A stretch of 64,000 bases of DNA from NCBI RefSeq assembly GCF_001742145.1, contig NZ_CP015749.1, forward strand, positions 3,348,001 through 3,412,000. Direction: 5' to 3'. Both the position numbers and the translations under genes were made by a program. The notes below the pieces were generated by a model. That model ran no database searches. It was not told the DNA's origin and saw only the letters and a program-made list of their open reading frames with translations. This document shows, one piece after another, positions 1 to 64,000 of the stretch (positions are counted from its first letter, which is position 1; each line of letters opens with the position of its first letter). The DNA is from Pectobacterium parmentieri (lineage in GTDB: Bacteria > Pseudomonadota > Gammaproteobacteria > Enterobacterales > Enterobacteriaceae).

Positions 1-358
1 AGCCTTGTGCATGCTTTTGCAGATTAGGCAGAACACGTTCATAAGCGTCAATACGTTCATGGATCATGGGAGTATTGACCTTGTCGCGCAGCCAGGTTGA
101 GGTTGTTGCCACAATCCCTTCAACATCAAACTCATTGCTATACAGTAAAAACCGGACCAGCGATTGTGAGTCATCCGGCTCATTGCCGATGTCACTCAGA
201 ATCAAGATGCGTGTTTTCTCTGCACTAACGACGTTTTTCTGCTCAACGTTCTCTCCTGCCGTGGAAGCCGCCGCGGCAGTCGCGAATACCGGAACACAGG
301 CCGTTGCTAAACAAACGCTTAGCGAAATCGATTTAATGCCTTTCGTCGATAAAAACAT
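1..358 (-). CDS. DUF1593 family secreted protein (partial, 3' end outside window)
   Basis: The minus-strand frame opens at an ATG (356-358) and runs off the left edge, so only about 119 N-terminal residues are seen. Residues 1-32 look like a Sec signal peptide (positive start, hydrophobic stretch, Ala-rich end). The mature part carries the motif ILSDIGNEPDDSQSLVRF followed by EGIVATTSTWLRD, typical of the DUF1593 (nucleoside-hydrolase-like, Sde182/cellulose-binding) family; the Asp-rich motif resembles the metal site of nucleoside hydrolases. It starts 12 bases after the bglH stop, so it is probably the next gene of the bgl operon. A periplasmic or secreted role in sugar or glycoside handling is inference; the substrate is unknown. 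Confidence 0.75.
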   Translation of the reverse strand, partial: MFLSTKGIKSISLSVCLATACVPVFATAAAASTAGENVEQKNVVSAEKTRILILSDIGNEPDDSQSLVRFLLYSNEFDVEGIVATTSTWLRDKVNTPMIHERIDAYERVLPNLQKHAQG

Positions 359-370
359 AATTATTCCTCA

Positions 371-2017
<1,647 letters not shown>

Positions 2018-2131
2018 CTATCACAGAGTAAGTGTCACCGTGATATAACCCTGGCGTGGCGAAGTAGTCACTTTCTCACTATTATCCTTCAATTCGTCTG
2101 TAGGTTTTCCATCCCCTTCTGTTTATTAGGT

Positions 2132-2212
2132 CAAAAAAAAACCTATCCAGCCAGATGAAAAACATTCATCTGACAAGACAGGTTTCGCCTGAATTTAATC
2201 AGTTACGTCCTA
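2132..2212 (-). promoter_or_regulatory. RAT antiterminator/terminator upstream of bglH
   Basis: Read on the minus strand, 2212-2181 resembles a BglG-type ribonucleic antiterminator (blocks TTAGGACGTAACTG and TCAGGCGAAACCTG). It overlaps the 5' arm of an imperfect terminator hairpin whose arms contain AACCTGTC and TAGGTT, around TCAGATGAA/TTCATCTG, ending in a run of Ts (2139-2132). This is the standard arrangement in which BglG binding stabilises the RAT and prevents the terminator from forming. Confidence 0.8.
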
Positions 2213-2298
2213 ATTAGAAATTAGTATAATTATTTAAAATCATTATTTCAATTTTTACAATTTAGAAACGTGAGCAACATCACCTGAAAGAATTCAAC

Positions 2299-3138
2299 TC
2301 ATTTAGGATTACGGTTAAGACGATTAATGTGAATCGTTAAAAACATGATTTCATCTGTCGTTAATTTATATTGATAATGTTTCTCGACATAATAAAAAAC
2401 GCGCATTGCACAAGCATAAGCCACTTGCATTAACTCTTTGATACCGTCATAAATGCTATCGTCAGCATGGCTCACGGGTGTTCGATTGAATAAGCGTAAT
2501 GAAAAGAACTTTAAATGCGTAATAAAACGCTGATAATCAATCGAATTTTCATCATAGTTAATATTAAGGTCATATTTTACAATCGTCAAAATATCCTTAA
2601 TAAGCGTAGCACTTTGCATCGTGCTTTCCATATTGCTATTGTTTGCTGCATTCGCTAAATGGAAAGCAATAAAACCGGCTTCATCTTCAGGCAAACGCAC
2701 TTGCAATTTCTCTTCAATAATATCAAGTGCTCTTAACCCGACTGAAAACTCCTTCGGATAGAAAAGCTTAACCTCCCAGAGTAGCTGGTTATTTATCTTT
2801 ATCCCTTCATTATGGCGCTTTACCGAAAAATTAATGTGATCATTCAATGCCAAAAATAACGTATCCTGTAATTCGATACCCAGCACTTCCCGCGCAAGCA
2901 TAATAATTTTCTCGGTAATACTCAGATAAACAGGCGGAATGTCAGCCAGTATTTCAGCAAAAAACGCATTCAGTCCATTACTGGTTTTGAGAAATCGACT
3001 GTCTATCTGATCTTCATTTACGCTGTCACCATCCTTTTTACCAAATCCAATGCCCCGCCCCAGCGCGACGCACTCTTCCCCCTTATCAGTCACTGCCAAG
3101 ACCGCATTATTACTTAATATTCTTATTATTTTCATCAC
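2299..3138 (-). CDS. bglG: BglG/LicT-family transcription antiterminator
   Basis: 279 residues, the normal length of the family. Residues 1-55 form the CAT RNA-binding domain (MMKIIRILSNNAVLAV, GRGIGFGKKDGD). Two PTS-regulation domains follow, with the expected histidines in LALNDHINF (about 101), FIAFHLANA (about 160), FITHLKFF (about 208) and FLTIHINRL (about 270). The protein binds RAT RNA to prevent termination and is controlled by phosphorylation by the cognate PTS permease. It lies 52 bases after bglF and before bglH; the E. coli bgl order is G-F-B-H, so here regulator and permease are swapped. Its targets are probably the two RAT sites at 2181-2212 and 5285-5314. Confidence 0.9.
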   Translation of the reverse strand: MMKIIRILSNNAVLAVTDKGEECVALGRGIGFGKKDGDSVNEDQIDSRFLKTSNGLNAFFAEILADIPPVYLSITEKIIMLAREVLGIELQDTLFLALNDHINFSVKRHNEGIKINNQLLWEVKLFYPKEFSVGLRALDIIEEKLQVRLPEDEAGFIAFHLANAANNSNMESTMQSATLIKDILTIVKYDLNINYDENSIDYQRFITHLKFFSLRLFNRTPVSHADDSIYDGIKELMQVAYACAMRVFYYVEKHYQYKLTTDEIMFLTIHINRLNRNPK

Positions 3139-3190
3139 TACGCCCGTATGGTTGTACCGCCAAGCGAATGGTCAATCCGCCATTCGCGTA

Positions 3191-5314
<2,124 letters not shown>

Positions 5315-5367
5315 TTTCCTGTGTTCTAACAAGTTAGCGCAGAAAAAGCTACCTCTACGTTTTATTC

Positions 5368-5383
5368 TGTGAAAACAGTCACT
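5368..5383 (-). promoter_or_regulatory. Candidate CRP site upstream of the bgl operon
   Basis: TGTGA-AAACAG-TCACT on the plus strand matches the CRP consensus TGTGA-N6-TCACA except at the last base. It lies 54 bases upstream of the bglF RAT, a suitable place for catabolite activation of the bgl promoter. Confidence 0.6.
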
Positions 5384-5446
5384 AAATTTTTGCCAATCAG
5401 ACGAAGGGGCCTAACCCACGACGCCGTAAAAAATGGGCGTTCTTCA

Positions 5447-6916
5447 TCACAGCCCTTCAGTCGAGCGCACGCAGACGCGATTACGTCCCTGCGTCTTCGC
5501 TTTATAGAGCTGTTCGTCCGCCAGCCCGATCAGATCGTAAATGTTGCCGCCTTCATACTGGGAAAAAATGGCAACCCCAATACTGATCGTAAAATGAATT
5601 TCCCGACCATCGTGCAGCGTAAGCGGAGTCGACTCCGTCAGACGCCGCAGCGCTTCGGCAACGGCTTCGGATTGCTCAACCGTCAGGCCATAAGCCGCAA
5701 TGATGAACTCTTCTCCGCCCCAGCGGCACAGAATGTCGCTCGGCCGAATATTGGCGCTCAGCATACGGGCAAAATTGACGATCAATTCATCACCGCAGGC
5801 ATGGCCGTAGGTATCATTGACCTGCTTAAAATAATCGATATCCAGAAATAGCAGCGTTAATTGGCGCTTTTTCTTATGCGCCGGCACGTTCTGTTTCCCA
5901 TTCAGCATGCTGAGGAAAGCCCGACGATTAAAGGTATTGGTGAGCGCATCCTTCAGGCTGTTGCTTTCGATGATTTTAATCAATCGCCGGTTCATCGAGA
6001 CAAAATGAGAGACGCTTAACATCGCCATAATTAACATCGCGATGTTAAGCCGTGCCGTGGTAAGAAACGAATTAATGTACGCTTCTGAATTTGAATTGAT
6101 GAGTATACCGACTTGATTAATATAGAGATAATTTAGTATTACGCCCGTAATTGCACAGAGCAACGACATAACCGGGAAAGAGTAATTAAACGCACACAGC
6201 GTGAGCGGAATAACGGACAGCGTAATCAGGCTAGCATCCAGAAAAAATAGGCTAACGAGTAAGAAAATAATAAAGACCTGAAAGGGAAAAATATTTTCTC
6301 TGATGTGCTTAGGACAAAGCGGAATATTCCGTAACGCCCGCAGGATATCTTTACCCCGCAGAAAAAAGAACGCGAGGATAATGCCGGTTCCCAGTTGCTC
6401 ACTGAACCAGTCCATAAACTCGTCATAGCGGTTCCCCGTATCGTAGACGTAGGCATAAAACCCATATGCCACCCCGGATGAGAAAGCGCCTAAAAACGTC
6501 GAGGCGAAAATAATATAGACGTAATATTTGCTGAATTTTTCAAATGTCGACCACTTTCCGGTAAACCGACACATCAGGCAAAAAGCGCACCAGGCAGTCA
6601 CCACAAAGACCATATTACACAAGCACAATAGCACCTTGGTTTTTAACGGTGAATTATTGTCCATCAGTAGTGCAGCTAACAGCATCGCCGCATAACTCAC
6701 CAAAAAAACCATGCAGATAGAGAGTGTCTTCTCTTTTATCGTCCCTTTTCTGTCCCTGAAACTCACCATGAGACAAAAAACCAGAATATTGGCGGGCCAA
6801 AATAGCGATAGCTCATCCAGCACGCGAAACCGGAATCCCATACAGCTCACAATGAGGGTGGTTACAAATAAAAACAGCATGAATTTTTTAGTCTTCAACA
6901 CCCAATCGTTATTCAT
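5447..6916 (-). CDS. Membrane-bound diguanylate cyclase (GGDEF)
   Basis: 489 residues. The first 310 or so contain about eight hydrophobic segments forming a membrane sensor module (MASE-like; exact type not certain). The C-terminal GGDEF domain starts near residue 320 (DALTNTFNRRAF). It has LDIDYFKQVND, the catalytic signature GGEEF at 400-404, and an intact RxxD inhibitory site (RPSD, 391-394) five residues before it, so it should make cyclic di-GMP and be subject to product inhibition. No EAL domain is present. It is a single gene between the bgl operon and spy. The signal sensed by the membrane part is unknown. Confidence 0.9.
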   Translation of the reverse strand: MNNDWVLKTKKFMLFLFVTTLIVSCMGFRFRVLDELSLFWPANILVFCLMVSFRDRKGTIKEKTLSICMVFLVSYAAMLLAALLMDNNSPLKTKVLLCLCNMVFVVTAWCAFCLMCRFTGKWSTFEKFSKYYVYIIFASTFLGAFSSGVAYGFYAYVYDTGNRYDEFMDWFSEQLGTGIILAFFFLRGKDILRALRNIPLCPKHIRENIFPFQVFIIFLLVSLFFLDASLITLSVIPLTLCAFNYSFPVMSLLCAITGVILNYLYINQVGILINSNSEAYINSFLTTARLNIAMLIMAMLSVSHFVSMNRRLIKIIESNSLKDALTNTFNRRAFLSMLNGKQNVPAHKKKRQLTLLFLDIDYFKQVNDTYGHACGDELIVNFARMLSANIRPSDILCRWGGEEFIIAAYGLTVEQSEAVAEALRRLTESTPLTLHDGREIHFTISIGVAIFSQYEGGNIYDLIGLADEQLYKAKTQGRNRVCVRSTEGL

Positions 6917-7017
6917 CTGCCCTTTACCGCCCGCTACCCGATAGATCCACTCATTTCATCTACGTGAGAATAACATTAATCATTTCTCTACTCAGCACGA
7001 TGCTTAAGGGAAAAAAT

Positions 7018-7070
7018 AAAAAAACCACCGAACTGATGCACTGCTTGTTGGCAGCCCATCAGTCCGGTGG
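7018..7070 (-). terminator. Rho-independent terminator of spy
   Basis: On the minus strand, a 14-base arm CCACCGGACTGATG pairs with CATCAGTTCGGTGG across an 18-base loop, with one mismatch, followed by seven Ts. It lies 48 bases after the spy stop. Confidence 0.85.
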
Positions 7071-7117
7071 TCTTGGCTTATTTATTTCAGGCCTGGCGCG
7101 GACTCATGAATAATGTA

Positions 7118-7606
7118 TTATTCCGCAGGCGTTAGCTTGCCATCCGGTTTTTGCGGTTGGGTCAGGCGCTTTTCAAAGCTGTCGTTGTACTGCTTCTTCT
7201 GTTCTGGCGTCAGAACGTTGTAAATTTTGTTTTTGGTTTCCAGCCCATTAAGCATTCTGGCCTTGTGTGCAGCGTCAGCTTTATCCAATTGCGCCTGCGC
7301 TTTTGCGGCATCAAAAGTGTCTGATGCGACCAGGCTATGCATATCACGACGATCGTCCTGCATGGCTTTGTGCATTTTCTCGCGTGAATCTTTCATGATG
7401 TCTTTAATTTGCTGCTTCTGCGCTTCCGTCAAATTCAGCTCCTTAAACATCGCATCCGGCCCCATCATGCCACGGTGTTCCCGGCCCTCTTTCATCATCA
7501 TCTTGTGTTCTGATGCAGGCCCTTTCGGTGCGTCATTAGCATGCGCGAGGCCTGCCGCGCCCAATGCCAAAGAAGAAGCAACCAGCATTGCAGTGAGTTT
7601 ACGCAT
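7118..7606 (-). CDS. spy: Periplasmic chaperone Spy (CpxP/Spy family)
   Basis: 162 residues, the size of E. coli Spy (161). It starts with a clear Sec signal peptide (MRKLTAMLVASSLALGAAGL, cleavage near HAN). The mature protein has the two LTxxQ-type motifs of the family (LNLTEAQKQQI and LTPEQKKQY) and a Met/His-rich N-terminal stretch. Spy is an ATP-independent chaperone that protects envelope proteins from aggregation; in E. coli it is induced through CpxAR and BaeSR. A possible CpxR-like box (GTAAA-N5-GCAAG) lies at 7701-7715, about 95 bases upstream of the start. It is monocistronic, with its own terminator. Confidence 0.93.
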   Translation of the reverse strand: MRKLTAMLVASSLALGAAGLAHANDAPKGPASEHKMMMKEGREHRGMMGPDAMFKELNLTEAQKQQIKDIMKDSREKMHKAMQDDRRDMHSLVASDTFDAAKAQAQLDKADAAHKARMLNGLETKNKIYNVLTPEQKKQYNDSFEKRLTQPQKPDGKLTPAE

Positions 7607-7793
7607 ATTCTATTCCTCTCTCTGAATTAACTTATCGACGGCGAGTGCCGTGCTACAAGAGAAAGTATAGGCTCGACACCTTCAGTTAATTAGAACAAGG
7701 GTAAATCTCTGCAAGTGTCAGCTCCACATTTGCGGCAATTATGGAGAATGAGGAGGAATTGTGTAAGAAAGCGGAAAAGCACCAGCCGTGCGA

Positions 7794-8090
7794 TTACCGA
7801 AGTGAGCGTCTAAAGGCAGTGGCTTCTTGTGCCAACACATCAAGATGGGTATGAATGACTTTCATTTTTTGAATCAGCGGATTTCGCTCCGGCGAGCTAT
7901 CCATCGCGCTCAACTGCGCAGAGAGCCGTTCAATCTGCGTGCAAAGATAAGCGTCACGCTCTTTGGCCTGAAGCAACTGCTGCTGAAGGGACTGATGCTC
8001 CTGCCGCCACGCCTGCTGCTGACGCTGAACGCTTTGTTCCAACGCCCGAAGCGCGCTATCCAGCCGATATTCCAACTCTTCCACCCGCAT
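7794..8090 (-). CDS. Small coiled-coil protein of unknown function
   Basis: 98 residues if started at the ATG at 8088-8090 (MRVEELEYRLDSALRALEQS); an ATG six codons upstream (8108) is possible but has a less convincing ribosome site. The sequence is almost wholly helical with heptad spacing of Leu and long runs of Gln/Glu/Arg, so a coiled coil is likely. There is no signal peptide or membrane segment, and I do not recognise the family. It lies alone between spy and the divergent fadH, where E. coli has other genes. Codon use looks ordinary for this genome, so I think it is a real cytoplasmic gene. Confidence 0.6.
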   Translation of the reverse strand: MRVEELEYRLDSALRALEQSVQRQQQAWRQEHQSLQQQLLQAKERDAYLCTQIERLSAQLSAMDSSPERNPLIQKMKVIHTHLDVLAQEATAFRRSLR

Positions 8091-8257
8091 AACGATACCT
8101 TTGCCCAATAAACCCGCGGATTATAATGTCACACGCCCCCGACAACAAACACTCCGGCACACGATCCCTTATCTACTCTCGTTTATCCCTACGATTAGCA
8201 ATGACTTCACTCACAATAAACAAACATAAATTTCACAACTCACTCAATTACCGCTAA

Positions 8258-10363
<2,106 letters not shown>

Positions 10364-10379
10364 CTTAGACAGGCTCAGT

Positions 10380-11519
10380 TTAGCGGGACGAATTCGTTTT
10401 AACCGCGCGCAGCACAGCGAACTTGGTGTTGCTGGCAATGGTTTCACAGTTGCCGAACAGACGCTTCAGCTTGTGGAAGTAATCCAGATGGCGATTACCC
10501 ACAATGCGTAGCTCTCCACCAACCTGAAGGCAGCGGCGGGCATCCATAAACATCTGCCAGGCGATTTCATCCGTCACCGCCTGCTGCTGGTGGAATGGCG
10601 GATTACACAACACCGCCTGCAACGTATCACGCTTAACGCGAACCAATCCGTTGTTCACCACAAAGCTACAGCGCTCGATATCCTGCGGGCAGTTAACCTC
10701 AACGTTCATTTGGCTTGAGGCCACCGCCATGTAGGATTCATCAAAGAAACCGACGGTGGCCTCCGGGTTGGCTTTCAGCGCAGCCAGCCCAATGACACCA
10801 TTGCCACAGCCGAGATCGACGATCTTGCCGTCTATCTGTTCCGGCAAATGCTGCATAAAGAAACGTGCGCCGATATCCAACCCATTACGCGAATACACGT
10901 TAGCGTGGTTTTGAATACGATAGCCGTAACCATCCAGCTCCCACTCAGTAGTAAGTGACTGCTCACTGACTTTTAGCTCTGCCCACTCACAGTGAACCAG
11001 ACGCGCCTTTTTCCAGGCCAGCGAGGTTTTTGTCGGCCCCATCACGCGCTCAAACAATTGCAGCGTAGAGGTATGAATATCGCGTGCCTTCGCCCCGGCA
11101 ATAATGCGCGTTTGCGGCGTGACGACCTGACGCAACATTCTCAACTGCTGTTCCAGCAGTGCGATCGTTTTAGGTATCCTCATCACCACCAGCGCAGGGG
11201 CATCGGGTAGCTCCGCCATGCTATCCAACAGCGTTACCGCATCGGCATCATAACCGTTCAGTTCCAGATTATGTCGCGTCGCCAGTTGGCTGAGATAAGA
11301 GTCGCTGATACTGACAGGCGATTGCGCCTGCAAACCGCAGGCCAGCGCACCAAACGTATCATTGAAAATCAGGCGCGGACCCGGCGCGATTTCCATGCTG
11401 GCCAGCTCACGCAGCAGATATTCATCTGCGGCATCCCACGCCTGTAGCGCCGAGTTTTCAGCGACCTGAGGGTAACGCACCAACGTCAGGTTGCACGTTT
11501 CCAATTCGAGTTGGCTCAT
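10380..11519 (-). CDS. rlmG: 23S rRNA (guanine-1835-N2)-methyltransferase
   Basis: I start it at the ATG at 11517-11519 (379 residues, [18 protein letters not shown]) because of the AGGAGAGG ribosome site in front and alignment with E. coli RlmG; an ATG six codons upstream is less likely. An N-terminal degenerate methyltransferase-like domain is followed by the catalytic SAM-dependent domain, with motif [15 protein letters not shown] and the N2-guanine motif NPPFHQQ. The enzyme modifies G1835 of 23S rRNA. It is adjacent to fadH, convergent, as in E. coli. Confidence 0.94.
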
Positions 11520-11680
11520 TAGCCTCTCCTGCATCATAAAATTTGCGCTGTTTATCCCTTAAAATAGCCCGTCAGTAAATGCTTTTCTCTGCCAGAAAGG
11601 GAAATGATTGACGTTGCCTTGTCATTTCACCGTGATAATCTGCCTATTCATCACCGATGCCCTCAGGATACCAAACACTT

Positions 11681-12679
11681 ATGATTCGCTTCGCTATTGT
11701 AGGAACCAGTTGGATCACCCGTCAGTTTGTTGATGCCGCCCATGAAACCGGCCAGTTGAAGCTCGCCGCTATCTATTCCCGAACGGCAGAAAAAGCGCAG
11801 CCGTTTCAAACCGATTACATGGTGGATACGCTCTTTGATTCATTGGAAGCGATGGCGAAATCCGACCTTATCGACGCTGTGTATCTGGCTAGCCCGAACT
11901 CACTGCACTGCGAACAGGCTCTGCTTTTCCTGAGCCATGGTAAACACGTCATCTGCGAAAAACCGCTGGCTTCCAACCGCTATGAAGTCGAACAAATGAT
12001 CGCCTGTGCCAGAGAAAATCAGGTTGTGCTCTTTGAAGCGTTCAAAACGGCCAGCCTCCCCAATTTTAGCGTGATACAGCAGTCACTGCCGAAAGTTGGC
12101 AGATTGCGTAAAGTGGTGCTGAATTACTGCCAATATTCTTCACGCTACCCACGCTATCTGGCAGGCGAAAACCCGAATACGTTCAATCCGGCGTTTTCCA
12201 ACGGTTCCATCATGGATATCGGCTACTACTGTTTGGCCTTCGCCGTAGCGCTGTGGGGAGAGCCGTGCACCACGCAGGCCAGCGCGACACTGCTGGAAAG
12301 CGGTGTGGATGCACATGGCAGCATCATCCTGAATTACGGCGATTTCGATGTCGCCATCATTCATTCCAAAGTCAGCCACTCCGCCATTCCCAGTGAAATT
12401 CAGGGGGAAGACGGATCGCTGGTGATTGAAAAAGTCTCCGAATGCCATAACGTGAAATTCATACCGCGTGAAGGTAAGCAGTTGGATCTCAGCCAGCCAC
12501 AGCATATCAATAGCATGCTGTACGAAGCGGAAGTCTTTGCCGCATTGGTGAACGACAACGATATTAACCATGCTGAACTGGCGCGCTCACGCACTGTCGC
12601 GGGGCTGCTGACAGAAATACGCCGACAAACGGGTGTCGTGTTTCCAGCCGATGCCGCTACGCCGGGGAATGCAGAGTAA
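11681..12679 (+). CDS. ygjR: Gfo/Idh/MocA-family NAD(P)-dependent oxidoreductase YgjR
   Basis: 332 residues from the ATG at 11681 (MIRFAIVGTSWITRQFVDAA), which matches the E. coli YgjR start; an upstream in-frame ATG at 11657 adds eight residues without support. An N-terminal Rossmann fold (IVGTSWIT) and the family motif CEKPLASN are followed by the GFO/IDH C-terminal domain. Physiological substrate unknown. It is conserved next to rlmG and alx in enterobacteria. The last codons lead directly into the alx leader. Confidence 0.9.
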   Translation: MIRFAIVGTSWITRQFVDAAHETGQLKLAAIYSRTAEKAQPFQTDYMVDTLFDSLEAMAKSDLIDAVYLASPNSLHCEQALLFLSHGKHVICEKPLASNRYEVEQMIACARENQVVLFEAFKTASLPNFSVIQQSLPKVGRLRKVVLNYCQYSSRYPRYLAGENPNTFNPAFSNGSIMDIGYYCLAFAVALWGEPCTTQASATLLESGVDAHGSIILNYGDFDVAIIHSKVSHSAIPSEIQGEDGSLVIEKVSECHNVKFIPREGKQLDLSQPQHINSMLYEAEVFAALVNDNDINHAELARSRTVAGLLTEIRRQTGVVFPADAATPGNAE

Positions 12680-12729
12680 GGTGGTGCTAATTATTTGACC
12701 AGGATCCTCTTTTCACCTATCTTCTGTCA

Positions 12730-13040
12730 GGCAAAGGGGAGTAACTTTTCCGCCAGCTAATCGTCATTACGATGCTTATATACCCAATAGATTTCACGTT
12801 GCAGGAAGGCGGCAAACGAGCGAGTCCCGATGAGCTTACATAAGTAAGTGATTCGGGTGAGTAAGAGCAGCCAACACACCTGCTGTGTGAAAGATGAAGG
12901 GTTATCGCATCCGGTTACTGGGCAACCTTGATGAAACAGCTTCATTAACGTTGTAAGTGAGACCTTGCCGGAAGGCGAGGTGCATTTGCAGCTTTAATCA
13001 TGAGCGGCCAGCGTCCTTCCGATGTTGGCCGTTTTTGTTT
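12730..13040 (+). ncRNA. yybP-ykoY (Mn2+/alkaline pH) riboswitch of alx, with an inserted repeat
   Basis: The conserved 5' core GGGGAGTAAC lies at 12736-12745. The conserved 3' core with GTGAGACCTTGCCGGAAG and GGCGAGGT lies at 12957-12981, the pair expected for the yybP-ykoY/PRE element that precedes alx in E. coli. Downstream, CGGCCA (13005-13010) pairs with TGGCCG (13026-13031) followed by GTTTTTGTTT, an intrinsic terminator that could act as the expression platform before the alx ribosome site. Between the two conserved cores lies a 126-bp dispersed repeat (12779-12904), so this copy is much longer than usual. Because the repeat has inverted ends it may simply extend a stem. Confidence 0.75.
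12779..12904 (+). repeat. Dispersed palindromic repeat (MITE-like), about 126 bp
   Basis: It begins TATACCCAATAGATTTCACG and ends CTGTGTGAAAGATGAAGGGT. The two ends are imperfect inverted repeats of about 25 bp. The middle (GGAAGGCGGCAAACGAGCGA, then AAGTAAGTGATTCGGGTGAG) is the sequence of a dispersed element that I know from Pectobacterium, Serratia and Yersinia genomes. It has no coding capacity. It lies inside the alx riboswitch. Confidence 0.75.
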
Positions 13041-13058
13041 CTATTTAAGGATCTTGCT

Positions 13059-14012
13059 ATGCACACCATCGGCACTCCGTGGTTATGGGGCAGCTTCGCT
13101 GCCATCGTTATTGTGATGCTGGCCATCGACCTGCTCTACCAAGGGCGCAAAGGGTCGACGGTCATGACGTTCAAACAGGCTGCCGTCTGGTCTGTCATCT
13201 GGGTCACGCTCTCTCTGCTGTTCAACGCGGGTTTTTGGTGGTATCTGGACGGTACGTTGGGTCGCGATGTTGCTAACGCTCAGTCACTGGCATTCCTGAC
13301 CGGCTATCTGATCGAAAAGGCCCTCGCCGTTGATAACGTCTTCGTCTGGTTGATGCTCTTCGGCTACTTCGCGGTTCCTGCGCAATATCAACGTCGCGTG
13401 CTGATTTACGGCGTGTTGGGTGCCATCGTTCTCAGGACGCTGATGGTGTTTGGCGGCAGTTGGTTGGTCACGCAGTTCCAGTGGCTGCTCTATGTGTTTG
13501 GCGCATTCCTGCTGTTCACCGGCATTAAAATGGCGCTGGCTAAAGACGGGGATGGGGCGATCGGTGACAAGCCGCTGGTGCGCTGGCTGCGTAGCCATCT
13601 GCGTATGACAGACAGCATCGAGAATGAACGGTTCTTCGTGCGCCGTAACGGCCTGCTGTATGCCACGCCGCTGTTTCTGGTGCTGATTATGGTTGAAATC
13701 AGCGATGTGATTTTTGCCGTCGACAGCATCCCAGCAATTTTCGCCGTCACGACCGATCCCTTTATCGTACTGACGTCTAATCTGTTTGCCATTTTGGGTT
13801 TGCGTGCCATGTACTTCCTACTGGCTGGTGTGGCTGAACGTTTCTCACTGCTGAAATATGGTCTGGCCGTCATCCTGATTTTCATCGGTATCAAGATGCT
13901 GCTCATCGACATCTTCCATATTCCGGTAGCCATTTCTCTGGGCGTCGTCGCCAGCATCCTGGTTATTACTATGCTGATCAACATCTGGGTGAACAAACGC
14001 GCTGAGCGTTAA
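13059..14012 (+). CDS. alx: TerC-family membrane protein Alx (Mn2+ export)
   Basis: 317 residues from the ATG at 13059 ([20 protein letters not shown]), the start that matches E. coli Alx and has AAGGA eight bases upstream; the longer open frame from 12957 runs through riboswitch sequence. About nine membrane segments carry the TerC signature acidic residues ([12 protein letters not shown] and [17 protein letters not shown]). Alx is induced at high pH and by manganese through the upstream riboswitch and takes part in manganese homeostasis. It is flanked by ygjR and sstT as in E. coli. Confidence 0.94.
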
Positions 14013-14015
14013 TCC

Positions 14016-14151
14016 TTTTTCAACGTTGCGCAGCAACGGCCCGAAGGGTGATGGACAAGGACGTCCGTCATAAAAAAACGTTGGGAGCGTTTTTCAACGT
14101 TGCGTAGCAACGGCCCGAAGGGTGATGGACAAGGATGTCCATCATAAAAAA
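14016..14151 (+). repeat. Two direct repeats (about 62 bp each, 74-bp period) with hairpins
   Basis: Copies at 14016-14078 and 14090-14151 differ at only a few bases. Each contains an inverted pair CGTTGC/GCAACG, the block GGCCCGAAGGGTGATGGAC, and a second hairpin ATGGAC/GTCCGTCAT followed by six or seven As. On the minus strand each ends in T-runs. They fill the space between alx and sstT and may act as transcription terminators or RNA stabilisers; the role is not known. Confidence 0.8.
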
Positions 14152-14300
14152 CCACATCAGCGCTTTTCTCAAAAGCAAATTTTCATATACTGATACACGC
14201 AAACACATTTAGTTACGGAAAGAAAAAGCCACCCGACACATGTCAGAGGTGTCAGTCCGTACACACAACCACTTAGCGGAACGGTTACACCGTCAAAAAT

Positions 14301-15548
14301 ATGGAAACTCAACAGTCTCGTTTTTTGCAGTACATTACTCGCGGCAGTCTGGTTCAACAGATCCTTCTAGGGCTTGTAGCCGGTATCATTCTGGCTTCTC
14401 TGTCTACGCAGGCCGCGCTGGCTGCGGGGTTATTAGGAACACTGTTCGTCGGTGCCTTAAAAGCTGTCGCCCCCATTCTGGTATTGGTACTGGTCATGGC
14501 TTCTATCGCTAACCACCAGCAAGGCCAGAAAACCAATATTCGTCCGATTTTATTTCTCTATCTTATCGGAACCTTCTCCGCCGCGCTGATTGCCGTAGTA
14601 CTAAGCGTCATTTTCCCTTCCACGCTGGCGCTCAATGCACAAGCTACCGATATCACGCCGCCATCAGGTATTGTCGAAGTACTGGAAGGGCTGCTGATGA
14701 GCGTCATCGCCAACCCCATTCATGCTCTGCTGAATGCGAATTACATCGGTATTCTGGTTTGGGCCGTCGGGCTGGGCATTGCGTTCCGTCACGGTTCGGA
14801 CAGCACAAAGAGCATGATTAACGATGCCTCCAATGCGGTGACCATGATTGTGCGCGTAGTGATTCGTTTCGCACCGCTGGGGATTTTCGGTCTGGTGGCA
14901 TCAACGCTGGCGGAAACTGGCTTTGGCGCGCTGTGGGGCTACGCCCATCTGTTAATGGTACTGATCGGCGGCATGTTGCTGGTCGCATTAGTGGTCAATC
15001 CGCTGATCGTTTACTGGAAGATTCGCAGCAACCCTTATCCACTGGTGCTGCGCTGCCTGCGTGAGAGCGGCGTAACCGCCTTCTTTACCCGTAGCTCCGC
15101 CGCTAACATTCCGGTAAATATGGAACTGTGTCGCAAGCTGAATCTGGATGAAGACACCTACTCTGTCGCTATCCCACTGGGTGCCACCATCAATATGGCA
15201 GGCGCAGCGATTACCATCACGGTACTAACACTGGCCGCCGCACATACGCTGGGCATTCAGATCGACGTGCCGACTGCACTGCTGCTCAGCGTCGTAGCAT
15301 CGCTGTGTGCCTGTGGCGCATCGGGCGTAGCGGGTGGCTCACTGTTGCTAATTCCGCTGGCGTGCAGCATGTTTGGTATTTCCAACGATATCGCCATGCA
15401 GGTGGTTGCCGTAGGCTTTATCATCGGCGTCTTGCAGGACTCGGCAGAAACCGCAGTAAATTCCTCTACGGATGTCATGTTCATCGCCGCCGTGTGTCAC
15501 GCAGAAGATGCCAAGCTGGCGGAAAAAGATCGTTTGAATCTGCTGTAA
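14301..15548 (+). CDS. sstT: Na+/serine-threonine symporter
   Basis: 415 residues, the length of E. coli SstT (414). It is of the dicarboxylate/amino-acid:cation symporter family with eight membrane helices and re-entrant loops; visible signatures are the serine-rich hairpin [20 protein letters not shown] and the [16 protein letters not shown] motif. It imports serine and threonine with sodium across the inner membrane. It is between alx and ygjV, as in E. coli. The ribosome site is weak; the chosen ATG gives the expected N-terminus. Confidence 0.94.
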
Positions 15549-15573
15549 ATCGTAGGGATTAACTCTATTTGAT

Positions 15574-15607
15574 CTTTAACGCCGTTCGCTTAAGCACGAG
15601 CGGCGTT
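15574..15607. terminator. Hairpin between convergent sstT and ygjV
   Basis: TTAACGCCGTTCG and CGAGCGGCGTTAA pair around a short loop (CTTAAGCA). It lies between the two converging stops, so it can end transcription from either side. There is no long T-run, so it is a weak call. Confidence 0.5.
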
Positions 15608-15630
15608 AAGATGACGAGCAAAGCCTGAAA

Positions 15631-16161
15631 TTATGCCTTCTTCTCTACGCTGAAAGGATCGATACCGCGCTGTTGCATACGCCAGAAACGGATGATGTTA
15701 AAGCCGTTCATCAGCAGGAAACTGCCTTCGATCAGCGATCCACCAATCGAACCCAGCCAGATATTATGCGCAACCCAACCAGCGGTTGAGCACCACATTA
15801 CGCAACGCGTCGTTAACCCAGAGGTGCGGAACAACGCCCAGGTACTGACGACCGTCCCCGCTATCGGCAACAGCTCCATCGCATGGTGCATACCCGACAA
15901 ACCAAATACGAGCGTTAATGAAATAAAAACAAACATCACGATGATGCTGTGTGTTTTGAGTGAGATTAGCGTCCGTGCCGAGTTCAACAAGGCGCTAGCA
16001 CCCGCCGCATTTGCTCCCATCAGGAAGAAATGCAGGCCAATCACCGCACTGTATGCCGAGAGCTGTATTTTAAATTTTTTATCGTTACGGTTGAAAAACA
16101 TGGTGATACCGACCAGAAAAGCCAGTACACCAACAGACTGGGCAACCCAATAGTGTGTCAT
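15631..16161 (-). CDS. ygjV: YgjV family inner-membrane protein
   Basis: 176 residues with about five hydrophobic segments and a short cytoplasmic tail. It begins MTHYWVAQSVGVLAFLVGITMFFNRNDKKFK and matches the YgjV (Imp-YgjV) family by length and by position between sstT and uxaA. Function unknown. Confidence 0.88.
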   Translation of the reverse strand: MTHYWVAQSVGVLAFLVGITMFFNRNDKKFKIQLSAYSAVIGLHFFLMGANAAGASALLNSARTLISLKTHSIIVMFVFISLTLVFGLSGMHHAMELLPIAGTVVSTWALFRTSGLTTRCVMWCSTAGWVAHNIWLGSIGGSLIEGSFLLMNGFNIIRFWRMQQRGIDPFSVEKKA

Positions 16162-16250
16162 GATCCCTGCCTCGAAAAAGTTGTGGCGAAAAAAAACGGC
16201 GCCATTATAAAAATGAAACGCCGTTTTATTTTAATTGGAATGCATGAGAT

Positions 16251-17741
16251 TTACAACGTCACACCGCTCTTAAATATGGCCAATTCGCGGAAGTCGTTCA
16301 CTTCATTCTTGGTACGCTTACCGTCAGCAGTCTCGACAATCAGCTCAACAAACTGGCTCAGCAGTTCATCCATCGGCATGTCGTGGATCAGACGCCCCGC
16401 ATCGAAATCAATCCAGTGCGGTTTCTTCTTCGCCAGCTCGCTGTTGGTTGCCAGTTTTACGGTAGGAACAAATCCGCCGTAAGGGGTGCCACGTCCAGTA
16501 CTGAACAGCACCATATGACAGCCCGCTCCCGCCAGTGCGCTGGTTGCTACGGCATCATTTCCCGGTGCGCTGAGCAGGTTGAGCCCCGGAGTATGTAAGC
16601 GCTCACCATATTTCAGCACGTCCACCACTTTGCTCTGTCCGGCTTTTTGCGTACAGCCCAGCGATTTCTCTTCCAGCGTGGTGATCCCACCCGCTTTGTT
16701 ACCCGGCGATGGGTTCTCGTAAATCGGCTGGTTGTGCGCGATGAAGTACTGTTTAAAGTCATTCACCATGTGCACCGTTTTCTCAAACGTCGCTTCATCA
16801 CGGCAACGGCTCATCAGAATGCGTTCCGCCCCGAACATCTCCGGCACTTCGGTCAGCACCGTGGTGCCGCCGTTAGCAATCAGATAGTCGGAGAAACGGC
16901 CTAGCAGCGGGTTGGCCGTAATACCAGATAATCCATCGGAGCCACCACATTCCAGACCGAACTTCAATTCACTCAGCTTGCCTGGTTCACGCTTGTCATG
17001 ACGCATCGCTTCATACAGCGTGTGCAGACGCTCCAGACCCGCTTCAACTTCATCGTCCTGCTGCTGACAGACCATGAACGTGACGCGGTCAGAGTCAAAG
17101 CCCCCCAGCGTGCTGCGGAATGCATCAACCTGATTGTTCTCACAACCCAGACCGATCACTAGCACCGCGCCCGCATTCGGGTGACGCACCATGTTTTGCA
17201 GCATCGTGCGGGTGTTCTCATGATCCTGGCCCAACTGTGAACAGCCGAAGGTATGGCTGAACAGGTAAACGCCGTCGATACCTTCCGCATCGTTGGTTTC
17301 TTTCAGGAAGCGCTGCTGAATCTGGCGAGCAATACCGTTTACGCAGCCGACGGTTGGCAGGATCCATAACTCATTACGGATACCAACATCGCCATTTTTG
17401 CGACGGTAGAGTTGCACCTCCCGATCGCCCATCTGTGCAGGCAGTTCGAGAAATTCAGGTTGGTACTGGTATTCATCCAGATCGCTCAGATTGGTCTTCG
17501 CATTCTGAGAGTGAATATGTTCTCCAGGAGCAATAGATACCAGCGCATGGCCGATAGGCAGGCCATACTTGGTAATCATTTCTCCCGGTGCGATGGTTTC
17601 CAGCGCGAACTTATGTCCGCGCACGACAGGTTGCTGAAGTGTCACCGTATAGCTATCCACCGACACCGTTTCGCCTTGCTCAACATCACGCAAGGCGACA
17701 GCCACATTGTCCAGAGAATGAATTTTTATAATACTTTGCAT
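16251..17741 (-). CDS. uxaA: Altronate dehydratase
   Basis: 496 residues from the ATG at 17739-17741 (MQSIIKIHSLDNVAVALRDV), preceded by GAAGGG; the open frame extends 20 codons upstream into uxaB but without homology. An N-terminal SAF-like domain (about 1-85) precedes the catalytic GD_AH_C domain with YGCSQLG-type (here FGCSQLGQDH), GLGCENNQ and the LECGGSDGLSGITANP motif. It dehydrates D-altronate to 2-keto-3-deoxygluconate in galacturonate breakdown. It is the third gene of uxaCBA, 19 bases after uxaB. Confidence 0.96.
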   Translation of the reverse strand: MQSIIKIHSLDNVAVALRDVEQGETVSVDSYTVTLQQPVVRGHKFALETIAPGEMITKYGLPIGHALVSIAPGEHIHSQNAKTNLSDLDEYQYQPEFLELPAQMGDREVQLYRRKNGDVGIRNELWILPTVGCVNGIARQIQQRFLKETNDAEGIDGVYLFSHTFGCSQLGQDHENTRTMLQNMVRHPNAGAVLVIGLGCENNQVDAFRSTLGGFDSDRVTFMVCQQQDDEVEAGLERLHTLYEAMRHDKREPGKLSELKFGLECGGSDGLSGITANPLLGRFSDYLIANGGTTVLTEVPEMFGAERILMSRCRDEATFEKTVHMVNDFKQYFIAHNQPIYENPSPGNKAGGITTLEEKSLGCTQKAGQSKVVDVLKYGERLHTPGLNLLSAPGNDAVATSALAGAGCHMVLFSTGRGTPYGGFVPTVKLATNSELAKKKPHWIDFDAGRLIHDMPMDELLSQFVELIVETADGKRTKNEVNDFRELAIFKSGVTL

Positions 17742-17760
17742 GGATAACCCTTCTTGCTGA

Positions 17761-19227
17761 TTAGCAATAACCTTCCACGGCTGCGCGCATACCGCGATCA
17801 ACGATGGTTTGTAACTGTTCTGTCACCTGCGCAGCAAGTCCAGGAACCTGCGTTAAATCCTGTTCCCAATGGTCTGCATCGCGCAGCACTACATTCACCA
17901 ACTCAGCCAGGCTGACGGTGTTTTCTTTTACGCCCGCCCATAGCGAGGAATAACGCTCCAGCCAATGTGCGTCGTCCTGCAACGGATAGGTTTGTAATGC
18001 ATCGCCTTCACCGCTGCGCTCGCCGCGATAGAATGCAATCAGAGCCGCCAGCGCAAACGTCAAGCGAGCAGGCAATTCACCGTGACGTTCACGATAAGTC
18101 AGCAACTGCGGCAGAATGCGGGTGCGGAATTTGGTCATGCCATTCAGCGAGATAGATAGCAATTGATGCTGAATGAACGGGTTACGGAAGCGGCTTAGCA
18201 CGGCCTGAGCAAATGAAGTCAATTCGTCATGCGGTAAATCCAATACCGGGACAATCTCTTCGGCAATGGTCTTTTCCACGAATTTGCCAATCAGGGCATC
18301 ATCCATCGATTCGCCAACGGTATCCAGACCCGCCAGGAATGCGACAGGCACCAGCGCGGTATGCGCACCGTTGAGGATCGCCACTTTGCGTTCTTTATAT
18401 GGCTTGATGTCATCAACGATACGAATGTTCAGATCCAACTTGTTCAGACGTAATTCTTCCGCCAGCCACTGTGGCCCCTGAATGACGAACAGATAGAAGT
18501 GTTCCGCCGTATCCCAGAATGTATCCTGATAGCCCATTTCCTGCTGGAGCGCCTCAACTTCGGCACGCGGATAGCCCGTAACAATGCGGTCCACCAGCGT
18601 TGAGCAGAACGTGTTGTGATCGTTCAACCAGGCGGTAAACGTTGGCGTCAGTTCCCACTGTGCGGCATAACGCAGTACCAGTTCTTTCAGCGCCACACCG
18701 TTGTAATCAATCAGTTCGCATGGCAGCAGCACCCAGCCTTTATCTGCCGCACCGTCAAAATGACAGAAACGCTCATACAGCAGACGCGTTAATTTCGCAG
18801 GGAAGCTGACTGGCGGCGCATCGCTCAGGCGGTCTTCCGCATGATAGCTGATACCGGCTTCAGTGGTATTAGAGAACACAAAACGGATGTTCGGATCGTG
18901 CGCTAACGCCAGATAGTCATCAAACTGGCGATACACGTTGATTTCACGGTTTACCGAACGGATCAGGCGTGGTTCGCGAACGGCTTCACCTTGCTCATTC
19001 AGGCCACGGATAATAGTGGTGTACAGCCCATCCTGGGTGTCCAGCGCGGGCGGGAAATCGGAATCGATCGGGCGAACAATGACAACCCCCGCATCCAGAT
19101 CGGTGTGCTCATTCAGCAAATCCAACTGCCAGTCAACAAAGGCGCGCAGGAAGTTACCTTCACCAAACTGGATAACACGATCCGGGTGTTGACGACCGGG
19201 GAAATTACGACGATTTAACGTTTGCAT
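17761..19227 (-). CDS. uxaB: Tagaturonate reductase (altronate oxidoreductase)
   Basis: 488 residues of the mannitol dehydrogenase family: N-terminal Rossmann region ([19 protein letters not shown]) and C-terminal helical domain with the family motif [23 protein letters not shown]. It reduces D-tagaturonate to D-altronate with NADH. In E. coli uxaB lies away from uxaCA, whereas here the whole pathway is one uxaC-uxaB-uxaA unit, as is usual in pectin-degrading enterobacteria. A GAGG ribosome site lies 10 bases upstream. Confidence 0.95.
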
Positions 19228-19432
19228 TAACAGGCTACCTCAGGACGAATCTCACATTCAGGGCACGACCGATCAACCACCGTCATCCTTGCCCTACATT
19301 CATATTCACCAGCACTAAATCACCACAGGTGCTGATGACAAAAGACCGAGACACAGAGAGCTGCGGCGTAAGCCCCTTTGGGAATCTTACTGCCGCGCTC
19401 CCGTGCAATTCACACCTTACGACGCGGTGGAA

Positions 19433-20842
19433 TTACAGCTCGATGGCAAAATAGTTTTTAGCGTTATCGAAACTAATGTTTTTCACCATTTCGCCCAGCA
19501 ACGGCAGATCGGCTGGCGCTTCGCCATCTTCCACCCAGCGGCCAATCATCTGGCACAGAATGCGGCGGAAATATTCATGGCGGGTATAAGACAGGAAGCT
19601 ACGGCTATCGGTCAGCATGCCGACAAAGCGGCTCAGCAAACCAAGCTGTGCTAGCTGCGTCATCTGGCGTTGCATACCGTCTTTCTGATCGTTGAACCAC
19701 CAGCCAGAACCGAACTGCATCTTGCCCGGCATGCCTTCGCCCTGGAAGTTGCCGATCATGGTGCCGAGCACTTCGTTATCGCGCGGGTTCAGGCAATAAA
19801 GGATGGTTTTCGGCAGCAGGTTCTCTTCATTCTGCTTGCTGAGCAGGCGAGACAGTTCCTGCGCCATTGGACGATCGTTGATGGAGTCGAAGCCAACATC
19901 CGGCCCCAGCAGCTTGAACTGACGCAGGTTATTGTTGCGCAGTGCGCCAATGTGATACTGCTGAACCCAGCCACGACGGGCATATTCCGCACCCAGCCAA
20001 ACCAGAACACCGGTCTTGAACTGTGCCACTTCATGTTCGCTCAGCGTTTCGCCAGCAAGGCGACGCGCCAGAATGTTGTCCAGCGTTGCGTCATCCGCTT
20101 CAGCAAACAGCACCACATCCAGCGCGTGGTCGGAAACTTTGCAACCGTGTGCAGCGAAATGATCCAGACGTTTAGTCAGTGCCGTTTGCAGATCGCTGAA
20201 ACGACGAATGTCGGTGTCAGAAACTTCACCCAGCTTCGCCATATAGTCGTTGAAAGTTGCCTGCTCAATATTGAACGCTTTATCTGGACGCCAGCTCGGC
20301 AGCACCTTGATAGAGAAGCTTGAATCCTGAGCAACAGTTTTGTGGTGGCGCAGATCGTCAATCGGATCGTCTGTCGTACCCACCATTTTCACGTTCATCT
20401 GCTGCATGATGCCGCGCGCGGTAAAGTCATCGCGTTCCAGCATGGCATTACAACGATCCCAAATATCTTTTGCCGTGCTTGGTGACAGCAGCGTACCGGT
20501 TACGCCAAATGGACGGCGCAGCTCCAGGTGTGTCCAGTGGTAAAGCGGGTTGCCGATGGTGTGCGGCACGGTAGCAGCCCAGGCTTCAAATTTTTCCCAA
20601 TCACTGGCATCGCCCGTACACAAACGTTCAGGCACGCCGTTGGTGCGCATCGCACGCCACTTGTAGTGATCGCCTTTCAGCCAGATGTCATACAGATTTT
20701 TAAAGCGATAGTTTTCCGCGATCTGCTCAGGTGGTAAATGGCAGTGATAGTCAAATATCGGTTGGTCGACGGCATATTCATGATAAAGGCGACGGGCAAA
20801 TTCAGTGTCTAACAGAAAATCTTCACTCAGAAACTGGGGCAT
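19433..20842 (-). CDS. uxaC: Glucuronate/galacturonate isomerase
   Basis: 469 residues from the ATG at 20840-20842 ([20 protein letters not shown]), preceded by GGAAG; the upstream extension of 26 codons in the open frame is not conserved. It is an amidohydrolase-fold uronate isomerase with the metal-site motif FDYHCHLPP, the [10 protein letters not shown] motif and [18 protein letters not shown] near the end. It converts galacturonate to tagaturonate and glucuronate to fructuronate. First gene of uxaCBA, divergent from exuT. The 205-base gap to uxaB holds no gene. Confidence 0.96.
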
Positions 20843-21262
20843 GTTTTCTTCCTTACTTACCGTGCTTCTTGTGCACCAAATGGGTTGGTCGTTAAAAGAT
20901 ATCACACCAATTATGCGCAATATCTCACAGCATTTGTGAGGTCATGATCGCAAAAATGTAACAAAGCAGTACAATAACTCAGCATTCATGGCCCTTTATG
21001 GCTGGCTCTTCACTACTTAAGCAAATAATTCATTATTCCGCATAAAAATAATGGTTTTGTGATGTCACTCAACTTTTAAAGTTGTATGACAAATTATTGT
21101 AGCGCTGCCTTGAGCAGGGATTCAATCGCTATCTCACAAAGAGAAGGGTTTTCCTGTTCAGCACAACAAAAAAACGTGTCGCATTACATCACAAGACACT
21201 TAACACCGTGACGCTACTCAAGAGCCACACTGTGTTTTTTATTGACTCGGAGAGAAAGTTAA
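20843..21262. promoter_or_regulatory. uxaC-exuT divergent regulatory region
   Basis: 420 bases without a gene. It contains the dyad TTGTATGACAA (21082-21092), a candidate operator for ExuR, and a CRP-like sequence TGTGA-N6-TCAAC at 21058-21073 next to it. A perfect inverted repeat CTCACA/TGTGAG around 20925-20941 lies in the uxaC leader. A regulator shared by both divergent genes fits their common use in hexuronate breakdown. Assignment of each site is tentative. Confidence 0.45.
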
Positions 21263-22564
21263 ATGCGTAAAATCAAAGGATTACGCTGGTATATGATCGG
21301 CCTGGTGACTATTGGCACCGTGCTGGGATATCTGACGCGTAATGCAATTTCCGTCGCCGCACCGACGCTACAAGATCAACTGCACATCACCACACAGCAG
21401 TATTCTTACATCGTGGCTGCCTATTCAGCTTGTTATACCATTATGCAGCCCATCGCTGGCTACGTACTGGATTTGCTCGGCACCAAAGTCGGCTATGCCA
21501 TGTTTGCCATTATCTGGGCAATCTGCTGCATGGGCACCGCATTGGCAAACAGTTGGGGTGGTCTGGCTATCGCCCGCGGCGCGGTCGGTATGGCAGAAGC
21601 AGCGATGATCCCTGCTGGCTTGAAAGCCAGTAGCGAGTGGTTTCCGGCAAAAGAGCGCTCTATCGCCGTCGGTTACTTCAACGTGGGATCATCCATCGGT
21701 GCGATGATCGCCCCACCATTAGTGGTATGGGCCATTGTGGCGCACAGTTGGGAGATGGCCTTTATCATTACTGGTGCACTCAGCATGGTCTGGGCAATCT
21801 GCTGGCTCATTTTCTACAAGCACCCGAAAGATCAGAAAAAACTCAGCGACGAAGAGCGCGACTACATTCTTAATGGGCAAGAAGCACAGCACCAAACCAA
21901 TAACGCGAAAAAAATGTCTGCCTGGCAGATCCTGCGTAACCGTCAATTCTGGGGTATCGCCCTGCCACGTTTTCTGGCTGAGCCTGCGTGGGGAACGTTC
22001 AACGCCTGGATCCCGCTGTTCATGTTTAAGGCCTACGGCTTTAACCTGAAAGAAATTGCCATGTTCGCCTGGATGCCAATGCTGTTCGCCGATATCGGCT
22101 GCATCCTGGGTGGCTACTTGCCAATGCTGTTCCAAAAGCACTTCAAAGTGAACCTGATCGTTTCTCGTAAGCTGGTCGTTACCATGGGTGCGGTACTGAT
22201 GATTGGTCCTGGTATGATTGGGCTGTTCTCCAGTCCTTATGTTGCCATCGCACTGCTGTGCGTCGGTGGCTTCGCACACCAGTCGCTGTCTGGCGCACTA
22301 ATTACCCTGTCATCCGACGTATTTGGTCGTAATGAAGTCGCGACGGCGAATGGCTTGACCGGTATGGCTGCCTGGATGGCGAGCACCATGTTTGCATTGG
22401 TGGTCGGCGCATTGGCCGATACCATGGGCTTCAGCCCGCTGTTTGCTGCACTGGCAGTCTTTGACCTGTTAGGTGCCGTCGTCATCTGGACCGTGTTGAA
22501 AAATCAACCTGCTTCAGAAGTCGCTGCCGCAACTGAAACATTGAAAGAAGCCAATCAGCACTGA
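21263..22564 (+). CDS. exuT: Hexuronate MFS transporter
   Basis: 433 residues, 12 membrane helices, starting MRKIKGLRWYMIGLVTIGTV as in E. coli ExuT. It is an anion:cation symporter-family MFS protein importing galacturonate and glucuronate. Start is preceded by GGAGAG. It is divergent from uxaCBA and followed by its regulator exuR, the same arrangement as E. coli. A 12-bp-stem hairpin (22582-22617) follows the stop and may limit read-through. Confidence 0.95.
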   Translation: MRKIKGLRWYMIGLVTIGTVLGYLTRNAISVAAPTLQDQLHITTQQYSYIVAAYSACYTIMQPIAGYVLDLLGTKVGYAMFAIIWAICCMGTALANSWGGLAIARGAVGMAEAAMIPAGLKASSEWFPAKERSIAVGYFNVGSSIGAMIAPPLVVWAIVAHSWEMAFIITGALSMVWAICWLIFYKHPKDQKKLSDEERDYILNGQEAQHQTNNAKKMSAWQILRNRQFWGIALPRFLAEPAWGTFNAWIPLFMFKAYGFNLKEIAMFAWMPMLFADIGCILGGYLPMLFQKHFKVNLIVSRKLVVTMGAVLMIGPGMIGLFSSPYVAIALLCVGGFAHQSLSGALITLSSDVFGRNEVATANGLTGMAAWMASTMFALVVGALADTMGFSPLFAALAVFDLLGAVVIWTVLKNQPASEVAAATETLKEANQH

Positions 22565-22581
22565 TAATCCCTGCATTATCC

Positions 22582-22617
22582 TGGCTCATCCGGTATGATT
22601 TGATTCCGGGTGAGCCA
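22582..22617 (+). terminator. Hairpin after exuT
   Basis: TGGCTCATCCGG and CCGGGTGAGCCA form a 12-bp stem with one G-T pair and a 12-base loop, 18 bases after the exuT stop. There is no T-run, so it may attenuate transcription or stabilise the RNA rather than terminate fully. Confidence 0.5.
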
Positions 22618-22676
22618 CCTCCCTTGTAACACATCGTAATAACTGTGACCGCAACATTAGTTGCTGCGGTTATTAA

Positions 22677-22688
22677 GTGGTATAACAA
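22677..22688 (+). promoter_or_regulatory. Candidate ExuR/UxuR operator in the exuR promoter
   Basis: GTGGTATAACAA matches 10 of 12 positions of the UxuR/ExuR-type palindrome TTGGTATACCAA. It lies 84 bases before the exuR start, consistent with autoregulation. Confidence 0.5.
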
Positions 22689-22771
22689 ATCATCCCTCAA
22701 AGATTAACGAGATAGACACTCAGGCCCTGACGTGGCACATGGACCGCCATCTATCGAGAGTAGACATTATC

Positions 22772-23548
22772 ATGGCACTCACTGAACCCAGGCGGCTATA
22801 CCAGCAGTTAGCCGCAGAATTAAAACAGCGTATCGAAAGCGGTATGTACCAGGTCGGCGAAAAATTACCGGCAGAACGCTATATTTCTGAAGAAATGAAC
22901 GTCAGCCGCACCGTAGTGCGTGAAGCCATCATCATGCTGGAAGTCGAAGGATACGTTGAAGTACGCAAGGGTTCAGGTATTCACGTTATTTCCAACCAGC
23001 AGAAGAATCCGTTCGTTAGTAGCGGCGATATTGAATTCGTCGCTGCTGGCCCGTTTGAGCTACTTCAGGCTCGTCAACTCATTGAAAGCAACATTGCTGA
23101 ATTTGCAGCCACGCAGGTGACCCGTCAGGACATCATCCAACTGATGGAGATTCAGGAATATGCGCGTCAGGAAGATCGCTTCCGTGATTCTCAGTGGGAT
23201 CTCAAATTCCACGTTCAGGTCGCACTGGCAACGCAAAATTCCGCGATGGCAACCATCGTAGAGAAAATGTGGAGCCAACGGATCCACAATCCCTACTGGC
23301 GCAAACTGCATGAGCACATTGACGACAAGTCCATTGAAAGCTGGTGTGAAGAACACGACCGCATCCTTAAGGCGCTGATTCGTAAAGATCCTTACGCCGC
23401 CAAACTGGCAATGTGGCAACATCTGGAAAATACCAAACAGATGCTATTTCGCGCCACAACGGATGATTTTGAATTTAACGTCGATCGCTATATGTTCGCC
23501 GAGAACCCAGTCGTTCATCTCGACCAGATACACGCAGGTAAACCCTAA
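22772..23548 (+). CDS. exuR: GntR/FadR-family hexuronate repressor ExuR
   Basis: 258 residues from the ATG at 22772 ([20 protein letters not shown]), which matches the E. coli start; the open frame extends 37 codons upstream through the operator-like site and is not coding. An N-terminal winged helix ([30 protein letters not shown]) is followed by a FCD all-helical ligand domain. It represses exuT and the uxa genes until hexuronates appear. It lies downstream of exuT in the same direction. Confidence 0.95.
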
Positions 23549-24717
<1,169 letters not shown>

Positions 24718-24719
24718 CT

Positions 24720-25115
24720 GTGTCAATTCGCGGGCTATTCCCGAAGCTTTCCCCCAGAAAAGTAGGGCGCATACTGCTCTTGCTTGCTCTGCCACTTATT
24801 GCCTTGACGCAGTCCCAATCACTACGCCATTCCCAAGATGATGCGATGCTACATATCAAGCCCTACGAGGGTTCCGCGTTGCCAGATGGTTTTTACGTGT
24901 ATCAGCGTCTCAATGAAAAAGGGATTGCGATCAAAAGCATTACGCCAGAGCAAGATAGCCTGATCGTCCGTCTTGCCTCACCAGAACAGAGCATCGCAGC
25001 CAGAGATGTCCTGCGTTTGTCTTTACCTAAAGTTAGTGTTACTGCGCAGCAGGCGACAACGCCGACACCATTCTGGCAGCAAAAACTGACACAGAAACAA
25101 TCCAAATTGGGATGA
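24720..25115 (+). CDS. mzrA: EnvZ/OmpR modulator MzrA
   Basis: 131 residues from a GTG start two bases after the yqjA stop, with AAAGGA upstream in the end of yqjA. One N-terminal membrane helix ([13 protein letters not shown]) and a periplasmic domain with the motif [20 protein letters not shown]. In E. coli MzrA binds EnvZ and links Cpx signalling to EnvZ/OmpR. E. coli has yqjC after this gene; here a 276-base gap with no ORF stands in its place. Confidence 0.9.
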
Positions 25116-25391
25116 CGTAGATACACACCTCGGCATGAAAGAAAACAGGCTGAGGCTGGGTAGGTATTGCGCACGGCGGAAAGCGCTGCATAGCAATAAC
25201 GCATCACCACGCTGATGCTACAACGCATTGCCCCATACAAAACACACGTCAACGATTCATTTTGCCCTCGAAAACCAAATCACTAAAATTTACAGCGAGT
25301 TATCAGAATTGTCCGTACCTATCTGGGGCGGCATAAATCTCAGCTTCAGCTATAGTTAACGTTCAGGTTTATAACATGAAGGGTTATTAAT

Positions 25392-25697
25392 ATGGCTAAA
25401 GATCAAAATTCTGAGTACCTGCGCGCCGAATTGAAATCACTGGCGGACACGCTGGAAGAAGTATTAAGCACCTCCAGCGATAAATCTAAAGCGGAACTGG
25501 ACAAGTTGCGCAATAAGGCAGAGAGCGCGCTGAAAGAAACCCGCAGCCGCCTGAGCGATACCGGTGAGCGCATCGCATCCCAAACCAAAGAAGCCGTTGA
25601 ATCAGCGGATGACTATGTGCGCCAGAACCCGTGGACTGGTGTCGGCATTGGCGCAGCAGTCGGCGTCGTGCTTGGCGTCCTACTGTCTCGTCGCTAA
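25392..25697 (+). CDS. yqjD: DUF883 / ElaB-YqjD ribosome-associated membrane protein
   Basis: 101 residues. A charged helical N-terminal part (EYLRAELKSLADTLEEVL) precedes the family block YVRQNPWTGVGIGAAVGVVLGVLLSRR, a C-terminal membrane anchor ending in Arg-Arg. In E. coli YqjD is an inner-membrane, stationary-phase protein that binds ribosomes. First of the yqjD-yqjE-yqjK set. Confidence 0.93.
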   Translation: MAKDQNSEYLRAELKSLADTLEEVLSTSSDKSKAELDKLRNKAESALKETRSRLSDTGERIASQTKEAVESADDYVRQNPWTGVGIGAAVGVVLGVLLSRR

Positions 25698-25710
25698 TTA
25701 ACCGATTACT

Positions 25711-26106
25711 ATGACGGATAAATCACAACAAGGCCCCGCAAGCGGGGTCATGGCTTCTGCTCAGCGCATCATCTCCATTATTGTCAGTATGGTGGAAAGC
25801 CGCGTCCGATTGGCCGTGATTGAATTAGAGGAAGAGAAAGCCAATCTGATTCAGTTGCTGATTATGGTCGGCCTGACGCTGCTTTTTGCCGCTTTTGGCA
25901 TTATGAGCCTGATAGCGCTGATCATCTGGGGCATCGACCCACAATATCGCCTCTTTGCGCTGGGGTGTATTACCGCCACATTGCTTGGGCTGGCGCTGAT
26001 AGGCGGCATATGGACACTCCTGAAAGTACGCCGTTCGACCTTGCTCAAAGCGACGCGTAAGGAGTTGGCAACCGACAGATCGCTGTTGGAGGAGGATGCC
26101 AAGTGA
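25711..26106 (+). CDS. yqjE: YqjE, holin-like (Actinobacterial/phage holin superfamily III) membrane protein
   Basis: 131 residues with an amphipathic N-terminal helix and two membrane helices (LLIMVGLTLLFAAFGIMSLIALIIWGI and LFALGCITATLLGLALIGGIW). Matches YqjE in length and place between yqjD and yqjK. Function unknown. Its stop overlaps the GTG start of yqjK by four bases (GTGA), so translation is coupled. Confidence 0.9.
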   Translation: MTDKSQQGPASGVMASAQRIISIIVSMVESRVRLAVIELEEEKANLIQLLIMVGLTLLFAAFGIMSLIALIIWGIDPQYRLFALGCITATLLGLALIGGIWTLLKVRRSTLLKATRKELATDRSLLEEDAK

Positions 26107-26393
26107 ACCAACGCCAGCGACAAGATAGAGAAAAAGCCCAACTACTGCGCCAGATACAGCAGCAACGGTTGGATTTAGCGGCGGGTAAGAAACACTGGCT
26201 GGATAGCACCGCCCGTTACGATCGTGGCTGGCAAAGCCTGATGCAGTGGCGTAAATACTGGATCGCTGGCTCCAGCCTCGTGGCGCTCTATGGCGTGCGC
26301 CACCCTAGCCGCATGATCCGCTGGGGACGCCGCCTTGCCGGGCTATGGGGGACATTCCGACTCGTACGCAAAACGTTTGACCAACGTCCGTAA
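26103..26393 (+). CDS. yqjK: YqjK-like family protein
   Basis: 96 residues from GTG, overlapping yqjE by four bases. Gln/Arg-rich helical start (QRQDREKAQLLRQIQQQRLD), then one short hydrophobic stretch (YWIAGSSLVALYGV) and a basic C-terminus. Matches YqjK by position and composition. Function unknown; probably works with yqjD and yqjE. Confidence 0.88.
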   Translation: MNQRQRQDREKAQLLRQIQQQRLDLAAGKKHWLDSTARYDRGWQSLMQWRKYWIAGSSLVALYGVRHPSRMIRWGRRLAGLWGTFRLVRKTFDQRP

Positions 26394-26456
26394 TGCCTTC
26401 TGTTGCATCGGTTATTTGCCTTCCCTATTAGACACTTTTCATCTCACTTTTTGCCT

Positions 26457-26483
26457 AACGCGCTCACGCGATGACAGCGCGTT
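26457..26483 (+). terminator. Hairpin between yqjK and yqjF
   Basis: AACGCGCT pairs with AGCGCGTT around an 11-base loop, followed by CTTAAC. Weak terminator-like structure 64 bases after the yqjK stop; the rest of the 274-base gap is AT-rich and probably holds the yqjF promoter. Confidence 0.45.
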
Positions 26484-26667
26484 CTTAACAATTTAACCAA
26501 ACATCAATTTTTCTGAAATAAAACAACAATTATACTCGCTGGTAGCACAAATCATCTCCCTATACTATCTGCCCATAACCTGATGGCGGGCCAAATTTTC
26601 AGACAACACCTGCTGCAACAAACACAACAGGGCCATATAGCCCACAACAAAATTAATTGGAGAGATG

Positions 26668-27063
26668 ATGAAAAATTTAGAAAGCACTGCACTACTGGTT
26701 GCACGTATCTTAATGCCAATTCTGTTTATCGTTGCAGGTTACGGTAAGCTGGGTGATGCCTATGCGGGCACACAACAATATATGCAGGCAATGGGCGTAC
26801 CGACCTTCCTGCTGCCGCTGACAATTCTGCTGGAACTGGGTGGTGGTCTGGCGGTTCTGTTCGGACTGTTGACTCGTACCGTCGCGCTGTTTACCGCGGG
26901 CTTTACGCTGCTGACAGCTCTGCTTTTCCACTCTAACTTTGCGGAAGGCATGAACCAATTGATGTTCATGAAAAACCTGACCATCGCTGGTGGTTACCTC
27001 CTGCTGGCGGTAACTGGCCCAGGCGCATTCAGCATCGACCGTCTGCTGGGCAAAAAGTGGTAA
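26668..27063 (+). CDS. yqjF: DoxX-family membrane protein YqjF
   Basis: 131 residues from the second of two adjacent ATGs (26668), because GGAGAG is better spaced to it; the first ATG (26665) is possible. Four membrane helices; DoxX motifs RILMPILFIVAGYGKLG and HSNFAEGMNQLMFMKNLTIAGG. A quinol-oxidase-subunit-like inner-membrane protein. It lies before yqjG, as in E. coli, where both are thought to serve redox or quinone stress. Confidence 0.92.
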   Translation: MKNLESTALLVARILMPILFIVAGYGKLGDAYAGTQQYMQAMGVPTFLLPLTILLELGGGLAVLFGLLTRTVALFTAGFTLLTALLFHSNFAEGMNQLMFMKNLTIAGGYLLLAVTGPGAFSIDRLLGKKW

Positions 27064-27111
27064 GAAAAGCCTTTTCTGGCCTGTACTACACTTAATCATC
27101 GAATATGAATT

Positions 27112-27143
27112 AGACGGCAAGCACACAAGGCTTGCCGTCTTCT
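27112..27143 (+). terminator. Terminator of yqjF
   Basis: AGACGGCAAGC and GCTTGCCGTCT form a perfect 11-bp stem with a 7-base loop, followed by TCTTAT. Confidence 0.8.
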
Positions 27144-27170
27144 TATCATCACTCACTAACGGGAGGATTT

Positions 27171-28166
27171 ATGGGACAATTGGTTGACGGCGTATGGCAC
27201 GATACCTGGTATGAAACCAAATCTACCGGCGGTCACTTTAAACGTTCAGAATCCGTATTCCGCAATTGGGTAACGCCTGATGGTTCCCCTGGCCTCACTG
27301 GCAAAGGCAACTTTCCCGCTCAGTCTGGCCGTTATCACCTGTATGTTTCACTCGCCTGTCCGTGGGCGCATCGAACGCTGTTAATGCGCCAGTTGAAAGG
27401 GTTGGAAAATCACATCGCGGTTTCGGTAGTTCATCCACTCATGCTCGATCACGGTTGGACGTTCGGTACCGATTTTGAGGCCGCGACGGGTGACTCGCTC
27501 TATCAGCACGAATTTCTCTACCAACTCTACCTTCATGCCAAACCGGACTACAGCGGTCGTGTGACTGTTCCCGTCCTGTGGGACACTGAGCAACATACTA
27601 TCGTCAGTAACGAATCCGCAGATATCATCCGTATGCTGAACAGCGCTTTTGATGGTGTAGGCGCAACAGCCGGAGATTACTACCCAGAAGCGCTACGTAC
27701 TCAGATTGACGAATTGAACGGCTGGATTTACGACAAGGTCAACAACGGTGTTTACAAAGCCGGTTTTGCGACGAGCCAGTCGGCCTACGATGAATCTGCC
27801 ACCACCGTTTTCGCGGCGCTATCCGATCTGGAAGCCATTCTGGCAAAACAGCGTTATCTGACCGGTGAGCAGTTAACCGAAGCCGATCTGCGACTGTGGA
27901 CGACGTTGATCCGTTTCGATCCGGTCTATCACACACATTTTAAATGCGATAAATATCGCCTGAGCGATTATCCCAATCTGTTCGGCTTTTTGCGTGATAT
28001 TTATCAGATGCCCGGTATCGCTGATACCGTCGATATGGCGCACATTCGTCATCATTATTATTGCAGCCACGGTACGATTAATCCGCACGGCGTGATTTCT
28101 CTGGGTCCAGAGCAAGATTTGAACCAACCTCATCAGCGTGATAAGACGTTTGTCGATTTATACTAA
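27171..28166 (+). CDS. yqjG: Glutathionyl-hydroquinone reductase YqjG
   Basis: 331 residues from the ATG at 27171, which has GGGAGG six bases upstream; the open frame extends 13 codons further without support. Xi-class glutathione transferase: thioredoxin-like N-terminal half with the catalytic Cys63 in LACPWAHRTL, then the all-helical C-terminal domain (LTEADLRLWTTLIRFDPVY). It reduces glutathionyl-hydroquinones to hydroquinones using glutathione. Neighbour order as in E. coli. Confidence 0.95.
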   Translation: MGQLVDGVWHDTWYETKSTGGHFKRSESVFRNWVTPDGSPGLTGKGNFPAQSGRYHLYVSLACPWAHRTLLMRQLKGLENHIAVSVVHPLMLDHGWTFGTDFEAATGDSLYQHEFLYQLYLHAKPDYSGRVTVPVLWDTEQHTIVSNESADIIRMLNSAFDGVGATAGDYYPEALRTQIDELNGWIYDKVNNGVYKAGFATSQSAYDESATTVFAALSDLEAILAKQRYLTGEQLTEADLRLWTTLIRFDPVYHTHFKCDKYRLSDYPNLFGFLRDIYQMPGIADTVDMAHIRHHYYCSHGTINPHGVISLGPEQDLNQPHQRDKTFVDLY

Positions 28167-28193
28167 AGTTTTACGTAACGCATGAAGTGCTGA

Positions 28194-28220
28194 GGCAAGG
28201 TGTGACCGCCACACCTTGCC
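28194..28220. terminator. Bidirectional hairpin between yqjG and yhaJ
   Basis: GGCAAGGTGTG and CACACCTTGCC form a perfect 11-bp stem with a 5-base loop between two convergent stops. No strong T-run on either side. Confidence 0.65.
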
Positions 28221-28237
28221 GCAGAAAAGCGTGGAAT

Positions 28238-29146
28238 TTAGGGTTGGTTCAGCAATTTGGGAATTTCCCGCAGGAACCAGGATTTCGCCTCGCCCATGCT
28301 GTCTCGTCGCCACGCCATAATAATCTGACTTTCCATTTGATGTTCTGGCCCAATCACCAGTAAACGCCCTTCGGCAATATCCTGCGCCACCATCGGGTAA
28401 GGCATGGTTGCAACACCTAATCCAGCCAGCAATGCACGTCGTTTATCATCTAGCGAGCTCACCGTCAGACGCTGCTGCTTATCCAGCAATTGCACGGTCA
28501 GAACTGGACGTTCACGCGCGGTATCTGCGACGGCAATTCCACGGTATTTCACACGAGTCGCATCCGACAGCGGCTCAGGCTCCTGATGGATGGGATGCTC
28601 TGGGCTAGCGACGTAAACGTTGTTCATCGTGTACAATTTGCGGGTATTCATCTCAGAAGACGCACGAAAATGCATGTCTGGCGCAATCACGATATCGGCA
28701 CGCCCTTGTTCAAGACGCTCCCACGCCCCTGCCAGCACTTCCGTCAGAATCGATACCTGCGTATTTGCTTTGAGCGCCAGTTTATCGATTAGGGGAAAAA
28801 TCCGCTGAGTTGGAATCAGGGCTTCCGTCACAATCGTCAGGTGCGTTTCCCAACCGCGAGCCAGCGCTTCCGCATCGGTGGTGAGCTTATCTGCGGCTTC
28901 CAGCAAAATACGCCCACGTTCCAGCAGCATGCGTCCGACATTCGTGAATTTAGTACGATGCCCGGAGCGATCGAACAACACCACATCTAACTCTTCTTCC
29001 AGTTTCTGCATGGTATAGCTCAGTGCCGAAGGCACCCTACCCAGCTCGTCTGCCGCAGCGGCAAAGCTGCCACGACGATCGATCGCATCCATCACCCTCA
29101 GGGCTTCCAGCGTCAATGCTCGTTCTCTCGCCATCTTCGTACTCAT
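28238..29146 (-). CDS. yhaJ: LysR-family regulator YhaJ
   Basis: 302 residues (or 298 from the ATG four codons in, which fits E. coli YhaJ better). N-terminal winged helix with ALRVMDAIDRRGSFAAAADELG and SALSYTMQKLEEELDVVLFDR; C-terminal LysR effector domain. The N-terminal 110 residues are nearly identical to E. coli YhaJ, which controls yhaK/yqjF-type genes and senses quinone-like or nitroaromatic compounds. It is divergent from yhaK with 100 bases between, the usual LysR arrangement, so yhaK is a likely target. Confidence 0.92.
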   Translation of the reverse strand: MSTKMARERALTLEALRVMDAIDRRGSFAAAADELGRVPSALSYTMQKLEEELDVVLFDRSGHRTKFTNVGRMLLERGRILLEAADKLTTDAEALARGWETHLTIVTEALIPTQRIFPLIDKLALKANTQVSILTEVLAGAWERLEQGRADIVIAPDMHFRASSEMNTRKLYTMNNVYVASPEHPIHQEPEPLSDATRVKYRGIAVADTARERPVLTVQLLDKQQRLTVSSLDDKRRALLAGLGVATMPYPMVAQDIAEGRLLVIGPEHQMESQIIMAWRRDSMGEAKSWFLREIPKLLNQP

Positions 29147-29246
29147 TCAGGAATTTTGAATATACCGACCAGATTAACTAGCTAACAATCCAACGTCCAC
29201 ACAATTACTATCGGTTTAAGAAATAATTATCTGGGGGATAAAAATT

Positions 29247-29945
29247 ATGATCACACGAAGAGCAGCGGGGCAATGCGGCCAAGCCGACTATGGCTGGTTG
29301 CAGGCACGCTATACTTTCTCTTTCGGTCACTATTTTGACCCACAGTTGCTGGGCTATGCTTCTCTTCGCGTGCTCAATCAGGAAGTACTGGCACCGGGGG
29401 CATCATTCCAGCCGCGCACCTACCCACGGGTTGATATCCTGAACATTATTCTTCAGGGCGAAGCAGAATACCGTGACAGCAACGGCGGCCATATTCAGGC
29501 TAAAGCTGGCGATGTTTTGTTGCTCGCCACTCAGCCAAACGTCAGCTACAGCGAACATAATACCAGCGCCAGCAAGCCGTTAACACGGCTGCAATTATGG
29601 CTGAACGCCTGCCAGACCAGAGAGAACATCCCATTGCAGCGCATGGGACTCAATTCATCAAATCATACTCTGCTTGCCTCACCGGAAGGCGAGCAAGATA
29701 GCCTGCAACTGCGCCAACAGGTTTGGATCCACCATGTCGATCTCCAACCGGATGAACAAAGCACGATAGTGCTACAGGGAAATCAGGCGTATCTCCAACT
29801 GATTCACGGTTCAACGACGGTGAACGGTGGCCAGCACAGTGAAACATTACACTGCGGCGATGGTGCCTTCATCAAGGAAGAAACAGCGTTGACGCTACAG
29901 GCAGACACTCCTTTGCGGGCACTGCTCATCGATCTGGTCGTGTAG
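29247..29945 (+). CDS. yhaK: Pirin-like bicupin YhaK
   Basis: 232 residues, matching E. coli YhaK (233) from MITRRAAGQCGQADYGWLQARY onward. Two cupin folds; the N-terminal one has SFGHYFDP and PRTYPRVDILNIILQGEAEYRDS. In E. coli it is a monomeric cytosolic pirin-like protein whose expression marks nitrosative or oxidative stress. Divergent from yhaJ. A GGGGG-type ribosome site precedes the start. Confidence 0.94.
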   Translation: MITRRAAGQCGQADYGWLQARYTFSFGHYFDPQLLGYASLRVLNQEVLAPGASFQPRTYPRVDILNIILQGEAEYRDSNGGHIQAKAGDVLLLATQPNVSYSEHNTSASKPLTRLQLWLNACQTRENIPLQRMGLNSSNHTLLASPEGEQDSLQLRQQVWIHHVDLQPDEQSTIVLQGNQAYLQLIHGSTTVNGGQHSETLHCGDGAFIKEETALTLQADTPLRALLIDLVV

Positions 29946-29970
29946 TTCTTCTTCCCGTCACCTTCGTAGG

Positions 29971-29996
29971 AAAACGCCGCTCACTCGGCGTTTTTA
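29971..29996 (+). terminator. Terminator of yhaK
   Basis: AAAACGCCG and CGGCGTTTTT with a 6-base loop, T-run included; 26 bases after the yhaK stop. Confidence 0.88.
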
Positions 29997-30045
29997 TTCA
30001 GTCGTGGTAAGATATCCGTCTTGTTCCTCAATGTGTCAGGGTGAT

Positions 30046-30561
30046 ATGACAATGGATTCAACCAAACAGGACAAACTTCTTGCCCAGGCTGAACAGATTT
30101 GTCAGCAGCGCGCGGTGCGTCTAACGCCACAGCGGTTGGAGGTTTTACGCCTTATGGCACAACAGGCGGGTGCGATCAGCGCGTATGACCTGCTGGATCT
30201 TCTGCGACTCACTGAACCTCAGGCTAAACCGCCTACCGTGTATCGCGCCCTGGATTTTCTGCTGGAACAAGGCTTCATTCATCGCGTTGAATCAAACAAC
30301 AGCTATGTGCTGTGCCACCACATCGAAGACCACAGCCATACGTCTGCCCTTTTCATCTGCGATCGCTGTGGACAAGTCACTGAACGTCAAACCGAGGGTG
30401 TGGAAGAAACGCTACGTAACTTAGCGCAGCAGTCAGGATTTACGCTGCGTCACAGCGTTGTGGAAGCTCATGGGTTATGTGGGGACTGTCAGGAAGTGGC
30501 ATCATGCAAGCAGCCGGATCATTGCGATCACGACCATACTGTTCCGATTAAAAAACGATAG
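30046..30561 (+). CDS. zur: Zinc uptake regulator Zur (Fur family)
   Basis: 171 residues from the ATG at 30046 (MTMDSTKQDKLLAQAEQICQ), with AGGGTG in front; the second ATG at 30052 and an upstream GTG (30004) are alternatives. Fur-type winged helix (VRLTPQRLEVLRLMAQQAGAISAYDLL, PPTVYRALDFLLEQGFIHRV). Zinc-site cysteines are in CDRCG, CGDC and the Cys/His-rich tail. It represses zinc uptake genes when zinc is plentiful. It is convergent with lexA; its stop codon lies inside the shared terminator. Confidence 0.94.
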   Translation: MTMDSTKQDKLLAQAEQICQQRAVRLTPQRLEVLRLMAQQAGAISAYDLLDLLRLTEPQAKPPTVYRALDFLLEQGFIHRVESNNSYVLCHHIEDHSHTSALFICDRCGQVTERQTEGVEETLRNLAQQSGFTLRHSVVEAHGLCGDCQEVASCKQPDHCDHDHTVPIKKR

Positions 30562-30582
30562 CCCCAAGGGCTATCGTTTTTT
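30550..30582. terminator. Bidirectional terminator between zur and lexA
   Basis: AAAAAACGATAGCCC and GGGCTATCGTTTTTT form a perfect 15-bp stem with a 3-base loop; it serves both converging genes. The zur stop codon TAG is part of the left arm. Confidence 0.93.
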
Positions 30583-30590
30583 GCTAACGG

Positions 30591-31199
30591 CTAGCTCCAG
30601 TCGCTGTTACGAATAACGCCAACCGCTAAGCCTTCTATCGAAAAACTTTGCTGACGCAGGTCGACAACGATAGGGGCAAACTCTTCATTTTCAGCGAGAA
30701 GATGCACCGTATTCCCCTGCTTCTTCAAGCGCTTCACTGTCACTTCATCGTCAATACGCGCCACCACAATCTGGCCGTTGCGCACATCTTCTGTTTTATG
30801 TACGGCCAGCAAATCGCCATCCATAATGCCAATATTTTTCATTGACATACCGCTGACACGCAACAAAAAGTCGGCGCTAGGTTTAAACATGGCAGGGTCA
30901 ACCTGATAGCGGCATTCGATATGTTCCTGTGCCAGCAAGGGTTCACCTGCGGCCACACGACCAACCAGAGGAATACCTGTCTCTTCTTCCATTAGCAGAC
31001 GAATACCACGAGATGCGCCCGATACAATTTCAATAACGCCTTTACGCGCCAGCGCTTTCAGATGTTCTTCAGCCGCATTCGGAGAGCGGAACCCCAGTTG
31101 TTGGGCAATTTCCGCCCGCGTTGGCGGCATTCCGGTTTGCGCAATATGATCGCGGATCAGGTCATAAACCTGCTGCTGCCTTGCTGTTAATACTTTCAT
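30591..31199 (-). CDS. lexA: SOS repressor LexA
   Basis: 202 residues from the ATG at 31197-31199 ([20 protein letters not shown]), preceded by a purine-rich GGGGGCGG; upstream open frame runs into the operators and is not coding. N-terminal winged helix ([26 protein letters not shown]). Self-cleavage site Ala-Gly in [10 protein letters not shown], catalytic Ser in SGMSMKNIG and Lys in [14 protein letters not shown]. It represses DNA-damage genes and is cleaved on RecA activation. Two SOS boxes precede it. Confidence 0.97.
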
Positions 31200-31207
31200 T
31201 CCGCCCC

Positions 31208-31244
31208 CTGGTTGTTTATACAGTCTTGCTGTGAGTATATACAG
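31208..31244 (-). promoter_or_regulatory. Two LexA (SOS) boxes of the lexA promoter
   Basis: CTGTGAGTATATACAG at 31229-31244 and CTGGTTGTTTATACAG at 31208-31223 both fit CTG-N10-CAG and are spaced as in E. coli lexA, giving autorepression. Confidence 0.93.
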
Positions 31245-31309
31245 GTAAGGCACAATTGGGAATCGAGATATAGGCAAAGCCCCTGACTTTTATTCATTTA
31301 TGCGGGGCG

Positions 31310-31675
31310 TCAGGCAAAATGTTGCCAGAGGATGCTGCCCCATACAACAGCGGCTAACAAGATGGCAACAAAGACAGCCGCCGACCCGATATCTTTCGCA
31401 CGACCGGACAATTCGTGGTGCTCTAAACCAATGCGATCGACGACGGCTTCAATGGCGCTGTTAGCCAGTTCAAACAGCATAATCAATACCACAGAACCAA
31501 TCAGCAGCAGTTTCTCAACCAGCGTAACCGGCAGTAAACAAGCAATAATAACGCCGACAATCGTCAGTATCGTTTCCTGACGAAACGCCGCCTCGTGCTG
31601 CCACGCCTGCTTCAGCCCTTTAAGGGAATAACCGGTAGCCTTAATAATCCGGGTCATCCCCGTTGCTTTATTCAT
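31310..31675 (-). CDS. dgkA: Diacylglycerol kinase
   Basis: 121 residues, three membrane helices, with the prokaryotic DAGK signature [15 protein letters not shown] and the following [18 protein letters not shown]. It phosphorylates diacylglycerol in the inner membrane to recycle lipid from MDO and lipid A modification. Divergent from plsB with 128 bases between the starts, the E. coli arrangement. Confidence 0.95.
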
Positions 31676-31803
31676 TTATCCTCCATTTTTATACTCTAAA
31701 TAATTCGCATTTTAACGCGCTTACGTTGTCTCATCACCACAGATCTCCGACGCAGTTTCTGGTATCCTTGCGGCGAATTGCTAACAAGAGGCTCCACGTT
31801 GTT

Positions 31804-34272
31804 ATGTCAGGTTGGCGTAAAATTTACTATAAACTATTGAATCTCCCGCTGAAACTGCTGGTAAAAAGCAAAGTTATTCCCGCAGATCCAGTGGTCGAGT
31901 TGGGGTTAGATCCCTCACGTCCTATACTCTATGTTCTGCCTTATAACTCTCAGGCGGATCTCTTGACGCTACGCGCGAAATGTCTGGCATTGGGCTTACC
32001 CGATCCCTCGCAACCGTTCGAATTCAATGGCGTTGAACTCCCTAGCCACGTCTTTATTAATGACGGGCCGCGTGTCTTCCGTTATTACGTTCCCAAGCAG
32101 AAATCCGTCAAGCTATTCCACGACTATCTGGATCTGCATCGCGCCAATCCAGATTTAGACGTGCAGATGGTGCCCGTTTCCGTGATGTTTGGGCGCTCTC
32201 CAGGTCGGGAAGGTCATTCTCAGGCCACGCCACACCTGCGGTTACTCAACGGTATCGAAAAATTCTTTGCCGTACTGTGGCTAGGCCGCGACAGCTTTGT
32301 CCGCTTCTCCAGCCCGGTGTCGCTGCGCTATATGGCAACCGAGCATGGCACTGACAAAACCATAGCCCACAAACTGGCGCGCGTCGCGCGTATGCACTTC
32401 TCTCGCCAGCGTTTAGCGGCTGTTGGCCCACGCTTGCCGGTGCGTCAGGACCTGTTTAACAAGTTGCTGGATTCCAAAGCGATCAAGAAAGCCGTAGACG
32501 ATGAGGCTCGCAGTAAGAAGATTTCTCATGAGAAAGCGCAGCAAAATGCGATTGCGCTGATGGAAGAAATCGCCGCCGATTTCTCCTACGAAGCGGTGCG
32601 ACTGTCGGATCGCGTATTGAGCTGGACGTGGAACCGCCTTTATCAGGGGATCAACGTTCATAACGCCGAACGCGTTCGCCAACTGGCGCAGGATGGTCAC
32701 GGCATTGTCTATGTGCCCTGCCACCGTAGCCATATGGATTATCTGCTGCTGTCCTACGTCCTGTACCATCAAGGCTTAGTCCCGCCGCACATCGCCGCAG
32801 GTATTAATCTTAATTTTTGGCCGGCGGGCCCGATCTTCCGCCGTCTTGGCGCGTTCTTTATTCGTCGAACCTTCAAAGGTAACAAACTCTATTCCACGAT
32901 TTTCCGCGAATACCTGGGCGAGCTGTTTGCCCGTGGTTATTCAGTTGAATACTTCATGGAAGGCGGGCGTTCCCGCACGGGGCGTCTTCTGGATCCCAAA
33001 ACCGGCACGCTGGCCATGACCATTCAGGCCATGCTCAGAGGCGGCACGCGCCCTATCACACTGGTGCCGATTTATGTCGGCTACGAACACGTGATGGAAG
33101 TCGGCACTTATGCGAAAGAGTTGCGCGGCGCGGTGAAGGAAAAAGAAGGCTTTATGCAGATGGTACGCGGTCTGCGCAAACTGCGTAACCTGGGTCAGGG
33201 CTATGTGAACTTCGGTGAACCGCTCCCGCTGACAACCTATCTGAACCAGCATGTACCTCAGTGGCGTGATGCGATTGATCCCATCGAGGCGCAGCGTCCA
33301 AGCTGGCTAACGCCGACAGTGCAGGATATCTCTATGGATATCATGGTGCGCATCAATAATTCGGCGGCAGCAAACGCGATGAACCTGTGCTCTACGGCGT
33401 TATTAGCATCGCGACAGCGTTCACTGACGCGTGAGCAAATGCACGAACAGCTCGATTGCTACCTGCAACTGCTGCGTCAAACTCCTTACCACAAGGATAT
33501 TACGGCTCCCAAAAAGACAGCGAATGAATTGCTGGAACACGCGCTGAGCATGAACAAATTCGAAGTGGAGAAGGACAGCATTGGCGATATCATCATTCTG
33601 CCGCGCGAGCAGGCGGTTCTGATGACGTATTATCGCAATAACATCCAGCATCTGTTGGTCTTACCGTCGTTGATCGCCAGCATCGTCATCCATCATCGTC
33701 GGATTACACTTGCCGACGTCGTGCAACAAATCACGCTAATCTATCCGCTGCTGCAAGCCGAGTTGTTCCTGCATTATTCCAAAGAGCAATTACCGGACGT
33801 GCTGGAAACACTAGCTAATGAACTGATTCGACAACAGTTACTGTGCAGCCGTGATGGCGAATTAGCCATCAATCCGCCACGCATCCGCACACTACAACTG
33901 CTGTCTGCTGGCGTGCGTGAAACACTGCAACGTTATGCGATTACACTGTCTTTGCTATGTGCAAATCCAGAAATCAATCGTGGAACGCTGGAAAAAGAAA
34001 GCCGGAATATGGCACAACGTCTGTCCGTTCTGCACGGTATTAATGCACCGGAGTTTTTTGATAAAGCGGTGTTCTCGACGCTGGTTGCCACGTTACGCAC
34101 AGCCGGGTATATCACCGACAGTGCGGAAGCAGCGCAAGGCGATATTATGGCAATCTACAGCATCCTTGGCGATCTGATCACTCCAGAAGTTCGGTTGACT
34201 ATCGAAAGCGCCAGCTCATCCACCGAAATGGAAACAGCCAGTCAGGCGGTGGAAGAGGCAAAGCAGGAATAG
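31804..34272 (+). CDS. plsB: Glycerol-3-phosphate acyltransferase
   Basis: 822 residues from the ATG at 31804 ([20 protein letters not shown]), matching E. coli PlsB (807). The open frame extends 47 codons upstream across the dgkA start and is not coding. Acyltransferase motifs are in order: [11 protein letters not shown] (HX4D), [28 protein letters not shown] and [11 protein letters not shown]. It adds the first acyl chain in phospholipid synthesis at the inner membrane. Confidence 0.97.
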
Positions 34273-34365
34273 CCAGACCGGAGTAACGGGAAAATGGCGG
34301 ATAACATGCCCCCATCAAGCCGTGGATGCGTTTAGCATAATAAACGTCACCGAACATTCCGTCAT

Positions 34366-34396
34366 AAAAAAAGCAGCGAGAAATCGCTGCTTTTTT
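34366..34396. terminator. Bidirectional terminator between plsB and ubiA
   Basis: AAAAAAGCAGCGA and TCGCTGCTTTTTT form a stem with a 4-5-base loop; T-runs on both strands. Confidence 0.92.
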
Positions 34397-34412
34397 GTCT
34401 CTACTGTCTACC

Positions 34413-35276
34413 TTACAGACCGAACAGCACACCGATAAATATCGCCATACCTGCATATTTATTATTGTGGAATGCCTTAAAGCAGGCATCACGTTCACGC
34501 CCAGCAGTCAGTATTTGCTGATAGACAAACATCCCACCAGCCACCAGCAGAGAAATAGTGTAGGGGGTTCCCAGTCCGGTGATGTATCCCAAAGCCAATA
34601 ACAACGCCAGCATACTAAGCTGCAACAACCCGATGATGATATTGTCAAAACGACCAAATAAGATCGCAGTAGATTTCACGCCGATCTTTAGATCGTCATC
34701 ACGATCCACCATCGCATATTGCGTATCGTAAGCCACCGTCCAGCAAATATACGCCAAAAACATCATCCAGCAGGTCACGGGCAGGCTTTCACTGACTGCC
34801 GCGTAGGCCATGGGGATCGACCAACCGAATGCCGCCCCCAGCACAAACTGAGGCAGATGGCTGACCCGTTTCATAAACGGATAAATCCACGCCAGAGCCA
34901 GACCGGCGACAGACAGCAGGATCGTCATCTTATTCAGCGTCAACACCAGACCAAACGCCAGTAAGACCAGCACCACAAACAGAACTTTGGCAGATTGCTC
35001 GCTCACCTCACCGCTGGGCAATGGGCGAGAAGCGGTACGTTTTACATGGCCGTCAAAATGCCTGTCGGCATAATCATTGATAACGCAGCCCGCTGCTCGC
35101 ATTAAGAAAACACCAGCGACAAAAACAAAGAGCGTCCACGGTGCAGGTGTTCTCCCTCCTGCCAGCCACAGCGCCCATAGCGTTGGCCACAGCAGTAACA
35201 GAGAACCTATCGGTTTATCAATTCGCATCAAGCGACAATAAGCCAGCCATTTCCCTGCTGTAACACTTCTTTCCAA
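34413..35276 (-). CDS. ubiA: 4-hydroxybenzoate octaprenyltransferase
   Basis: 287 residues with about eight membrane helices. Two Asp-rich prenyl diphosphate motifs are visible ([11 protein letters not shown], about 70; [10 protein letters not shown], about 190) plus [20 protein letters not shown]. It attaches the polyprenyl tail to 4-hydroxybenzoate in ubiquinone synthesis. It follows ubiC by 12 bases on the same strand, so ubiC-ubiA form an operon as in E. coli. Confidence 0.96.
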
Positions 35277-35288
35277 GGATTTATCTCC

Positions 35289-35822
35289 TCAAATTACCTG
35301 CCAACCTTCATCACTGGGTGTGTAATAAACCGGTGATTCCGGTAAGAAAAGCTCAGTCAACAGTAACGGATGCCCAGAAAGACACAGGCGGGAACGCCGC
35401 GCCCATAAGCCTTCGCAGCATCCGGTATGAATGTAATCACGCGTCAGCGATTTTTGCTCAAACAGATAACGACCTAACGGCTGATTACCTATTTTCGTCA
35501 AAGCCGCACCGGCACCTTCAAGTGTCTGTTGTGGGACAATCGTTCGACCGAAAAGCCAGGGGCGATCGTCACCATACAGCACAACTTCACGTAGCCAGTA
35601 ACGTTCATCAAGCGGGAGTTGATCGCGCTCTTCGCCCAACGCCTGTGGCGTAATGAACCCCTCACGACAAAGCGTGACCCTCAGTTGGGCACAGTATTTT
35701 TCAAGCCGCTGCGTCATGGAACTGGTTTCCATCAGCCAGTCACCAATGTGTTCAGGCAATACCGAAGGGGGTTCAGTAAACCAGGATATGGTGCGCAGAA
35801 GCGTTGACGCATCGTCAGACAT
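35289..35822 (-). CDS. ubiC: Chorismate pyruvate-lyase
   Basis: 177 residues (E. coli 165). UbiC features: WLREVVLYGDDRPWLFGRTIVP and LTRDYIHTGCCEGLWARRSRLCL. It releases pyruvate from chorismate to give 4-hydroxybenzoate. First gene of ubiCA. A promoter region of about 270 bases lies upstream, toward groEL. Confidence 0.93.
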   Translation of the reverse strand: MSDDASTLLRTISWFTEPPSVLPEHIGDWLMETSSMTQRLEKYCAQLRVTLCREGFITPQALGEERDQLPLDERYWLREVVLYGDDRPWLFGRTIVPQQTLEGAGAALTKIGNQPLGRYLFEQKSLTRDYIHTGCCEGLWARRSRLCLSGHPLLLTELFLPESPVYYTPSDEGWQVI

Positions 35823-35979
35823 TGTCCCTACTCCAGACAGGGTCGCTTATCAATAAAGCATTCGTAAATAAAGTAAGCGTCCCTATTGTAGCGCAGAATG
35901 GTTCTCTCGATAACACGCTATAAAGGCATTCATCAACGATACGGCAACATTTCAGCAATGGGACTCAATGTGTAACGCA

Positions 35980-36018
35980 TAAAAAAAGCACCACCCGGTA
36001 TCGCAACCGGATAGTGCT
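35980..36018 (-). terminator. Terminator of groESL
   Basis: On the minus strand GCACTATCCGGT pairs with ACCGGGTGGTGC (two mismatches) followed by seven Ts, 80 bases after the groEL stop. Confidence 0.85.
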
Positions 36019-36098
36019 CTTTAAGGGACAGAAAGACGTACTTCTGTAACCTGACGTCCTGCCACCGGAAAATGGCTTCCGGCGACAAGGGTGCCACA

Positions 36099-37757
<1,659 letters not shown>

Positions 37758-37790
37758 TTAAATTCGTTCAGTTCAGATGATTACGCGCAA

Positions 37791-38117
<327 letters not shown>

Positions 38118-38130
38118 TTAGGATAAACGC

Positions 38131-38164
38131 CGACTATGTTTTCATAACGACTATGTTTTCATAA
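38131..38164 (-). repeat. Perfect 17-bp tandem duplication in the groESL leader
   Basis: CGACTATGTTTTCATAA occurs twice head to tail at 38131-38147 and 38148-38164, between the sigma-32 promoter and the groS ribosome site. Confidence 0.9.
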
Positions 38165-38180
38165 TCGGCCTTGTGGTGTT

Positions 38181-38213
38181 TTAAGTGGGGGCGTTTAATC
38201 GCCCTTCAAGGGA
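38181..38213 (-). promoter_or_regulatory. Sigma-32 heat-shock promoter of groESL
   Basis: On the minus strand the -35 element CCCTTGAA ends at 38205 and, 13 bases on, the -10 element CCCCCACTTA (38191-38182) follows, closely fitting the RpoH consensus CTTGAA-N13-CCCCATNT. Confidence 0.88.
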
Positions 38214-38261
38214 GACAATTCATTTTTTTTGCGTTAGGCGGCTATGTATTACCGATAGCAG

Positions 38262-38295
38262 ATAAAAAATAAGGATTATCAACATGATAATCCTT
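38262..38295 (-). terminator. Terminator of fxsA
   Basis: AAGGATTATCA pairs with TGATAATCCTT around a 3-base loop, followed on the minus strand by ATTTTTTAT; 26 bases after the fxsA stop. Confidence 0.88.
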
Positions 38296-38320
38296 AGCGA
38301 TTTTTCAAACTGTCGCGACG

Positions 38321-38791
38321 TTAGCGGTCATCCCGATCGTCCCGGTGTTCAATATTTCCGCGCCCGCCATCCTTACGCTGGTATTCACCTTCAAAGGTGT
38401 TCCCACCGGAAGGCGCTGCACCGGAGCCGGAACCCCAGATGTGCAGGTGAGGCATCAGTTTGAGCGTCAGGCTTTTCTGCACCGGCGGCAGCAATAGCAA
38501 CAGCCCCAGAAAGTCAGTCAGGAAGCCAGGGATCAGGAGCAGGAAACCTGCCAGCACCAGTGACACACTTTTTACCATTTCAGCAGCAGGGCTTTCGCCT
38601 GCCGCCATTTTCTGCTGCATCTGCACCAGCGTTTTCATCCCCTGATTGCGCACCAGCGAGACGCCCAAGCAGGACGTGAAAACTACCAGCAGCAAGGTCA
38701 TGGCAACACCCAGCACGTCAGCCACGTGAATAAACAGCGATATCTCGATGTAAGCTAAAAGAAAAATCAGTAATAACGGTAACCAGCGCAC
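38321..38791 (-). CDS. fxsA: FxsA family membrane protein
   Basis: 156 residues. Membrane helices in the first 100 (MRWLPLLLIFLLAYIEISLF; LVLAGFLLLIPGFLTDFLGLLLLLPP) and a hydrophilic charged tail ending RDDRDDR. FxsA overproduction in E. coli suppresses F-plasmid exclusion of phage T7. Located beside aspA, divergent, as in E. coli. Confidence 0.92.
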   Translation of the reverse strand: MRWLPLLLIFLLAYIEISLFIHVADVLGVAMTLLLVVFTSCLGVSLVRNQGMKTLVQMQQKMAAGESPAAEMVKSVSLVLAGFLLLIPGFLTDFLGLLLLLPPVQKSLTLKLMPHLHIWGSGSGAAPSGGNTFEGEYQRKDGGRGNIEHRDDRDDR

Positions 38792-38795
38792 CCGG

Positions 38796-39291
38796 TTCTC
38801 CTGTGTTTTTTACGCGTACTGTCGTTAATAAGCACGCGTATTAATGAAAACGTGTTAAGCCATCGCGATTGCAAATCCAGATACGTTTTACTCCCAATGG
38901 ATTAGGCAAAGTACACGCTCTGTTCTGCGATCCGGCATATCATGATTTAGTTAAATGGGTGCGCCTTTGCCTATTTTCAAGCCGCCACTTCACGATTGTT
39001 GTTCTAAAATAGTGACTCGTGACTACAATCACAGTTCATTTACCGTAGCGGTAGAGAACGTCAGTATAGTGATCTAAACACCTGTTTTTAACTATCGTAA
39101 CAACATATCCTCACGGCAATGGATATCTGGTTGGTCAAACATCCCAAGATGATTGCCGATATAAGACGGTTTATCCGAAGCCACACTATTTTTCTGAGAT
39201 AACTACTTTTCTGAGATAACTGTTTTTCGAGCGATAACCAGCCCACAACGTCTAGTTGCATCACTAGTCGCACAACAGGATAGGCACTCTC
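38796..39291. promoter_or_regulatory. fxsA-aspA intergenic region
   Basis: About 500 bases without a supported gene. It contains a CRP site (39018-39033) and a 15-base direct repeat TTTTCTGAGATAACT at 39190-39204 and 39207-39221. A small minus-strand frame at 39088-39273 has no ribosome site or recognisable product. The promoters of both divergent genes must lie here. Confidence 0.6.
39018..39033 (+). promoter_or_regulatory. CRP site upstream of aspA
   Basis: CGTGA-CTACAA-TCACA differs from TGTGA-N6-TCACA at one base. aspA is CRP-activated in E. coli; the site is about 260 bases before the start codon, so the promoter would be far upstream. Confidence 0.6.
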
Positions 39292-40731
39292 ATGTCAGAA
39301 AACATCCGTATTGAAGAAGACCTGTTAGGCACCCGAGAAGTTCCCGCAGACGCGTATTATGGCGTTCACACGCTACGTGCCGTCGAAAATTTCTATATTA
39401 GTAATAATAAAATCAGTGACATTCCTGAGTTCGTGCGCGGTATGGTCATGGTGAAGAAAGCCGCCGCGCTGGCGAACAAAGAGCTGCAAACGATCCCGAA
39501 AAAAATCGCCGACATTATTATTCGCGCCTGTGATGACGTGCTGAATAACGGCAAATGCATGGATCAATTCCCGGTAGATGTCTATCAAGGGGGCGCTGGT
39601 ACGTCGGTCAATATGAATACCAACGAAGTATTAGCCAATATTGGTCTGGAGCTGATGGGCCACCAGAAAGGTGAATACCAGTATCTGAACCCTAACGACC
39701 ACCTGAATAAATGTCAGTCCACCAATGATGCCTACCCCACCGGATTCCGTATTGCGGTCTACGCGGCCATACTGAAATTGACAGATGCGATAGCGAAGTT
39801 GAGCGATGGCTTCGAGCGCAAAGCCAACGAATTCGAAGATGTTCTGAAAATGGGTCGAACCCAGTTACAAGATGCCGTGCCGATGACACTCGGTCAGGAA
39901 TTTCATGCGTTTAACGTGCTGTTACAGGAAGAGATCAAAAACCTGCTGCGCACAGCGGAACTACTGCTTGAAGTCAATCTGGGGGCCACGGCGATCGGTA
40001 CGCGTCTGAACACGCCGGACGGCTACCAGCAACTGGCGGTGCAACGTCTGGCGGAAGTCAGCGGCCTGCCGTGCGTGCCGGCAGAAGATTTGATCGAAGC
40101 CACGTCAGACTGCGGCGCCTACGTCATGGTGCACAGTTCTCTGAAGCGCCTGGCCGTGAAGCTATCGAAGATCTGTAATGACCTGCGTCTGCTCTCTTCA
40201 GGCCCTCGCGCTGGACTGAATGAAATCAACCTGCCGGAGTTACAGGCAGGCTCTTCGATCATGCCCGCAAAAGTTAACCCCGTGGTGCCAGAAGTGGTCA
40301 ATCAGGTGTGCTTCAAAGTCATCGGCAACGACACCTGCGTCACCATGGCATCGGAAGCCGGGCAATTACAGTTAAACGTGATGGAGCCGGTTATCGGTCA
40401 GGCGATGTTTGAATCGACCTACATCCTGACCAATGCCTGCTACAACCTGCTGGAAAAATGCGTCAACGGCATTACTGCCAATAAGAGCGTCTGTGAGGCC
40501 TATGTTTTCAATTCCATCGGCATTGTGACGTACCTGAATCCGTTCATCGGCCACCACAATGGCGACATCGTCGGCAGGATCTGTGCGGAAACAGGCAAGA
40601 GCGTGCGTGAAGTCGTACTGGAGCGTGGCCTGCTGACAGAAGCTGAGCTGGATGACATTTTCTCCATCCAGAACCTGATGCACCCAGCGTACAAAGCCAA
40701 ACGCTACACTGATGAAAACGAGCTTCCCTAA
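39292..40731 (+). CDS. aspA: Aspartate ammonia-lyase
   Basis: 479 residues, E. coli AspA 478. Fumarase/aspartase superfamily signature [12 protein letters not shown] around 322-333; N-terminus [22 protein letters not shown]. It converts aspartate to fumarate and ammonia, giving fumarate for anaerobic respiration. It is followed by a terminator hairpin and dcuA, which exchanges aspartate and fumarate/succinate, so the two work together. Confidence 0.98.
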
Positions 40732-40751
40732 CACCAACACCTAATACCTAC

Positions 40752-40791
40752 AGGCACGTCCGTTCACGAAGAACGCCGTGCCTTTATTTTT
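40752..40791 (+). terminator. Terminator between aspA and dcuA
   Basis: AGGCACG pairs with CGTGCCT, with an inner CGTTC/GAACG pairing, followed by TTATTTTTT. Read-through would allow aspA-dcuA co-transcription. Confidence 0.8.
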
Positions 40792-40849
40792 TGCCGTCTA
40801 CGGCCATAAGAATAAGTTATGAGTTTTTTATTAATTAAGGAGCATAGTC

Positions 40850-42151
40850 ATGCTTGGTCTTGAGTTACTCATCGTTCTGCTCGCCATCTATTTGGGAGCA
40901 CGACTAGGAGGCATCGGCATTGGTTTCGCCGGTGGCCTAGGGGTGCTGGTACTTACGCTAGGGTTTCAGATAAAGCCCGGCGTAATCCCTTTTGATGTGA
41001 TTGAAATTATCATGGCCGTTATCGCTGCCATCGCTGCCATGCAGGTGGCGGGCGGAATGGATTATCTGGTCAGCCTGGCGGAGAAACTGCTACGTAAGCA
41101 CCCGAAATACGTCACCTTCCTCGCGCCGCTGGTCACCTACTTCATGACGATCCTGGCGGGAACCGGGCACACCGCGTTTTCCACCCTGCCCGTTATCGCC
41201 GAGGTCGCTAAAGAGCAAGGTATTCGCCCTTCTCGCCCACTCTCCATCGCCGTTGTCGCATCGCAAATAGCGATTACCGCCTCGCCAATCTCTGCGGCGG
41301 TGGTGTTTGTCGCCGGCATTCTTGAACCACATGGCGTCAGCTACCTGCTGCTGTTGGGGATCTGCATTCCTACCACCCTGGCAGCGATTATGCTGACGGC
41401 GATTGTGACCAACTTCCTGGGTAAAGAGCTGAAAGACGATCCGATTTATCAGGAACGTCTGAAAAAAGGCGAAACTACGCTGCGCGGCAATAGCCAACAT
41501 GAGATCAAACCGGGGGCAAAGCTGTCCGTGGTGCTATTTTTGATTGGTATCGTTGCTGTCGTTCTGTATGCGACGGCAATCAGCGGCACCGTTGGGCTGA
41601 TTCAGAACCCGGTTCTGCCACGTAACGAGGCGATTGTGGTTTTCATGCTGACCATCGCTACGCTGATTTGCATCACCTGCAAAATCGACACCTCACGTAT
41701 TCTCTCCGCCAGCACGTTTAAGTCCGGCATGAGCGCCTGTATCTGCGTGATGGGCGTGGCCTGGCTGGGTGATACCTTTGTTAAAGCGCATATTTCAGAT
41801 ATTCAGGACACCGCTGGTGCGCTGCTGCAAAGCTACCCGTGGATGCTGGCCGTCGTATTGTTCTTCGCTGCCACACTACTTTACTCTCAGGCGGCAACGG
41901 CGAAAGCACTGATGCCCGCAGCGCTTCTACTGGGCGTATCTCCGGTCACGGCAGTGGCGTCCTTTGCTGCCGTTTCTGCCTTGTTCGTTCTACCAACCTA
42001 CCCGACCCTGCTGGCGGCGGTAGAGATGGACGACACCGGCTCAACGCGTATCGGCAAGTTTGTGTTTAACCACTCCTTCCTTATTCCTGGCGTCATAGCC
42101 ATCACGCTGTCGGTGATATTTGGCTTTATCCTTGGCAGCATCCTGATCTAA
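40850..42151 (+). CDS. dcuA: Anaerobic C4-dicarboxylate transporter DcuA
   Basis: 433 residues, as in E. coli DcuA, with about ten membrane segments. Starts MLGLELLIVLLAIYLGARLG; conserved GTGHTAFSTLPVIAEVAKEQGIRP and ASQIAITASPISAA. Imports aspartate, fumarate and malate, exporting succinate. AAGGAG precedes the start. Downstream of aspA. Confidence 0.97.
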   Translation: MLGLELLIVLLAIYLGARLGGIGIGFAGGLGVLVLTLGFQIKPGVIPFDVIEIIMAVIAAIAAMQVAGGMDYLVSLAEKLLRKHPKYVTFLAPLVTYFMTILAGTGHTAFSTLPVIAEVAKEQGIRPSRPLSIAVVASQIAITASPISAAVVFVAGILEPHGVSYLLLLGICIPTTLAAIMLTAIVTNFLGKELKDDPIYQERLKKGETTLRGNSQHEIKPGAKLSVVLFLIGIVAVVLYATAISGTVGLIQNPVLPRNEAIVVFMLTIATLICITCKIDTSRILSASTFKSGMSACICVMGVAWLGDTFVKAHISDIQDTAGALLQSYPWMLAVVLFFAATLLYSQAATAKALMPAALLLGVSPVTAVASFAAVSALFVLPTYPTLLAAVEMDDTGSTRIGKFVFNHSFLIPGVIAITLSVIFGFILGSILI

Positions 42152-42282
42152 AGCTTGCCTTTCAGGCAGCCCCTCGCGGATCGACCTGACGCGTCGATCC
42201 GTATCATTTCCTCACGTAAATAAAGCAAGGTATAGTGTGGTTCTGGTTGTCTGGGATTTGTTCATCTGACACGGAGGATATG

Positions 42283-42615
42283 ATGTCTGACCGCCCGCTT
42301 TGCGATGCCGTCGTCATATTATGTACCGCACCTGACGACGCCTGTGCGCAGCAACTTGCCAACTCGCTGCTGGAAACGCGGCTTGCCGCCTGCGTCACGC
42401 TGTTGCCCGGTGCACGTTCGCTCTACTATTGGAACGGCAAGCTCGAACAGCAATCAGAAGTACAAATGCTGATAAAAAGCGATACCTCACATCAGCAAGC
42501 ACTGCTGACTCACCTGAAACAACAACACCCTTATGATACGCCAGAGCTGCTCGTCCTGCCGGTATCCAGGGGCGATGGCGATTATCTGACATGGCTCAAC
42601 GCATCTTTACGCTGA
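42283..42615 (+). CDS. cutA: Divalent-cation tolerance protein CutA
   Basis: 110 residues from the second of two adjacent ATGs (42283), better spaced from GGAGG than the first (42280). CutA1 fold: [22 protein letters not shown] and [23 protein letters not shown]. Trimeric protein linked with copper tolerance. Its end overlaps the dsbD start by 25 bases, as in E. coli. Confidence 0.96.
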
Positions 42616-44342
42616 TTTTCCTGTTATGGACGGCTGTCGGTACACCGAATGTGGCCGCTTCCTCTTTTGGTCAGAAACTGTTTGGCAACAGTACGACGTC
42701 ACGGTTTCTGCCCGTCGATGGCGCTTTTGCCTTTGAGTTTCAGCAACAGGGGAACCAGCTTAATCTGCGCTGGGATATCCATCCCGATTACTACCTGTAC
42801 CGTGCGCAAATCAAGATCGAAGGGAACGACGCCACGCTTGGCAAGGTGGAGTTGCCACAAGGCGAAAGCCATAACGACGAGTTCTTCGGTCAGGTCTTTA
42901 TTCTACGGGATCGGCTGGAGCTAGCGGTTCCGATTGAACAGGCCGAGAGCGGTGCAACGGTCAAAGTGACCTATCAAGGCTGCGCCGATGCGGGTTTCTG
43001 CTATCCGCCGGAAACGCGCATCGTTCCCCTCAGCCAGGTGCTTGCTACCACGAGCAGCGACGCGCCGCTCAATACCCTATCAGACAAGGCAAGACCATTA
43101 GACCAGACCGTACCGCCGCAGACCACGCCGATGCCGTTCTCGCCGTGGTGGGCGCTGTTGATTGGCATCGGCGTCGCCTTTACCCCCTGCGTCCTACCGA
43201 TGTATCCGCTGATTGCCAGTTTGGTGTTGGGTAGAAAAGAACAGCTAACACCGCGCCGCACGCTGCTGCTGTCGATGACCTATGTTCAGGGTATGGCGCT
43301 GACCTACACGCTGCTCGGGCTAGTTGTCGCCGCCGCCGGATTACGCTTCCAGGCGGCGCTCCAGCATCCAGCTATCCTGATTGGCCTGTCGGTGATGTTT
43401 GCCGCACTAGCGCTGTCCATGTTTGGCCTCTATACGCTCCAACTCCCATCATCGGTACAAACCCGGCTGACAGAGTGGAGTAACCGTCAGCAAGGCGGCT
43501 CAGTTACTGGCGTATTCTGTATGGGCGCACTGGCAGGGCTAATTTGCTCCCCCTGCACCACGGCTCCGCTTAGCGCCATCCTGCTTTACATCGCCCAGAG
43601 CGGCAACATGCTGGCAGGTGGCGGCACACTTTATCTCTACGCACTTGGCATGGGCTTGCCGCTCATTCTGGTCACGCTGTTCGGCAATAAACTGCTACCA
43701 CGCAGCGGCCCGTGGATGCAGTACGTTAAGGAAGCGTTTGGTTTCATTATTCTGGCGCTTCCGGTCTTCCTGCTGGAACGCATTCTGGGTGAAACGTGGG
43801 GAATGCGGCTGTGGAGCGCACTGGGTATCGCCTTCTTCGGCTGGGCGCTCATGCTGACGCTGCGCAGCAGCAAAGGCTGGATACGTGGCGTACAGCTACT
43901 GCTGCTGGCAGGCGTGGTGATCAGCGCCAAACCGCTGCAAGACTGGATATTTCCTCCGGCTGGCGTGGCGCAAGCCCACACATCAGCACTGAACTTCGCT
44001 CCTGTCGCTAATATTGCCGATCTCAACAGCGCGCTGGCAAAGAGCGCTCAGCCTGTTATGCTCGATCTTTACGCTGACTGGTGCGTGGCCTGCAAAGAGT
44101 TTGAGAAATACACGTTCAGCGACCCGGCGGTGCAAAACCATCTGTCGCGCATCACGCTGCTACAGGCGGATGTCACCGCCAATCGTGAAGAACAGAACGC
44201 GCTGCTGAAAAAGCTACAGGTTTTAGGGTTGCCGACCATCGTGTTTTTTGACGCCCAAGGGAAAGAGATCCCCGGCGCGCGCGTCACCGGTTTTATGAAC
44301 GCTGAACAATTTCAGGCACATTTGCGGAAGTTCAGCCCATAA
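42591..44342 (+). CDS. dsbD: Thiol:disulfide interchange protein DsbD
   Basis: 583 residues (E. coli 565). Signal peptide (about 1-23), N-terminal immunoglobulin-like domain with the redox pair in [12 protein letters not shown], a central eight-helix domain with conserved Cys ([12 protein letters not shown] and [12 protein letters not shown]), and a C-terminal thioredoxin domain with CVAC at 498-501. It carries electrons from cytoplasmic thioredoxin to the periplasm for DsbC and cytochrome maturation. Overlaps cutA by 25 bases. Confidence 0.97.
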
Positions 44343-44384
44343 ACGACACTTTCTATTCGATTTTGTGCTTCTGGAGGAGACCTA

Positions 44385-44960
44385 ATGCAACGGGAAGATG
44401 TTCTTGAACATGCGCTTACTCTACTGGAGCAGCACGGATTTGCCACAACAACACTGGATATGCTGGCGGAGAAACTGGGGGTTCCTGTAGAGGAACTGAC
44501 GCCATTCTGGCCGGATCGGGAGGCGCTGCTGTACGACGGCCTGCGCCATCACAGCCAACAGGTCGATACCTGGCGGCGTCAGTTGCTATTAGACGACGAG
44601 AAAAGCATCGAGCAGAAGCTGCTGGCGCGCTATCAGGTACTGCATGAGTCGGTGAACAAACAGCGTTATCCTGGCTGCTTGTTTATCGCCGCGTGCAGCT
44701 TCTTCCCTGATATCAATCACCCTATCCACCAAATTGCAGAACAGCAGAAGCAGGCTTCTTACCGCTACACCCGAGATTTGCTGGAAGAGCTGGAAACCGA
44801 CGATCCCGAGATGGTAGCACAACAGATGGAACTGATTCTGGAAGGCTGCCTAAGCAACCTGCTGGTCAAGCATCAGGCCGCCAGCATCGCCACCGCCCAA
44901 CGGCTGGCAGAAGATGTATTACGCTTCGCGCTGTGCCGCAAGGGTGGGGCGTTGACCTAA
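44385..44960 (+). CDS. yjdC: TetR-family regulator YjdC
   Basis: 191 residues, same length and neighbour (dsbD) as E. coli YjdC. N-terminal helix-turn-helix ([44 protein letters not shown]) and C-terminal TetR ligand domain containing [22 protein letters not shown]. Ribosome site GGAGGAG. Ligand and targets are unknown. It ends in a four-base overlap with the convergent LysE-type exporter. Confidence 0.93.
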
Positions 44961-45547
44961 GCGAGCATTCCGACCCAGGCTGAAACGAACAGACACAGCG
45001 CCATCAGGCGCTGAAAGCGCACCATTGCAACGGTGGTGCGAAACACCCTATTCACGGCCTTCCCCAGCCATGCCCAGCACACCAAACACGCCATAGAGAT
45101 AATCAAGAACCACAGCGCCATTATCGATACATCCCGCAACACGCGATCCCCCGCAGGGGTGAACAGGCTGACGACGGCCAATGCCATCATCCACGTTTTC
45201 GGGTTAATCACCTGTAACAATGCCGCGGCGCGCGCCGTAAAACGGTTGTGCGATTTGCCAGAGAGATTAGCCGCTGGCGCTCTGAATAACTGCCAGCTCA
45301 TCCAGCTTAGCCACAGCACACCCGCCCAGCTCATCACCTGACGTATGACCGGATACTGACGCAGTATTTCCCCCGCACCAGCCCCTGAAATCAGTACGAT
45401 AGCACTTGCTGCCACACAGGCACCGACCACCGCAGGTAGCGTATTTCTCACGCCATAGCGCTGGCTGTTGGTCAGAATCAGGATATTAGTTGGCCCCGGC
45501 GTTATCGAGGCAATAAACGCAAACAGCAGAAACGGCATCAAATTCAC
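44957..45547 (-). CDS. LysE/RhtB-family amino-acid exporter
   Basis: 196 residues, about six membrane helices, with the LysE-family start [24 protein letters not shown]. It probably exports an amino acid or derivative; substrate not predictable. It is next to an AraC-family regulator on the same strand (35 bases upstream), which is likely its regulator. Convergent with yjdC, overlapping by four bases. Confidence 0.88.
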
Positions 45548-45582
45548 AGGTCACTCCTTTTTTAAGAGCCTTGACTGTGCCG

Positions 45583-46428
45583 CTATCTTCTGGAAACGTC
45601 TGGAAGGTTTGTGCATAACCGACGGTAATGGGCAGGCGAGATCCGATATGCCCGCTGAAACCAGCGACCAAGATGGCTTTGATCGGAGAAACCCAGGGCC
45701 GCAGCCACATCGGCAGGCTGATCGCCGTATGCCAGTAACTGCCGTGCTTTCGCCAAACGAAGTTGGATAAGCCAGGCGTGCGGAGCCAGATGAAATTCAC
45801 GTTTAAAGCAGCGCGTCAACGTGAAGCGATCGGTGCCCGTCTCCCGGGCGAGGTCAGACAGGCCGATATTTTCGCCCACATGCGCATAAAGATAATCGCG
45901 TGCGCGATGAGCCACTGCTGTGCTTTGCAACTGTGATGGTAGCTTTTTTCGCCAGTGGCAATGCGCAGTGATCTGCAAGAGCAGATTATCCATGGTGCTC
46001 TGCTGCACAATTTTCATCTCATCGTTGTGAAGCGTGGTGAACGTATCGCCAATCGAACGAACCAACTGTGGCTCGCGAGTCAGTGTTTGCGCAAAATGGA
46101 GTGAGTAACTTCCGGGAGTGGACTCATGCAAGCCGTGCAGCGCATTGGTCAGCCACTGCTCGTCAAGATAAAACGTCAGATAGGTAAACCCGCCATCGAC
46201 CGGCGCATCACTGTCGTGAATTTCACCCGGTTCCAGCAAAAATGCGTCACCTGGACGACTACGATGCCGCTCACGGCGGCAGTGAAACTGCTGCGTGCCG
46301 GAAAGGGTCACCCCCACGAGGTAGCTGTCGTGCCAGTGTGGATCGTAGGCATGCCCCTCAAAGTGCGCCTTGATCGTTTCAATCCCCGTATCTGCATGCT
46401 GACGTAGCTCAAGCCAGTCTTTCGCCAT
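45583..46428 (-). CDS. AraC-family transcriptional regulator
   Basis: 281 residues. N-terminal cupin sensor (about 20-100, DPHWHDSYLVGVTLSGTQQF) and C-terminal double helix-turn-helix (about 175-275) with LARETGTDRFTLTRCFKREF and PADVAAALGFSDQSHLGRWFQRAY. It lies immediately upstream of the LysE-family exporter on the same strand and probably controls it. The ligand is unknown. Confidence 0.9.
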   Translation of the reverse strand: MAKDWLELRQHADTGIETIKAHFEGHAYDPHWHDSYLVGVTLSGTQQFHCRRERHRSRPGDAFLLEPGEIHDSDAPVDGGFTYLTFYLDEQWLTNALHGLHESTPGSYSLHFAQTLTREPQLVRSIGDTFTTLHNDEMKIVQQSTMDNLLLQITAHCHWRKKLPSQLQSTAVAHRARDYLYAHVGENIGLSDLARETGTDRFTLTRCFKREFHLAPHAWLIQLRLAKARQLLAYGDQPADVAAALGFSDQSHLGRWFQRAYRISPAHYRRLCTNLPDVSRR

Positions 46429-46598
46429 ATCGCTCCCCTCTTTTCGCTATCAGCATTGCCACTTCATACGCATCTATCTGGAAGATTTGTGCAAAATCGA
46501 CATCCCGCCGTCAGATTGCCGTAAAGTTAAGCAGTTGAACAGCTTTTCCCTAAATAGGGTTGACGATCATACGGGATTAAGGTTTAATGCGCCCCGTT

Positions 46599-46674
46599 GC
46601 CCGGATAGCTCAGTCGGTAGAGCAGAGGATTGAAAATCCTCGTGTCCTTGGTTCGATTCCGAGTCCGGGCACCA
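46599..46674 (+). tRNA. tRNA-Phe (GAA)
   Basis: 76-base cloverleaf: acceptor stem GCCCGGA/TCCGGGC with CCA encoded, D arm AGCTCAGTCGGTAGAGC, anticodon stem GAGGATTGAAAATCCTC with GAA at 46632-46634, and T arm CTTGGTTCGATTCCGAG. A truncated P4-type integrase starts 162 bases downstream, so this gene is the attachment site of the island that follows. Confidence 0.98.
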
Positions 46675-46835
46675 CCTTTCCTTTTTTATGCTTCCTTATC
46701 AATCCCTATGTTGTTGCGATTCAATAAGTTGGCGTGAAAATCTTTTCCGATGCGTTTTGATTTATCCCTTCGTATCGGGGAATTTGTGGGTCAGATTGTG
46801 GGTCATTCAGTTCGATGAACGGGAGTGACCCTCAC

Positions 46836-47000
46836 ATGTTAACTGACAGCAAAGTCCGATCCGCGAAACCTCTCGCAAAATCTTACAAACTCACTGACTC
46901 GCAAGGCCTGTACCTCACGGTATCCACCAGCGGCGCTAAGCTATGGTATTTCCGCTATCGCCTCGGCGGTAAAGAGAACCGTCTGGCCTTTGGTCCCTAG
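46836..47000 (+). pseudogene. Truncated P4-type tyrosine integrase
   Basis: 54 codons, MLTDSKVRSAKPLAKSYKLT continuing to GLYLTVSTSGAKLWYFRYRL and GGKENRLAFGP, then a TAG. This is the N-terminal arm-binding domain (DUF4102-like) of P4/SPI-7-type integrases; full-length proteins are about 400 residues and the catalytic domain is absent. It lies directly downstream of tRNA-Phe in the usual orientation for such islands. The sequence after the stop is unrelated, so the gene was cut by a deletion. Confidence 0.88.
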
Positions 47001-47037
47001 GTAAAACGATCGCCGATATCAAAAGCGAAATCATCAA

Positions 47038-47262
47038 TCACGATCCGGAACGGGCCATCCGGAAAGCCAATGCCCCCGTCGTAAGAAATACCAAATCTTT
47101 GCCATGAATATGAAACTGGTGAAGGTCGTCGTTGCCCCAGCCCAGCACGATCTGGAAAATGAAGTGAAGCGCGGCCAGTGGCGTATCATCTGCGATTCTC
47201 AGCCGACGCCAGACCATGGGGCTGACACCACGAACCGCGATTTTGATGACGTAGATCTTCAT
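47038..47262 (-). pseudogene. Truncated plasmid pRiA4b ORF-3-like protein
   Basis: The frame from the ATG at 47260-47262 reads MKIYVIKIAVRGVSPMVWRR, then LHFIFQIVLGWGNDDLHQFHIHGKD, characteristic of the pRiA4b ORF-3 family often found with IS and mobile DNA. After about 55 residues the sequence departs from the family and stops; complete members are near 170 residues or more. Function of the family is unknown. It is a relic within the island edge, between the integrase fragment and the mcc operon. Confidence 0.75.
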
Positions 47263-47515
47263 AGGCAGGCGACCCATTTGATGATTGCCCCACACTTTTT
47301 CATGCTCCCCCTATAGGTGCGCGATTTCCTAAATTTCTGGTTGTTATGAGAAAGGTGAGGCTGCCGTATCCGCCAGAAAGGCTCCCTTATGAGCAGGATA
47401 AGGCGGTTCATGCAGTCGGGATCAAACCGGTTCATGCTCAGGCACCGGTAAATCCAGTCTACTAAACCTCCTTTGTAACAGGATGGGGTAAACGGCCCCC
47501 CTTAAGGAGGTCCCA

Positions 47516-49282
47516 TTATGGCGCTATATGGCTGTATACGTTCTGGTCGTGAAAAACGCCGTTAAGTAACTCAGCCTTCCGCATTTTGCCTTCCAGGACA
47601 AAACCGCAGCGTCGGGCGACTTCATTACTTTTTGTGTTACTGACGGAGCATTTTATTACGAACCGACTTATTAATTTACGGTCCGAATAATATTTCACCA
47701 ACGCGTTCAGGGCTCTGGTTATTACCCCCTGACCCTGCACCCTCATATCGAGCCAGTATCCGATATATGAGGTTTTATTGGCACTATCGATACTGTTAAA
47801 TGACAGTAAGCCCACAGCCGCATCTTTGAACAATATAACATATGTTTTTCCTTCATTTTTCTGATGAGCTAACAGGCAGGCGTCAAGAAAGCCGGACTCA
47901 TCATCTGCTGTTTTAACAAACTGGGGCCATGCCATATATTTGCTGAATTCCTCCCGGTTGTTACCAACCACGCTGAAAAGCTCTACGGCAAAGCGGGAGG
48001 AGGCAGGCACCAGCTGTATGTTTTCATCAACGCAAAGGGTCTGTTCGCCATGCATAAGATCGAGCATGTCAGAAGGTAAAGCTGGCGACGGGAGCCTTGC
48101 CGTGATGATTTCTTTGTTCAGCAAAGCATAAACCGGAGGCCTGGTTCGGGTCCATTCGTTAGCCGTCTGTAAATCATATGCTCCGCAGCCGCGGATAATA
48201 AATAACTGGTTGTCATCAAGATGAAGCGGGCCTCTGGGGAAAAGGCTGTCGTTCTCAAAGCAGTTAAAACCGGCCAGTATCTGACCCGTATCATCTGGGA
48301 TGCGCTTATTGTTACCTAACGGCAAAAGAGAATGATGCCAGTTATGCACGGAAGGTATCCAGTTGATCCCAAGGTTTGTCTGAATAACCTGTGAGTCGTA
48401 GCGGTTTTTCACACTCAGAGTTTTCCCGACCGCATATCCATGATCTTCACTGAGAGTTCTTCCGGGTTCGAAAACGAGTTTCCACTTTTCAGGTAAAGCA
48501 GGATCATACTCAGACAGAACGCTGAAAATGTCCCTAAAAAAAGCTGAAGGCTGAACTGTCGGTACATCCACTACCGGTGAAAAGGAGTCTGCCGGGAATC
48601 CGCTCCCCATATCGAGGTGGCCTCCCTCAGGCATGTTTTTTACCAGAAACGGCAGCCAGTCTCTGAGGCTGTCAGTGACTTTAGAAGGGTTCTCAAGATT
48701 CGATCCGGTATGCAGGTGAAATCCTCTGAGGCTGATATCCGGACAGGATGTCAGGAGAGGGACTATTTCATCCCAGAACTCTTCAGCGGTTACACCGAAG
48801 CGGGAACGCTGTGTGTCACTGTAGAAATGCGACAGCCTTACTCCAACGCCGATTTTCTGGTTGTGACCGGACAGTAAACGGATGATTTCACTTAACTCAT
48901 GAGCACTGTCGACATGGATAAGAGCTCCCTTATCTAGTGCTATGGAAAGATCCTCTGAGTTTTTGTAGGGGCCGTCCAGGATGATCCGATCGCCGGTAAA
49001 GCCGGCCTTAATGGCTAGCTTAAACTCGTCTGCTGAGCAGACTTCTGCACTTAATCCCTCTTCAGCAATCAGGCGCAGAAATATCCCCAGAGAACAGGAC
49101 TTAACCGAAACCGCAATAACGGCATCCGGAAAATACTCTTTACAGGCCGCGGTCAGATGTCGAGCTCGTTCTAGGGCTGCATCGGCATCAAAAATAAAAA
49201 AAGGCCGTTCTGAGTGGGACGGGCGCGCAGCAATCGCTTCAGCCACCGAAATGATGCTCGGGTCAACTATTTTTTGCGCCAT
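47516..49282 (-). CDS. mccE: MccE: PLP decarboxylase fused to GNAT acetyltransferase (microcin C maturation and immunity)
   Basis: 588 residues, two domains as in E. coli MccE. Residues 1-430 form a fold-type III PLP decarboxylase (diaminopimelate/ornithine type). The PLP lysine is K61 in AVSVKSCS; other motifs are HTGSN (191-195), FEPGR (271-275), CFENDSL (341-347) and GAY (367-369). Residues 440-588 form a RimJ/RimL-type GNAT domain with RVQGQGVITRAL (514-525) and NTKSNEVARRCGF (549-561). In E. coli the first half decarboxylates the aminocarboxypropyl group to aminopropyl. The second half acetylates the toxic processed product and so confers immunity. It overlaps mccD by 16 bases and is the last gene of the operon. 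Confidence 0.92.
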   Translation of the reverse strand: MAQKIVDPSIISVAEAIAARPSHSERPFFIFDADAALERARHLTAACKEYFPDAVIAVSVKSCSLGIFLRLIAEEGLSAEVCSADEFKLAIKAGFTGDRIILDGPYKNSEDLSIALDKGALIHVDSAHELSEIIRLLSGHNQKIGVGVRLSHFYSDTQRSRFGVTAEEFWDEIVPLLTSCPDISLRGFHLHTGSNLENPSKVTDSLRDWLPFLVKNMPEGGHLDMGSGFPADSFSPVVDVPTVQPSAFFRDIFSVLSEYDPALPEKWKLVFEPGRTLSEDHGYAVGKTLSVKNRYDSQVIQTNLGINWIPSVHNWHHSLLPLGNNKRIPDDTGQILAGFNCFENDSLFPRGPLHLDDNQLFIIRGCGAYDLQTANEWTRTRPPVYALLNKEIITARLPSPALPSDMLDLMHGEQTLCVDENIQLVPASSRFAVELFSVVGNNREEFSKYMAWPQFVKTADDESGFLDACLLAHQKNEGKTYVILFKDAAVGLLSFNSIDSANKTSYIGYWLDMRVQGQGVITRALNALVKYYSDRKLISRFVIKCSVSNTKSNEVARRCGFVLEGKMRKAELLNGVFHDQNVYSHIAP

Positions 49283-50073
49283 AACTGTATGGTTACCCCC
49301 TGATAGTTGCGTTGATCGTTGAGAGGTTCACGAATAGCAAGATACCGCTCATAAAAGGCGTTCTGAGTGGTTTCGTCCAGATGACGGGTATATTCGTTCT
49401 CAGCGGTTACATAACTCAGCAGGTTTTTCTTAAGTTCATCCCTAGGCTGCGATGACAACTCGTGGTTTTTTTCGTGATATAATTCAAGATCCGCACTGGC
49501 AAAAAAATCCTGCCAGTACTGCAGAGTCCATTCGGGATCGGGCCTGAAACCTATCGCATTGTAAACTCCGTTAATGATTTCTTCGCTGGGGGGGGTTCTG
49601 TAATAAAAATTTGACGTGCAGATAATGCCTTCCGGTTTCAGCACACGGACAACCTCAGCCAGCGCTTTTTCTCTGTCTTGAATAAACGCGAAGTTACATC
49701 CACCGAGAATATGCGTAAAAGTGTCATTGCTGAAAGGAAGACTGCATGCGTCAGACACCTGATAGCGTAATTTATCCTCTGCGCCCAGCGCGGCTGCTTT
49801 TTCACGTGCAGTGCTGATAGCCATTTCAGAAATATCAATTCCTTCAGCAGAAGAACCCGTCTTGCTGAAACAGTATCGGGAGCTGTAACCGGTTGAACAG
49901 GCAAGATCCAGCAGGACCGAGTGATTGCTGAGACCTGCATGTTCAATCCAGTAATTAACGGTGTAGGCACTGCCTGGTGGCGTATTATCCTGCTTCATTA
50001 ACGCCACAAAGTCCGGATAGCTCATGGAGCGGAGATATTCAGGGGTAATGACTTTATCATCATGTTCAATCAT
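49267..50073 (-). CDS. mccD: MccD: SAM-dependent 3-amino-3-carboxypropyl transferase (methyltransferase fold)
   Basis: 268 residues of class I methyltransferase fold. Motif I is LDLACSTGYSSR (55-66), followed by an acidic GIDISEMAI and the post-motif FTHILGGCNFAFIQDREKAL. In the E. coli microcin C pathway MccD transfers the aminocarboxypropyl group of SAM to the phosphate of peptidyl-adenylate, which MccE then decarboxylates. Context fixes the assignment; the fold alone would allow a methyltransferase. Overlaps mccC by four bases (ATGA) and mccE by 16, so translation is coupled. Confidence 0.85.
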   Translation of the reverse strand: MIEHDDKVITPEYLRSMSYPDFVALMKQDNTPPGSAYTVNYWIEHAGLSNHSVLLDLACSTGYSSRYCFSKTGSSAEGIDISEMAISTAREKAAALGAEDKLRYQVSDACSLPFSNDTFTHILGGCNFAFIQDREKALAEVVRVLKPEGIICTSNFYYRTPPSEEIINGVYNAIGFRPDPEWTLQYWQDFFASADLELYHEKNHELSSQPRDELKKNLLSYVTAENEYTRHLDETTQNAFYERYLAIREPLNDQRNYQGVTIQLWRKK

Positions 50074-51305
50074 ATAACTTCCTCATTGTTTTGTTTCTTT
50101 ATCACGGATAACCAGCGAAGGACTACCAGACCACAGAGAAAAAAGGCAACGGTCGGTAATATCAGGTAACTGACTGGAGGTATTCTTTCAGGAAGAAATG
50201 AAATAATACTCAGTACGATGACTGAAAAAATGCGGCTACTGAATGATACCGCGCCGACAATGCCTGAAATATAAGCAGCCTGCTGGTCGTTCAGCTCGGA
50301 AAAGAAAAGACTCTTTGCGCCAATCGGTACGGTGCAGATAAAGCCATGTATCAGGGAAAACGCGATGACGGCCAGAAAGGTCTGCCCGGCAGTGACCAGT
50401 CCATATAAAGCAATGCACATAACCGAAGAGATAAATGAGAAGTGCTTTATCAGTTTTGTATATTTCTGATCGGACACATGATGCCGAGACATAATTGAGT
50501 TAGCGATATACTGCGATGAGAATGCGCCTATGTGACAGAGCATAAGGACCAGCAATTGTGCGGTATCCATGTGCCCGTGGCCTTGCCTGGAAAGTATGAT
50601 TGGTTGCCAGAAATGAAAAATGATCTGGATACCGGCACCGAAAAAACAGGTCAGGAGAATAAACTGAGAACCGCCCGCTGTATTTTTAAAGATCCATAAT
50701 GTTTCCTGCGCATTCTGAACAAAACTTTTCTTTTTATGACCTTCGTTTAACACACTGTCTTTTTCAGGGATGATTATAAAGGTAAGTGTAATGACCACCA
50801 TCATCAACCCCGAAATTATATAGCCCGTAGCGTAATTTCCCGAAAAGTAAATCGTGGCAATGCCGGCTATGCCTGTGATGACGCTTCCGAAGGAGTTAAC
50901 CTTCTGGCAAAGATGAGCATAATATGAAAATAAGTCACTCTCATTTTCAAGAGAATGGTATACCCATCCGTTAATTGCCCCGGTGATCAGGCAGATGCCT
51001 GCTGCATATACAACCTCAGAAAGGGCGAGGTAAACCATATCCGGCGACTGCAGGCAAAGGGGATAGAATAAAGCCGTGAGAACAACCCCCGCCACGACAG
51101 AGTATTTTCTGTGATATTTGTCCGCCAGTACAGCACACGGAAAATCGAGAGCTAGAATTGTTACTGAAAAAATCACCTGCAGCATTGCAAGCTGTGGCAG
51201 ACTGACACCGGTAGATAACAAAAATATAGCGTGATAAACACCTATCAGCATACGAACGGCATTATATGAACCGTAAGTGACTGACAGAGTTTTCGGGATG
51301 TTCAT
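50070..51305 (-). CDS. mccC: MccC: MFS exporter of the microcin C-like peptide
   Basis: 411 residues with about 12 membrane helices, major facilitator superfamily. The loop after helix 2 has the family A-motif in variant form (FPCAVLADKYHRKYSVVAG). In E. coli MccC exports the mature microcin and contributes to self-protection. The gene lies between mccB and mccD, overlapping each by four bases. Export of this particular product is inferred from context. Confidence 0.88.
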   Translation of the reverse strand: MNIPKTLSVTYGSYNAVRMLIGVYHAIFLLSTGVSLPQLAMLQVIFSVTILALDFPCAVLADKYHRKYSVVAGVVLTALFYPLCLQSPDMVYLALSEVVYAAGICLITGAINGWVYHSLENESDLFSYYAHLCQKVNSFGSVITGIAGIATIYFSGNYATGYIISGLMMVVITLTFIIIPEKDSVLNEGHKKKSFVQNAQETLWIFKNTAGGSQFILLTCFFGAGIQIIFHFWQPIILSRQGHGHMDTAQLLVLMLCHIGAFSSQYIANSIMSRHHVSDQKYTKLIKHFSFISSVMCIALYGLVTAGQTFLAVIAFSLIHGFICTVPIGAKSLFFSELNDQQAAYISGIVGAVSFSSRIFSVIVLSIISFLPERIPPVSYLILPTVAFFLCGLVVLRWLSVIKKQNNEEVI

Positions 51306-52366
51306 GAAAGTTCACCGCAGACTATACACTTTGCATTTTTCGTAAGAGGCCTTTCCTCGATAAAAAGTCGATCGCTCCAGATCCCTACGCGCCGATTGAC
51401 TGAAAGAGGCTGCCCGTAGCCACCTAGAAACTTTAAAACATCGTTTGCGCACAGCGCAGAAGTGAGGGCATTCACTGGCGGAAAGGTTGCCACCTTGAAA
51501 TTGTTATTAATTGCCCTGCAAGCTTCTTCTATTCTTTTGTCCTTTGTTTCAGGCAGATCGCCCACAGTGGAATGGCAGGCATAACAGCCGGTTTCTCCCG
51601 GTATATATAGCGGGCCGAAAACGGCAATGTCATTAACATAACCCGCATTGATGTATGCCTGACCGTTTTTAACGCACCACTCATTTAACCATGGCACAAG
51701 ATAATAAGGCTCGTCAGCTGAAATGATCCAGATATCGGCTTTTGGCAGCCGCGATATGTCTGATTTAGCTCCGATGGTCATTTGTATTTCAGAAATAACT
51801 GTGCTGCTGTTTCTTTTTTTCAGTTCTCGCATAAGCACGGACGTTTTAGGGCAGCCAATGTCACCCTCGGTAAATAAAATTTGACGGGTGAGGTTCGTCA
51901 TTTCAACCTCATCATTATCAACTAGAATAATTTCACCTACACCTGATGTGGCCATTATTGTCGAAACATGATTTCCTACCCCTCCGCATCCTAAAATAAG
52001 AACTTTCTTTTCCGATAGCCTGTTCTGTATAACCTCAGGATCGACACCATAACTCTGATAGTGCAGGTGATTGCGGGAATATCGATTCAGGAAAATATTA
52101 TCCGAGGTTTCAGCAGGCATCAGAAAGTAATTTGATATAAGGAAGTCGAATGCGCGATCAAACACCTCTTTACTCATCCGCTCGGCAACGTGCTCGTATG
52201 CTTCAGCTACGGTTTTTTTTTCAGTCCACTGTGAAGCAGCCAGAACAAGGTTTTCCCAGTACGTTCTGTCAGTGATGATATGCTGTTTTGAGCCGGCACC
52301 AAATATTGCATCATTCGGACGTAAAAGCACCCGTGTATATTTCCCTAATAAATATTTCTGCTCCAT
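51302..52366 (-). CDS. mccB: MccB: ThiF/E1-like peptide adenylyltransferase
   Basis: 354 residues, close to E. coli MccB (350) and clearly alike along the whole length: NRYSRNHLHYQSYG, ILGCGGVGNHVS (nucleotide loop GCGGVG 126-131), ILVDNDEVEMTNLTRQILF, AYINAGYVNDIAVFGPLY. Zinc-binding Cys pairs C261/C264 and C347/C350 are intact. N-terminal residues 1-90 form the peptide-clamp domain. The enzyme turns the C-terminal Asn of the heptapeptide into an N-P-linked adenylate through a succinimide intermediate. It lies 68 bases after mccA; a 7-bp-stem hairpin lies between. Confidence 0.96.
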   Translation of the reverse strand: MEQKYLLGKYTRVLLRPNDAIFGAGSKQHIITDRTYWENLVLAASQWTEKKTVAEAYEHVAERMSKEVFDRAFDFLISNYFLMPAETSDNIFLNRYSRNHLHYQSYGVDPEVIQNRLSEKKVLILGCGGVGNHVSTIMATSGVGEIILVDNDEVEMTNLTRQILFTEGDIGCPKTSVLMRELKKRNSSTVISEIQMTIGAKSDISRLPKADIWIISADEPYYLVPWLNEWCVKNGQAYINAGYVNDIAVFGPLYIPGETGCYACHSTVGDLPETKDKRIEEACRAINNNFKVATFPPVNALTSALCANDVLKFLGGYGQPLSVNRRVGIWSDRLFIEERPLTKNAKCIVCGELS

Positions 52367-52393
52367 GTGTCCCTCTCAATCAAAGAATATGGA

Positions 52394-52420
52394 CGCCCTC
52401 CACAATTATGTTAGAGGGCG
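52394..52420 (-). terminator. mccA-mccB intergenic stem-loop
   Basis: CGCCCTC and GAGGGCG form a perfect 7-bp stem with a 13-base loop between mccA and mccB. On the minus strand it is not followed by a T-run, so partial termination or 3'-end protection of a short mccA RNA is more likely than full termination, as reported for E. coli mcc. On the plus strand it is followed by seven Ts and would terminate transcription coming the other way. Confidence 0.7.
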
Positions 52421-52434
52421 GTTTTTTTCACTAA

Positions 52435-52458
52435 TTAGTTATTAGTTGTATGTTCCAT
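52435..52458 (-). CDS. mccA: MccA: heptapeptide precursor MEHTTNN of a microcin C-like antibiotic
   Basis: Eight codons on the minus strand: ATG GAA CAT ACA ACT AAT AAC TAA. The start is preceded at five bases by a perfect Shine-Dalgarno AAGGAGG (52464-52470). Like E. coli MccA (MRTGNAN) it is exactly seven residues long and ends in Asn, the residue adenylated by MccB. It is the first gene of the operon, directly before mccB, as in every known mcc locus. The sequence of the other five residues differs from the E. coli peptide. The gene is too short for automatic ORF callers. That it is translated is inference, but length, terminal Asn, ribosome site and position all agree. Confidence 0.88.
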   Translation of the reverse strand: MEHTTNN

Positions 52459-52512
52459 GGGATCCTCCTTAATAGTCTTAATTTATTAAATTGCCACCTA
52501 TGTGACCCAATA

Positions 52513-52575
52513 ATCATTGAATATCTGTCGGCTTTTGTAAATGAGAATGATACTTATTCCGTGATCTTTATCTCA
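52513..52575 (-). promoter_or_regulatory. mcc operon promoter with CRP-like and Fur-like sites
   Basis: On the minus strand: -35 TTTACA (52541-52536), 17-base spacer, -10 AATGAT (52518-52513), start expected near 52506. A CRP-like site (plus strand CGTGA-TCTTTA-TCTCA, 52560-52575) is then centred at -61.5, the classical class I position. Between them, at 52540-52558, AATGAGAATGATACTTATT closely resembles a Fur box and touches the -35 element. Activation by CRP is known for E. coli mcc; iron control is inference from this sequence. Confidence 0.55.
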
Positions 52576-52612
52576 AAATAAATTTAACTATAACCTTTTG
52601 TTACTTTTATTC

Positions 52613-52672
52613 TGTAGTGTGATTTTTCATTTTGTGGTGTGATTTTTCATTCTGTGGTGTAGTTTTTAATTA
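52613..52672 (-). repeat. Three 20-bp tandem repeats upstream of the mcc promoter
   Basis: Units TGTAGTGTGATTTTTCATTT (52613-52632), TGTGGTGTGATTTTTCATTC (52633-52652) and a diverged third (52653-52672). The first two differ at two positions. The 20-base period is close to two helical turns, so the same face of DNA repeats, as for cooperative binding of a regulator. The rest of the interval to 52901 is AT-rich and holds no gene. Confidence 0.85.
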
Positions 52673-52901
52673 TTGTTGATATATGGTTTAATTAAGTTGG
52701 GTAATAATTAATTTTATGTAAAAACATTCTAAAATATATATTCCCTTTAGTAGGATTTTTCGAGAATTTTCTGATTGTCAATTAAATCTGGTGAACCCCG
52801 ACTTTGCCGGGGAACTCCGAAAGGTTTGACCTTTAAGTCAGTCATGCAAATCTGAAATCTCCGCTAAGAGATGAGAATTCGTGATGAAAGACTATCAGGG
52901 C

Positions 52902-53300
52902 TTAAGCTATATGAAATAGGATTGTAAATATCACGCGGTTTATATCCCCAAACGCTGAAGCAGCGCTTAACCCACTGGTCACCGTACTTTCCAACCCACC
53001 TGCACCTTGACTGACCAGAGACATTTCTGACCAGGGATTGCCTCCAGGAGCCATGTACGTGGATACCACTGCATCAGGAATAAAGTGGGATACCTTGACG
53101 GACGTTCGAATGGTACAGCCGAATTTCGTGCAGAATAGCCAGTAACAGATGCCACTGACGCGCCATCTTATACACCCTGGTGAAATAGCACTGGCAACAA
53201 TTTGCGCAGTGTTAACGGCAGCAATCGCAGCAGGCTCACACGCGGTCGTGAGCATAATGCCAACTGCAATCGGCCGTAACCGGGTTCTCCATCGACTCAT
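52902..53300 (-). pseudogene. ICE protein TIGR03756 family, N-terminal fragment
   Basis: 132 codons: signal-like start, then NTAQIVASAISPGCIRWRVS, GICYWLFCTKFGCTIRTSVKV and FIPDAVVSTYMAPGGNPWSE, the conserved start of the TIGR03756 integrating-conjugative-element family (conjugal pilus/TraU-like). Full members are about 300 residues; here the frame loses similarity near residue 125. It overlaps the preceding TIGR03757 fragment by four bases, keeping the original operon spacing. Probably non-functional. Confidence 0.78.
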
Positions 53301-53599
53301 GGTCGTCCCCCTTCCTGCATTTTATACTCAAGTGCTTTGGCAACATCAGCCGTGCCGTACACCACGTCACGCTCGTCAAAAACAACAGCGGGATATTTTT
53401 GCACGCCAATTTCCCATGCATGCACCACACCACGATAGGCAGTTTGCAGGTCATTCTCATGCTGTTGCCACTGTGGAGAACGCATGACAGCCTGAGCCTG
53501 TGCTGCCGCTTGTTCCATTGACGCTGGAAACTCGCCAAACGCGGAGCGTTGCAACCGTTCTGGCGCATCCAGCCAGACTATCTGAGTCTCGGGTTGGAC
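53297..53599 (-). pseudogene. ICE protein TIGR03757 family, fragment lacking its N-terminus
   Basis: The frame reads VQPETQIVWLDAPERLQRSA, later QTAYRGVVHAWEIGVQKYPA and VVFDERDVVYGTADVAKALE, which fits the TIGR03757 family of conjugative-element proteins (thioredoxin-like). The signal peptide and start are missing; the open part directly abuts the stop of the TIGR03749 fragment in the same frame, so the DNA between was deleted. An internal TTG could be read as a start but is unlikely to be real. Confidence 0.75.
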
Positions 53600-54061
53600 T
53601 TAATTTGCATGAGCACGCTCCTTCTTACTGGCCTTACCCGATACCGAACTCATTTTGGCGACCGGCTCTGCGGCAAATGCCAGTTCCGGACGGTTATCGG
53701 TAACCAGATATAATGTTGTCGTGTCTTCTGGTGTGCCCATTGGCCCTACCCAACGATGCAGGAACGTGGCAGAAACAAACTGTCCCTGAAGAACCCGGGG
53801 ATCGAGGACGATCTTTCGACTGGACGTATTGCGAACGCGTAACACCACAACGGAGCGCGTCCCAACTCCCTAGGCTGACAGCGTGGTAATATCCAACGGT
53901 TCAGAGGGATATAAGGTCGTAATCGTGATCTTCCCAGATAGACGAGGGTTAACGGGATGAATACCGCCCACTGGCTCTACCGCACGCAATGGACCGTAAC
54001 TGAAGCACCTTTTGTCACTGGCATGACGCGATCCTCTGCATATGATTCGGATATTAATCAT
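53600..54061 (-). pseudogene. ICE protein TIGR03749 family, 3' part with an in-frame stop
   Basis: Two segments in one frame are separated only by a TAG at 53870-53872. Upstream is YGPLRAVEPVGGIHPVNPRL and SEPLDITTLSA. Downstream is RVRNTSSRKIVLDPRVLQGQ, then TFLHRWVGPMGTPEDTTTLYLVT. Together they match the C-terminal half of the TIGR03749 conjugative-element family. The 5' half is absent. The remnant order TIGR03749-TIGR03757-TIGR03756 follows that of SPI-7/HAI2-type elements with the genes between removed. Confidence 0.72.
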
Positions 54062-54226
54062 ACAGATAACGTAACACTAATGTCATTACAACTTATCGAC
54101 ATCGCAGGAAATCGAACCACAGGAATGAATCGGGTATTTCTTTATCGCATGTATCCCATCATTTTAGTAGGCAGCAAGAATGGCAACCCGCTGTCACATG
54201 ACACTCGCAGAAATGAGCATACAGAC

Positions 54227-54727
54227 TCAATTCAATTCCCTGGTTCCATACCCCACGACCGCCTTTCCGGCAGCAAGGCTTTTTGTTACCACCGTTCCGG
54301 CGCCGACTTTTACGTTATCACCTAATGTAATGTCGCCTAGCAGAATAGCATTGGCGCCAAGCTCCACCTGGTTGCCCAGCACCGGGCTTTTGGTGACATG
54401 ACCTTCACGATTTATCACGCTACCAATGGTGACCCCCTGCCGTAATGTACAGTTCGCCCCGATGATGACATCGTAATTCACCACAATACAGTGCGGATGA
54501 TATATTTTCAGCCCAAAACCGATTTGAGTTCTGTGCGGAATTTCTACACAGAACAGCCACTCATTAATCACTTTATTCAGGACAACAAAAGGTACGCTGA
54601 TCATTTTCAGCAGCGCATTTGATGACTGGTAAATAGTTGAAAGGCGAAACAGCAGTATTACCAGTTTAGCTTTAATACTGCCCGCTGCTTTTATTTCACA
54701 CCATACATGACCGATATTTTTCAGCAT
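54227..54727 (-). CDS. Serine acetyltransferase-like hexapeptide transferase (EPS modification)
   Basis: 166 residues. N-terminal helical part, then left-handed beta-helix hexapeptide repeats (IVVNYDVIIGANCTLRQGVTIG, VELGANAILLGDITLGDNVKVGAG) as in CysE/WcaB/EpsH-type O-acetyltransferases. The short length and position at the end of a polysaccharide cluster suggest acetylation of a sugar rather than serine. It lies 26 bases after the DUF4832 gene. Which sugar is modified cannot be told. Confidence 0.8.
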   Translation of the reverse strand: MLKNIGHVWCEIKAAGSIKAKLVILLFRLSTIYQSSNALLKMISVPFVVLNKVINEWLFCVEIPHRTQIGFGLKIYHPHCIVVNYDVIIGANCTLRQGVTIGSVINREGHVTKSPVLGNQVELGANAILLGDITLGDNVKVGAGTVVTKSLAAGKAVVGYGTRELN

Positions 54728-54753
54728 ATGAATATCTATTCTTTATTCCGTGC

Positions 54754-56148
54754 TCAGCGCACCGTTACCGTGGAAATTCGATACCAACCGTCGGCCTGTT
54801 TGCCCTCGTTGGCGAGATTAATTCGCGATACTCCCTTTGCGTCCAGCATCGCCATTTCAATATGATACTGCCCGGCTGGCAGTGCTTTCGGCATCGCCAA
54901 TTGGTAGACGGAGGTATGTTGCCCCGGCAACCAAGTGCGGATGTCATAAGCCATTTTTCCCATACTCATTACGGTGTTGGCATCATTCACCACCCGATAG
55001 GCCACATCATATTTCAGATAAATGGGCGCTACGCCGTCGTTAAACCACTGCTGGTTTAACGTCAGACTCTGACCTTGTGCCAGTTCAGACTCATGAGTTA
55101 ACGAGGCCAAGCGAAAACGATAGCCGAGTTTGGTCAGCGCGTTATCCACAATGTCCCGATATTCCGTCGGCACACTGCGCGATTTCAGATTAATGGTGCT
55201 AGCGTGCTGTGCCAGCGCCCAGTCAAAGGCCACCTGCACTTGCGCACGAGTATAGTGCTGTACGCTCTGCCACTCCGACATATAACCACAGATTTCCAGA
55301 CTCACCGGCGCACGTTGCCACGCAGAGCTAAAATTTGGATAAAGCGCCTCCGCGTTTTGCAGCCGCTGCGGATAATCATCTTGCATGTGACTCCATTTGG
55401 TCGAAAAATTATGCCAGTCTCCCAAGCAGTCCGCACGCCATCCAGCACCTTGCTTCACTGCGCTGACCAACGCGTCACCACCGTTAATGAGCATAATTTT
55501 TGGGCTATTGGGAAACGCGGCAAAATACATTTTCACGTATTTATCCAACTGGGCTGATGTGTAGCGCTCAAGCAGCGGCGTAATGGTTGGAAAATTGGTG
55601 TTGTGCCACTCGCCCCATGATCCCACCAACCCAATATCGATATAAGCCAAATTCGAATTACCGTCATAGCGCTGTCCAAAAGCATTAAGCAAACGCTGGC
55701 TATATTCGATAAACACCGGGTCGTCCAGAGCCGGCACAAAGGTTTTTTTGTCCGGCGTCCACTCGCCCTTGATGCCTTTTTGGATCAGCCAGTCAGGAAT
55801 CTTCGAACCACTGGCAGGCTCATCAAGCGCCATAAAGCGCAACCCCACGTTCATTGGCGGGTGATGCTGGCTAGCCAGCTCGAAAATAGCGTCCACGGCT
55901 TGAAAATTATATTGGCCTTCTAGCGGTTCCAGTTCACTCCAGTAAAAGCGGTCATATTCAATGCCAGTATCCGGATAATTCGCCAGTGACAACATTGTGC
56001 CATTACCCTTGTTAAAGCTGGCAACGCCATTGCCCGGGTTCGTTAGCGGACCAGTTAGTCCTCTGGGGGTGACGGTCGTCATCGCGCCATCGGCCACACC
56101 CAATACAGAAAATAGCAAACCTCCTACAGCGATAATTTTAAAATTCAC
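54754..56148 (-). CDS. Secreted DUF4832 (glycoside-hydrolase-like) protein
   Basis: 464 residues with a Sec signal peptide (MNFKIIAVGGLLFSVLGVADG, about 1-22). A TIM-barrel-like body contains YDRFYWSELEPLEGQYNFQA and IDIGLVGSWGEWHNTNFPT. A C-terminal beta domain follows (TLNQQWFNDGVAPIYLKYDV). These are features of DUF4832 proteins, related to GH42-like hydrolases. A periplasmic role in trimming or modifying the exopolysaccharide is inference from its cluster. Candidate acidic residues sit in SELEP and SWGEWH. Complete. Confidence 0.78.
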   Translation of the reverse strand: MNFKIIAVGGLLFSVLGVADGAMTTVTPRGLTGPLTNPGNGVASFNKGNGTMLSLANYPDTGIEYDRFYWSELEPLEGQYNFQAVDAIFELASQHHPPMNVGLRFMALDEPASGSKIPDWLIQKGIKGEWTPDKKTFVPALDDPVFIEYSQRLLNAFGQRYDGNSNLAYIDIGLVGSWGEWHNTNFPTITPLLERYTSAQLDKYVKMYFAAFPNSPKIMLINGGDALVSAVKQGAGWRADCLGDWHNFSTKWSHMQDDYPQRLQNAEALYPNFSSAWQRAPVSLEICGYMSEWQSVQHYTRAQVQVAFDWALAQHASTINLKSRSVPTEYRDIVDNALTKLGYRFRLASLTHESELAQGQSLTLNQQWFNDGVAPIYLKYDVAYRVVNDANTVMSMGKMAYDIRTWLPGQHTSVYQLAMPKALPAGQYHIEMAMLDAKGVSRINLANEGKQADGWYRISTVTVR

Positions 56149-56186
56149 TTATGACTCCTTATTTCCACATCAGTAGAAACCGGAGG

Positions 56187-56594
56187 TCAGTGATCCTTCA
56201 GGCTGAGCCACCAATCCCAAATTCCTAAGTGGAAATGTGGGAAAATATCAATACCCAAGGCAGACTTAATCATGTACAGCGTCAATAGCGTCGCAAACGT
56301 GCAGAACAAACCGGAAAACAGGATCAACGCAGTCAGCAGTATGCGAAATAGCGTTGACTCTTTGCGTGGACGCTTGCGGTGATCCAGACCGAACAAAAAA
56401 ACGAAGTAATAGCGCCTGTTCAAAAAGGGGAAACTCTTACGCACGTCGACCCAATGCATTGAAGATGCCGTAATCGACAGCACCGCTTGCTCAACGGCCA
56501 GTCGCTGTTCCGAGGTAAGTTCTGTGTCGGTTTTTCCATCAAGGGCTTCATAGAAGCGCTCAATGACTAACGGGCGTTTATTCGATTCAATCAC
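56187..56594 (-). CDS. Small membrane protein of the EPS cluster, unknown function
   Basis: 135 residues, not recognised. Soluble N-terminal part (about 1-80), a basic stretch DHRKRPRKE, then a hydrophobic segment near 85-112 (LLTALILFSGLFCTFATLLTLYM) and a hydrophilic end. It lies two bases after the neighbouring glycosyltransferase gene and 38 before the DUF4832 gene, all in one direction, so it is part of the operon. Confidence 0.65.
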   Translation of the reverse strand: MIESNKRPLVIERFYEALDGKTDTELTSEQRLAVEQAVLSITASSMHWVDVRKSFPFLNRRYYFVFLFGLDHRKRPRKESTLFRILLTALILFSGLFCTFATLLTLYMIKSALGIDIFPHFHLGIWDWWLSLKDH

Positions 56595-56596
56595 TA

Positions 56597-57709
56597 TTAA
56601 CCTATTGATTTATTTACTGCGGTGTAAACGGCCATCGTTTGTTGCGCGATTTGTTGCCAATTATACCTTTGTAAATATTCAGAGTAATCAACAGATAACG
56701 ATTTAGAGCGCAATGTGATTTTTTCGGATAAATCCGCCACGTCTCCTACATTGAAATAAGTTTCTGGCGCTAAATTCACCTCCAGATTGGCTGGAATATT
56801 GCTGACCACGACAGGCAATGAGAATGACATGGCCTCCAGCAACGCAATGGGTAACCCTTCATGATATGAAGACATCACAAAGAGTTTAGCCTGTGAGAAA
56901 ACAGTTTGTAGTGCCTGACCGGTTAAAAATCCGGTCAGGATCACATTCGGGGTTTCATGGGCTAACTGTTTTAATCGCATGCTATACGCGGTGGGGTGAT
57001 CGGCATCGCCAACCAAAACCAGCGGCATCGTGACGCCTGATTGCCGATAGGCCGCGATAAGATCATGCAGGCCTTTTTCTTCTACGAAGCGACCAACCGC
57101 AACCAAATAGTTTTGTGGCTGAAGAGAAAAACGCACCAATGTTTGATTGATAACGTCCGCAGTGAGTGGCTGGGATAGACTCACACCGTTATAGATAAGA
57201 TGGGCATCATCGCGGCCATATTTCTGCTTGATAATATTATTAATAACCTCGGAGATTACAATCACTTCATTAGCATATTTCACTGCAACCTTTTCACCCA
57301 GCAATAGAACTTTCTTTGCCAAGCCCCCCCATTTCTGTCGGTCATAGTCCGGGCCATGATGAGTAAAAACCACTTTTTTACCCAGCAAACGCAGAAGCGG
57401 CACCACCAGTCCCGGGCCAATAGCATGAACATGCACCACTGTGGACCGATCAAAACAGGTGATAAATGCCGCCAGCACCGAATGAACGATAGCCTCTAAT
57501 GAACGTTTTTTCGGCGAAAATAAAGCGCGAGTCATCACGCCTCGATATTGTGATTCTTTATAATTAACATAAGGTGAACGTGCGAGAACACAAATATCCA
57601 CGTCGAATTGCTGTTTAATCGTCGGATATAAATTTTGGCAATGTGTTTCCACGCCACCCAACACGTTTGGAATACCACGTGTTCCCAGAACGGTAATTTT
57701 CGTCGTCAT
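56597..57709 (-). CDS. Glycosyltransferase family 4 (DUF1972-type N-terminus)
   Basis: 370 residues. GT-B fold: N-terminal MTTKITVLGTRGIPNVLGGVETHCQNL and C-terminal donor-binding domain with YLVAVGRFVEEKGLHDLIAAY and MSSYHEGLPIALLEAMSFSLPVVVS (the EX7E motif in E-GLPIALLE). Adds a sugar to the lipid-linked repeat unit at the inner face of the membrane; the sugar is not predictable. One base separates it from the next gene upstream. Confidence 0.87.
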   Translation of the reverse strand: MTTKITVLGTRGIPNVLGGVETHCQNLYPTIKQQFDVDICVLARSPYVNYKESQYRGVMTRALFSPKKRSLEAIVHSVLAAFITCFDRSTVVHVHAIGPGLVVPLLRLLGKKVVFTHHGPDYDRQKWGGLAKKVLLLGEKVAVKYANEVIVISEVINNIIKQKYGRDDAHLIYNGVSLSQPLTADVINQTLVRFSLQPQNYLVAVGRFVEEKGLHDLIAAYRQSGVTMPLVLVGDADHPTAYSMRLKQLAHETPNVILTGFLTGQALQTVFSQAKLFVMSSYHEGLPIALLEAMSFSLPVVVSNIPANLEVNLAPETYFNVGDVADLSEKITLRSKSLSVDYSEYLQRYNWQQIAQQTMAVYTAVNKSIG

Positions 57710-57710
57710 A

Positions 57711-58925
57711 TTATTTTTCGATTAATATTTCCTGATAAAGCGCTAATAGAGATTCTGTGTGTTTACGCAATGAATATTTTTCGCGGAGACGTTGACGCGC
57801 ATTTAATCCCATTTCTCTGGCTTTTTGCGGATTCAACGCCAGGTCATCCAGCACATCGGCTAATGCCTGAACATTACCGGGTTCGAATAAAATACCGTCT
57901 ATCTCATCGCGAATTTGTTCAGGTATACCGCCAATACGCCCGCCTACTACCGGTTTAGCGAATGCCATCGACTCCAATACCGACATTGAACAGTTTTCAT
58001 AGTATTCGGAAGGAACCACCACCGCGCGTGCGTATTTAATCAGCCGGTTAAGTTCTTCGCCCTGCTGTTTATAGCCCAGGAATTCCGCATGCGGAAATTG
58101 CGCGACCAAATCGTTATATAGCGGCCCGCTACCTGCAATTTTTAACGGAATTTTATTCCGCATTTTCTGATGCGCCCTGGCAAGCGTAGCAACGCCTTTC
58201 TCCCGACTCAGGCGGCCAATAAACAGCAAATAACCGTCGTCTTTAACTTCCTCCTCCGACAGGCTGTCATTAATGCCGTTCACAATCACGTCAATACGCA
58301 CATTCGGCAACTTGCGCATTAATTGGTTACGCAGAAATTCGCTGGGCGAAACGATCACATCCAGCGCCTGATAGTTTTTGGCAATATTCTGCCAGGCGCC
58401 TTCTAACGAAAGCAGCAGACTTTTCGATGCAGAACCTTGCTGGCACCGATATTTAAAAGCGTTAAATACCGAACCGGTTAAACAGGCGTCACAGACTTTG
58501 CCATCGCGCAGCATGGTGTACGAGGGGCAGATAATCTTGTAGTCATGAGCCGTTAACACGGTTTTACACCCAAACTGACGGGCAATTTTAATCAACGACG
58601 GCGTGAGCTGGTGGTAGATATTATGAAAATGAACGATATCCGGTTTTTCTTTACGCAATAATGCCAGCAATTTCTTACATGCCTCAGCATTATGAATAAA
58701 GTTAACTGCGGTTTTAATTACCCCAATCGCGCTGCTATTTTGATGATAATCCACATTGCCGACAAAATAGGGCGTGTAGTCTGATGGGAAGTTATTTTCA
58801 TGCTGCATAGAGAAAGCAATTACGTCAACGCCCGCCTTTTTCAACATATCAATCTCTTGAAAATAAACCGTTTCAGCGCCGCCCTTAATATAGAAAAATT
58901 TATTGACCAATAAGACTTTCATCAT
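57711..58925 (-). CDS. Glycosyltransferase family 4
   Basis: 404 residues of GT-B fold. N-terminal KVLLVNKFFYIKGGAETVYF and HFHNIYHQLTPSLI; C-terminal YLLFIGRLSREKGVATLARAH and VVPSEYYENCSMSVLESMAFAKPVVG with the EX7E motif. A Cys-containing insert (CPSYTMLRDGKVCDACLTGS) is typical of one GT4 subgroup. Part of the same operon, six bases from the GT2 gene. Confidence 0.87.
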   Translation of the reverse strand: MMKVLLVNKFFYIKGGAETVYFQEIDMLKKAGVDVIAFSMQHENNFPSDYTPYFVGNVDYHQNSSAIGVIKTAVNFIHNAEACKKLLALLRKEKPDIVHFHNIYHQLTPSLIKIARQFGCKTVLTAHDYKIICPSYTMLRDGKVCDACLTGSVFNAFKYRCQQGSASKSLLLSLEGAWQNIAKNYQALDVIVSPSEFLRNQLMRKLPNVRIDVIVNGINDSLSEEEVKDDGYLLFIGRLSREKGVATLARAHQKMRNKIPLKIAGSGPLYNDLVAQFPHAEFLGYKQQGEELNRLIKYARAVVVPSEYYENCSMSVLESMAFAKPVVGGRIGGIPEQIRDEIDGILFEPGNVQALADVLDDLALNPQKAREMGLNARQRLREKYSLRKHTESLLALYQEILIEK

Positions 58926-58931
58926 ACCTGC

Positions 58932-59921
58932 CTATTCATGAATAACCTTGCTATTTGGTGGTGTCATCGGGTCGCGCACGGGTCTGGTTAACCCCTTTAT
59001 CAATCCCGCAGAAAATACAGCCAGGTTTATCACACTCTGTATCCCGTTCAGCAGTGAACGGTTCTTAATCGTTTTTAATGCCACAAAAGCGAGTAACGGC
59101 AGCAACGCAGCGCCAATAACCGCGGCGTTAAACGTCAATAAACTCATCAACAGCGCCAGCAGATAAACCGCAAAGACCGCCTCGTTTTTTACGATATGCA
59201 ATGCCTCACGGAAATAAGGCATCCCCCATGCACTGCGTAAAAGTTCGCCCGGTGCCCAGAGAAAACCATTCCGCCATCGATATTGCAGCATTTTATATGT
59301 TGGCATGGTGTACGACGTGTGACGGAAATAAGGCACATTAAGTCGATGTAATTTATAGTGGGCATAACGCAGACGAATGCCTAATTCAGCCTCTTCATAA
59401 CCATGCAAGCTGCGGTTGGTGAGATAACCTATTTTTTCAATTGCCGAGCGGCGGTATAAGCCCCCACCGCCTAAATGACCGCAGTCACCCAGCGGATATA
59501 TTTTATGAAGGCGCTGTTTACGTGATGTAAACTCATAGTTCGCCGCACCATCCATTTCTACCGTTCCAGCCACGCCGGCGTAATCAGGGTGTGCGGTTAA
59601 AAATGCGATGCCCTGCTCAATAAAGCCATCTTCCAGCTCCATATCGCCGTCCATCAGCAGCAAATAATCCCCCTGGCTGTACAGATAACCAAGCTGATGC
59701 CCCACACCGCAACAGCGTTCGGACGGTTCAGTCAGCGACACCACGGCAACGCCTTTGGCGCTGGCAAGTTGCTGCGTGTTGTCGGTTGATAAACTATCGG
59801 CAACAATAATTTTATGAGGGTACTCCACAATATGGCGACGAATACTATCGATGGTTTTTTCGATGCATTCCGCCTCATTGAATGTCTTAATACTCACTGA
59901 AATAAAAGGTTTATCACTCAT
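58932..59921 (-). CDS. Glycosyltransferase family 2
   Basis: 329 residues. N-terminal GT-A domain: ISVSIKTFNEAECIEKTIDSI, ADSLSTDNT, and the metal site DGDME (LLLMDGDMELEDG); acceptor-side GYEEAELGIRLRY. About two to three C-terminal hydrophobic segments (240-310) anchor it. It overlaps the polymerase gene by eight bases. Confidence 0.87.
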   Translation of the reverse strand: MSDKPFISVSIKTFNEAECIEKTIDSIRRHIVEYPHKIIVADSLSTDNTQQLASAKGVAVVSLTEPSERCCGVGHQLGYLYSQGDYLLLMDGDMELEDGFIEQGIAFLTAHPDYAGVAGTVEMDGAANYEFTSRKQRLHKIYPLGDCGHLGGGGLYRRSAIEKIGYLTNRSLHGYEEAELGIRLRYAHYKLHRLNVPYFRHTSYTMPTYKMLQYRWRNGFLWAPGELLRSAWGMPYFREALHIVKNEAVFAVYLLALLMSLLTFNAAVIGAALLPLLAFVALKTIKNRSLLNGIQSVINLAVFSAGLIKGLTRPVRDPMTPPNSKVIHE

Positions 59922-61296
59922 ACAGTTTTCCGATATAACGGCGGACAGAATGGCGAATCACCAGACTTGAGCCCAGAGATAAATAAAACAGGAATTGCAG
60001 CATGGGAATAATCATCAGGATCTGGCTATAAGGCAGACTCAATAGGCACCCAACCGCAAAAACGTTAAAGGCCGGAGAAAAACTCAGCAATTGCAGGTCC
60101 TGTTGGTCTATTTCATTACGATCCAACACCGGCTTTGGCTGCACAATGATTAAGATATAAATAATTAACCCGATGAAAAATAGCGTTCCAACCACACCGA
60201 CTTCCCATAGCAGCACACTTAATGAGGTTGAATCGATGATCAGGTTATAGATGATATTCAAAAAGCCGGGAGAGACAGCGCTGCCGCTATTTGTCGCACT
60301 TAATCCATAGCCAAACAACGTGCCGGAGATCCCCCACATATCGTGATTTTTCAGCCAGAAAAATAGCGTAGTAAGACGCCCAAGCTCACCGGACTCCATA
60401 ATGTAGTCGGTATCAAAAATATAATTCAATGAATCCAGAAATACGCTCATTGCGCTTTTCGTCGGATCGCCGCCAAACGCCGAGGAGTAACCCGAGGCCA
60501 AAATGGTAATCGCCACGGTAATCAGTAACGCCATGCCGATAAAAATCAGCAAAATCGCTTTCAGGTTTACGTTATTCATGCCTTTGATGTAGCTCGGCAT
60601 TAACCAAACCCAGGCCAGTAATAACGGTGAAACCAGGATCACAAATTTCACTTCCCCCAGGATACATAAGCCAAATCCCAAAACAATATGCATCACAGTG
60701 GATTTAAACGACGTCAAACCATGTTTAAATTCCGAGACTTTCAGCAGCATAATCAACAGGCAGAACAACCCCATCGCTGCGGTATTTCCCCCGCCCATCG
60801 GGTCGCCGCCGAAAGTGCCGACTACCGAGTCCCATTTTTCGTCTTCTCCCCGTAATGCCACCCGCCGCGGCAAAACAAACAACACCTGATAAATCACCAC
60901 CGGGAACTGCGCGTAGAACACCCAATACAAACTGCGGGTCACGCGATAAATCTGTGATTCGCGGCAAAACCCCAGCAGCAGGCAAAGCATCATCAGCGAC
61001 AATGCAACCTCGTTTTTAAACCCAACGATAGCGACGGTTATCCCGCCCTGTAACAGGGTAGATAATCCCGCCATCGCCAGAAAAGAGAGGTAAAGCGTGA
61101 GAACCATCAATTCCTGCGCATCCAAATGCAATCTATCGTAGCGAGTCTGCATAATCAGCAGCCCCACCATGTTTAGCGCCAAGATAAATGGTAACCACAG
61201 CACCGCCAGCAAACCGGTGAAATACTGCGTCAATCCGCAAAATACCAGCGTGATAACAACATAAACCTGTAGGTAGAGCCCGGTATTCAAGCTCAT
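59914..61296 (-). CDS. Wzy-like polysaccharide polymerase / O-antigen ligase-type membrane protein
   Basis: 460 residues with 10-12 hydrophobic segments and a large loop near 265-350 (GGDPTKSAMSVFLDSLNYIF), the layout of Wzy polymerases. Sequence identity in this family is always low, so the call rests on topology and position between the flippase and glycosyltransferase genes. It would join repeat units in the periplasm. Overlaps the flippase gene by four bases. Confidence 0.75.
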   Translation of the reverse strand: MSLNTGLYLQVYVVITLVFCGLTQYFTGLLAVLWLPFILALNMVGLLIMQTRYDRLHLDAQELMVLTLYLSFLAMAGLSTLLQGGITVAIVGFKNEVALSLMMLCLLLGFCRESQIYRVTRSLYWVFYAQFPVVIYQVLFVLPRRVALRGEDEKWDSVVGTFGGDPMGGGNTAAMGLFCLLIMLLKVSEFKHGLTSFKSTVMHIVLGFGLCILGEVKFVILVSPLLLAWVWLMPSYIKGMNNVNLKAILLIFIGMALLITVAITILASGYSSAFGGDPTKSAMSVFLDSLNYIFDTDYIMESGELGRLTTLFFWLKNHDMWGISGTLFGYGLSATNSGSAVSPGFLNIIYNLIIDSTSLSVLLWEVGVVGTLFFIGLIIYILIIVQPKPVLDRNEIDQQDLQLLSFSPAFNVFAVGCLLSLPYSQILMIIPMLQFLFYLSLGSSLVIRHSVRRYIGKLYE

Positions 61297-62504
61297 GGTT
61301 CTGTCATCATATTTTTCAGACCATTAGCACGTTTGTTTACTTTGAGATAAATAAACGCGTAGCGTACAAACGTCAGCACAGAAAAAAGAATCATTGATGC
61401 GGCATAGTGATTATAAAAATAAGGCACAATCACAAATGCGATTAATACCACACTCAATTGTTCTAATTGGATACGCAAGAAATAGCGATGAGAGCCAAAT
61501 ATTAACTCAATCACCGTCAGCGGACACACCGCCAGCGCCGGAAATAAATAAGGCAACATATAGCGAGAGCTTGGAATGGAATTAATCCACTCCTCGCTAA
61601 AAAAAAGATGCATCACTAACGGATAAAAAACAAACACCCCTAATGTGCAAACCACCCCCGCCATCAATAATACCAGACGAACTTTTTTGAACTCATCATA
61701 GTTGAAACGTTTATTTCTGAAATCGGCAGACCAGGTTGAAAAAATAGAATTACGCACCGCATTGCCGATGATCACCACCGGAGATAAACAAAAACGGCTC
61801 ACCACCGAGAAATACCCTGCCGTCAACGCGGAAAACCAAAAATTAATCAGCATAACCGGCAAATTATTATTAACCATCGCCAGCACTTCGGCGCTGCCAA
61901 CGCGGGTGAGATGATGAGCATGCTGATGAAAGAAAGCCATATTACGTTGCGGGCTAAAATGTCCAAACGTAATGGTGTGAATATTGAACGAGAACAGAAT
62001 ACAGCCGCTAATCAGCACCATCATGGCGCAGGCCCAGGACCAATAAAACACGGTGGTATGTGAAGTGAACACCAGCGAAAGCACGACCACCACCGAGACG
62101 GCGAGTCGCTGAAAGGCCAGAAAACGGTAGTTACCCTCGCGCAGCGACAAATTCTCCGAGATCAGCACCAACGCATAGGACAGCGTGAGCAGGTAGAGAA
62201 AGAACACATTTCGCTGAAACAGCCATGCGGTCAACATCGCATAGGGCACTGCGGTAAGCAGACTTTGCAGTGTGCTGAACACCACACTCTGCGCCAGTTC
62301 GCTATCTTGCTGTTTCGGAATCAGCAGTTGCGAAGCAAAGGTACAGACCTGCGCTCCCACCAACACGATGCTGTAACTCAGCGCGTAGATCCCCACCTCG
62401 GCCATATTGTATTTATGCGAAATCAGCCAGATAGACAGCGCGCCAATCAATTGTGAAACTACCGATGAACCCGCAATGGTAGAAACGCTTTTTAGTAAAC
62501 TCAT
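61293..62504 (-). CDS. Wzx-like polysaccharide flippase
   Basis: 403 residues, about 12 membrane helices, MOP/MATE-type polysaccharide exporter: STIAGSSVVSQLIGALSIWLIS at the start and the C-terminal helix set. It would move the lipid-linked repeat unit across the inner membrane for the Wzy protein downstream. It lies 13 bases after the chain-length protein. Confidence 0.85.
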   Translation of the reverse strand: MSLLKSVSTIAGSSVVSQLIGALSIWLISHKYNMAEVGIYALSYSIVLVGAQVCTFASQLLIPKQQDSELAQSVVFSTLQSLLTAVPYAMLTAWLFQRNVFFLYLLTLSYALVLISENLSLREGNYRFLAFQRLAVSVVVVLSLVFTSHTTVFYWSWACAMMVLISGCILFSFNIHTITFGHFSPQRNMAFFHQHAHHLTRVGSAEVLAMVNNNLPVMLINFWFSALTAGYFSVVSRFCLSPVVIIGNAVRNSIFSTWSADFRNKRFNYDEFKKVRLVLLMAGVVCTLGVFVFYPLVMHLFFSEEWINSIPSSRYMLPYLFPALAVCPLTVIELIFGSHRYFLRIQLEQLSVVLIAFVIVPYFYNHYAASMILFSVLTFVRYAFIYLKVNKRANGLKNMMTEP

Positions 62505-62517
62505 CTTTTTAATAAAC

Positions 62518-64000
62518 TCACAGGTGACCGGTACTGTCGATTAGCGCATTCATGCGATGGTTCAGGGAACGTATCCCCTCTTTGGTTTCGAGGTTTTTAT
62601 CCGCAACCTGATTCATTACCGCGCCAATCAGCACCGCGCGGTGCTGATTCACTTTCTCCATGGCATTAAGCACATCGCCTGCACGCCACTCGCCGGCTTT
62701 CAGCACAAAAACCACCCCGTCTATTACCCGGCTAATGAGTTGACCATCCTGCGTTTGGTTCACCGCGGCCACGTCAACGATAATTCGCTGATAGCGTGTT
62801 CTCAATTCAGCCATCAGCGTCACGACATGCTCGGACGACAGCATCAGTAAAGAAGACATCATGGCATTGCCACGCGGCAGGAAGCTTAAATTTTCACTGA
62901 TTGTCACCAGTGCGGCATCCAGCGGTGATTGCCCTTGCAGCAGTTCCGCCACACCAATAGCGGAAGGGGATGCAAGGTCTTGCGTCAGCCCGTCGTCGTT
63001 AAAGAAATCCAGGTCGATAAGCAGCGTTTTTTGGTCAGCGCTGAAAGATGTCGCCAGCAAATGCGCCAGCAACGATCGCCCTTCGCCATGCTCTGCCGAG
63101 CTGATGGCAATGGCCTGGCAGGATGGATGCGATAACAAAATGTGGGTTCGCATACTGTGGACAATATCGACGTCCAGCGGCGCTGTAGTGATCAAACGCA
63201 CAACCTTTGAGCGCTCCACGCCACTGGCGAAGGTGCGAATTTCCCCCACCGGCGCCACATTCAGGCGCTTTTTCATCTGGCTGATACTGTTGATTGAATT
63301 ATCCAGCGCGGCTCTCACGATGAAGTAAACCACCGAGAAAATCAGGGTTAGCATGACAACCATCACCAACAGCATCGCTTTATTGGGTTTCGACGGGTGG
63401 TCAGCCAGCACGGCAGGGTCGTAAAGTATCGCATCCGGCTCTAAATAGTGACCCGCCAGCGTCTGCTCTTTGGTGCGCTGATAGAGCGCCTTATACAGCT
63501 CTTTTGTTTTATCCAGCGTGGTGGTCAGGTTGTTGTATTCATCACGTTTAGACGCCAGCGTTTGGAAATCCGCTTTCTGCTGCTCCAGCAGTTGCTGATA
63601 ATATTTTTCATCCCTCAACGCCGCCTGATACTGCTTATTCAGCCCCGCTTTCAGTTCAAGTAACACGGTGTGGGTCTGCTCTTCAATCGCCTGAACCTGG
63701 GCTTCGGCTTCTAAAATTTTGGTATGCTTCAGCCCGTAGCGTTTTCGTAAATCGTATAAAGAACGCCGAGCCTGAATCAGCGCAATGCGCAAATCCTGAA
63801 TTTGGGCATGATTAGAAATATCAGGCAAAGAAATGATGTTTTCCAGCGACGTACCTGCGTTCAAACGCACGCTGTTGTAGTTCGTTTCCGCCCTGATGCG
63901 ACGCTGGGTAGCATCCGCTAACTTGGTGGTGACGATCCCCAGTTGTTCAGTTTCGAAACCATCCACGCCGCGGAAAGTCAGCAGCCCTTCTTTCTTCAGA
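62518..64000 (-). CDS. GumC/Wzc-type polysaccharide co-polymerase (5' part outside window)
   Basis: At least 494 residues are visible; the frame is open through 64000 (reading LKKEGLLTFRGVDGFETEQL at the edge), so the N-terminus is missing. Long coiled-coil periplasmic part (FETEQLGIVTTKLADATQRR to about residue 165 of the visible part), the Pro-rich motif ADHPSKPNKAMLL, then a membrane helix and a cytoplasmic P-loop domain. The usual Walker A Lys is replaced: EHGEGRSLLAH. The Walker A'-like LLIDLDFFNDD is present and no Tyr-rich tail exists. It would set chain length and link polymerisation to export. Confidence 0.85.
   Translation of the reverse strand, partial: LKKEGLLTFRGVDGFETEQLGIVTTKLADATQRRIRAETNYNSVRLNAGTSLENIISLPDISNHAQIQDLRIALIQARRSLYDLRKRYGLKHTKILEAEAQVQAIEEQTHTVLLELKAGLNKQYQAALRDEKYYQQLLEQQKADFQTLASKRDEYNNLTTTLDKTKELYKALYQRTKEQTLAGHYLEPDAILYDPAVLADHPSKPNKAMLLVMVVMLTLIFSVVYFIVRAALDNSINSISQMKKRLNVAPVGEIRTFASGVERSKVVRLITTAPLDVDIVHSMRTHILLSHPSCQAIAISSAEHGEGRSLLAHLLATSFSADQKTLLIDLDFFNDDGLTQDLASPSAIGVAELLQGQSPLDAALVTISENLSFLPRGNAMMSSLLMLSSEHVVTLMAELRTRYQRIIVDVAAVNQTQDGQLISRVIDGVVFVLKAGEWRAGDVLNAMEKVNQHRAVLIGAVMNQVADKNLETKEGIRSLNHRMNALIDSTGHL

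Follow-up and report, generated by a model that had tools for sequence, protein, structure and literature searches.

The question raised by this locus is whether a gene of seven codons, followed on the chromosome of Pectobacterium parmentieri by relatives of the microcin C genes, encodes the precursor of a peptide-nucleotide antibiotic, and how its peptide came to differ from those of related loci. Microcin C serves as a paradigm of antibiotics that enter cells under cover of a peptide carrier. In all likelihood, the window (the whole stretch of 64,000 nucleotides analysed) contains an mccABCDE operon that was acquired horizontally and makes an antibiotic of this peptide-nucleotide type; the sequence itself shows the frame of the peptide, the order of the genes and their intactness, their family membership, the recurrence of the arrangement across loci and its horizontal movement.

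The putative precursor gene, mccA, lies on the minus strand (52435..52458) and is read from 52458 to 52435 as ATG GAA CAT ACA ACT AAT AAC TAA, encoding the heptapeptide MEHTTNN. Its Shine-Dalgarno sequence, AAGGAGG (52464..52470, minus strand), is separated from the ATG by five bases, and the same seven bases are found in Pantoea brenneri and in G866, a genome of the same family. A short precursor that ends in Asn, has its own Shine-Dalgarno sequence and stands directly upstream of mccB is the arrangement of microcin C operons. An mccA-like pattern was defined as one of four Shine-Dalgarno forms, a spacer of 4-9 bases, an ATG, five sense codons, an Asn codon and a stop codon. Dinucleotide shuffling of the 500 bases that precede mccB gave this pattern in 11 of 20,000 rounds, and on both strands of the whole window it matched a single site, listed twice because of two Shine-Dalgarno registers.

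Downstream of mccA, four intact open frames are found on the same strand. The product of mccB (51302..52366) is a ThiF-type adenylyltransferase, predicted to adenylate the C-terminal Asn of the peptide; its best match in the PDB is E. coli MccB (3h5n, E 4.3e-118), followed at a distance by ThiF (E 1.6e-18), and in the alignment with 3h5n the two CxxC pairs are matched, as are the stretches GCGGxGNH and TNLTRQ. The mccC product (50070..51305) is a predicted exporter, assigned by Pfam to the MFS class found in microcin C operons, and the mccD product (49267..50073) is a SAM-dependent transferase, classed by Pfam as a methyltransferase and assigned to the aminopropyl step by homology. By homology, mccE (47516..49282) encodes a PLP-decarboxylase domain fused to a GNAT acetyltransferase, the C-terminal part of which matches the MccE acetyltransferase structure 3r95 (E 1.7e-47). 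In E. coli microcin C, MccD and the two-domain MccE serve in aminopropylation and acetylation, and by gene presence the locus would belong to the E. coli subtype in this respect. The preliminary description placed the 24-base gene, its Shine-Dalgarno sequence and its terminal Asn correctly, and its canonical order of overlapping genes holds for mccB to mccE, with successive overlaps of 4, 4 and 16 bases, but not for mccA, which is separated from mccB by 68 bases. The operon was also called complete, which is accurate for mccABCDE only, no mccF having been found.

The mccABCDEF operon of E. coli (ATCC 25922 plasmid, L015) shares with the window the order A-B-C-D-E, an Asn-ending heptapeptide, a Shine-Dalgarno sequence and a hairpin between mccA and mccB, and its MccB, MccC, MccD and MccE are 48, 47, 58 and 43% identical to those of the window. 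In contrast, it is plasmid-borne, encodes the peptide MRTGNAN and has an S66 peptidase gene, mccF. A search of the window's genome with E. coli MccF, run without a positive control genome, gave no match at E <= 1. The immunity gene mccF, a feature of the E. coli subtype that was not found here, is accessory and lies outside synthesis.

In the gap between mccA and mccB, a hairpin with a GC-rich stem and no following U-run is predicted (52395..52419, minus strand; z -3.6 for the 68-base gap). The E. coli microcin C operon has a terminator at this place; a scan for consensus terminators made no call at the window's hairpin. A simple gap hairpin was predicted in nine of ten loci folded, weakly in G866 (z -0.8); in the Bartonella locus L026 another, longer pairing has the lowest energy (z -1.5). 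A second predicted hairpin (52369..52394, minus strand), also predicted in P. brenneri, would cover the Shine-Dalgarno region of mccB, a putative role. Upstream of mccA, a putative CRP-like site, TGAGATAAAGATCACG (52560..52575, minus strand), matches eight of ten consensus bases with its centre 109 bases before the ATG, although two further sites matching seven of ten lie within the same 300 bases. A site is found at the equivalent place in P. brenneri (8/10), and in E. coli one lies 90 bases ahead of the ATG (7/10). Farther upstream, a 20-bp unit is repeated 3.3 times (52605..52671, minus strand), mostly beyond the stretch shared with P. brenneri.

Asn-ending heptapeptides also precede MccB relatives elsewhere, 66-84 bases before the estimated start of mccB. 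They are found at loci whose MccB is 90% (P. brenneri), 69% (G866) and 66-69% (Bartonella) identical to that of the window, and at remoter ones (E. coli, 48-49%; G668 and G877, 40-44%; G247, 32-33%), where the peptides are MRTGNAN, MISIASN, MISSGSN and MRGRRLN, respectively. G866 (L089) has the order mccABCDE, with MccB, MccC, MccD and MccE 69, 72, 73 and 66% identical to those of the window, but its peptide is MDHSMNN. The Bartonella loci (L022-L029) likewise have M-D-H...N heptapeptides, with MDHxxxN in six of the seven loci where MccB is full-length and stop-free; unlike the window, the two loci examined over 9 kb matched mccB and mccC alone, without mccD or mccE. The MccA-MccB pair of B. 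washoensis has reportedly been shown to carry out adenylation in vitro. Among the 26 Bartonella genomes with any mccB match, an Asn-ending heptapeptide was found in 11; the mccA frame was altered in six, and in nine none was present in the 170 bases examined before an mccB start estimated from the first matched residue, which may be the wrong bases in at least five of the nine, where the match starts deep inside MccB. Because nearly all genomes with an altered or absent mccA frame have a broken or partial mccB, decay of the mcc genes is common among Bartonella, but it has not affected the window. The sequence MEHTTNN differs from the peptides at all related loci examined; it was described beforehand as new-looking, which fits the exact sequence, whereas the peptide falls into one M(D/E)H...N group with those of P. 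brenneri, G866 and Bartonella.

Searches of other collections returned remoter relatives or none. All 32 MccB matches on plasmids were less than 60% identical, the E. coli genomes contained no near match to the cassette, a search of 50,697 phage records with a threshold of E <= 1e-20 found no MccB relative, and none was confirmed by a scan of viral_contigs that reaches close relatives only. One viral contig (L016) matched a degenerate mccA pattern but had no mccB match and was taken as a chance occurrence.

The cassette very probably makes a 'Trojan horse' antibiotic of the microcin C type on MEHTTNN. This reading, already put forward in the preliminary description, is supported at the sequence level by the recurrence of Asn-ending heptapeptides before MccB relatives, from 90% down to 32-33% identity. 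By analogy with the E. coli pathway, on which the chemical steps, export, target and immunity are all modelled, the ribosome would produce formyl-MEHTTNN, MccB would adenylate its C-terminal Asn via a phosphoramidate bond, MccD and the N-terminal domain of MccE would supply the aminopropyl group, and MccC would export the finished compound. Sensitive bacteria would take it up, peptidases would remove the peptide, and the freed aspartyl-adenylate mimic would block aspartyl-tRNA synthetase. The producer would be protected by export and by acetylation by MccE, not by MccF.

Among the loci compared, the closest relative of the cassette is found in another genus. In P. brenneri LMG 5343 (contig MIEI01000126.1, L006), the same five genes occur with 88% nucleotide identity over 5.2 kb, and the Shine-Dalgarno sequence, gap hairpin and CRP-like site all match those of the window. 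The peptide (MDHSMNN) and the flanks differ, the match ending at 47387 and 52614. We know of no experimental work on the P. brenneri cassette. Because the adjoining chromosomal stretch is just 68% identical to P. brenneri, the cassette has moved horizontally, and the five-gene operon appears to have passed between genera and settled on the chromosome in a variable slot at tRNA-Phe. This slot starts at the tRNA gene (46599..46674, plus strand), and an integrase stub, a 61-residue frame with an arm-type DNA-binding domain (Arm-DNA-bind_3), is found at 46815..47000 (plus strand); the last 14-24 bases of tRNA-Phe, with up to two mismatches allowed, have no second copy in the window that could mark attR. 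Between the two loci MccB, MccC, MccD and MccE are 89-93% identical, and pN and pS are 0.053 and 0.330 for mccB, 0.039 and 0.313 for mccC, 0.041 and 0.301 for mccD, and 0.055 and 0.330 for mccE, which indicates purifying selection on all four genes.

The peptide of the window appears to be derived relative to MDHSMNN, because all 24 bases of mccA are identical in P. brenneri and G866, in spite of a difference of 33% between their mccB genes, and four derived changes fall in the 21 coding bases of the window's mccA. These changes leave the length, start, His3, Asn6-Asn7 and Shine-Dalgarno sequence as before. Against these 4 of 21 bases, derived changes number 45 of 1,062 in mccB (Poisson probability 0.013), or 82 with unpolarised sites (0.08); for one pair of loci, this excess is suggestive only. 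Thirteen MccB residues are derived in the window. The tree comprised 11 rows, the E. coli row starting four residues before MDYILG. In an initial tree, the branches leading to MoeB and G247 were very long. A tentative reading, clearly less likely than not, is that selection has recently altered the uptake peptide while the enzymes stayed almost as they were; MDHSMNN, as the ancestral form, would have changed at residues 2, 4 and 5 in this lineage to give MEHTTNN.

The same four changes would also be expected if the operon were intact while its peptide drifted, MEHTTNN being a poor or silent substrate and the genes being kept for resistance of the MccC or MccE type against foreign compounds similar to microcin C. 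A Salmonella plasmid that carries mccE with only a piece of mccD shows that operon parts can persist apart from mccB and mccC. However, the peptide features listed above have all been kept, and mccB, mccC and mccD are constrained like mccE, which a locus for resistance alone would not explain; drift is thus unlikely. Still less probable is a compound of the cytidine type, because, although MccB homologues vary in their choice of nucleotide, the cytidine-type loci of Yersinia and Bacillus have longer precursors and extra genes, whereas here a seven-residue precursor goes with the mccABCDE gene set known from E. coli. That the seven codons form a frame by chance or serve as a leader, with MccB acting on something else, is highly improbable in view of the shuffles, the identity of mccA in P. 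brenneri and G866 and the heptapeptides at a like distance from mccB at related loci, even though AT-rich DNA contains many short frames.

The favored microcin C-type operon, apparently mobile across genera, is chromosomal and has no detectable mccF. If the change to MEHTTNN was indeed selected, it would alter the range of bacteria that take up the antibiotic, or the immunity or peptidase by which it is recognised. The window and P. brenneri loci form a natural pair, and because MccB to MccE are so similar while three of the seven peptide residues differ, the role of the carrier in enzyme acceptance, uptake and killing should be directly testable.

The mcc operon is encoded on the minus strand and begins with mccA at 52458-52435 (ATG GAA CAT ACA ACT AAT AAC TAA), which specifies MEHTTNN and has the Shine-Dalgarno (SD) sequence AAGGAGG 5 bases 5' of its ATG. 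After a gap of 68 bases, mccB, mccC, mccD and mccE follow as intact, overlapping frames of 354, 411, 268 and 588 residues. By Pfam and NCBIfam, MccB is a ThiF-type adenylyltransferase, MccC an MFS transporter, MccD a methyltransferase, and MccE a PLP-decarboxylase with a GNAT acetyltransferase. MccB matches E. coli MccB (3h5n) at E 4.3e-118 but ThiF far more weakly (E 1.6e-18), and MccE matches the MccE acetyltransferase 3r95 (E 1.7e-47). The canonical order of the four genes claimed in the preliminary description is also found on the mcc-carrying plasmid of E. coli strain ATCC 25922, whose MccB, MccC, MccD and MccE are 48, 47, 58 and 43% identical to those of the window.

The 24-base gene with a good SD and seven residues ending in Asn was likewise borne out. 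When the 500 bases preceding mccB were dinucleotide-shuffled 20,000 times, the arrangement of SD, ATG, five sense codons, Asn and stop turned up in 11 of the shuffled sequences, and mccA is its sole occurrence on either strand of the window; evidence from sequence comparison is stronger than these statistics. A genome_contigs scan, which reaches close relatives only, yielded five loci, one in Pantoea brenneri LMG 5343 and four in Bartonella. P. brenneri has MDHSMNN at the mccA position, with an SD identical to that of the window. Among the 71 Bartonella genomes searched, 26 contain matches (E <= 1e-30), and 11 of these encode a heptapeptide ending in Asn 5' of mccB (MDHIGFN in four; MDHMGCN, MDHRGFN, MDHIFCN, MDHLECN, MDHSECN, MDHTECN and MDRIGFN in one each). 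Altered frames occur in six (MDYRNYNA, MDHTECNE, MDHTGCNE, MDHPEFH, MDHPKFK and MHHRGL), and nine have no mccA frame in the 170 bases examined, although in at least five of these the mccB start was poorly estimated. The seven full-length, stop-free Bartonella MccBs are preceded by MDHxxxN in six cases and by MDYRNYNA in one. Eight-codon frames with terminal Ala or Glu in place of Asn were observed at loci L024, L031 and L037; because the MccB match of L024 is full-length without a stop, either the terminal Asn is not always required or this locus is decaying.

In the family of the window, 4 of 392 genomes match at E <= 1e-30, one of them the window's own. Genome G866 carries MDHSMNN, a 69% identical MccB, and mccC, mccD and mccE at 72, 73 and 66%; G668 and G877 carry MISIASN and MISSGSN before MccBs that are 40-44% identical and have one in-frame stop in each match. 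At these latter two loci (L090 and L091) the MccC match is weak. A search across the taxonomic order of the window (E <= 1e-35) found matches in 2 of 394 genomes, the window and G247, the latter with the heptapeptide MRGRRLN. Its locus, L080, has a distant mccB (8764-9807, minus strand; 32% identical) and, as judged from its sequence, is microcin C-like. A strong SD precedes MRGRRLN, the gap hairpin is strong (z -3.9), and 3' of mccB lies a transporter that matches MccC weakly, in a genome of 2.1 Mb. The E. coli peptide is MRTGNAN. Thus, across all these loci a heptapeptide ending in Asn is usual, and the window belongs to an M(D/E)H...N group. MEHTTNN was met at no other locus read in this comparison; the proposed novelty therefore holds for the exact peptide and not for its type, which is shared with relatives.

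In E. coli, the mccA-mccB gap holds a terminator that keeps the mccA RNA abundant. Folding of the gap at 10 loci predicts a simple hairpin at 9 (Bartonella L026 folds differently), with stem sequences that differ from group to group and z-scores of -4.7 to -0.8 (window -3.6), some of the folded pieces including a few flanking bases. Because the window stem has no U-run and was not called by a consensus terminator scan, a role as terminator is likely rather than proven. Both the window and P. brenneri are predicted to form a second hairpin, which would take in the mccB ribosome-binding site. A CRP-like site lies 109 bases 5' of the mccA start in both, and 90 bases in E. coli; the 300 bases of the window that hold this site contain two further CRP-like matches, of 7 in 10. 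Just upstream of the site is a 20-bp unit in 3.3 copies (52605-52671), which recurs nowhere else in the window when up to three mismatches are allowed.

Over 47387-52614 the cassette shares 88% identity with P. brenneri, against 68% for the chromosomal stretch 43123-44941, which comprises most of dsbD and of the adjacent gene; therefore, the operon probably moved between genera. The window dsbD is 67% identical to that of E. coli. At E <= 1e-40, mccB was found in none of 24 other genomes of the window's genus, and at E <= 1e-30 in 1 of 61 of the genus of P. brenneri, namely P. brenneri itself. By sequence comparison, the cassette occupies a variable slot beside tRNA-Phe (46676-54000; sister pieces L072 and L073), which also holds an integrase stub (46815-47000). 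The tRNA-Phe side is common to all four sister genomes compared, to 46674-46675 (to 46999 in G015); the right side, from about 54000, is common to two and unmatched in the other two (16-17 kb taken). In this slot G015 carries an AAA ATPase together with a subtilase, and a Fic protein is encoded there in G001. Pectate lyase gave four matches, three near one another, which would suit a soft-rot genus such as Pectobacterium as the host.

For mccB, the comparison of the window with P. brenneri gives a pN/pS of 0.053/0.330, with similar values for mccC, mccD and mccE; therefore, the operon is under purifying selection. MccB identity, 90% within this pair and 69-71% from either member to G866, makes G866 the outgroup. 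The tree pairs the window with P. brenneri at support that is not strong (80/71), and groups G866 with Bartonella (96/93). mccA is identical at 24 of 24 bases in P. brenneri and G866, with mccB DNA identity of 66.7%; at that mccB rate, the chance of zero changes in 21 mccA bases is 0.0002. In the window, four bases of mccA are derived, in three codons (D2 to E, S4 to T, M5 to T), as against 45 of 1,062 bases in mccB. The Poisson chance of this difference, 0.013, or 0.08 when unpolarised sites are counted, suggests, without proof, that the carrier peptide changed under selection in the window lineage.

With the E. coli microcin C pathway as model, formyl-MEHTTNN would be adenylated on its terminal Asn by MccB, would receive an aminopropyl group through MccD and MccE, and would then leave the cell by way of MccC; in target cells the peptide would be removed and aspartyl-tRNA synthetase then blocked. 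Self-protection would fall to MccC and MccE, because a search of the genome with E. coli MccF, run without a positive control, gave nothing at E <= 1. Only mccB and mccC were matched in the 9 kb read at each of two Bartonella loci, so the five-gene set of the window is closer to the E. coli design than to that of its nearer kin. A full-length mccE, 90% identical to that of the window, was observed on the Salmonella Weltevreden IncFII plasmid NZ_CP014997.1 (8002-10091), where of mccD only the C-terminal 112 residues precede it; mccB and mccC were unmatched in 18 kb of the plasmid, and the stretch is matched, wholly or in part, by 16 plasmid records from Salmonella. This mccE looks like an orphan immunity-type gene.

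The locus is a well-supported further microcin C-type operon of a known kind. What makes it interesting is that it forms a natural pair with the P. brenneri locus, and that a peptide shared unchanged by the two nearest five-gene relatives, P. brenneri and G866, has apparently shifted here.
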